Source: a virus
IMG/VR virus record: IMGVR_UViG_3300018422_000008
Coordinates: 1 to 29,602 of that record
Length of the DNA stretch: 29,602 nt
Reading direction: 5' to 3' (one strand)
Position numbers and translations under genes: made by a program. Each line of letters opens with the position of its first letter. Within the stretch, counting starts at the first letter, position 1. Positions 1-29,602 of the stretch are shown here, piece by piece. The notes under the pieces were generated by a model. It searched no databases, was not told the origin of the DNA, and was given only the letters and a program-made list of their open reading frames with translations.

Positions 1-886
1 CCGCGGCCAGGAGTTCCGCTTCGAGCTTTTTGCGCTGGGCCGTGAATTTTCCATCGGACTTCACGCCCATCAGTTTGTCGAAACCGGCGTCGATGAATTC
101 AAACGCCTTGGCGAAGGGCAAAAGGAAACCGCTGGCGATGAGCGTGCCGACGGAGGGCAGCATTCGCACCAGGGCGTTGAGGTCCAGGAGCAGACGCAGG
201 ACGCCAACGGTCATTTCCGCAATCGGCCCCTTGAGTCCAAGCCACATGCGATCTGCGGCGTCGCCCATCCGGTCGAGCGCGGCCACGGTTTCGGTACCAA
301 GAATCAGGTTGAGGCGTTTCGCTTCGTCGCCGGATTCGCGCAAACCGGCGATCATGGCCGGCAGGATGGCGCTGCCCTTCGTGCCGATGAGGGAAAGGAT
401 TTGCGGCGTAGAATTCGCATCGAGGTTGACGCCCTTAACGCCATCGCCCACGCGCAGGAGCAATTCTCCCATGTCCTTGAGCGAAGCCAGTTCGGCCGCG
501 CCGATCCCGAAGTTGGCGAAGGCGCTGGCTTTATCGCCGCCGGGATTTTTGAGCGCGTCCTCGCGGGCCTCGGCGAGCTTGCGCATGGCCTTGGTCATGT
601 CCTGCATGGTCGCGCCGTCCTGCGTGGCGGCGTAATTCAACTCCTGCATCCGGGCCGTCGTGGTGCTGGCGATCTTGGACAGGTCCGTGAGTTCGCTGCC
701 GAACTTGATCGTTTCCGCGGAGGCGCGTTGCAGGGCGTACACGCCGAAGGCGGCCGCGAGCTGTCCCTTGAGATGGCCGCTGACCAGGTTGCCGGTTTTT
801 TGGGAGAGGCTTTCGACGCGCTTCAGCCCGACTTCGAAGCCGCTCGTGTTCAGCCCGAGCCGGGCCATGATGCTCAGCAGGCCCAT
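1..886 (-). CDS. Tail tape measure protein (partial, N-terminal 295 aa)
   Basis: The minus-strand frame is open from an ATG at 886 to the window edge, so the C-terminus is missing. The product starts MGLLSIMARLGLNTSGFEVG, the usual opening of tape measure proteins (a short strand followed by 'L.....F..GL....'). Long helical stretches rich in Ala, Lys and Glu follow, then a hydrophobic segment near residues 240-260 (LLLDLNALVRMLPSVGTLIASG). Tape measures set tail length and thread through the tail tube. The position right after the tail tube and a probable assembly chaperone supports the call. The start overlaps the end of the upstream gene by 13 nt, which suggests translational coupling. The full length cannot be judged here. 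Confidence 0.85.
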   Translation of the reverse strand, partial: MGLLSIMARLGLNTSGFEVGLKRVESLSQKTGNLVSGHLKGQLAAAFGVYALQRASAETIKFGSELTDLSKIASTTTARMQELNYAATQDGATMQDMTKAMRKLAEAREDALKNPGGDKASAFANFGIGAAELASLKDMGELLLRVGDGVKGVNLDANSTPQILSLIGTKGSAILPAMIAGLRESGDEAKRLNLILGTETVAALDRMGDAADRMWLGLKGPIAEMTVGVLRLLLDLNALVRMLPSVGTLIASGFLLPFAKAFEFIDAGFDKLMGVKSDGKFTAQRKKLEAELLAA

Positions 887-1473
887 GCGTCCTCTCCGGC
901 GGCCGCGCGGCGGTCCAGCTCGTCGCGATGTTTGAACATCGATGAATTGCCTTCGCTGTAGAGATCGATTTCGCCTTTGGTGTCGAACAGAGCGCAGAGC
1001 AGGGCGTTGGCCTGGGAGAGCGGCATGTCGAGCGCCTCGTTTTCGCTCAAATGGAAATGGTGCATGAGCAGGGCCAGCGATCGGAGCGGCCACGGCGAAG
1101 GGAGTTCGCGCGAGTTGGTGGGAATGTTCACTTCGGGCATCCAGCGGCCGGCCGTGAGGTAAGCCATGAATTGCGCACTGGCGGCGCGGAGATCGGCGCG
1201 GCGATTGCGCCAGGCCCAGAGTTTGAGGAACGGAGTCGAGAGCCGGGAGTCGAGGGTGGCGGGCAGTTGGCGCGCTTCGCGAAAGGTCGGTTGCGAGCAG
1301 ATGAGGACCGCGAGCAGCAATTCCCCAAGCGTGATGGTACCACCGATGGAAAAGGCGCTGGCATGGCGCGCGAGCAGAAGTTCGTGCCCCAGCGTGTAGG
1401 TGCTGAGTCGAATGCGGAGGATCGTCGGCGGCTGGTCCGGGACGGCCGCCGTGAACCATGCAGCGGCGTCCAT
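874..1473 (-). CDS. Probable tail assembly chaperone (199 aa)
   Basis: I recognise this gene by position: it lies between the tail tube and the tape measure, where long-tailed phages encode the chaperones that coat the tape measure during tail assembly. The sequence has an N-terminal region of unknown fold and a C-terminal part (about residues 120-175) with 'SPWPLRSLALLMHHFHLS' and 'DMPLSQANALLCAL'. Many phages make two chaperone products by a -1 frameshift; I saw no clear slippery heptamer and only one frame looks coding. The ATG at 1473 follows the TAA of the tail tube gene by 7 nt, and the gene's end overlaps the tape measure start by 13 nt. The function is inferred from synteny. Confidence 0.6.
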   Translation of the reverse strand: MDAAAWFTAAVPDQPPTILRIRLSTYTLGHELLLARHASAFSIGGTITLGELLLAVLICSQPTFREARQLPATLDSRLSTPFLKLWAWRNRRADLRAASAQFMAYLTAGRWMPEVNIPTNSRELPSPWPLRSLALLMHHFHLSENEALDMPLSQANALLCALFDTKGEIDLYSEGNSSMFKHRDELDRRAAAGEDAWAC

Positions 1474-1480
1474 AAATTGC

Positions 1481-1924
1481 TTACCCGGTGATGACGTTGG
1501 CCGTCAGCGAGGCGTTGTTCGGCACGTAGTTGCGGAGTTTAATCCCCATGATGGCAATGCCGGATGACGTCGTCTTGGCGGTGGCGCCGCCGATGTAATT
1601 GTAGTTGGTGTTGTACTTGGCGATCGCGAAACCGGAGAGCACTACTTTGGTGAGCATGGCCGGCCAACTGTTCGCGGCGCTGTTAATGGCCGCGGCGCGC
1701 GTGGCGCCGTTGGGCGCGAAATTGATGGTGCAGTTAAACTTCTCGTCCGATCCGATAAGTGTCTCGGTGCAACCGTCCTGCCCTTGGTGTTCCTGCAGGG
1801 TGAAATCGTGATCGAGGTCGGCGCTCTCCATCGTGACCGTCGCGGCGCCGGTGAGGACCACCATGGTCGCTCCGGACATAAAACTTATCTTCGCGACTCC
1901 AGCTTGCGTTTCTACGGTTGGCAT
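1481..1924 (-). CDS. Major tail tube protein (147 aa)
   Basis: This is a compact protein rich in Ala, Thr, Gly and Asn, with alternating beta-strand character throughout (for example 'GATMVVLTGAATVTMES', 'FNCTINFAPNG', 'KYNTNYNYIGG'), typical of phage tail tube subunits. It lies between the tail-terminator-like gene and the chaperone, as in lambda-like tail clusters. The length is within the range for siphovirus tube proteins. The ATG at 1924 is preceded by a TGACTCC box 15 nt upstream and by a hairpin motif at 1948-1959, with no obvious Shine-Dalgarno sequence. A short palindromic repeat separates it from the upstream gene. The family assignment rests on position and composition. Confidence 0.7.
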   Translation of the reverse strand: MPTVETQAGVAKISFMSGATMVVLTGAATVTMESADLDHDFTLQEHQGQDGCTETLIGSDEKFNCTINFAPNGATRAAAINSAANSWPAMLTKVVLSGFAIAKYNTNYNYIGGATAKTTSSGIAIMGIKLRNYVPNNASLTANVITG

Positions 1925-1946
1925 TCTGTTGAGTGGCGCGGAGTCA
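1925..1946 (-). promoter_or_regulatory. TGACTCC start box, tail tube gene
   Basis: On the minus strand TGACTCC (1940-1946) is followed by a 15-nt spacer and the ATG at 1924. This is one of five boxes found at almost the same distance before late-gene starts. The role is unknown: the spacing leaves no room for a -10 element before the start codon, and the box is not a Shine-Dalgarno sequence. Confidence 0.45.
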
Positions 1947-1947
1947 A

Positions 1948-1959
1948 CTGCTTGCGCAG
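1948..1959 (-). repeat. Hairpin motif CTGC-GCAA-GCAG
   Basis: On the minus strand this is a four-base-pair stem with a GCAA (GNRA) tetraloop. It is the variant of a motif that appears as GTGC-GCAA-GCAC at 3935, 13856, 23428 and 25224. Both outer stem bases are changed here, so pairing is kept. Confidence 0.4.
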
Positions 1960-1968
1960 GGCCACTGA

Positions 1969-2022
1969 TGGGGAGCGACCGCTGGTACGCGGTCGGGCGG
2001 GCGCAGCGCGCCAGCCGCTACC
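1969..2022. repeat. Short multi-hairpin intergenic repeat, partial relative of 10087-10197
   Basis: This stretch between the tail terminator stop and the tail tube leader contains two perfect stem-loops. One is GACCGC-TGGTAC-GCGGTC and the other is GGCGC-AGC-GCGCC. It ends in GCTACC. The second hairpin and the inverted form of the first (loop GTACCA) also occur in the larger element at 10087-10197, so the two look like members of one dispersed palindromic family with rearranged modules. Confidence 0.6.
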
Positions 2023-2481
2023 TTATGAGCCGCAGCAGTGGATGCGCAGGCGCAGGAACGAAACGACCGATCGATCCTCCACGAACCAGCCTTGCTTGAC
2101 CGGCTGAACGCTCCAGGAGGTGAACGGGATCGCGGCCACGGTCAGATCGGTGTCGTTGGTCGAAGTCATGAACTTGGCGAACAGTTCGCCGGCGTTCTCG
2201 AAATGAACGTCTTGCGGCGCCGGGTCGGTGTCGTTCTGTTGGTCGAGGGTCGAGCGCAGGGAGATTTGCGCCATCACGTACCAGTTGCCTTCGTACGGTG
2301 AACCTTCCGCGTCGGCCTCGACGCACTGGACCAGCACGCGGGGCAGGCCCTCGGCGTCGGCCGATTCCACACCCGGGAAAATGGCGTCGTTCGTGACAAA
2401 GGTGAGCGTCTCGGAGTGCAGGAAGGCCACGATGGCTTTCTCGCAGGCGTTGGTAATGGCGTTGTGGAACAGGCTCGGCAC
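2023..2481 (-). CDS. Tail terminator / tail completion-like protein (152 aa)
   Basis: The length and position (after the joining protein, before the tail tube) fit the protein that caps the growing tail tube, like lambda gpU. The sequence has an N-terminal helix ('NACEKAIVAFLHS') and a C-terminal beta stretch with 'TSWSVQPVKQGWFVEDRSVV' near residues 118-137, which resembles the end of tail terminator proteins. The start is taken as the GTG at 2481; a TGACTCC box lies 13 nt before it. A second overlapping frame over the same span reads as Arg-rich and is not coding-like. The function is inferred from order and general resemblance. Confidence 0.6.
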   Translation of the reverse strand: MPSLFHNAITNACEKAIVAFLHSETLTFVTNDAIFPGVESADAEGLPRVLVQCVEADAEGSPYEGNWYVMAQISLRSTLDQQNDTDPAPQDVHFENAGELFAKFMTSTNDTDLTVAAIPFTSWSVQPVKQGWFVEDRSVVSFLRLRIHCCGS

Positions 2482-2501
2482 TCACCGAGGGCGGGGAGTC
2501 A
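2482..2501 (-). promoter_or_regulatory. TGACTCC start box, tail terminator gene
   Basis: TGACTCC at 2495-2501 on the minus strand is followed by a 13-nt spacer ending GTGA and the GTG start at 2481. It is the second of five such boxes. It directly follows a repeat-rich intergenic stretch. Confidence 0.45.
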
Positions 2502-2577
2502 GCAGGGGAGCGGGGGAGAAAGGGTGCGAGGAGACGGCGCGATTCTCACCTGCTCTCCGGCTCACTTTCTCACCTGC
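2502..2577. repeat. Intergenic stretch with direct repeat TTCTCACCTGCTC
   Basis: The 13-bp sequence TTCTCACCTGCTC occurs at 2543-2555 and 2567-2579, a 24-bp period, next to a purine-rich tract on the plus strand (GGGGAGCGGGGGAGAAAGGG). No reading frame here looks coding. It resembles a dispersed intergenic repeat, but only this copy is visible in the window. Confidence 0.45.
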
Positions 2578-3258
2578 TCACTTCGCGCTCACCGCGTCCG
2601 CGTCCTTTTGCATTCGCTGCACCAGGTATTGCTCCATCGAGGCGGTCTCGGCACGGAAGGCGCCGGCGACGGCGGCCACAGTCTTTGGATCCAAAAATGG
2701 TTTCCCCTTCCAATCCAGGTTCAATTCGAACATCAGCTCGGCCACCGGGTTCCATCCGTCCTTGGCCGGCGTCGCTTTGCCCTTGGCCTGTTGGATGGCT
2801 TTGCCTGGCTCGCGGGTGCCGGCCTCGTGCGCCGCGCGGGCGAGTGTGCCGATGGGTTGGTTCCAGCCGCGCTTCTGCGTGCCGATGGAGCGGACGCGGC
2901 CGGCCAGAAATTTGGCCACGGCAGCTTTCATGGCGGCGCCGCGCAGTCCCTTCAAACCTTTCTTGCGCCGGGCCGCGTTGATCAGTTTGTAAACGAGCGG
3001 GCTGGCCAGGATGGCGCCGCCGCGCGCGGCCTTGCCTTTGCGCAGGCGCTTGCCGGATTTGGTCCGGCGCAATTCGTAGCCCGTGACCATCAGCGATCGC
3101 TCGATGCGTTCGCGCGAACCGATGGGCGTGTTCTGTTGCGCGCCGCGCGCGATGAAGAACAGTTTCTTGTTGAGGATTTCGGGCAAGGTGCGCTGGCACT
3201 TGACCGCGTACACCCGCAGCGTTTGCGTGAACTCGCGATCGTCCCACTGCAGGCTCAT
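2578..3258 (-). CDS. Head-tail / tail completion protein, HK97 gp10-like (226 aa)
   Basis: This is a basic protein with an N-terminal segment ('DDREFTQTLRVYAVKCQRTL' then 'NKKLFFIARGAQQNTPIGS') that resembles the gp10-like family, where a helix ending in 'A...TP..TG' precedes a beta region. A Lys/Arg/Ala-rich middle (residues 65-150) is an expansion relative to compact gp10 proteins of about 120-150 aa. It lies between a neck-like gene and the tail terminator. I chose the ATG at 3258, which follows the upstream TAA by one base. An in-frame ATG at 3282 would overlap the upstream gene. The family call is moderately secure from order plus the N-terminal pattern. Confidence 0.6.
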   Translation of the reverse strand: MSLQWDDREFTQTLRVYAVKCQRTLPEILNKKLFFIARGAQQNTPIGSRERIERSLMVTGYELRRTKSGKRLRKGKAARGGAILASPLVYKLINAARRKKGLKGLRGAAMKAAVAKFLAGRVRSIGTQKRGWNQPIGTLARAAHEAGTREPGKAIQQAKGKATPAKDGWNPVAELMFELNLDWKGKPFLDPKTVAAVAGAFRAETASMEQYLVQRMQKDADAVSAK

Positions 3259-3259
3259 T

Positions 3260-3589
3260 TTATTTGCTGCCGTCGATGACATCGAGCCAGGCGAACACTT
3301 TGGCGTGTTCGCGCACGGCCACGACTTTGCGATTCACGCCCTCGAAGGAAATGATTTGGCCGGCGGCGGGATAACCCAGGCCGCCCGCGGCGACGGAGCC
3401 GCCCATAGCGGCCAGGCGTACCTGCAGGCTGAGTTTCACTTCCACTTCCTTCGGGCCGACCGTGACGATCGTGCCGCGGTAGAGACTGTTGGCGACGCAC
3501 GGATAAGCGACCGTGTTCCAGGTGAACGTGTCGGGCAGTTGCACTTCCATCGCGGCGGTGTCCCTCGCCATTACTTCGCGCAGGGTCAT
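3260..3589 (-). CDS. Head-tail joining protein, lambda FII-like candidate (109 aa)
   Basis: This small mainly beta protein has 'VQLPDTFTWNTVAYPCVANS' near residues 16-35 and 'AAGQIISFEGVNRKVVAVRE' near 75-94, ending 'KVFAWLDVIDG'. The layout resembles the neck/attachment proteins that bind the connector in lambda-like phages. The ATG at 3589 overlaps the upstream stop by four bases (ATGA), which indicates translational coupling. The next gene starts one base after its TAA. The assignment relies on synteny. Confidence 0.5.
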   Translation of the reverse strand: MTLREVMARDTAAMEVQLPDTFTWNTVAYPCVANSLYRGTIVTVGPKEVEVKLSLQVRLAAMGGSVAAGGLGYPAAGQIISFEGVNRKVVAVREHAKVFAWLDVIDGSK

Positions 3590-3924
3590 GCGAGCACGTT
3601 GAAATAAGTGGCCGGCGTCGGGGCCGTGAATTCTTCCACGATGTCGGGCCGTTCGCTCTGGATGCGCGTGATGCTCAGGCGGTCGCCGGAGTTCTTCTGT
3701 TCCAACATGAGAATATCAACGCCGTCGTGCTTGATGATCACGATGTCGCCCAGGCCCATGTCCTTCACGTTGAACTCGCGCTCGGCGAGCAGGACCGCGG
3801 CAATTTTTGCCTTGGCCGCTTTGGTCAGCTTCTCACCGCGCGAAGAGGCGGCCTTGCCGTCGCGCAAATCGTCGCGGGATTGAGTGAGTACATCGGTTTT
3901 CTCGAAAATGAAGTTCCGGGTCAT
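3586..3924 (-). CDS. Structural-region protein, possible head completion protein (112 aa)
   Basis: I do not recognise the family. The protein begins 'MTRNFIFEKTDVLTQSRDDL', has a Lys/Ala-rich helix (residues 28-50) and a compact beta part ('GLGDIVIIKHDGVDILMLEQ'). It sits where head-tail connector genes are expected, after the methyltransferase-glycosyltransferase gene, and is coupled (ATGA overlap) to the following neck-like gene. The ATG at 3924 is about 11 nt downstream of the GTGC-GCAA-GCAC hairpin motif. It has no clear Shine-Dalgarno sequence. Confidence 0.6.
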   Translation of the reverse strand: MTRNFIFEKTDVLTQSRDDLRDGKAASSRGEKLTKAAKAKIAAVLLAEREFNVKDMGLGDIVIIKHDGVDILMLEQKNSGDRLSITRIQSERPDIVEEFTAPTPATYFNVLA

Positions 3925-3934
3925 AATGTTTGAA

Positions 3935-3955
3935 GTGCTTGCGCACGGCCACCAC
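3935..3955 (-). repeat. 21-bp repeat with GTGCGCAAGCAC hairpin, copy 1
   Basis: On the minus strand the sequence is GTGGTGGCC followed by GTGC-GCAA-GCAC. The same 21 bases occur on the plus strand at 23419-23439, so the two are an exact inverted pair about 19.5 kb apart. Here it lies 11 nt before the start of the 112-aa gene, in a 143-nt gap after the glycosyltransferase gene. Confidence 0.5.
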
Positions 3956-4067
3956 AGCGAAGTCGAAACCGAATTGATCGATGGGGCCTGAACTGGTCAG
4001 GACTCGAGCCGCGACAGGCGGGCCGAACACGAGCTGTAGCTGTATCCGCACACCAGGGGCGTGCGAG

Positions 4068-5510
4068 TCATGTGGCCGTGGCCGCAGGAACGACGTTCAG
4101 GAAAGAGTTGACCGCATCGGCGACGCTGGTTTTCGGATGCGTGATTTCGTCCTCCTGCGTGGCGAGCGGATAGATGGCCTGGCCGACGTGCTTCAGGATC
4201 GTGCCGGTGTCGAGATAAACGGTGCCGCCCATATCCAGCCAGCGCTGGCAGAAGTACCAGTCTTCGCTCAAGTAGCGGCCGGGATCGCCGGGCGTGGGCC
4301 GATAGACACCCATCGGCCAGAAATCGCACTCCTCGCCTCGTTCACCGTAATCGGCGATGTAGCGGGACTCTGGATAATGCTCGCGCATTTGCTCGAAGAC
4401 ATCCCGCCGCACGCAGATGAAGCCGGTCCCGACGTAACGAACGGGGAGCAATCCGCCAGCCGCCGGCTTCGTGGGTTGGCCGGGCAGCGTGTTGATGACC
4501 CATTCCAGCGGGCCTTGCTGTTTTTTCGGATAGGCCCCGCCGACCACGGGCACATCATGAGCCACCATGCGCGCGACGTGTCCAGGGCTGAAGATGAGAT
4601 CGCAATCCATCATCAGGAGATGCGTGCAATCGCTGCGCAGGAACTCGGCGGTGAGCGCGTTGCGCGAGCGGGCCACGCCGTCGCCGCGATGTTTGCCGAT
4701 TTCAATAGGCAAGGGCTTTTGGCTGCGGAGCGCAAACAGGCAGTCGTTAAATTCATCCTTGGCCTCGGAATACATGGGCAGGCCGATGAACAGTTTCTTG
4801 CCGGCGAGCGCGGGCAGGTAAAACGGATTGCGCACGGAGCCGGCCGTCAGACTGACGTGAGTGCCATCGGCCCGGCTGCCGGAGAGCAGCATGTCATCCG
4901 GGATGGGATCGGCGGGCATCCCGGCCGGGCGATAGAGAGTGCCGGGGCGCGCGTACTTGAGCAGGCCGGTGGTTTCGGAAGTGCGGCGGTGTTCGATGAG
5001 AACGAGGCCGGCTTTCTCCAGGTGATGTTGAATCATGGCCGCGTCCCCGCGGTGGTATTCGCAGACGACGGCCTGAGCGTTATCGAGCTGCAGGCGCGCA
5101 ATGATTTCCAGCTCGCACCCTTCAGTATCAATTTTGATGAACTCAGCCGGCGGCAGATTGGCAGCATCGATGCACTGGACTTGGATCGCTGCCGTCGTGC
5201 CACGGCCCAGGTCGTGAAAGCCGGCCGCCACCGGCATGTCCGCGAGAGTAATTTTATCGGGACCGCTGAACGAGCGCACCGCTGTCTCGAACAAAACGAT
5301 CTTGTCCAGGTGCTCGCAGTGCTCGCGGAATTGTTGGGCGCTCTCCGGGACCGGTTCGTAGGCGATGATGCGGGCCAGGGGCCAGCGCTGGGCGGCGCGC
5401 AGGGAGAAGGAGCCGACGTTCGCGCCGATGTCGAGCACGGTCTTCGGTGGCACGATGAGGTCGAGATCGTATTCGGCCACTTCCGCCTGCAGCCAGTCGG
5501 GGATGTTCAT
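4068..5510 (-). CDS. FkbM-type methyltransferase fused to a glycosyltransferase (480 aa)
   Basis: There are two enzymatic domains in one chain. Residues about 22-190 resemble FkbM (Methyltransf_21) methyltransferases: SAM motif I 'VLDIGANVGSFSLRAA' (25-40) and 'FIKIDTEGCELEI' (124-136). Residues about 238-445 resemble a GT2-like glycosyltransferase: 'FIGLPMYSEAKDEF' (241-254), a DxD metal site 'MDCDLIF' (301-307), 'SEDWYFCQRW' (415-424) and 'HVG' (441-443). The gene lies inside the late cluster, between the capsid genes and the connector genes, and a terminator separates it from the capsid genes. The sequence TAAAGGTGAATG gives a plausible ribosome site before the ATG at 5510. Likely roles are sugar modification of virion proteins or of a host surface glycan; the substrate is unknown. 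Confidence 0.85.
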   Translation of the reverse strand: MNIPDWLQAEVAEYDLDLIVPPKTVLDIGANVGSFSLRAAQRWPLARIIAYEPVPESAQQFREHCEHLDKIVLFETAVRSFSGPDKITLADMPVAAGFHDLGRGTTAAIQVQCIDAANLPPAEFIKIDTEGCELEIIARLQLDNAQAVVCEYHRGDAAMIQHHLEKAGLVLIEHRRTSETTGLLKYARPGTLYRPAGMPADPIPDDMLLSGSRADGTHVSLTAGSVRNPFYLPALAGKKLFIGLPMYSEAKDEFNDCLFALRSQKPLPIEIGKHRGDGVARSRNALTAEFLRSDCTHLLMMDCDLIFSPGHVARMVAHDVPVVGGAYPKKQQGPLEWVINTLPGQPTKPAAGGLLPVRYVGTGFICVRRDVFEQMREHYPESRYIADYGERGEECDFWPMGVYRPTPGDPGRYLSEDWYFCQRWLDMGGTVYLDTGTILKHVGQAIYPLATQEDEITHPKTSVADAVNSFLNVVPAATAT

Positions 5511-5530
5511 TCACCTTTAGGTTAACCCAG

Positions 5531-5564
5531 AAAAAACAAAACCCGGCACACTCGCGCCGGGTTT
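5531..5564 (-). terminator. Rho-independent terminator after the capsid genes
   Basis: The minus strand reads AAACCCGGC, an eight-base loop, GCCGGGTTT, then TTGTTTTTT. It is a nine-base-pair GC-rich stem with a T-rich tail, 19 nt after the stop of the cement-like gene and just before the start of the methyltransferase-glycosyltransferase gene. It would lower expression of the downstream gene relative to the capsid genes. Confidence 0.85.
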
Positions 5565-5582
5565 CGCTATGCAAAGAAAAAC

Positions 5583-5984
5583 TTAGAACAGGACTTTGAG
5601 GACGGCCGTGCCGTCGCTGGCGTTGCCGCCAGATGATTCCGTGACGCAGATGACGCGGATGAATTGCTTGGTCGAGGCCGGGAGCGAATGCGTGCGCGTG
5701 GTCGCAGCGTAGGCGGCGTTCACTTCCGGGATGGTCAGGATGTCCAGCTCCGGGATGTTCACGAAATTGACGTTGGCCGCATCCGGCGAGTGTTGGAGCC
5801 GGATGTTGACGTTCTTGTTGTTCGCGCCGGTCGCGGCCGTGGTGCTGATGGTCACGGAGAGCACTTCGGTGATCGGATAAGGCGTGACGGCACCGAGGTC
5901 GATGCTGTTGCCGCGAGTGGTGTTGGCGTTGCTGCCCAGGGTCGTGGTGACCTGGAGCGAGGCGTCTTGAATTGCGCGTGGCAT
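5583..5984 (-). CDS. Capsid cement/decoration-like protein (133 aa)
   Basis: This small beta-rich protein directly follows the major capsid gene. It starts 'MPRAIQDASLQVTTTLGS' and has 'NSIDLGAVTPYPITEVLSV' near residues 26-44 and 'NIRLQHSPDAANVNFV' near 60-75. The pattern (an N-terminal 'DA..V.TT' arm, 'IDLG', then strands and a closing strand 'GTAVLKVLF') resembles Bbp16-like capsid cement proteins that stabilise expanded heads. The leader AACGAACAAAATTTTATG is similar to that of the capsid gene, so both may use a common initiation context. A strong terminator follows. The family assignment is from pattern and position. Confidence 0.65.
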   Translation of the reverse strand: MPRAIQDASLQVTTTLGSNANTTRGNSIDLGAVTPYPITEVLSVTISTTAATGANNKNVNIRLQHSPDAANVNFVNIPELDILTIPEVNAAYAATTRTHSLPASTKQFIRVICVTESSGGNASDGTAVLKVLF

Positions 5985-6015
5985 AAAATTTTGTTCGTTC
6001 TGGGTTGGTTGCGGT

Positions 6016-6966
6016 TTATTCGACGGCTTCGGTGCTCAGGATCGAGTCGGTGATTTGGATCGGGATGCCGAAGGCGGAATCGGGCCACGGAGCGACGGCT
6101 TCGAGATTGGCACCGGCCTTGGAGGCGGGGCCGCTGTTGATGACGACGGTGCGTGAGCGCTGGAGCTGGCCGCCGCTGCGGCGGTTCATCCAGATTTCGT
6201 CAGGGCGATAGCCGACCGGGAATTTCTGGAGGAGTTGCGCGATCTTCGCGTCGGTGAGGAGGTCGCCCGTTTCCGAGTCCTGGCCGATGTTGGCGATGCG
6301 GCCGACGCAGTTCAGGTTGCCGATCTGCAAACCAGTCCACGCCGTCAAGCCGGCGGTGCGGCCTTCGTAGGCGAGGCTCGCGGCGTCATACAGCGTTTGA
6401 TCGCGGAAGTCGCCGAGGTTGAAAGTGGTGTTGTTCCCGCCGATGAGCGTCACGTCCTGGTTGCCATACTTAACGAAGTAGGCGCTGCTCTGCACGTTGG
6501 CATCGCTGCCGCCGGAGGTGAGATAAATCGTGGCCGTCGAGGGCGTGGCGGCCTTGATGCCGGGGAAGCCCTTGGAATCGACACTGACGCCGTGCCAGAT
6601 CTGCGAGCCGAGTTCGATGAGCGCCTGGCGCATCACGCCGTTGCTCTCGATCATTTCAAGCGCGGCCATGCCGTCCTCGTTGGCCATGCCGACGGCTTTA
6701 TCCACTTCCACTTGCGCGGCGAGGATGAAGCATTCGACCAGCGAATTCTTGAAAGTGGATTTCGAGGGCGTGACACCTTCGTTGGCCGAGCGGAAGGAAA
6801 CGGACGGGAAGCCCGTGCGCGTGACGGTCCGGTAGGACGTGCCTTTGATTTGGCGGAAGGGGAAGCGGGAGACTTCGGGAGCGAAGCTCAGGTTTTCTTC
6901 AATGAGGCCAACGACGGTGTCGTTGCCATTGAGTTTTGCTACGTCGAGCAGGGTGAGTTTGGCCAT
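6016..6966 (-). CDS. Major capsid protein (316 aa)
   Basis: The length and place after the protease fit the HK97-fold shell protein. Features include an N-terminal arm ('LTLLDVAKLNGNDTVVGLIE'), 'SFAPEVSRFPFRQIKGTSYR' near residues 27-46, the helix-rich middle 'VDKAVGMANEDGMAALEMIE' and a closing strand region 'IPIQITDSIL'. These resemble the GP7-like major capsid group, with no cleaved scaffold domain evident at the N-terminus. The leader TAACGAATTTTTATG resembles that of the next gene. The gap to the upstream coiled-coil gene is 9 nt, so both are likely made from one transcript. I am fairly sure of the role and less sure of the exact family. Confidence 0.8.
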   Translation of the reverse strand: MAKLTLLDVAKLNGNDTVVGLIEENLSFAPEVSRFPFRQIKGTSYRTVTRTGFPSVSFRSANEGVTPSKSTFKNSLVECFILAAQVEVDKAVGMANEDGMAALEMIESNGVMRQALIELGSQIWHGVSVDSKGFPGIKAATPSTATIYLTSGGSDANVQSSAYFVKYGNQDVTLIGGNNTTFNLGDFRDQTLYDAASLAYEGRTAGLTAWTGLQIGNLNCVGRIANIGQDSETGDLLTDAKIAQLLQKFPVGYRPDEIWMNRRSGGQLQRSRTVVINSGPASKAGANLEAVAPWPDSAFGIPIQITDSILSTEAVE

Positions 6967-6975
6967 AAAAATTCG

Positions 6976-7428
6976 TTAGGGTTGTTTCTGAGTTGCGAGC
7001 TTGTGAGCGGCGATCGCTTTTTCGAGGCCGCTGAGATTGGTGACGGATGCTTTGGCGACAGCCGTGGGATCCGGGACAACCGCAATGGCGATGGGCGGGA
7101 TGCCCTGCGCGGCGGCTACTTCGCCAGCCTTGACCGCGGCGAGGGCGACGATCTGGGCGGACGGGTTGGCGAGCTTCGCGGCGAGGGCGTCGCGATCCGC
7201 GGTGATGTCCGTGACGGACTGATTGAGCGTGGTGACCTGCGCGCTCAGCGATCCGATGGATTGCGTCGCGGTCGCGAGGTCATGTGAAAGCTGGGTAGCG
7301 CGCTCTTCGACGGCCGCAGAATTCTGCGTGGAGGTCAGGGCGTCGGCGGTGATGCGTGCGTTTTCGGTTTCAAGGCGGGAAATCTCTTCGTTCGCTTTGC
7401 CGATATTGAAAAACTTAAATGTTGCCAT
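6976..7428 (-). CDS. Coiled-coil protein of the head cluster, possible scaffold (150 aa)
   Basis: The N-terminal 75 residues form heptad-like helices ('NEEISRLETENARITADAL', 'QVTTLNQSVTDITADRDAL'). They are followed by an Ala-rich region and 'VAAAQGIPPIAIAVVPDPT'. Head scaffolds are commonly helical, are encoded between protease and capsid genes, and are removed during maturation, so scaffold is the best guess. Decoration or minor head protein are alternatives. The ATG at 7428 has a TGACTCC box 14 nt upstream. The protease gene ends 35 nt before it. Confidence 0.6.
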   Translation of the reverse strand: MATFKFFNIGKANEEISRLETENARITADALTSTQNSAAVEERATQLSHDLATATQSIGSLSAQVTTLNQSVTDITADRDALAAKLANPSAQIVALAAVKAGEVAAAQGIPPIAIAVVPDPTAVAKASVTNLSGLEKAIAAHKLATQKQP

Positions 7429-7449
7429 TCAACGGTGGGAATGGAGTCA
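7429..7449 (-). promoter_or_regulatory. TGACTCC start box, coiled-coil head gene
   Basis: TGACTCC at 7443-7449 on the minus strand is followed by a 14-nt spacer ending TTGA and the ATG at 7428. It is the third of five boxes and the only one preceded by an intact TTGAC. Confidence 0.45.
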
Positions 7450-7463
7450 ACGCGCTTGGCTGC

Positions 7464-8273
7464 TTACCGCCGGTCAGCGATTCCGTTCAAGCAAGTGTCG
7501 AGGTCATCAACGACCGCGAGGAAACCGTGCGCCGCGGCTTCGTCACCATCGAACACCTGGCCTTGCAGGAATTCATCGGCCACGGGGCGCTTGCTGGAAA
7601 CCACTTCTTTGAACTCGGCGTGGATCTTGTCGCAGCCGGCTTGGAACATGGCGCGCTCGTCATCGGTCATCGGCTTGAAGTAGGCGCCGCTCAGTTTGTA
7701 GAGGCCGCTGGAAATGGGATTGGGTTTCACGCCCTGCTGTTCGAGCGCGCGGGTCCAGTCTTCGAAGTACTGGTAAACGCCGACGCTGCCGATGTTCGCG
7801 CTGCGCGTGGCGTAAAATTCATCGCACTGGCTGGCCAGCCAGAGCGCGCCGCTGCAGCATTGTGAATCACAAAAACCGATGCTGGGTTTTCCCAGCTCGG
7901 CAATGGCGTCGCCGACTTCCGGCGTGCCGGTGACTTCGCCGCCGGGACTGCGAAAATCAAAGAGCACCCGGGCGACGTTGGAATCTTCTTTAGCCAGGGA
8001 GATTTGATCGGCCAGCGCATCGAGGGAGCAGCCGCCGCACATCAGCTCGAGGCCGCTCAGGTGTTTGCCGAGAATGCCGTGGACGGGAATGATGCGCGTC
8101 TGGCCGTAGTCGGTCACTTCGCGGCGGCCGTCGTCTTCGGCTTCGCCGTCCTCTGAAAGTTCCGTGTTTCGAGTTTCGAGTTTCGAGTCGGCGATGTGGG
8201 CGAGGAGGCCGCGGGCGATGGTCTCGTGCGTGCCGGGCAGAATGAGCCAGGGCGAGCGAAAGACGCGGGACAT
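7464..8273 (-). CDS. S49-family prohead protease, lambda gpC/SppA-like (269 aa)
   Basis: Family hallmarks are visible: 'IPVHGILG' early in the chain, 'VLFDFRSPGGEVTG', the region 'CSGALWLASQCDEF' carrying the probable catalytic Ser, and 'SANIGSVGVYQYFEDWT'. Enzymes of this family cleave scaffold and portal or capsid termini in the prohead. Its position between portal and capsid genes is standard. The start is uncertain. I use the ATG at 8273; the strong AAGGAGG at the portal gene's end is better spaced for a TTG that overlaps the portal stop. No separate internal scaffold frame (lambda Nu3-type) is evident. Confidence 0.85.
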   Translation of the reverse strand: MSRVFRSPWLILPGTHETIARGLLAHIADSKLETRNTELSEDGEAEDDGRREVTDYGQTRIIPVHGILGKHLSGLELMCGGCSLDALADQISLAKEDSNVARVLFDFRSPGGEVTGTPEVGDAIAELGKPSIGFCDSQCCSGALWLASQCDEFYATRSANIGSVGVYQYFEDWTRALEQQGVKPNPISSGLYKLSGAYFKPMTDDERAMFQAGCDKIHAEFKEVVSSKRPVADEFLQGQVFDGDEAAAHGFLAVVDDLDTCLNGIADRR

Positions 8274-8287
8274 GAGAAGGGGGTATT

Positions 8288-9832
8288 TCAAATTTCCTCC
8301 TTTGCAGCCGCCGCCGGCGCGGCCTGGGGCGTGATGCCGTTGGGCTGTTCGTTCCACAAACTGTTGTAAGCAGTCTCGATGGTGACTTTGAATTTCTTCG
8401 CGATGCGTTCCGCCGCGGCCCATTTGTTGGCGGTGTCGCTCTCGACCTCGATGTCCACGTCGTCGATGTAATCGCCGCGGTTGGCGAGTGCTTTGCGTCG
8501 GGTCTTAAGTCCGTTGGCCACTTCCTGCACGTCCACGTCGCTGTCGTACTTGCGATCGCAGGTCGGTTTGGCCGGCCCCTGATGGCTGAACTTGTACCAT
8601 TCGTCGTTCCAGGGCAGAATCCCCAGCGCTGGGGACATGGCGCAGCTCACGCGAAAACCGTTCCAGCGTTTGCAGGCCGGCTCGATGACGAGGTCCTGGT
8701 CGGCGCCGATGGTCTTGCAAATCTTGTCGATGACGACGCGGCCAGGAGCGCCGCCGATCTTCGTGGGGTCGAGGGAGAAATCGACGGACCAGTCCATGCC
8801 GGCAAAAGCGGAGCGGACGATGGTGGCCTCGAAGTTCTGCGCGTTCGCGCCCGGGTTCTCGTTTTTGAGCGCTTCGAGTTTATGCCCGGCGTTGGCGCGC
8901 ATGTACATGATGTCCACGCCGTCGCTGTTCTGCGTTTCCACCGGCAGCATTTTGGCGGTGTCCGCCGCGCCGGTCATGCCGTCGCCGCCGGCGTCGAATT
9001 CGGATTCGCCCAGGTCGTTCCATTGCACGAGCGCGATCTTCGAACTGACCTTTTGGGAGATGAGTTGGAAGCGCCGGCACTCGGCCACGTCCTGAAAGTC
9101 GAACATGCAACTGCCGAGCATGGAGAAGCCGCGCACCTGGCCGACGTACTCCGGAATGAAAGAGAGGAAACAATCGCGCGCGCTGATGTCCTGGTATTGC
9201 GTGTAGTCGAACGGGTTCTCGCCGGTGAGCACGCGGTAGGCGAGGGGAGCGCCGTAGCCGTTCACGATCACGCCGTCGATGATGCGCGAGCCATCATAGA
9301 AGCCCCCGAAAACGACGGTCTCGTTGAGCGGCGATCCGATGCGATGGCCGGGAATGCACTGGAGCATCGGGTAACCGGTCGCGGTCTTGCAGAGAACGGT
9401 GAGCATGTCTCCGTCACGCTTCACGCTGACGAGCAGGTTGCGGCGGTAAGTCCGCATGTTGTAGGGCCAGCCAGCCACGTCACAGATGAGGTCGTGGTTC
9501 TCCATCCACGTTTCGGCGGCGATGCCCCAATCCTTGCTCTCGGTCGCGCCGTAGAATTGCGGCAGGAACACGCTGGAGGCGTACTCGGCCTGTTCGTGGA
9601 GGGCGCCGCGGACCATGGGAAAGTTCGAGTAGATGTAACGGCCCAGGCTGAGCATGGTCCGGCGGCCCTGGTTCGAGATGTTGCGGTGGACGTCGTAGTC
9701 GAGATTGGGCACGCGCTTGCGATCGCTGGTCTGGGTGGCCGCCTGGACAAGCGCGTTGTTGCCGGTGAAAGCGAGATGGCCGCGGGCCGTGCCGCCGCGG
9801 GGACCGTAGAGCTGGACAGCGTTGGCGCTCAC
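8288..9832 (-). CDS. Portal protein, lambda gpB family (514 aa)
   Basis: The length is near lambda gpB (533 aa). Recognisable features are the N-terminal 'YDVHRNISNQGRRTMLSLGR' with 'FPMVRGALHEQAEYASS', the central 'NPFDYTQYQDISARDCFLSF', and 'AFAGMDWSVDFSLDPTKIGG' typical of Phage_portal_2 proteins. Twelve copies of such proteins form the DNA channel and tail-joining ring. The GTG at 9832 overlaps the stop of the small joining gene by four bases (GTGA). Longer in-frame starts would only re-read that gene. The C-terminus is Ala-rich, and AAGGAGG just before its stop can serve the next gene. Confidence 0.9.
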   Translation of the reverse strand: MSANAVQLYGPRGGTARGHLAFTGNNALVQAATQTSDRKRVPNLDYDVHRNISNQGRRTMLSLGRYIYSNFPMVRGALHEQAEYASSVFLPQFYGATESKDWGIAAETWMENHDLICDVAGWPYNMRTYRRNLLVSVKRDGDMLTVLCKTATGYPMLQCIPGHRIGSPLNETVVFGGFYDGSRIIDGVIVNGYGAPLAYRVLTGENPFDYTQYQDISARDCFLSFIPEYVGQVRGFSMLGSCMFDFQDVAECRRFQLISQKVSSKIALVQWNDLGESEFDAGGDGMTGAADTAKMLPVETQNSDGVDIMYMRANAGHKLEALKNENPGANAQNFEATIVRSAFAGMDWSVDFSLDPTKIGGAPGRVVIDKICKTIGADQDLVIEPACKRWNGFRVSCAMSPALGILPWNDEWYKFSHQGPAKPTCDRKYDSDVDVQEVANGLKTRRKALANRGDYIDDVDIEVESDTANKWAAAERIAKKFKVTIETAYNSLWNEQPNGITPQAAPAAAAKEEI

Positions 9833-10062
9833 GAGAAGTTGACCGTGGTGCGGCGGTAGGACCGGCGTTTGCCGCCAAAGCGCATGCAGTATTCCGCGTC
9901 GATCTGCGCCCAGGTGTTTGGGTCGGCCAGATTGAGCGTGAGCATGTTCTCGGCGCCGGTGTCGCCACTGTTCCACTTGAAGACGCGGGTGCCTTCCAGG
10001 CGCGCAGCCAAAGCGCTGCTGTGCAGGTCTTTTACTTGGGCATCCGAGAGCGAACGGTACAT
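9829..10062 (-). CDS. Small head-tail joining protein, gpW-like candidate (77 aa)
   Basis: The size and the position between terminase and portal match lambda gpW (68 aa), which completes the head after packaging. The protein begins with a helix ('MYRSLSDAQVKDLHSSALAA'), then a strand region ('GTRVFKWNSGDTG'), and ends with a basic tail ('FGGKRRSYRRTTVNFS'), similar in layout to gpW. The ATG at 10062 is preceded by a TGACTCC box and by a multi-hairpin repeat. The end overlaps the portal start by four bases. Confidence 0.6.
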   Translation of the reverse strand: MYRSLSDAQVKDLHSSALAARLEGTRVFKWNSGDTGAENMLTLNLADPNTWAQIDAEYCMRFGGKRRSYRRTTVNFS

Positions 10063-10400
10063 TCGCTCAAGGGCGGGGAGTCAGTGGGTAGGGACATCGC
10101 GCCGCGATGTTCACGCCCGCGTACCAGCGGGCGATTCGAATCGGGAAGGCTCGCGCGGAACGGCGCGCGAGTGACGGCGCAGCGCGCCGTCCCTACCTGG
10201 CGTCGTGAGCGGGAGCGTCCTCCTGGCAGATGAACCGGCCCGCGCTTGAAGAAAAATTCCCAGGGCAGATCGCGCACTTGCCGCTCGCCGGTCACGGCCA
10301 CAATGACGCGGCGGGTCTCCGGCTTGATCGTTTGAATCATGCCCGTCCGGTGATCGCTGAGGATCACAATGTCGTTCATGTGTTCGAGCACGAATTGCAC
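10032..10400 (-). CDS. Small protein between terminase and portal genes; 3' part derived from a repeat (122 aa)
   Basis: The first 60 or so residues look like a genuine small beta protein ('MNDIVILSDHRTGMIQTIKP', 'RRVIVAVTGERQVRDLPWEF'). After about residue 66 the frame reads through the multi-hairpin element at 10087-10197 and gives an Arg/Ser-rich tail of no recognisable kind, then overlaps the start of the joining gene. The likely history is insertion of the palindromic element near the end of a shorter gene. The GTG start at 10400 lies 11 nt after the terminase stop. The function is unknown; small proteins at this place are often head-completion or packaging accessories. Confidence 0.5.
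   Translation of the reverse strand: MQFVLEHMNDIVILSDHRTGMIQTIKPETRRVIVAVTGERQVRDLPWEFFFKRGPVHLPGGRSRSRRQVGTARCAVTRAPFRASLPDSNRPLVRGREHRGAMSLPTDSPPLSECTVRSRMPK
10063..10083 (-). promoter_or_regulatory. TGACTCC start box, joining protein gene
   Basis: TGACTCC at 10077-10083 on the minus strand is followed by CCGCCCTTGAGCGA and the ATG at 10062. It is the fourth of five boxes, and its spacer is very close to that of the tail terminator gene. Confidence 0.45.
10087..10197. repeat. Multi-hairpin palindromic element (111 bp)
   Basis: The element is bounded by the inverted repeat GGTAGGGAC / GTCCCTACC. Inside are four perfect or near-perfect hairpins: ATCGCG-C-CGCGAT, CCCGC-GTACCA-GCGGG, CTCGCGC/GCGCGAG and ACGGCGC-AGC-GCGCCGT. 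The structure is that of a mobile palindromic (REP/MITE-like) element that depends on enzymes encoded elsewhere. A smaller related copy lies at 1969-2022. This copy sits in the 3' part of the 122-aa frame at 10032-10400. Confidence 0.75.
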
Positions 10401-10411
10401 GGCCCGGCAGA

Positions 10412-12400
10412 TTAAGCAGCCGGCTCTGGTTCTTTCGAGGATTCTTCGGCGGCAATGTTGAGCCGGCCCTTCCGCATGGCGTGGACCACGGACATTTTTT
10501 TGCAGTCGCGCAAATCGTGGCGGCCGGTGGCGACCATCTCAGTGACGATGTATTCCTTGGCGGACCATAATCCATCTTTTTTCTGTTTGTTCTGGTGGGT
10601 CTGCATTTTCTCTCCGTACATGTGCCTGGAGTAAATTTCATTCCAGGCGCCCTTCACGATTTCGCTGCGCGTGGCCGTCGCGTGCTTGTCGCGCCGGGTG
10701 TCCACGATCGCGCTGATGGTCGGCTTGGACCAGTTGATGACGCGGCATTCCTTGCGGCGGCTCGAGCCGTTGGAGAATTTCACGATCATGTCCGCGATCT
10801 TCTCGCGGTCGCGCTGGCCGGCGGTCGGGTCGATGCGCTCCGCGTCTTGCGAGAACGGCCGCATGACAATCTTGGGCTGCTTGGCCGTGCCGACGCGATG
10901 CGGGAACTGCAGCTTCTTGTTGCCGCGGTAAGCCATCCATTGCCGCCAGAGTTCGACGCCTTTGGCATTTTTCTCCAGGTGCCCATGCCGGCAAGCCTCG
11001 ATGGCCATTTCAGCCGCGCGCTGGTGATAGTTGATGTCGAAGCCGACGTCATCGTCCGGCACCAGGAAGCGCGCCTGCAGCTCCTCGATTTCGGCGATGG
11101 TCGTCACCATTTCGCAATGCAGGGTGAGATCGTCGCCGTCGTCGCTCCAGATATCGATCAACGCCCACAGCTCGCGCATCTGGACGTCGAACATGAGCTG
11201 CCGGTGTTTGAACAGGACCAGATCCTTGGTTACCGGACAGATCCATTCGATGAAACCTTCGGGCGTCGGTTCGCTGGTGATCTCGACGGCCTCGAGGCGC
11301 TCGAAATCGTCCAGCTCGGTGTTGTCGAAGAATTCGGCGAGGTATTTTTGCCGAAAGAGAATGAGGCCGGCCCGATCGCCGCGCAGTGCGTTGTTGCGCG
11401 CGGTCAGGCATTTATCGACCAGGATTTCCCACTGCCAGTTGATGAGGCCGTTGTTCGTGAACGATTTCTTGAGCCGCTTTTCTTCGCCGACGCGGATGTG
11501 TTTGCCCTGGCGATTCCAAAAACTCCGGACGCGGGCCTGTTCGCTGAGCGGTGACACGGCCGCGCACGAGGGGCAGACATAACGCACGGTCTCCAGGCAG
11601 CGCGGGATCTGCCAGAGGCCGCGCGCGTCGCGATGGTCGTCCCAGACCAGGCCCATGCGTTCGGGTGAATCCGTGCGCTGCGCATACATGGGCGGGATGT
11701 GGAGCCGGCCGCAATCGCGACAGGGGACGTGCCAGACGTTCAGCTCGCCGGCGTCGTATTGCAGCCACCATTCATCGGTCTGGTCAGCGGCGCGGGCTTG
11801 CTTGAAACCGGCCTGGCTGGTGACGAGCGTTTTATCCAGGCCGAGTTTGATCGCGGTGGCGAGACGGCCCTTGCCTTCGTCGATGATTCCTTTGGGAAAC
11901 TGCCAGGCTTCATCGAACCAGAGATAGGTGATGCGCTTGTGCTGCAGGTTGCGCGTGCTCGGCCCGACGATCCAAATCGGATCTTCAAAGAGAATCTCCT
12001 GCGTCTTGGTCGCGCTCTTGTCCATCGAGTCGATGAGCGCCTTGATGTAGGGAACGGATTCGAGAATGCGCCACGTCCTCGTTTCGCAATGCGACTTGGC
12101 CACGTCGTCCTTGTTGAAGACGCCAAGAAAGCTGGCCGGGAAATTCTGGACGGTCCACGGCAGCCACACGTCGGCGATCAGAGTTTTGCCGTCGCCGACC
12201 GGGGCGTTGATGTTCACTTCGCGCACGCCGGGATCGGCGAGCGCATCGAAGGGCGCCAGGAATTGCCGCGAGTCCAGAACTTCAAAGAGGCCCGGCTTGA
12301 GCGGAGAGCGTAGCGTGATGTTCGCGCGCGCCCAATCGTAGATGGGACGGCGATCGCGCGGGGCGAAACTGTCGCGCCAGGCGCTGCGGATGTGGCTCAC
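10412..12400 (-). CDS. terL: Terminase large subunit, GpA family (662 aa)
   Basis: This is the packaging motor and nuclease. The N-terminal ATPase shows 'YDWARANITLRSPL' (lambda gpA-like entry), a Walker A variant 'NAPVGDGKTLIAD' (residues about 64-76) and Walker B 'TYLWFDEAWQFP'. A zinc-ribbon-like insertion has 'CRDCGR' and, further on, 'CPSC', as in GpA proteins. The nuclease half contains 'DVGFDINYHQRAAE'. The length is close to lambda gpA (641 aa). GpA-type enzymes usually cut at cos sites. The start is the GTG at 12400, with a TGACTCC box 14 nt upstream whose TGA is also the stop of the GIY-YIG gene. The C-terminal tail is Glu/Pro/Ala-rich. Confidence 0.95.
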   Translation of the reverse strand: MSHIRSAWRDSFAPRDRRPIYDWARANITLRSPLKPGLFEVLDSRQFLAPFDALADPGVREVNINAPVGDGKTLIADVWLPWTVQNFPASFLGVFNKDDVAKSHCETRTWRILESVPYIKALIDSMDKSATKTQEILFEDPIWIVGPSTRNLQHKRITYLWFDEAWQFPKGIIDEGKGRLATAIKLGLDKTLVTSQAGFKQARAADQTDEWWLQYDAGELNVWHVPCRDCGRLHIPPMYAQRTDSPERMGLVWDDHRDARGLWQIPRCLETVRYVCPSCAAVSPLSEQARVRSFWNRQGKHIRVGEEKRLKKSFTNNGLINWQWEILVDKCLTARNNALRGDRAGLILFRQKYLAEFFDNTELDDFERLEAVEITSEPTPEGFIEWICPVTKDLVLFKHRQLMFDVQMRELWALIDIWSDDGDDLTLHCEMVTTIAEIEELQARFLVPDDDVGFDINYHQRAAEMAIEACRHGHLEKNAKGVELWRQWMAYRGNKKLQFPHRVGTAKQPKIVMRPFSQDAERIDPTAGQRDREKIADMIVKFSNGSSRRKECRVINWSKPTISAIVDTRRDKHATATRSEIVKGAWNEIYSRHMYGEKMQTHQNKQKKDGLWSAKEYIVTEMVATGRHDLRDCKKMSVVHAMRKGRLNIAAEESSKEPEPAA

Positions 12401-12421
12401 TCGCTAAAGGCGATGGAGTCA
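12401..12421 (-). promoter_or_regulatory. TGACTCC start box, terminase gene
   Basis: TGACTCC at 12415-12421 on the minus strand is followed by ATCGCCTTTAGCGA and the GTG at 12400. Its TGA is the stop codon of the preceding GIY-YIG gene. It is the fifth of five boxes. Confidence 0.45.
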
Positions 12422-12676
12422 GTGCTTACGACCGCGCGCTATTTTGGATTGAATGTTTAGAGTTGGGCGGAAGTTCCAAATCAATTTCCACTCAATTGTG
12501 TTCCGAGCGAGCAGGGGACACGGGATAAACTCAATCCGATCAAACGGCTTCTTTCTATGTGCGGCAAACCGGAACAGACAACGGGTGCTGCGTCCTACGT
12601 AGAGCAATTCCTCGCCCCTCCAGAGCAGATACACCCCGCTCGCATTCACTCGCGTTATGTCGATACGGTGCTGCAC
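12419..12676 (-). CDS. Small GIY-YIG nuclease (85 aa)
   Basis: The family signature is complete and compact: 'GVYLLW...' and 'LYVGRS' (the GIY and YIG strands), an Arg/His-rich helix 'CLFRFAAHRKK' holding the conserved Arg, and 'TIEWKLIWNFRPTLN' with the catalytic Glu and closing Asn. At 85 aa it is a stand-alone catalytic domain without a DNA-binding extension. It lies directly upstream of the large terminase gene and divergent from a VRR-NUC gene. HNH nucleases commonly occupy this position in HK97-like phages; a GIY-YIG here could assist packaging cleavage or be a free-standing homing nuclease. The start is the GTG at 12676, which is not certain. Confidence 0.8.
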   Translation of the reverse strand: MQHRIDITRVNASGVYLLWRGEELLYVGRSTRCLFRFAAHRKKPFDRIEFIPCPLLARNTIEWKLIWNFRPTLNIQSKIARGRKH

Positions 12677-13017
12677 AACCTGCAGTGTCCGATATCTTCC
12701 GGGCGGTTAAATAACTCGGGAAGAGCCCGATCAAAGTCCGATTGTTTGGGGCGCGTTCTGCGCCCCGGTAAATGCTTCGGCACACACATGGAGCCATCGT
12801 AGCAAATCGCATTTAGAGCAGCGGGATGTCCTGAGTCATACGGGGCTGGATGGGGCTCGTTCGGGCAGAACCGGGCAGTTCGAAGCACGATTTCGGGAAA
12901 ACGCGTCAAGCCAAAACTTCGCACTTTAGAGCGTCTATTGTGTCTATTGCGTCAAGGGTGATCCTTCAGCGACACGGGCGACACATGCTCTAAAAAGCCC
13001 GTGCTACAACGGCGAGC
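12677..13017. other. 341-bp divergent intergenic region with a strong hairpin
   Basis: This region lies between the two divergent nuclease genes and must hold both promoters. It is visibly lower in GC than its surroundings. It contains a perfect seven-base-pair hairpin GGGGCGC-GTTCT-GCGCCCC at 12748-12766 with no T-run, so it is not a standard terminator. A short tandem TCTATTGTG-TCTATTG lies near 12934-12950. A minus-strand frame of 89 codons covers part of it but has no coding character. Confidence 0.5.
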
Positions 13018-13401
13018 ATGAACGTTCTCGAATCGCAGTTGCGTACGATGTTGGAACAGCGGGGCTGGACAGTTTACTCGAATGGGTGGCCGGATTTCCT
13101 TTGCTATAGAGCGAGGGATGCACGGACTTTCGCGGTCGAGGTAAAGGCTCCCCGCGATAAACTCAGGCCGAATCAGGTGGCAGTTCACGAACTGCTAATT
13201 AGGAATGGGATACACGTCGCAGTCGGGCGCCCGGAAGCCGCGGGAATAAAACGCGTAATCGAAGGGCTACAGAATCGTTTGGCCCGCCTTGAGCAAGACG
13301 CCGGCGAAATGGCGATTCTGTTCGACATGATCGAACCAAATCCGGCCGCGCTCTGCGCGGTGCCGAACCTTCACTCTGGCCATTCGTCGCACCAAGACTG
13401 A
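13018..13401 (+). CDS. VRR-NUC domain nuclease (127 aa)
   Basis: The PD-(D/E)xK core of stand-alone VRR-NUC proteins is clear: 'NGWPDFLCYR' (Asp26), 'FAVEVKAPRDKLRPNQ' (Glu41, Lys43, Gln53), then 'NGIHVAVGRPE'. Such small phage enzymes cut branched or linear DNA and are linked to recombination and replication. The C-terminal 50 residues are low in conserved features and overlap the convergent small terminase gene by 31 bp. It is the only plus-strand gene between the late and early minus-strand blocks, which suggests later insertion as a self-expressed unit. Confidence 0.8.
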   Translation: MNVLESQLRTMLEQRGWTVYSNGWPDFLCYRARDARTFAVEVKAPRDKLRPNQVAVHELLIRNGIHVAVGRPEAAGIKRVIEGLQNRLARLEQDAGEMAILFDMIEPNPAALCAVPNLHSGHSSHQD

Positions 13402-14024
13402 ACTTTGAGCCGATGCTGGTCACCCTGGCGGGCGAACCATTCGCGCGCTTCGGCCAAATCTTTGCCGGCGACAGCGGCCGGGCCTTCATCCTCGAGCTTG
13501 CGCCAGAGCTTGTTCAACTCACCGGCCACGCGCCGGTTGCTCTGGACCACGGCCGTGCGGGTCACAAACACGCCCTGCATTTGCGCGAGCTCGTGTTCAA
13601 TCTTCTCGGCCTGGGCGAGGAGCTTTCGAATCTCAATCGATTCCTTCGTGAGCGGCGCCGGTCCGGTCACGGGCGCGGCGGCGAGCGCCTTGAGGTAGGG
13701 AATGAGCAGCGCGAGATCGACGCGGTTGGAATCCAGGAAGCCGGCGGCTGTGCCTCCCTGCAGTTTTATCTTTTTCAGAAACGCTTTGGTCACGTCGTAG
13801 CCGAGCGTTTTGAGGTCGGCGATCGCGGCGCCCATGCTCGCGGCTTTTTTCAGCGGTGCTTGCGCACGGCCGCGGTCGGGCAGGGTTTGTTCCCCGGCGG
13901 GTTTTTCGGAATCGGAGATCAACTCGAGCTCGCCTTTGGTCAAAGGCTTCCCGGCTTTGACCTTGCGGACGATGTTGGAAAGGTTGGCCGCGAGGATTTT
14001 ATCTCTGCTCTTTTTGTCGATCAT
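13371..14024 (-). CDS. Probable terminase small subunit (217 aa)
   Basis: I assign this mainly by position at the head of the packaging genes and by its architecture. Residues 1-40 are helical and basic ('AANLSNIVRKVKAGKPLTKG'). A putative HTH follows at about 64-90 ('AAIADLKTLGYDVTKAFLKK'), then a central helical region with 'RKLLAQAEKIEHELAQMQGV' and a C-terminal Trp-rich tail ('LAEAREWFARQGD'). Nu1-like small terminases combine an N-terminal HTH with a coiled coil that binds the large subunit. The gene is separated from the large subunit by the nuclease pair. The GTGC-GCAA-GCAC motif falls inside it at about residues 52-56. Confidence 0.55.
   Translation of the reverse strand: MIDKKSRDKILAANLSNIVRKVKAGKPLTKGELELISDSEKPAGEQTLPDRGRAQAPLKKAASMGAAIADLKTLGYDVTKAFLKKIKLQGGTAAGFLDSNRVDLALLIPYLKALAAAPVTGPAPLTKESIEIRKLLAQAEKIEHELAQMQGVFVTRTAVVQSNRRVAGELNKLWRKLEDEGPAAVAGKDLAEAREWFARQGDQHRLKVQSWCDEWPE
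13856..13867 (-). repeat. GTGC-GCAA-GCAC hairpin motif inside the small terminase-like gene
   Basis: On the minus strand this is the same 12-base stem-tetraloop seen at 3935 and, in plus orientation, at 23428 and 25224. The shared sequence extends to 16 bases with the copies at 3935 and 23428. Confidence 0.4.
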
Positions 14025-14085
14025 GCCTTCGCTCTGGCGAGGCAGTCATGGTCAGAACGGCCGCTGTCCTGACCCTCGCGTCGAA

Positions 14086-14260
14086 TCAAACCGCCCCACA
14101 GTCCACGACGTAATACTTCCCAGCGATGCGCGCGAGGATCAGCTTGGTGTGTGTGTTTTTTTGGATCGGGGAGGTTTCATAGAAAAAGGCATGGGTGCGC
14201 TAATGCCTGAGCGGAGCTGGAAGCGTTAGAAGTCTGCTTACTGGGGGGTGGGTGGCTCAT
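14086..14260 (-). pseudogene. Broken or frameshifted small gene (about 57 aa)
   Basis: From the ATG at 14260 one frame reads 'MSHPPPSKQTSNASSSAQAL' and soon stops. In the +1 frame a coding-like stretch continues from the same place: 'RTHAFFYETSPIQKNTHTK' and 'LILARIAGKYYVVDCGAV', ending TGA at 14086-14088. The span is 58 codons plus one base, so skipping one base near 'GCATTAGCG' (about 14200) restores a 57-residue protein. The second half has no start codon of its own. Decay, a sequence error or a programmed shift are possible. The family is not recognised. Confidence 0.4.
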
Positions 14261-14283
14261 ATTGGTATGCGCTGTGGACGCTG

Positions 14284-14826
14284 TTAGGACTGCGTTGGAG
14301 GCGTCGGCAGTGCGAGGTATAGGTTGTGTGCGTGTTCAAGGCTGTGACGCAGTTGAAGCTGCTCTGGTAATGAAAAGAGGAGCGCCTGTTCGATGCTTAG
14401 CTTGTTCGAACCAGCGACGCATCGCTGGGCGATGGCAAAGGTGATCGTTACTGTGCCGGCTGCCGCGTTGAGTTCAACCACTGGCCGGCCTCCACGTATA
14501 ACAGCCAAAGCTTCCCGAATGCTCGAGCACTCACGCAAATCCCCTGCGTGCTGGTGCTTGGACAGGAACATGTACTCGTTGGCCGTTTGGATGGACCGCT
14601 CGGCTAGACAATTACCGAACCAACGCAGCCAGCGGCCGTGCCCGAGCTGCAGCCGCACTTTGAGCAGCTCCTCGCCGATGGCGATGGCGTCCACGACTCC
14701 AGCCTTGCCGCTGCTCTTGCGCACGCGATCGTTGCGGTCGAACCGATCCCAGCGCCGCTTGATGTCCGCGGCTGAATCCGCGAGCAGCTCGTTTTCGGCG
14801 CCGATGACAGACATGGATCGAATCAT
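14284..14826 (-). CDS. DUF3102-like DNA-associated protein (180 aa)
   Basis: The central part fits the DUF3102 pattern: 'AIAIGEELLKVRLQLGHGRW' then 'LRWFGNCLAERSIQTANEYM' and 'LSKHQ'. In that family an IGxxLxxxKxxLxHGxW motif is followed by a short HTH-like 'S.RTA..YM'. Such proteins are frequent in phages and plasmids and are thought to act in replication or partition-like control; the exact role is unknown. The ATG at 14826 overlaps the upstream stop by four bases (ATGA). The C-terminal 70 residues have no recognisable features. Confidence 0.65.
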   Translation of the reverse strand: MIRSMSVIGAENELLADSAADIKRRWDRFDRNDRVRKSSGKAGVVDAIAIGEELLKVRLQLGHGRWLRWFGNCLAERSIQTANEYMFLSKHQHAGDLRECSSIREALAVIRGGRPVVELNAAAGTVTITFAIAQRCVAGSNKLSIEQALLFSLPEQLQLRHSLEHAHNLYLALPTPPTQS

Positions 14827-15551
14827 ATTGAGTAGTCGGTTGGTGGTTTGTGGTTTCGGGCGGCAGCCAGGCGTTTGAATTTTTGGCGTGCGAGGTCGGA
14901 GCGCATGTGTTCGTTGCGCACGCCAAAGGCGTCCGTGAAATCGAGGATGAAACGGTTGATGCTTTGCTTCTTCATCTCTCCGTGAATGAAGGTGGAAGGC
15001 CCGAGCAGCGACTTGAGGAAAGTGATCACTATGTCCGGACACATCAGAATGAGTTCACCGGCGAGCGCCGCCTGCACAGCCTTGTTCCGCTTGGTGCAAT
15101 TCGGACAACGCAAGGCCGCGTCATCCTTCAGGCACAAACCGAAGTGCCGCTGCGACTTCGCCCGAAACCATTGCTCGCGCCAGACCCAGCTCGCCGCGCC
15201 AAAGCGCATGAACGCGCTCTCGCTGTTGGCCTGGGCAAAACCGTCCTGACCTGGTTGCCAGCAAAATTCCAAAAGTTCCGCCAGCGTCGAATCACTTTTC
15301 TTCTCGGTGCTCTCTCCAAATAAGTGCCCCAACAAATCGAACACCTTGCGGAGCTGAAAGAGTTGGACCGCCTGGCTCACCTTGAGGCCGCGGACTTTTG
15401 GATCCAAAACGGCCGAGGACCGCGCGAACTCGCGGCGCAGCTCCTCCTGGAATGATTCTTCGGTGGGAAATTGGAACTCCGTGCGCGGATGCCAGGCATC
15501 GTGATCGTCCAGGGTTTCAATCGAGACGGCAGGGATAGGTGAAATTTCCAA
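14823..15551 (-). CDS. Hypothetical early-operon protein (242 aa)
   Basis: I do not recognise it. It is an apparently soluble protein with a mid-region 'VSQAVQLFQLRKVFDLLGHL', a Trp-rich segment 'FGAASWVWREQWFRAKSQRH' and a single 'CPNC' pair near residue 148 that could be half of a zinc site. The C-terminus is basic ('RQKFKRLAAARNHKPP'). The start appears to be TTG at 15551, with GAGG a few bases upstream; later in-frame starts cannot be excluded. Its end is coupled to the DUF3102-like gene. Confidence 0.65.
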   Translation of the reverse strand: MEISPIPAVSIETLDDHDAWHPRTEFQFPTEESFQEELRREFARSSAVLDPKVRGLKVSQAVQLFQLRKVFDLLGHLFGESTEKKSDSTLAELLEFCWQPGQDGFAQANSESAFMRFGAASWVWREQWFRAKSQRHFGLCLKDDAALRCPNCTKRNKAVQAALAGELILMCPDIVITFLKSLLGPSTFIHGEMKKQSINRFILDFTDAFGVRNEHMRSDLARQKFKRLAAARNHKPPTDYSI

Positions 15552-15604
15552 GCCTCAACTGTGGCGGGAAATTACCAGCCGGCAATTCAGGTAAAGCAGG
15601 GAAG

Positions 15605-15847
15605 CTATTTCAGCGGAGTGATGCCGCTCAGGCGATTGCGGTAGGCCCAGATGATGAGCTTCTCGCGCGAATCAATCCGCAGCTTCATAAAGATGTTGCC
15701 GAGATAATTGCGAACCGTGTGCGTGGAGAGATCGAGGCGCTCGGCGATTTGTTTGTCTCGCAACGCTTCGTTCGAGATCAAGAGACAGACCTGCAGTTCA
15801 CGCCCCGTCAAATGTTCCCGTCGAGGCGGTGGTTTGATCAAAGGCAT
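15605..15847 (-). CDS. Stand-alone LuxR-type HTH protein (80 aa)
   Basis: Nearly the whole protein is a GerE/LuxR DNA-binding domain: 'LTGRELQVCLLISNEALRDK', 'QIAERLDLSTHTVRNYLGNI' and 'FMKLRID'. There is no receiver or ligand domain. In the early operon it is a good candidate for a transcription regulator, for example of the late genes. The ATG at 15847 gives the cleanest start. A 36-nt gap separates it from the reconstructed end of the upstream gene. Confidence 0.85.
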   Translation of the reverse strand: MPLIKPPPRREHLTGRELQVCLLISNEALRDKQIAERLDLSTHTVRNYLGNIFMKLRIDSREKLIIWAYRNRLSGITPLK

Positions 15848-16241
15848 TCACACTGTAGCGGCAGTCAATGCGGATAGCGATGTTCAGCCGTCCTCGCTTG
15901 TGCTCTTGCCGAGGAAATCGACGTGCTTCGCCAGCATCCGGAGAACGATCTCCATGTTCTCTTGATGCTTTCTCAGTGAGTCGAGGAACGTCACAAACAA
16001 TCCAACCGTTCTCTGCAGCTCCTCGTTCCAGGTGCTCGAATATACGAAACTCGATCTCGTGCGACTCCAACTCGCGCCCGGTGGCTTTGCTCAACGCCCG
16101 TTGAATGGCCGCGAATGGTTTCATGATCTTCTCCCTCTCCGCCTCGATCGGGGAAAGGACCGGCGCCTTCGCGGGCGGACTCGGCTTGAACGAGCGCCGA
16201 AAAGATTCCGCCGGATCGCCAGTGTTGGGATTCTCGTTCAT
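15798..16241 (-). CDS. Hypothetical protein, C-terminal part probably frameshifted (147 aa as read)
   Basis: The first 80 or so residues look genuine ('AEREKIMKPFAAIQRALSKA', 'GRELESHEIEFRIFEHLERG'). After that this frame becomes Arg- and His-rich. The +1 frame there reads 'EELQRTVGLFVTFLDSLRKH', 'QENMEIVLRMLAKHVDFLGK' and 'STSEDG', ending TGA at 15884-15886. That ending avoids the 50-bp overlap with the LuxR-type gene. The span 15884-16241 is 119 codons plus one base. The native product may therefore be about 118 aa with a helical C-terminus. The ATG at 16241 overlaps the upstream stop (ATGA). The family is not recognised. Confidence 0.55.
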   Translation of the reverse strand: MNENPNTGDPAESFRRSFKPSPPAKAPVLSPIEAEREKIMKPFAAIQRALSKATGRELESHEIEFRIFEHLERGAAENGWIVCDVPRLTEKASREHGDRSPDAGEARRFPRQEHKRGRLNIAIRIDCRYSVNAFDQTTASTGTFDGA

Positions 16242-16609
16242 GCGGCTTTTGCAACGGTGGAAGAAAAGCCGGCCGCGGAATCACTCGCTTCGCGGTGCCT
16301 CGATTCAGGCGCTTCAACGGGGCCGCGACCGGCTAAAACCTCTCGCGAAAAATTTCCAGCGACGTGGGGAAAAATGCGGCCGTTGCGCTGCGCCTGCCTT
16401 CCGATCTCTTCCAGCGCTGATTTGAAATCGGCCTCTGGCGTCGGATCGTATTTGCCTGTTCGGACGCTAGTGCTTTCGTGCACTACCTTTCCGTTGAGCA
16501 GTGCGGAGATGAACGAGTGAGCGACGCGCCGCCGAATCATCCGGTGCGGCGTGCGGATCAGCTCCATGTGATCGCCCCATTCCTTCATGAGCGAGAGCGC
16601 CCAAAGCAC
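16238..16609 (-). CDS. Hypothetical protein with repeat-encoded C-terminus (about 123 aa)
   Basis: I do not recognise the family. The body has 'ALSLMKEWGDHMELIRTPHR' and 'MIRRRVAHSFISALLNGKVV'. The last 30 or so residues ('LAGRGPVEAPESRHREASDS' onward) come from the 80-bp palindromic repeat at 16259-16338 and match the C-terminus of the unrelated gene at 22376-22801. The start is uncertain: GTG at 16609 has AAGGGC just upstream, ATG at 16588 is possible, and ATG at 16684 would overlap the J-domain gene by 56 bp. The stop overlaps the next start (ATGA). Confidence 0.6.
   Translation of the reverse strand: MLWALSLMKEWGDHMELIRTPHRMIRRRVAHSFISALLNGKVVHESTSVRTGKYDPTPEADFKSALEEIGRQAQRNGRIFPHVAGNFSREVLAGRGPVEAPESRHREASDSAAGFSSTVAKAA
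16259..16338 (-). repeat. 80-bp palindromic repeat translated at a gene end, copy 1
   Basis: This copy is identical over 80 bp to 22397-22476. The ends pair as AGCCGGTCGCGG / CCGCGGCCGGCT. Both copies are on the same strand, in the same reading frame, and encode the same 25-residue tail starting LAGRGPVEAPES. Similarity continues beyond the core through the stop codon into the ATGA overlap and the first codons (Met-Asn-Glu) of the next gene. Confidence 0.85.
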
Positions 16610-16628
16610 TTGGCCCTTGTCCTTTTTC

Positions 16629-17147
16629 TCAGCCGCTGCGATGGCCCGCGCCGGCGTCCGGATGCGCGACGCGCGCTTTCTCACGATAGGCAGTTTTGAT
16701 TTGTTCGGCGGTCGCGGTCGGCGCCACGCCCAGAATGTCCCACCAGCTCAGGCCGCCTGTGCGGGCCTCGATCTGTTTGAAGCCGGTGAACATCGCCTCA
16801 ATCATGTGCTTCGCGCCCCAGCGTTCCATGCCACGCATCGCCTCGATGGTGAGCGCGATGGCTTGCACGTTGTGCTCGATGCGCAGCCAGCGATCGCACG
16901 GGATGGCCACGCTGCTCGCGTTGTAAGTGAAGTACGCGACCACGCCGCAATCTTTGGGATTCTCCAGGCCGAGCGTGTAGTTGCTGGAAAGCACGAGCGT
17001 CTTGCCGCCGAGCAACTGCACTTCGCGTTTCAATCCAGTGAGCGCGCTGTGCAACGTCTGCTTGAATTTCGCGCGCTCGCGCAGTTTGGCGTCCGTCCGG
17101 GGCCAGCCGGCCGGCCACTGCAACGGGAATGCGGTTGGGTCGCTCAT
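16629..17147 (-). CDS. Phage J-domain protein with truncated J domain (172 aa)
   Basis: The N-terminal 'FPLQWPAGWPRTDAKLRERA' and the middle 'CDRWLRIEHNVQAIALTIEA' with 'MRGMERWGAKHMIEAMFTGF' match a common phage/prophage protein type that ends in a DnaJ-like domain. The C-terminus has helix I/II and the HPD loop ('WWDILGVAPTATAEQIKTAY', 'REKARVAHPD') but stops 10 residues after HPD, so helices III and IV are missing. J domains stimulate DnaK ATPase through HPD, so recruitment of host DnaK is plausible, as lambda P/DnaJ do at the origin. It is coupled to the upstream gene by an ATGA overlap. Confidence 0.8.
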   Translation of the reverse strand: MSDPTAFPLQWPAGWPRTDAKLRERAKFKQTLHSALTGLKREVQLLGGKTLVLSSNYTLGLENPKDCGVVAYFTYNASSVAIPCDRWLRIEHNVQAIALTIEAMRGMERWGAKHMIEAMFTGFKQIEARTGGLSWWDILGVAPTATAEQIKTAYREKARVAHPDAGAGHRSG

Positions 17148-17335
17148 CCGACTTCAGCGACGATCGTTGGTTCAGAGATCACTTCGACTTCTTTGACCAG
17201 CTTGTAAACGCCAACCCTTACGCGCGTGTTCGTGCATTCGATGTCTTTGAGCGAGAGGACTGGTTGCAAGTGCGTGCCCTCGGTGCCTCCGGGCGCTCGA
17301 TGCACAAAAAGTTCCGCGGGCAGTTTGTCGTTCAT
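17144..17335 (-). CDS. Small hypothetical protein (63 aa)
   Basis: This is a short protein in the coupled early operon. Its start (ATG 17335) overlaps the upstream stop and its stop overlaps the J-domain gene start, both as ATGA. The sequence has 'LPAELFVHRAPGGTEG' and a beta-like C-terminus ('RVRVGVYKLVKEVEVISEPT'). The family is not recognised. The coupling on both sides is the main support. Confidence 0.65.
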   Translation of the reverse strand: MNDKLPAELFVHRAPGGTEGTHLQPVLSLKDIECTNTRVRVGVYKLVKEVEVISEPTIVAEVG

Positions 17336-17547
17336 AGCGATCTGATGCCCAAATGCTTCGCGACTTCCTTAAGGATTTCGACCTGCCGAACGGAGCAGTC
17401 CTCCGTGGGGTCTTGGACCAGGTCCATGAAAAACGTCATGATGCGTTGCTTGCCGCGCGTGCTTAGCGGATCGAGCGTCTTCACGATCTTCATCGCGGCC
17501 TCGCCGATCGCGAGAGCACTTTTGGTTTCTTCGGTGTAGCTGGCCAT
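17332..17547 (-). CDS. Small helical hypothetical protein (71 aa)
   Basis: The product starts 'MASYTEETKSALAIGEAAMK' and continues with a helical 'STRGKQRIMTFFMDLVQD' and 'SVRQVEILKEVAKHLG'. The ATG at 17547 has GGAG eight bases upstream. The open frame extends further 5' to 17739 but that part reads through the upstream zinc gene's end. The stop overlaps the next start. The 107-nt gap upstream (17548-17654) holds no other coding-like frame. The function is unknown. Confidence 0.65.
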   Translation of the reverse strand: MASYTEETKSALAIGEAAMKIVKTLDPLSTRGKQRIMTFFMDLVQDPTEDCSVRQVEILKEVAKHLGIRSL

Positions 17548-17654
17548 CGCAGTTCTCCAAGGTTTATTTTTCAAGACCGCGCAGCCGTTTTCGCTAAACC
17601 GGCCGCGCGGTGGAGTGAGCTTCACAATCCGCAAACGCGGCGCGTCGCCCGAAA

Positions 17655-18023
17655 TTATTTGTGAAACGCATGGCAGTTGCCGCAGTAGCGCTGTTCTACG
17701 TCGTTCGAATTGTAGCTCGTCAGGCCGCAGCGCCGGCACATGATCGATTTCCTGTCAGCGCTGATGGCGAAGGTCGCCAGCGCACCAAGCGTCATCGTTT
17801 CTCCGCAACACTTCGGCCAGCCCGTGCGCAGGCATTCGACCGGGTCCACGTCCTTGCGTGCGCCGCACGTCTCGCAGGTGCAAAACTTGTCGAGCCGCGC
17901 GGCCATGCTGGCATACATCTCGTCCACGGCCAGGAACGGCGAGCAGTTGCACGGCTTGATGCCATCGGGATTGATGTCATTCACGTCGCAGTCGGGACGG
18001 TGTAAGGCCGTGAACGTCTTCAT
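17655..18023 (-). CDS. Zinc-ribbon protein with two Cys-rich modules (122 aa)
   Basis: There are two metal-binding modules. The first has 'CTCETCGARKDVDPVECLRT' with 'CC' further on. The second is a classic ribbon, 'IMCRRCGLTSYNSNDVEQRY' followed by 'CGNCHAFHK', of a type common in phage and environmental bacterial proteins. An N-terminal 'HRPDCDVNDINPDGIKPCNC' adds more Cys residues. It may bind nucleic acid or another early protein; no catalytic motif is visible. The ATG at 18023 overlaps the upstream stop (ATGA). Confidence 0.75.
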   Translation of the reverse strand: MKTFTALHRPDCDVNDINPDGIKPCNCSPFLAVDEMYASMAARLDKFCTCETCGARKDVDPVECLRTGWPKCCGETMTLGALATFAISADRKSIMCRRCGLTSYNSNDVEQRYCGNCHAFHK

Positions 18024-18274
18024 CGTTTCCCTTTCTCCAGTCGCTCGATGCGTTCGGTGATGATGTGCTGCTTGTCCTCACTTACCGCCACCGTATGCCC
18101 GCCGGTCTTGCGCAATTGCTCGTGACCGAACTTCTCGAACCAGGCGTTGAACTTTTGGCTGAAGAGCAAGGCGTGATCGTCTTCCTTTTTCGTGGAGTGT
18201 TTGCGTTCCACTTTGTTGAACACCGAAAGCGTGCCATCCGGATGCTCCTGAAACGTGGTCGAGAAAATGATCAT
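18020..18274 (-). CDS. Small hypothetical protein (84 aa)
   Basis: The product begins 'MIIFSTTFQEHPDGTLSVFN' and has a charged helical C-terminus ('DKQHIITERIERLEKGKR'). The ATG at 18274 overlaps the stop of the initiator gene, and its own stop overlaps the zinc-ribbon gene, both as ATGA. An upstream extension of the frame reads as Arg/Ser-rich noise. The family is not recognised. Confidence 0.65.
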   Translation of the reverse strand: MIIFSTTFQEHPDGTLSVFNKVERKHSTKKEDDHALLFSQKFNAWFEKFGHEQLRKTGGHTVAVSEDKQHIITERIERLEKGKR

Positions 18275-19704
18275 CGGATCGTCCGCAGGTTTCGCACGTG
18301 AGGCACGCGCCCGGTGTCTTCCAGTTTTCGCAGCAGCACTCCCAACGGCCGCTTCACGGGGCTGCGCCCCGGATGCTCGCAAAGTTCGATGTAGGCTTCG
18401 ACTTCGTTGAGCTTCTCGTGGACCAGGTTCGGCCATTGCTCGGCCACGGCTTTCCAGCCGATGAAGTTTTTGCAGGGTCCGGCGAAATGGTCCCACTCGT
18501 AGGGCGACAGCCGGGCCATCCGTTCCATCACGCTCGCGGCCAGCTCAGCTTTAGCTAGCTTCTGTACTTCTGTACGATCAGAGCTAGCTATAGCTCCGGC
18601 GCGCGCGCGCGTATCATGTGACGGAGTTCCAAACTTTGGAACTCCGTGCATTTCATCCCCGGAAACATTGGCGTTTTTAATCGGTGTTCCAAAGTTTGGA
18701 ACTCCGTCGTTTTGGGGGTTTGATGAAGTTCCAAACTTTGGAACTTCGTCGATTTTAGCTTTGGTTCCAAACTTTGGAACTCCGTCAGTTTCGGGGTTTG
18801 ATGAAGTTCCAAACTTTGGAACTCCGTCCGCGGCTGGTGTTTTTGATGGAGTTCCAAACTTTGGAACTCCGTGTTTTTCCCCGACTCGGGCCATGTGCTC
18901 CTCGATGCTTTCACCAGGGAGCCACGGTGTCACCGTGGCATTGTCGGGCGCATGGGGTGAAGACCCCGTTGTAGGGGCAGCCAACCCAGCGGCAGACTCC
19001 GCCCCGGTTTCCCGAGACGGAGCAGCCGCGGATTGGCTGGTGGAGCTTTCGGCATCAGGCCGCATCGGCCCGGGACCACTCAACGGCGACGGTATGCGCG
19101 CGCAAGCCGCGCCGCCGCGCTCCATGTGTTCGGCAGCCGCCAGCACAACAGCACTGCCCACCGAAAAATTAAAAGTTCCTCGAAACGAATCAAGCAGGGC
19201 CTCCAGAAGCCCATACTTTTTGGAGAACAATTCGTACTGCGCCGCGTCGGGCGCTCGCTCCGGGTCCAGTTCGAGCAACAGGCTGATTAGCTGTTTTTCC
19301 TCCTCGGCGGAAGTCTCAAATTCCGGCAGCAGTGGTACCATTGCATAAGGCGGCGGGAGCACCGTGAGCCGCAGCGAGAAATGCGGGTCCGGCGCCAGTA
19401 CGCCATCGCGCGCGCGCGTTTCGATTCTCAGCACGCCGCACGTCTCCAGGTGCGTGAGGCAGTCGGAGAGATTGCCCTTCGTCATTTTGGCGAGCCGGCA
19501 GATCACTTCGCGGTTCGGGAAAAGAAACGTGTGCCGGCCCGCGTCCACCGTCACCGGCAGGATCGCGAGCCTCAGCAGCCGCGCCTCGGTGTAGGTGAAC
19601 TGGCGCGTCCACAATTCGGCGCGGACAGCCGCGGCGAGCTGAGCCATCGGATTCCCCGCGCTCTCTGAGCGCGGCGTTGGTTCGACCGTCAAATGTGCGC
19701 TCAT
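18271..19704 (-). CDS. Replication initiator-like protein containing six origin-like iterons (477 aa)
   Basis: The N-terminal part (about residues 15-125) looks like a winged-helix/HTH domain of phage replication initiators ('QFTYTEARLLRLAILPVTVD', 'NREVICRLAKMTKGNLSDCL', 'THLETCGVLRIETRARDG'). A middle linker rich in Ser, Ala and Pro contains six copies of VPKFGT or VPNFGT, produced by DNA palindromes at 18623-18870. The C-terminal 100 residues ('LSPYEWDHFAGPCKNFIGWK') probably contact a helicase loader or helicase. Lambda O has the same plan: N-terminal origin binding, iterons in mid-gene, C-terminal partner binding. The ATG at 19704 overlaps the upstream stop (TGATG). The DnaA-like and J-domain proteins in the same operon fit a replication module. 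Confidence 0.75.
   Translation of the reverse strand: MSAHLTVEPTPRSESAGNPMAQLAAAVRAELWTRQFTYTEARLLRLAILPVTVDAGRHTFLFPNREVICRLAKMTKGNLSDCLTHLETCGVLRIETRARDGVLAPDPHFSLRLTVLPPPYAMVPLLPEFETSAEEEKQLISLLLELDPERAPDAAQYELFSKKYGLLEALLDSFRGTFNFSVGSAVVLAAAEHMERGGAACARIPSPLSGPGPMRPDAESSTSQSAAAPSRETGAESAAGLAAPTTGSSPHAPDNATVTPWLPGESIEEHMARVGEKHGVPKFGTPSKTPAADGVPKFGTSSNPETDGVPKFGTKAKIDEVPKFGTSSNPQNDGVPNFGTPIKNANVSGDEMHGVPKFGTPSHDTRARAGAIASSDRTEVQKLAKAELAASVMERMARLSPYEWDHFAGPCKNFIGWKAVAEQWPNLVHEKLNEVEAYIELCEHPGRSPVKRPLGVLLRKLEDTGRVPHVRNLRTIR
18623..18870. repeat. Six palindromic iterons, probable phage replication origin
   Basis: There are six 23-bp sites with core AGTTCCAAACTTTGGAACT, a near-perfect palindrome. 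They start at 18623, 18683, 18725, 18761, 18803 and 18848. The spacings (60, 42, 36, 42, 45) are all multiples of three, so the host gene stays in frame. Copy 2 has the central base reversed (AAAGTTT) and copies 3 and 5 vary at the outer arms. A less GC-rich stretch with AGCTAGCTATAGCT lies next to the array at about 18580-18595 and could unwind. Clustered palindromic sites inside an initiator gene are the hallmark of lambda-type origins. Confidence 0.8.
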
Positions 19705-20075
19705 CAAGTCGTGTTCATAGCTGAGTCGTTACTGAGGCCGTGGCCGTCTCCGCGTGGGCGGGAACGTTCAGAGGAACTCACGGCGCTGGAAAATTCCCGG
19801 GCTATCTCGCGTAGGTGCGGATCACTTCCGAAAAGCATTTTGTTGATCAGCTTCCTTTTCGCTCGCTGCTCGATCAGGAGAATCGCCCCGTCCGTGCAAC
19901 CGGCCCAGTAGGCAATCTCGTCGCGCGTGTAACTGATGTGCGGATAGCGAATGGAGTGTAGCAGTGCGATGCCAAGATCGATCCGGAGTGATTTCTCCAG
20001 TCCAGGCCGCACGCTCGCGTCCTGTTGCTCCTGACGCATCCGCTGCCGGCGATAAGGTGAGATTGTCGTGCTCAT
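19704..20075 (-). CDS. HTH-like early regulator or replication accessory (123 aa)
   Basis: A helical core reads 'LRIDLGIALLHSIRYPHISY', 'TRDEIAYWAGCTDGAILLIE' and 'QRAKRKLINKML', reminiscent of sigma-region-like HTH domains in which 'T..EIA...G.....I..IE..A..KL' forms the recognition helix. DNA binding is therefore likely; the target is unknown. It lies directly before the initiator gene. The ATG at 20075 overlaps the upstream stop (ATGA). Confidence 0.65.
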   Translation of the reverse strand: MSTTISPYRRQRMRQEQQDASVRPGLEKSLRIDLGIALLHSIRYPHISYTRDEIAYWAGCTDGAILLIEQRAKRKLINKMLFGSDPHLREIAREFSSAVSSSERSRPRGDGHGLSNDSAMNTT

Positions 20076-20671
20076 GCGGTTTCGTAGGGCTGCCAAATGG
20101 TGCGCAGGAATTCCATCTCGCGATCCTGCGGCCTCACGTACGGCAATTGCAGCGCAGTATAAAAATCCGCCTCAAATTTTAACGGGACCGGCTCCCCGTG
20201 CAGCATCAGCCCTTCGTACGGGTTCCAATGCCCTTTCAACTCCTCGGCGCGCTGGCAGGCCCACACGTTGTGCTGAACCGATCCAGTCCGGCAAAGCGTG
20301 CGCGCATCGAGTTGCACGCCCTTGCTCGTGACGAGTAAAAGATTCTGCGCGTCCGGTTTCGGCTCCGGACCCGGCGCCCCTTTTTTTCCGAGCCACTTCG
20401 GCCGCACCGGGTCCGTGTTCAGGCTCACGTATTGAATCAGGAATTCACGCAGTAGGTTCGCGTGCTCTGTATGCGCGTCGAACATTTCCCCGAGCGCTCT
20501 TCGTTTCTCGTACTTCGGCACGCAGACCACATCGATGTCACCGCACATCGGCTGCTCGCGCCGGATGCTGCCGACCGTGAGAATATTTTCGCAATAAGGA
20601 GCGAGCCAGGCGCATACCTGGTCCGCGCGCGAGCGCGCCGTCCGCAAGTCCATTGGTTGCGCCTGGCTCAC
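20072..20671 (-). CDS. Polymerase X-like nucleotidyltransferase (199 aa)
   Basis: The catalytic motif of the Pol-beta/X superfamily is present: 'ILTVGSIRREQPMCGDIDVV' followed by 'CVP', with GS and DxD in the expected spacing, and a later 'VQLDARTL' strand that may supply the third Asp. 'HNVWACQRAEELKGHWNPYE' and 'GLMLHGEPV' follow, as in phage nucleotidyltransferases of this type. The helix-hairpin-helix and finger domains of full Pol X are absent, so a DNA polymerase role is uncertain. The start is the GTG at 20671, overlapping the upstream stop (GTGA). Confidence 0.75.
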   Translation of the reverse strand: MSQAQPMDLRTARSRADQVCAWLAPYCENILTVGSIRREQPMCGDIDVVCVPKYEKRRALGEMFDAHTEHANLLREFLIQYVSLNTDPVRPKWLGKKGAPGPEPKPDAQNLLLVTSKGVQLDARTLCRTGSVQHNVWACQRAEELKGHWNPYEGLMLHGEPVPLKFEADFYTALQLPYVRPQDREMEFLRTIWQPYETA

Positions 20672-21114
20672 GCCGCCTTCCTTTCCGTCGCAACCGCGCT
20701 CAAGCCCCATGAAACCGAACTGGGCGAATAACCGAACTGCCGCGCGATCGCGGTCTGGTTCAGGCGCAACTCAACGTTCGCGCGCAGCCACACTTCCTCG
20801 CGCGCCGCGACCAGCGTGCGAAAGCGGCGCCGCGAAAGAATGGCCTGCACCGGAATGCCCCGCGCCACCGCGACCTCCAGGCAAATCCGCATCAGGCGCG
20901 AATCAGTAATCTCACAACCCGCCTGCGCCCCGGCGATTTGCAGCCAGGCGCGGCGGTGATAGGAGCGGTTACTGTGGGCGGCGTGATATTCCCTGGTGAG
21001 CGAAGGAGCGATCGGGCGCGGAGCCGGCGCGGGCAGCCAGTCCGAGGTCAGCAGCCGGACCTGATCCGGCGTCAGGGCAAACCGTTGCAGGGTGAGTTGC
21101 TCGAACGCGCTCAT
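20668..21114 (-). CDS. DnaA domain IV-like DNA-binding protein (148 aa)
   Basis: The C-terminal 65 residues match the DnaA DNA-binding domain layout: 'ILSRRRFRTLVAAREEVWLR', then 'LRLNQTAIARQFGYSPSSVS' and 'WGL', corresponding to the basic loop, long helix and HTH that bind DnaA boxes. There is no AAA+ ATPase domain. The protein could target host origin boxes or the phage origin. The N-terminus has 'HAAHSNRSYHRRAWLQIAGA'. The ATG at 21114 overlaps the upstream stop (ATGA). Confidence 0.65.
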   Translation of the reverse strand: MSAFEQLTLQRFALTPDQVRLLTSDWLPAPAPRPIAPSLTREYHAAHSNRSYHRRAWLQIAGAQAGCEITDSRLMRICLEVAVARGIPVQAILSRRRFRTLVAAREEVWLRANVELRLNQTAIARQFGYSPSSVSWGLSAVATERKAA

Positions 21115-21521
21115 GGGAGAATGATGCTGTGCGCCGCGGGCGCGCACGCGCTGCAAAGATTTTCTTCAACCCAATGACAGCCACCGGGGCAGGCCATCTC
21201 GTTCGTGCAGCCGCACACGCGGCAACGCGAGCCTCGGACAATAGGCACGTCGTATTCCTCGCTCCAGCCGAGTTCCAGGAACTCGGCAATCTCCGGCGCC
21301 TGCTCGCCGATGCTCTCCTGCGCATCGCGCGCGAAACCTTCCACCGTCTCGCGAGCGCCGCCGTTAAAGTCGGGATGCCGGCAGGCGAGCTGCAGCGCGC
21401 TGATGATTTGCATGGCCGTCCCCAGATCGAGTTGCAGAACTACGGGCGTGGCCCCGAGCCGTTCCGCGGCCAACAGCGCCCGCTGCATAAGCTCTTGAGG
21501 GTTTGTCTCTAGCGCGCTCAT
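21111..21521 (-). CDS. Zinc-finger protein (136 aa)
   Basis: The N-terminal 90 residues are helical ('LGTAMQIISALQLACRHPDF', 'AREVEGFARD'-like). The C-terminus holds a metal site widely found in phage proteins: 'CRVCGCTNEMACPGGCHWVE' then 'ENLCSAC'. The six Cys can bind one or two zinc ions. A DNA or protein adaptor role in replication is plausible; no catalytic residues are seen. The ATG at 21521 overlaps the upstream stop (ATGA). Confidence 0.75.
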   Translation of the reverse strand: MSALETNPQELMQRALLAAERLGATPVVLQLDLGTAMQIISALQLACRHPDFNGGARETVEGFARDAQESIGEQAPEIAEFLELGWSEEYDVPIVRGSRCRVCGCTNEMACPGGCHWVEENLCSACAPAAHSIILP

Positions 21522-21706
21522 AAAGTGGGTGGGGTGAGACTCCGTCGAACCCTCAACAACGCCGTCACGACGGGCCGATCGAGGTCATCTGTCATCGCCT
21601 TGCCTTGACCATTAGGGACGCGGCCTGATAGGGTATCAGGCGTCGAGGACATCTTATGTCTTGGCCGTCGGGGTAGTAGCCGGCGGCCTCTTTTTTTAGT
21701 GCTCAT
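21518..21706 (-). CDS. Small basic hypothetical protein (62 aa)
   Basis: The ATG at 21706 lies within the end of the upstream zinc gene (11-nt overlap), and the stop overlaps the next start (ATGA). The product is very basic at the N-terminus ('MSTKKRGRRLLPRRPRHKMS') and has no recognised fold. Its coding character is weaker than that of its neighbours. The tight packing on both sides is the main support. Confidence 0.45.
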   Translation of the reverse strand: MSTKKRGRRLLPRRPRHKMSSTPDTLSGRVPNGQGKAMTDDLDRPVVTALLRVRRSLTPPTL

Positions 21707-22040
21707 CCGGCATCCTCCCTCGTTTGCGAATCAGCGCGGCGGCGCGTTCGAGTAACCGTTTGGTGGGTGTGGGTAACGTCGCAAAGACTTCATCGCGCAA
21801 CGGCTTGAGCACGAGAATGTCGGAGAACTGCAGCATCGCTCCGCATTTTGCGCACAGCGAAAGATCGTGAGGTTCCGGCGTGGGGCGCTGTTCCAAACCA
21901 GTCGCGCAATCCATTGCATAACCGCACGCTGGGCACCGTGATGTTGGCAGCGGACCAGTGTCCCGCGAAGCCGCGAAGAAAACCGAAGCGCTCCGGCCTT
22001 CGCTCCCTTCGTCCCCTTCGCGGGAAAAATTCTTACTCAC
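21696..22040 (-). CDS. Zinc-ribbon protein, stand-alone (114 aa)
   Basis: The core reads 'SRCPACGYAMDCATGLEQRP' then 'PHDLSLCAKCGAMLQFSDIL' and 'VLKPLRDEVFATLP', a familiar phage zinc protein in which two CxxC pairs flank a 'PxPxDLS' segment. The frame is open further 5' to 22379, but the GTG at 22040 has GGAG at a good distance and overlaps the stop of the small membrane protein gene (GTGA). I therefore treat it as its own gene. It may bind nucleic acid or partner proteins. Confidence 0.7.
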   Translation of the reverse strand: MSKNFSREGDEGSEGRSASVFFAASRDTGPLPTSRCPACGYAMDCATGLEQRPTPEPHDLSLCAKCGAMLQFSDILVLKPLRDEVFATLPTPTKRLLERAAALIRKRGRMPDEH

Positions 22041-22144
22041 AAAACTCCTTTCGCGGCCAGCATCACGAGCAGCGCCAGAAATACAATCGCCTCCACGCCG
22101 AGCACGCCGAGCGAAAACCAAAACATGCGTTCGTGCGCGCTCAT
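22037..22144 (-). CDS. Single-pass membrane microprotein (35 aa)
   Basis: From the ATG at 22144 the product is MSAHERMFWFSLGVLG followed by VEAIVFLALLVMLAAKGVL: a short polar head and one long transmembrane helix (about residues 8-32). Both junctions are of the coupled type: an ATGA at its start (a TGA at 22141-22143 in the frame of a presumed upstream gene) and a GTGA at its stop. A 227-codon frame running across this region on the same strand is the competing interpretation. The function is unknown; it could be a small membrane anchor or an exclusion-type factor. Confidence 0.55.
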   Translation of the reverse strand: MSAHERMFWFSLGVLGVEAIVFLALLVMLAAKGVL

Positions 22145-22379
22145 AGTGCGGGAGATATTTCTGTAGGCGGCTTGCACGGCCGATGCGCTTGAGCGCGCGG
22201 CGGAAAGAGTTGGCCGGTTGCAGCGAATCAATGTGCGTGGTGATTTCATCACGCATCACTTCCAGGTCGCGGATGCGATGCAAAACCGGCACGGCTTCAT
22301 CCACGGCCACGCGCGCGATCGCGTCGAGCGCGGGCACCGTCTGGCCGCTGCCATAACCTTTGTCCTCCACTTCGTTCAT
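22141..22379 (-). CDS. Small early protein, 3' end probably frameshifted (about 79 codons)
   Basis: From the ATG at 22379 the protein reads 'MNEVEDKGYGSGQTVPALDA', then a helical 'VDEAVPVLHRIRDLEVMRDE' and 'NSFRRALKRIGRASRLQKYL'. The frame does not stop here but runs into the zinc gene at 21696, giving a 227-aa fusion. A neighbouring frame ends 'CKPPTEISPAL' with TGA at 22141-22143, which would overlap the membrane microprotein start in the usual ATGA way. I infer a one-base shift between about 22150 and 22200. If it is not a shift, the 227-aa protein is real and the microprotein gene is nested. Confidence 0.45.
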
Positions 22380-22801
22380 GCGGCTTCCGCGATGGGGGAA
22401 GAAAAGCCGGCCGCGGAATCACTCGCTTCGCGGTGCCTCGATTCAGGCGCTTCAACGGGGCCGCGACCGGCTAAAAGTTTCTTGGACTTCCGGCGCACGC
22501 CGTAAATTTCTGCGGTGTCCAGATAGTCCAGTCCCAGCTTGCGGACCATGATGCGCTCGAAGTCGAACTGATATTTGGCCAGGTCGCTGGCGCGGTTCTG
22601 TTCCCGAGCCACCATGATCTGAATGAGCAGGTGGACGTGCTCACGTTTCCTGTTCTGTCGGATCTGCCGCTGCTTCTGCCACTCGCGAAGCTTTTCGCAC
22701 TCGGCGCACGCGCAAACCCACGCGGTCTTTTCCTTCCCCGCCGCATCGAAGTGCGCCAGAGCGATGCCGTATTTTTCGTGGAAGTTCAGCGACCCTTTCA
22801 T
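22376..22801 (-). CDS. Hypothetical Cys-containing protein with repeat-encoded C-terminus (141 aa)
   Basis: The product begins 'MKGSLNFHEKYGIALAHFDA', has a 'CACAECEKL' cluster that may bind metal, a charged helix ('REWQKQRQIRQNRKREHVHL') and 'QFDFERIMVRKLGLDYLDTA'. The last 30 or so residues derive from the 80-bp repeat and match the tail of the protein at 16238-16609. The ATG at 22801 overlaps the upstream stop (ATGA); an upstream in-frame extension to 22834 is less likely. The family is not recognised. Confidence 0.65.
   Translation of the reverse strand: MKGSLNFHEKYGIALAHFDAAGKEKTAWVCACAECEKLREWQKQRQIRQNRKREHVHLLIQIMVAREQNRASDLAKYQFDFERIMVRKLGLDYLDTAEIYGVRRKSKKLLAGRGPVEAPESRHREASDSAAGFSSPIAEAA
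22397..22476 (-). repeat. 80-bp palindromic repeat translated at a gene end, copy 2
   Basis: This copy is identical to 16259-16338 and on the same strand. It encodes the C-terminal tail of the gene at 22376-22801. Terminal inverted repeats are AGCCGGTCGCGG / CCGCGGCCGGCT. As in copy 1, the following gene starts within an ATGA overlap and begins Met-Asn-Glu. Confidence 0.85.
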
Positions 22802-23226
22802 GCGACCTCCAATCCGTAGAGCAGCGCCCCGCAAAGATTCGTGCGTTGCAAATACTGCATGGCGAACTCTCGTTCGTCCGATCCACTCGTCCGCTCGCTG
22901 TGCGTCAGATCCGCGATGAACTGCTCCACGATCTCGTGAGGCTGAACTTTCCCGCGCAATCGGTATTCGCAGAGGTCCAGCAGTCCGCGCGCTTCATCCT
23001 TTCGCAGTTGCACCGGAAGCACCGGCTCCTCGGTGAAAAGGGAATTCAGATCACACAACTCTTTGATCGTGCGCGCGGCGCCCATGAGTGCTTCGGCGCG
23101 ACCGTCGTAATAATGCGCGAGCACCGTTTCCTTTTCGCGTTCACTTCGGGCGAGGCGGGCAAAGTTCCGCGCGCTCCGGGCGAGCTTTCCAACGATGCGT
23201 TGCGTCGGCGTAAGCGTGGCTTTCAT
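22798..23226 (-). CDS. Hypothetical early protein (142 aa)
   Basis: This is a soluble, mainly helical protein ('RIVGKLARSARNFARLARSE', 'AEALMGAARTIKELCDLNSL', 'RKDEARGLLDLCEYRLRGKV'). There are no recognised motifs. The ATG at 23226 has AAGGGGG five bases upstream and overlaps the stop of a 56-codon gene (ATGA). Its stop is likewise coupled to the next gene. Confidence 0.7.
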   Translation of the reverse strand: MKATLTPTQRIVGKLARSARNFARLARSEREKETVLAHYYDGRAEALMGAARTIKELCDLNSLFTEEPVLPVQLRKDEARGLLDLCEYRLRGKVQPHEIVEQFIADLTHSERTSGSDEREFAMQYLQRTNLCGALLYGLEVA

Positions 23227-23393
23227 CGCGCCCCCTTCCCGTTGGAGTTTGGAGTTTGAAGGTTACCTGGGGTTTGGGGTTTGGTGTTTGGGATTTCTCG
23301 CCCTGGTTCCAGGAACATATCCGCTGGCTTGAGCCAGTAGCGTTTGGTCTGGGGAGCTTCTCCCGTCGTGGTCGTAGTAGTCGAGTTCATCAT
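23223..23393 (-). CDS. Small Thr/Pro/Asn-rich protein (56 aa)
   Basis: The frame starts at a double ATG (23393 or 23390) with AAGGAC just upstream. It reads 'MMNSTTTTTTGEAPQTKRYW', then 'LKPADMFLEPGREIPNTKPQ', then a low-complexity tail with repeated TP and PN, and ends with a TGA that overlaps the next start (ATGA). The tail is encoded by an AACTCC/AAACCCC-like simple repeat. The Shine-Dalgarno sequence, coupling and spacing support a real gene. The function is unknown. Confidence 0.6.
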   Translation of the reverse strand: MMNSTTTTTTGEAPQTKRYWLKPADMFLEPGREIPNTKPQTPGNLQTPNSNGKGAR

Positions 23394-23405
23394 GTCCTTT
23401 CGTGT

Positions 23406-23678
23406 TTAGGGTTTTTCCGTGGTGGCCGTGCGCAAGCACATGTCCGAGAAACTTTTGAGTTCGAACGTGGGCGCCTGGCTCTCGGGCTGCGCTCCGATGG
23501 TGTGCGCCGCCTCGATCTTCAGGACGGTCTGGCGTGAGTAACGTTTAAGGCTGCCCAGTTTCGTCACCGGGACCATCCGCTTGACCTCCGCTTCGGAGAT
23601 GCGCCAGCGCCGCACCACGTCCGCGAGCGTGAAAAAATCACGCGCGGCCGGCAGACTCCGTTGTGCGCTCGATGGCAT
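23406..23678 (-). CDS. Excisionase/MerR-like HTH protein (90 aa)
   Basis: The middle part has the layout of small DNA-binding proteins of the excisionase/AlpA type: 'FFTLADVVRRWRISEAEVKR' then 'MVPVTKLGSLKRYSRQTVLK', a helix-turn-helix followed by a basic wing and a short helix. Near the start of the leftward operon it may be the excisionase or an early regulator. The last codons overlap the 21-bp repeat at 23419-23439. A 6-bp perfect hairpin (CAGCAT-AGGA-ATGCTG) lies upstream at 23717-23732. Confidence 0.7.
   Translation of the reverse strand: MPSSAQRSLPAARDFFTLADVVRRWRISEAEVKRMVPVTKLGSLKRYSRQTVLKIEAAHTIGAQPESQAPTFELKSFSDMCLRTATTEKP
23419..23439 (+). repeat. 21-bp repeat with GTGCGCAAGCAC hairpin, copy 2
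   Basis: This is an exact match to 3935-3955 in inverted orientation. Here it falls within the last codons of the excisionase-like gene, read on the other strand. A shorter copy of the core is present at 25224-25235 near the integrase start. Confidence 0.5.
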
Positions 23679-23764
23679 TTACTTTTCTCGCGCGAGCGCG
23701 CCGAAGTTCCTCAAGTCAGCATTCCTATGCTGGCCCACTCTCCGGCACGCCCGCGCAAATTCGT

Positions 23765-23953
23765 TCAGGCGGCTTGCCTCCGCTGTTCGATCTCGTCCTT
23801 CAGCTCTTGGATTTTCCGCACAGCCGCGCCGGCGATGGGCGGATCGCTTTCAACCGTGTTCCTCGCAAGCACTTTCAGGTTCGCCAACAGGTGATTGGCG
23901 ACGAACAACTCTGCCGCTTTTTCAGCCCCGTTCCGCTTTTGGTATTTCGCCAT
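23765..23953 (-). CDS. First gene of the leftward early operon (62 aa)
   Basis: The product begins 'MAKYQKRNGAEKAAELFVAN' and ends with a charged helix ('AAVRKIQELKDEIEQRRQAA'). It lies immediately left of the operator region and divergent from the repressor gene, the position of cro-like or first early genes. I see no clear HTH, so a cro role is not supported. An 86-nt gap follows, holding a perfect six-base-pair hairpin at 23717-23732 and no coding-like frame. The start is ATG 23953; a longer frame to 23977 would run into the operator. Confidence 0.6.
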   Translation of the reverse strand: MAKYQKRNGAEKAAELFVANHLLANLKVLARNTVESDPPIAGAAVRKIQELKDEIEQRRQAA

Positions 23954-23960
23954 GACGCAA

Positions 23961-24001
23961 CTTGAGCCGCCACTCAAGATTGAGTCAATATATTTCTTGA
24001 G
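23961..24001. promoter_or_regulatory. Operator array of CTTGAG half-sites
   Basis: Four CTTGAG/CTCAAG-type half-sites lie between the divergent repressor and early genes. CTTGAG at 23961-23966 pairs with CTCAAG at 23973-23978. ATTGAG at 23979-23984 forms a second inverted repeat (ACTCAA-GA-TTGAGT, 23972-23985). CTTGAG at 23996-24001 is the fourth. The spacing and symmetry fit binding of a dimeric XRE-type repressor that controls both directions. Confidence 0.65.
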
Positions 24002-24008
24002 TTATATG
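23980..24008 (+). promoter_or_regulatory. Sigma-70-like promoter for the repressor gene
   Basis: TTGAGT (23980-23985) and TATATG (24003-24008) are separated by exactly 17 bp. The repressor ATG is 26 bp downstream. The -35 lies in one operator inverted repeat and the spacer ends with another half-site, so autoregulation is likely. A leftward promoter must overlap this AT-rich stretch (TATATT on the minus strand) but its -35 is poor. Confidence 0.6.
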
Positions 24009-24033
24009 AAAGAGACTGTTGAAGTCCGCGGCC

Positions 24034-24486
24034 ATGAGTTACCTGGCCGAGGCGTTATCCGGATTGATGCGTGAACGCGGTGTCACCAAGAATGTTGAAC
24101 TGGCAAACCGCACGGGGATAGACCAGGCCACAATCTCCCGCTGGTTGAATAGCCTCCAACTCGCGATCACTGACGAGGATCTCGAAAAAGTTGCGCGTGC
24201 CCTGAGCAAAGAACCGAAGGATCACGCGCGTCTTGTCGCGGCAAGAATGTTAGACGTGCGCCACGGTCCCGGCGCCGAACTCGTGTCGGTGAAGATCGAA
24301 GAGCAAACGCTCCGGGAAGAGGCGCAGCCGTATGGGAAAAAGAAGCTGTCGCCGGGTGGTCGGAAAACATTCGAGGTCCTCGCGAATGAATATCCTCAAG
24401 ACTCCGATCTCCGCGCAGTCCTCGACGGTCTGGCGGAAGTCATCGCCCGCAATCCCAAACACCGGGCCAATGAATCCGATCAATAA
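24034..24486 (+). CDS. CI-like repressor with XRE-type HTH (150 aa)
   Basis: The N-terminal 65 residues form an XRE HTH: 'LAEALSGLMRERGVTKNVEL', 'ANRTGIDQATISRWLNSLQL' and 'AITDEDLEKVARALS'. The C-terminal part lacks the Ser-Lys protease signature of LexA/CI proteins, so induction is probably not by RecA-stimulated self-cleavage. It is divergent from the early operon and next to its operators, so it is the likely lysogeny repressor. I prefer the ATG at 24034; a TTG at 24019 is possible. No strong Shine-Dalgarno sequence is present. Confidence 0.85.
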   Translation: MSYLAEALSGLMRERGVTKNVELANRTGIDQATISRWLNSLQLAITDEDLEKVARALSKEPKDHARLVAARMLDVRHGPGAELVSVKIEEQTLREEAQPYGKKKLSPGGRKTFEVLANEYPQDSDLRAVLDGLAEVIARNPKHRANESDQ

Positions 24487-24666
24487 CGTTGAGCGCACGC
24501 CAGATCACCACCGGTGGTTTTTGTTGCCACCTTTGCGTCCGCGATTTTGTTTTGATGAACCACATCGGTCGGCGGGAAGCAGAAACAGCCTAGCGCTGCT
24601 CTGGGTTCCAAAGCTGTCAGCACTCCTCGCGATCGCTTGGGTGGTTTGTCTTACGGAGTTGCCCTC
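24487..24666. other. 180-bp gap after the repressor gene
   Basis: A palindrome ACCACCGGTGGT followed by TTTTTG at about 24507-24525 could act as a weak plus-strand terminator, though the stem is only four to six base pairs. GGAG at the right end serves the next gene. I see no other feature. Confidence 0.35.
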
Positions 24667-25149
24667 ATGAGCACCGTCATCGCATGTCCTCACTGCGGAA
24701 AAGACTTCGAAGTCGATGACGCTGGGAAATATGCGTGCTGGCACTGCGGCGGGCATGTCTCGTTCGCCGGGGAGGATTATCCGCCGGTGATGTCAACGCC
24801 GGCAGCGGCTCGGAAAGATCATCGCTCTCGCGGATTCGGCTGGTGGACGCTTACACGCGTCGCTGCCTGGGTGTTCTTTCTGGGGCCGGCTTTCCTCCTC
24901 ATATTTCTGACGATGCTCGGCATCGGGGTGGGCAAGTGGACCAGCAGTAAAAGGGACAGCACGAGCGGTAGCGTGATCGTCACGGTGGGAATGATCACTT
25001 TCATTCCGATCGCTATTGGCTGGCTGCTCAATCGGCTCGGCCTGGCGCACAGCAAAGAGCTTGTCTGCTCTCAGTGCGGCAATAACACCGGACTGCACGC
25101 GAAAATCTGTGCCACGTGTCGGGCGCCATTTGCAATGAACACGTGCTAG
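24667..25149 (+). CDS. Zinc-ribbon membrane protein, possible lysogenic-conversion gene (160 aa)
   Basis: The order is: N-terminal zinc ribbon ('IACPHCGKDFEVDDAGKYAC', 'WHCGG'), polar linker, first transmembrane segment (about residues 67-90, 'VAAWVFFLGPAFLLIFLTML'), short loop, second transmembrane segment (about 110-128, 'VIVTVGMITFIPIAIGWLL'), and C-terminal ribbon ('LVCSQCGNNTGLHAKICATC'). Both ribbons probably face the cytoplasm. It lies between repressor and integrase, where genes expressed from the prophage are common, such as superinfection exclusion. The ATG at 24667 has GGAG eight bases upstream. The function is inferred from place only. Confidence 0.7.
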   Translation: MSTVIACPHCGKDFEVDDAGKYACWHCGGHVSFAGEDYPPVMSTPAAARKDHRSRGFGWWTLTRVAAWVFFLGPAFLLIFLTMLGIGVGKWTSSKRDSTSGSVIVTVGMITFIPIAIGWLLNRLGLAHSKELVCSQCGNNTGLHAKICATCRAPFAMNTC

Positions 25150-25168
25150 CCACCACCGAAACACTTCA

Positions 25169-26557
25169 ATGGGTTCCTCTGCGGCAAACAGCGGCGCGCT
25201 TATTCGCGTCCGCAGTGATGGTGGTGCGCAAGCACCGGGCGGCACTGTGCTGGCGCACATCAACTTCAAGCGCGGCCCGCGCGCGGCGCCCAAGCACATT
25301 CGCGACTCGGGCGAGGATGGCAGCGTTCTGGACGAAGGGCGGCGCTGGCAGATCCGCTGGCACATGGATGGCAAGCTGCAGCGCAAACGCTACTCCAAAC
25401 AGAAATTCACCCGTGCGCGCGTCGAGGAATTCCTGCGCACCGAACTGGCCAAGAAAGCGGCCGGGGATATTTCCATCGCCACCCTCAGCCGCGAGGTCCG
25501 CGAGATCGTCCGCTTCTGTGAACTGCACGGCATCACCATTCGCGACCTGCAGTTGCTCCCCTGGATGAAACAGCGCGGCACGCAAATGGAGGAACGCACC
25601 GGGCAAAAGATTTCTCCCGTCCAATTCTTCGAAGAGGCGTGCGTCGCCCGCGAGCAGCGTCACTCCCAAAGCTGCCGCACTGTCCCGCAAGTCGTGGAGT
25701 CGTTCCTCGCGGAGATCGAAGCGCGCTCCGAACGGCAAGGCAGCAGCGGATGCCACTGGCGGAACCTGCGCGCGCGGTTGAACAAATTCGCGGCGGTGTT
25801 CACGGGACCGGTTTCGTCGTTGGAACGGCCGCTCGTCCAGTCCTGGCTCAAGGGCCTCCCGTACGCGGCCAAGACGGTGAACCATTATCGAGCGGCCGTG
25901 GTCGAGGCGCTCTATTTCGCGAAAGGGCAGGGGCACTGCACGCGCGAGCTGGTCGAGAGCATTGCGGACATCGATCCTTACAAGCTGATCGATCGCGTGG
26001 CCACTCCCTACAGCGTGAAGGAGATGCGCGCGATTCTGGACTACACGCACGCGCACCGGCTCAAACATTTACCGACGATCGTGCTCGTCGCGTTCTGCGG
26101 CGTACGAGTCTGCGAAGTGGCCGGCGAGAAAGGGTTTTTGGATTGGGGCGACATCGACCTGGACGAGCGCGTCATTCACATCCCGGCCAAGCTGGCCAAG
26201 AAACGGAAGAAGCGAGACGCGCCCGTCACCGAGAACGCGTACGCCTGGCTGAAGCTGGTGGCGAAACCGAGCGGCGCGATCTGTCCGGTGGACCGCCCGA
26301 GCGAAGCGGCGACGCGCATCCTGGTGAACGCGCGCGTGCCCCGAAAAAAGAACGGGTTCCGGAGCGCGTTTATTTCGCATCGCGTGGACCTCACGAAAGA
26401 CCTAAAAGCCACGGCCATCGAAGCCGGCACCAGCGTCGGCCGCATCGAGAGCAACTACTACGCGATCCGCGGGAAGGGCGAGCCGCAAGCCTACTTCGAA
26501 TTGCGCCCGCGCCAGTTGCAGTTGGACCTCGGGTTGAATTCGGGGAGCCGGTCCTGA
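25169..26557 (+). CDS. int: Tyrosine recombinase, phage integrase (462 aa)
   Basis: The catalytic domain is recognisable: 'LVAFCGVRVCEVAG' with Arg313, a basic beta hairpin 'AKLAKKRKKRDAP' supplying the Lys, 'KNGFRSAFISHR' with Arg398, and 'VGRIESNYYAI' with Tyr430/431. The first His of the usual HxxR box is Asn (NGFR), as I recall for related integrases of this bacterial group. Residues 55-90 form an N-terminal arm-binding-like segment ('RRWQIRWHMDGKLQRKRYSK'), and 170-255 the core-binding SAM-like domain. It ends about 190 bp before a tRNA 3' fragment, as expected. The start is uncertain; ATG 25169 is the first available and the extreme N-terminus is low in features. Confidence 0.92.
   Translation: MGSSAANSGALIRVRSDGGAQAPGGTVLAHINFKRGPRAAPKHIRDSGEDGSVLDEGRRWQIRWHMDGKLQRKRYSKQKFTRARVEEFLRTELAKKAAGDISIATLSREVREIVRFCELHGITIRDLQLLPWMKQRGTQMEERTGQKISPVQFFEEACVAREQRHSQSCRTVPQVVESFLAEIEARSERQGSSGCHWRNLRARLNKFAAVFTGPVSSLERPLVQSWLKGLPYAAKTVNHYRAAVVEALYFAKGQGHCTRELVESIADIDPYKLIDRVATPYSVKEMRAILDYTHAHRLKHLPTIVLVAFCGVRVCEVAGEKGFLDWGDIDLDERVIHIPAKLAKKRKKRDAPVTENAYAWLKLVAKPSGAICPVDRPSEAATRILVNARVPRKKNGFRSAFISHRVDLTKDLKATAIEAGTSVGRIESNYYAIRGKGEPQAYFELRPRQLQLDLGLNSGSRS
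25224..25235 (+). repeat. GTGC-GCAA-GCAC hairpin motif near the integrase start
   Basis: This is a 12-base copy of the motif at 3935, 13856 and 23428, here 55 bases after the integrase ATG and in plus orientation. Confidence 0.35.
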
Positions 26558-26559
26558 TT

Positions 26560-26580
26560 GTTCCACGGGAATGTTCCACG
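26560..26580 (+). repeat. Direct repeat GTTCCACG, candidate integrase arm sites
   Basis: GTTCCACG occurs at 26560-26567 and 26573-26580, a 13-bp period, right after the integrase stop and about 165 bp from the attachment site. Short direct repeats in this place are typical arm-type integrase sites, but only two are visible. Confidence 0.35.
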
Positions 26581-26745
26581 ACTGTCCATTTGTCCCGTAA
26601 CCGGACGGGTGGGGACAATTGGGGACTGAATCCTCGTCCATCCAAGCCCGTTCCAGCTCTGGTCAACGTACGCTCTAGTCCATCGAAATAGCAATTCCAG
26701 CCCTGTTACCATTGAGGATTATTGAACTCGAAATTGGAATCGCGT

Positions 26746-26773
26746 GCGGGTTCGAGTCCCGCCACCGGCACCA
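26746..26773 (+). other. Right attachment site: 3' end of a tRNA gene (probably tRNA-Leu)
   Basis: The sequence folds as a T-arm (GCGGG-TTCGAGT-CCCGC), a seven-base acceptor strand CACCGGC, discriminator A and encoded CCA. The matching 5' acceptor GCCGGTG is absent upstream within tRNA distance, so this is only the 3' part. It is left on the integrase side when a phage inserts into a tRNA gene. The acceptor strand and the preceding CGTGCGGG resemble bacterial tRNA-Leu, an inference. The intact gene should lie left of the window. Confidence 0.8.
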
Positions 26774-26829
26774 GCGTTCGGCAAAAAATCGTTTTGCGCC
26801 GCGCGGCCTGGGCGACCTAGATTCCGCTC

Positions 26830-27864
26830 ATGGTTGAAACGGTTGCTTCCCCGCCCGCGACAGCCGATTCGTCGGTGCGCGCCAAATACGTGCAGGCGTT
26901 TCGATGGATGCTGCTGGCGCGCGTCCTGGATGACAAATTCGCGAGCCTCTATCGTGCTGGAAAAATCCATGGTGGTGTTTTTCTGGGCCGCGGGCAGGAG
27001 GCGTTGAGCGTGTCGCTCGGAATTCATCTTCGGCGCGGTGATATTTTTGCGCCGCTCATCCGGGACGGCGCCGGCCGGCTTGCGTTCGGAGAACCGGTGC
27101 TCGACGGCGTGCGCACTTATCTTGGTTCACCATTGGGACCGATGCGCGCACGGGACGGGAATGTTCATCGCGGCCGGCCCAAAGAAGGTCTGCTGCCGAT
27201 GGTCAGTCATTTGGGCGCCATGATTTCGGTGGTGAACGGCGCGCTGATGGGAAAACGTTTCAAAGGTGAGACTGGTTTCGTGGGCGGCACTTGCATTGGT
27301 GATGGCGCGACTTCGACGGGCGCATTTCACGAAAGCGTCAATCAAGCGGCGGTGGAAAAGCTGCCGACGATCATCGTGGTGGCGGACAACCAATACGCCT
27401 ACTCCACGCCCACCTGCCGGCAATTCGCGTGTTCTCTCGCCGACAAGGCAGCAGGCTATGGCGTGACACCTCACGAAGTGGACGGTACGGATTTGAATGC
27501 GTGCCTGCGCGTTCTAGGCGAAGCGGTGGAGAACGCGCGCAGCGGGGCCGGGCCGCAATTGGTTTTTGCCCGGCTCCTGCGTCTCTGTGGCCACGGTGAA
27601 CACGACGACGCGAGTTACATCGACCCGACCTTGAAGCAATCGCCTCTCGGCCGCGATTGTCTGAAGACGGCCGAGGAATTCCTGTTGCGCGAGCGTTTTG
27701 CCGACAGCGCGTCCGTTGCGATGTGGCGAAGTGAGGCGATTCACGAAGTCGAACATTCCGTTGCGACGGTTCAGCGCGAAGGTTCGCCCGATCCTTTTGC
27801 AGAAGATTGGGCGGCGCTTTCGACACGCCGGCTCATCGAGGTGAAGCCCGAAGATGGCCAGTGA
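26830..27864 (+). CDS. 2-oxoacid dehydrogenase E1 alpha subunit-like protein (344 aa)
   Basis: This host gene encodes a thiamine-diphosphate enzyme component for oxidative decarboxylation of pyruvate or branched-chain 2-oxoacids. The TPP/Mg motif is 'CIGDGATSTGAFHESVNQAA' (residues 155-174) with Asn187 in 'VADNQYAYSTP'. The N-terminus has the usual 'RWMLLARVLDDKFASLYRAG' and 'GQEALSVSLGIHL'. The length is typical. No beta subunit or E2 gene is adjacent on the right, so the partner must be elsewhere. The ATG at 26830 is 57 bp after the tRNA fragment, so integration left its promoter region short; expression may depend on prophage-end sequence. Confidence 0.88.
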   Translation: MVETVASPPATADSSVRAKYVQAFRWMLLARVLDDKFASLYRAGKIHGGVFLGRGQEALSVSLGIHLRRGDIFAPLIRDGAGRLAFGEPVLDGVRTYLGSPLGPMRARDGNVHRGRPKEGLLPMVSHLGAMISVVNGALMGKRFKGETGFVGGTCIGDGATSTGAFHESVNQAAVEKLPTIIVVADNQYAYSTPTCRQFACSLADKAAGYGVTPHEVDGTDLNACLRVLGEAVENARSGAGPQLVFARLLRLCGHGEHDDASYIDPTLKQSPLGRDCLKTAEEFLLRERFADSASVAMWRSEAIHEVEHSVATVQREGSPDPFAEDWAALSTRRLIEVKPEDGQ

Positions 27865-27925
27865 CCGTGCGTCGCCGCGCTTCCCCGACTGGACAATCAA
27901 ACGCGGGTGCGTTGAAGTCCCGTTC

Positions 27926-28831
27926 ATGCACAAAATCCTTTTTCTCGCGATCATCTCCTGCGGCTGCGCCCTGCCTTTGCGGAGTCAGAATCTCTCCGGC
28001 GATGAAGCCCTTTCCAAAGTCTTGATCGAAGGCGAAGGCTGGCAGGATGTCGCATCGGGCTTTGGAATGACGGACGCGGCGTGCAACGATGCGGAAGGGA
28101 ATTTCTACTTTTCCGATTTGTCCAAATCAGTGGTTCACCGAATCACCCCGGTTGGGAAAGCCTCCGTTTTTCTCAATGGCGGCCCAAAAATTAGCGGACT
28201 GAAGTTCGGGCCGGATGGCCGTCTTTACGCCTGCACGCAGGGACCGAAGAAGCAGGTGATAGCCATCGCGCTCCCGTCGAAAGAAATCACCATCCTGGCC
28301 GATGACGTGCAGCCCAATGATTTGGTCGTTTCACCGAAGGGCTTCGTTTACTTCACGGAAACGCCAAAGGGCCAGGTCACCGGGATCGATGTGAAAACTG
28401 GGAAAGTGTTTCCCGGCGCGACGAAGTTGAACGCACCAAATGGAATCGCGCTCTCACTCGATGGCGGCACGCTCGCCGTGTCGGAATACCGCGGCAGCAA
28501 TGTTTGGACGTTTCGCGTGCACGCCGATGGAACGCTGGACGCGGGCGCACCCTACATGACGCTGCGCACGCCGACCGGCAAAGCGGAAAGTGCCGGCGAC
28601 GGGATGACGGTGGACTCCATGGGCCGTTACTACGTGACGAGCGCGCTTGGCATCCAGATGTTCGACTGGACAGGGCGCATGGGCGGCGTCATCGCGCGTC
28701 CGCAGAACAAAGGGACATTCAGTTGCGGATTTGGCGGCGAGGGTTTGCATTACTTGTACGCGTGCAGTTCGGACAAAGTGTATCGCCGCAAGCTCCAGAC
28801 ACCTGGCATCTGGCTGTTTCGTCAGCGTTAA
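27926..28831 (+). CDS. Secreted SMP-30/gluconolactonase-like beta-propeller (301 aa)
   Basis: The N-terminus 'MHKILFLAIISCGCALPLRS' is a signal peptide, so the protein is exported. Propeller-blade repeats follow: 'DAEGNFYFSDLSKSVVHRIT', 'ISGLKFGPDGRLYACTQGP', 'DLVVSPKGFVYFTETPKG', 'APNGIALSLDGGTLAVSEY', 'GDGMTVDSMGRYYVTSALG'. These match the SGL family of lactonases and related calcium-binding sugar enzymes. The likely role is periplasmic sugar-lactone hydrolysis; the substrate is unknown. I use the ATG at 27926; the frame is open to 27854 but the extra residues are not signal-like and overlap the E1 gene. Confidence 0.85.
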   Translation: MHKILFLAIISCGCALPLRSQNLSGDEALSKVLIEGEGWQDVASGFGMTDAACNDAEGNFYFSDLSKSVVHRITPVGKASVFLNGGPKISGLKFGPDGRLYACTQGPKKQVIAIALPSKEITILADDVQPNDLVVSPKGFVYFTETPKGQVTGIDVKTGKVFPGATKLNAPNGIALSLDGGTLAVSEYRGSNVWTFRVHADGTLDAGAPYMTLRTPTGKAESAGDGMTVDSMGRYYVTSALGIQMFDWTGRMGGVIARPQNKGTFSCGFGGEGLHYLYACSSDKVYRRKLQTPGIWLFRQR

Positions 28832-28970
28832 GATGAATTGCTGAGCAAGAATCCGTTTGAAGCCGTGAAACACGGTTGGCTCCTGCACCTCGTGCAATTA
28901 AGCACTTCGTTGAATTGATTCGCCCCAATGCTGTCGGATAGTGTTCGGCGTTCCACCAACAAGACATCAC

Positions 28971-29602
28971 ATGATGAAACAATGGCCTGCACGAGAGTTA
29001 CTTTGGCTTCTGGCACTGGCACCCTTTCTTTGCGTCTCGACGGCGCCTGCCGCCGCGGTCGTGAACACCAGCCCGGCGTTCTTCGAGAAATCCATCCGCC
29101 CGGTTCTCAAAGACTATTGCCTCACGTGCCACTCGACGGAGAAACAGAAGGGGGAGCTCGACCTCGAACGGTTCTCGTCGCTCAGCGAGGTGAAGAAACA
29201 TCCGAAGATCTGGCAGGGCGTCATAGAACAGATCTCTCTTGATGAAATGCCGCCGAAGGACAAGCCGCAGCCGACGGCCGGGCAGCGGGAGCAGTTGCTG
29301 GCCTGGGTGAATGCAGTGCTGGATGAAATCGCACTTGCGCGCGCGGGCGATCCTGGCCCGGTCGTGCTGCGCCGGCTCTCGAATGCGGAATACACCTACA
29401 CCATTCGCGACCTGACGGGCGTGGAGTCGCTTGATCCCGCAAAGGAGTTTCCGGTCGATTCCGCGTCGGGCGAAGGCTTCATGAACGTCGGCAACTCACT
29501 CGTGATGTCGCCGTCGCTGGTGACAAAGTATCTCGACGCGGCGAAGGACGTCACGAGTCACGCCGTGTTGCTGCCGGATGGAATCCGCTTCTCGCCCAAG
29601 AA
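28971..29602 (+). CDS. Secreted cytochrome c / DUF1587-type protein (partial, N-terminal 210 aa)
   Basis: The frame is open from the double ATG at 28971/28974 to the window edge. A signal peptide ('LLWLLALAPFLCVSTAPAAA') is followed by the planctomycete-type cytochrome c domain with heme motif CLTCH ('IRPVLKDYCLTCHSTEKQKG') and 'DEMPPKDKPQPTAGQREQLL', then the start of a DUF1587-like domain ('RRLSNAEYTYTIRDLTGVES', 'FPVDSASGEGFMNVGNSL'). Full proteins of this kind are large exported multidomain proteins common in Verrucomicrobiota and Planctomycetota, linked to polysaccharide use. This is the strongest clue to the host lineage. Confidence 0.85.
   Translation, partial: MMKQWPARELLWLLALAPFLCVSTAPAAAVVNTSPAFFEKSIRPVLKDYCLTCHSTEKQKGELDLERFSSLSEVKKHPKIWQGVIEQISLDEMPPKDKPQPTAGQREQLLAWVNAVLDEIALARAGDPGPVVLRRLSNAEYTYTIRDLTGVESLDPAKEFPVDSASGEGFMNVGNSLVMSPSLVTKYLDAAKDVTSHAVLLPDGIRFSPK

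Follow-up and report, generated by a model that had tools for sequence, protein, structure and literature searches.

We asked what six near-identical palindromes are doing in the middle of a single phage gene, and whether they could mark a replication origin. Phage lambda and its relatives are known to have their origins within the initiator gene. The gene lies in the leftward early region of a prophage. The window (the whole 29,602-nt stretch analyzed here, positions 1 to 29,602 of IMG/VR record IMGVR_UViG_3300018422_000008) is a provirus, with phage genes, an integrase, and a bacterial flank (Table 1). The closest match to a protein encoded in the flank came from genome G306, at 70% identity, and identity elsewhere did not exceed 63%, which very probably places the host in the order of G306 within the Verrucomicrobiota.

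Scanning the 29.6-kb window for AGTTCCAAANTTTGGAACT with at most one mismatch gave six matches (Table 1), against a chance expectation of 0.02 from shuffled sequences. No further site was found in the window even when three mismatches were allowed. The palindromes share the core GTTCCAAA[C/G]TTTGGAAC and form an array at 18625–18868. The initial annotation had described six palindromes of 23 bp: the six copies stand, and their 17-bp core is symmetric around the center base without flaw in every one, but the full 23-bp symmetry is flawless in copies 1, 3, and 6 only. Its description of the spacing and coding was confirmed. Start-to-start distances are 60, 42, 36, 42, and 45 bp, every one divisible by three, and on the minus (coding) strand all six copies fall in frame 0, encoding VPKFGT five times and VPNFGT once. 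The array is also the 250 bp of lowest GC content in the window (0.448 vs. 0.605 for the window as a whole).

Table 1. Coordinates of the palindrome array, the gene that contains it, and landmarks of the prophage
Feature	Position	Strand	Basis or remark
Palindromic iteron nearest the gene 3' end	18625..18643	-	Pattern scan; symmetry reaches 18621-18647
Palindromic iteron, sole VPNFGT-encoding copy	18685..18703	-	Pattern scan
Palindromic iteron	18727..18745	-	Pattern scan
Palindromic iteron	18763..18781	-	Pattern scan
Palindromic iteron	18805..18823	-	Pattern scan
Palindromic iteron nearest the wHTH-coding part	18850..18868	-	Pattern scan
Array plus spacers, proposed origin region	18619..18879	.	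GC 0.45, the minimum for the window
O-like replication initiator gene, 477 aa from ATG	18271..19704	-	wHTH linked to Phage_rep_O via intermediates
Part coding for the predicted winged-helix domain (about aa 18-113)	19366..19653	-	AlphaFold2 pLDDT and weak Foldseek matches
Upstream ORF, stop overlapping initiator start (TGATG)	19704..20096	-	Without family match
Terminase	10412-12400	-	Family search
Portal	8288-9976	-	Family search
GP7-type capsid protein	6016-6966	-	Family search
Integrase	25169-26557		Family search
Pyruvate dehydrogenase E1 (bacterial flank)	from 26830		Family search

The array-bearing ORF (18271–19707, minus strand) is 478 aa long. Translation probably begins at the ATG at 19704, because this codon overlaps the stop codon of the upstream ORF, and the overlap suggests translational coupling of the two. 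The encoded protein consists of a winged helix (approximately aa 18–116), a linker that holds the array (approximately aa 280–360), and a C-terminal domain (approximately aa 375–477). It had no direct match in Pfam, PHROG, or NCBIfam, and thus none above the gathering cut-off of Pfam Phage_rep_O (PF04492). A direct profile comparison with Phage_rep_O gave a probability of 22.8% (E 9e-4). The N terminus matched a profile built from seven array-bearing relatives with 97.2% probability, and that profile matched the Phage_rep_O profile, which includes lambda O, with 98.4% probability. On these profile comparisons, the winged helix-turn-helix (wHTH) domain of the window protein is linked to Phage_rep_O through intermediate sequences, and only weakly when compared directly. 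AlphaFold2 predicted an N-terminal winged helix with a core pLDDT of about 75–90, for which the best Foldseek matches were weak ones to MarR-type winged helices (E 5e-3).

Direct searches with the 478-aa protein found no homologue, whether in viral contigs, in phages or plasmids (both by tblastn), or among 196 genomes from the host's order. A class-wide search of 384 genomes with the N-terminal domain returned one distant relative, L212 in genome G526, with an E-value of 7e-4 that applies to one genome and is, alone, not significant over 384. Its longer contig, L215, the nearest homologue by locus, is a provirus with a terminase and an integrase; the gene on it has GTTCCCGANTCGGGAAC palindromes in the linker that holds the array in the window, and its protein scores 26.7 bits against Phage_rep_O (cut-off 28.7). 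The weak class-wide matches L213 and L214 turned out to be unrelated proteins. The terminase gave no result as a synteny anchor. A nearby DnaJ-domain protein used in the same way led to 48 relatives among viral contigs and phages, and in none of them could the initiator gene be detected.

We compared this arrangement with that of lambda. The lambdoid origin sits mid-gene in O, every iteron is an inverted repeat, and in Stx phages two extra iterons add 13 residues to O in frame (PMC7466680). The iterons of lambda itself (NC_001416) lie at aa 117–145 of O in frames 0, 2, 2, and 1, and changes in their number add or remove residues in frame. The window has the same plan that the initial annotation had proposed: several inverted-repeat iterons in a coding linker, located between an initiator wHTH and a C-terminal domain. 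It differs in the iteron word (TCCCTCAAAACGAGGGA in lambda, GTTCCAAACTTTGGAAC in the window), in the use of frame 0 throughout, and in spacings of 36–60 bp, which exceed the usual 20–24 bp of lambda and are not all multiples of a helical turn. Lambda has a tract of 22% GC over the 40 bp adjoining the iterons, followed by gene P. By contrast, no 40-bp block at the window array falls below 42% GC, so that a discrete, lambda-like AT-rich tract beside the iterons is absent, and family searches recognized no P, nor any other helicase loader or helicase, among the main ORFs of the window. A helicase loader may be present in the window yet unrecognized.

The iteron sequence had also been called unrelated; this is true against lambda, but the word GTTCC-N7-GGAAC proved to be common to many other phages. 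A search of viral contigs for two such palindromes 15–45 bp apart returned 45 stretches, against a chance estimate of about one, and many of these fall in ORFs encoding a wHTH domain at the N terminus. The same pair search of 289 bacterial genomes found seven forward places in five genomes, compared with none for the reversed control. Some pair-search matches were ruled out as initiators, being tail-like or unrelated ORFs, and a search of viral contigs for single palindromes gave 20 unconnected matches, close to chance. About 18 further initiator genes, O-like or of the helix-turn-helix kind and belonging to widely differing phages, hold GTTCC-N7-GGAAC arrays in the corresponding linker. Members of this class (L226, L232, L233, L237, L243, L246, L253, and others from IMG/VR) share the arms and the position within the gene with the window array, whereas their inner 7 bp differ from it, their spacing is usually 19–26 bp, and their frames are mixed. 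Unlike the window protein, nine of the array ORFs tested exceed the Phage_rep_O cut-off (L232, L233, L237, L243, L253, L222, L230, L239, and L250), and L235 and L259 carry HTH_36 plus DnaT. Across the class, the outermost inner base pair was complementary in 38 of 55 palindromes (shuffle mean 24.7, maximum 34), and no clear covariation was seen at the two inner pairs next to the center.

When initiators were retrieved by protein similarity and not by pattern, the same linker again held palindrome arrays, made of other words: GTTATC in Paraburkholderia phage IPK, AGTTACT in Brevibacillus phage Jimmer2, GTTGGTA in Geobacillus phage GBK2, TGTCTC in Escherichia phage mEpX1 and Proteus phage Pm34, and TTACCT in Klebsiella phage KO-TP1. 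The IPK protein is 58% identical to that of L253 over 96% of its length, yet the arms differ and the position is the same. Because other words occupy the same linker and the arms of IPK and L253 differ, the array is, as far as these sequences tell, conserved while its word changes, as expected of initiator–target pairs. In a set comprising KO-TP1 and 79 related O genes, 17-bp palindromes with 5-bp arms and a 7-bp center sit in the same linker as in the window, and the peptide LPESGK parallels VPxSGT. The set differs from the window in its arms (TTACC/GGTAA), its enterobacterial phages, and its use of frames 0 and 2. TTACC-N7-GGTAA arrays of three to nine copies were present in the linker of 79 out of 80 lambdoid O genes. 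Two of these genes, L309 with nine iterons and L300 with six compared with four or five in relatives, display in-frame amplification of the LPESGK-coding unit.

When L233, Jimmer2, and GBK2 were aligned, arms GTTCC, GTTAC, and GTTGG went with KNH, KEH, and KSD in the recognition helix. We tentatively suggest, at somewhat less than even confidence, that the pairing of DNA-binding domain and target in O-like genes can be read as a recognition code, and that GTTCC-N7-GGAAC is a very old or repeatedly evolved specificity. If so, phages from several bacterial phyla would share this specificity, and such genes, in their thousands, would amount to a self-annotated collection of protein–DNA pairs. Since binder and target lie in one gene, a winged-helix recognition code is directly testable in this class. 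The shared iteron word and the possible helix-to-arm code are the most promising part of this work, although not established.

We consider it highly likely that these palindromes serve as iterons for the replication origin of the prophage, embedded in the linker of the O-like initiator gene that the prophage itself carries. A dimer of the N-terminal winged helix would bind to each palindrome; once occupied, the array would wrap and destabilize the AT-richest stretch of the phage genome, leading to strand opening; and the C-terminal domain would recruit the replicative helicase. We infer origin activity from the confirmed array, the link between the wHTH domain and Phage_rep_O, the array-bearing relatives with Phage_rep_O, and conservation at the DNA level across the class (below). 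The case is weakened by the lack of a direct family match, of an AT-rich tract, and of a loader, by the longer spacings, and by two repeat units of L215.

Those two units bear on whether the DNA or the peptide is selected. A VPxFGT repeat in a flexible linker might contact a partner protein, with the palindrome a by-product of codon choice, and several observations lean this way: the six window copies share one frame and one peptide, save for K or N; frame 0 is the most frequent in the class (54 of 88 palindromes, with 18 and 16 in the other two frames); and the L215 units in question keep VPxSGT after losing symmetry at synonymous sites. Because frame 0 is commoner than the other frames, the peptide may not be wholly neutral. 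Yet in 14 of 20 O-like genes the palindromes were spread over different frames, the same DNA word being read as VPxxGT, SQNGN, or FPKRE across the class, and therefore the peptide does not appear to be what is kept. Where VPxxGT was encoded, 37 of 40 units in ten genes were exact palindromes, despite GTT and GGA being minority codons. Within the window, the codons for V, P, F, and G keep the same third base from copy to copy; these codons serve about 10%, 9%, 28%, and 10% of the respective residues elsewhere, and the only variable core base is the symmetry center, which alters K to N. This invariance could stem in part from recent duplication, though the spacers have diverged. We also compared third bases of codons with identical amino acids inside and outside the arms, covering class relatives and lambdoid genes, the window gene having no known close homologues. 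Among class relatives, third bases were the same in 17/17, 11/11, 15/15, and 16/17 cases in the arms compared with 60/129, 63/139, 65/110, and 105/178 outside, a comparison biased by the fact that these genes had been found by their palindromes. In the lambdoid set, 80 O genes picked by protein alone, the more diverged pairs, which are not independent of each other, gave 11/11 versus 71/123 and 13/13 versus 72/126. No such effect was seen in the verrucomicrobial pair L246 and L215 (3/6 in arms vs. 46/101 outside). The proposal in the initial annotation that the DNA repeat rather than the peptide is under selection is thereby supported: outside the L246/L215 pair, third bases in the arms are near-invariant and the rest of the gene has drifted. 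The opposite pattern, peptide kept and palindrome lost, which the initial annotation had named as grounds for refutation, was encountered in part, in the two L215 units. A peptide-driven origin of the repeats seems to us highly improbable.

The array might instead be an operator or partition site bound by the same protein, for autoregulation or prophage segregation, roles in which wHTH proteins and palindrome arrays also serve. This would fit with MarR-type repressors as the nearest folds and with the missing AT-rich tract and loader. However, the sites lie far inside the gene with none upstream, promoter and terminator predictions near the array were no better than those for shuffled sequences, and the relatives are replication initiators, some of which are followed by a helicase loader or helicase gene (Geobacillus GBK2, Klebsiella KO-TP1); we regard such a role as very unlikely. 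A third account would have a palindrome that is dispersed through the chromosome, like REP sequences or Rickettsia palindromic elements, invade the gene in frame. Kiritimatiellia and Lentisphaerae-like genomes, from the broad phylum that also includes the host, are very rich in the word TTCCAANNNTTGGAA: there are 3044 exact copies in the 6.7 Mb of G001, where the reversed control has none, and counts in several other such genomes range from hundreds to more than a thousand. Scanning genomes for TTCCAANNNTTGGAA pairs yielded more than 100 stretches, for the most part from these two groups. Invasion is nevertheless extremely unlikely in our estimation. In 196 genomes of the host order, a sample that does not include the host's own genome, TTCCAANNNTTGGAA occurred as single copies in nine genomes, about the level expected by chance, and we rejected the chromosomal repeat as the source of the array on this basis. 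Moreover, 73 of 99 chromosomal sites lay outside coding-like ORFs, the word is absent from the rest of the window, and the same arms are found in O-like genes of unrelated phages and hosts.

Returning to the origin reading, the window origin so proposed is a new, divergent case of an origin within an initiator gene. We found no description of this arrangement for Verrucomicrobiota phages in the literature searched (open-access text). A probable replication origin of a Verrucomicrobiota prophage is thus located in a gene left blank by standard annotation, and the lambda layout reaches initiators beyond Pfam detection. The array can also be used as a probe, as the palindrome-pair search recovered initiator genes missed by domain searches.

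The chromosomal repeat is a separate lead. Across G001–G016 (L026–L141, L361–L369), TTCCAANNNTTGGAA is mostly intergenic and often paired at a distance of 31–33 bp (three helical turns), with TGA or TCA at the center, and sites lie a median of 55 bp from gene 3' ends. We found no published description of this repeat in the literature searched; its role may be structural or regulatory, comparable to that of HIP1 or BIMEs.

Finally, we noted several features of the surrounding genes. Two genes upstream of the initiator, a small protein (20668–21156, minus strand) has a weak match to Bac_DnaA_C (E 0.0085, under the cut-off) and is possibly a stand-alone DnaA domain IV. The early region also encodes a DNA polymerase beta-like nucleotidyltransferase with palm and thumb domains (20072–20710, minus strand). 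Downstream from the initiator lies the DnaJ-domain protein used above for synteny (16629–17147, minus strand), a phrog_9210 member with a DnaJ domain at its C-terminal end. Because lambda replication requires host DnaJ, a phage-encoded J protein close to an O-like gene is suggestive. In another verrucomicrobial phage, an ORF beside the phrog_9210 gene (L158, 6913–8004) contains about 20 tandem GHAAATGxx repeats. The last 30 residues of two window ORFs are near-identical (LAGRGPVEAPESRHREASDSAAGFSS; about 16238–16340 and 22376–22480), which suggests that a DNA segment of ∼100 bp is repeated there.
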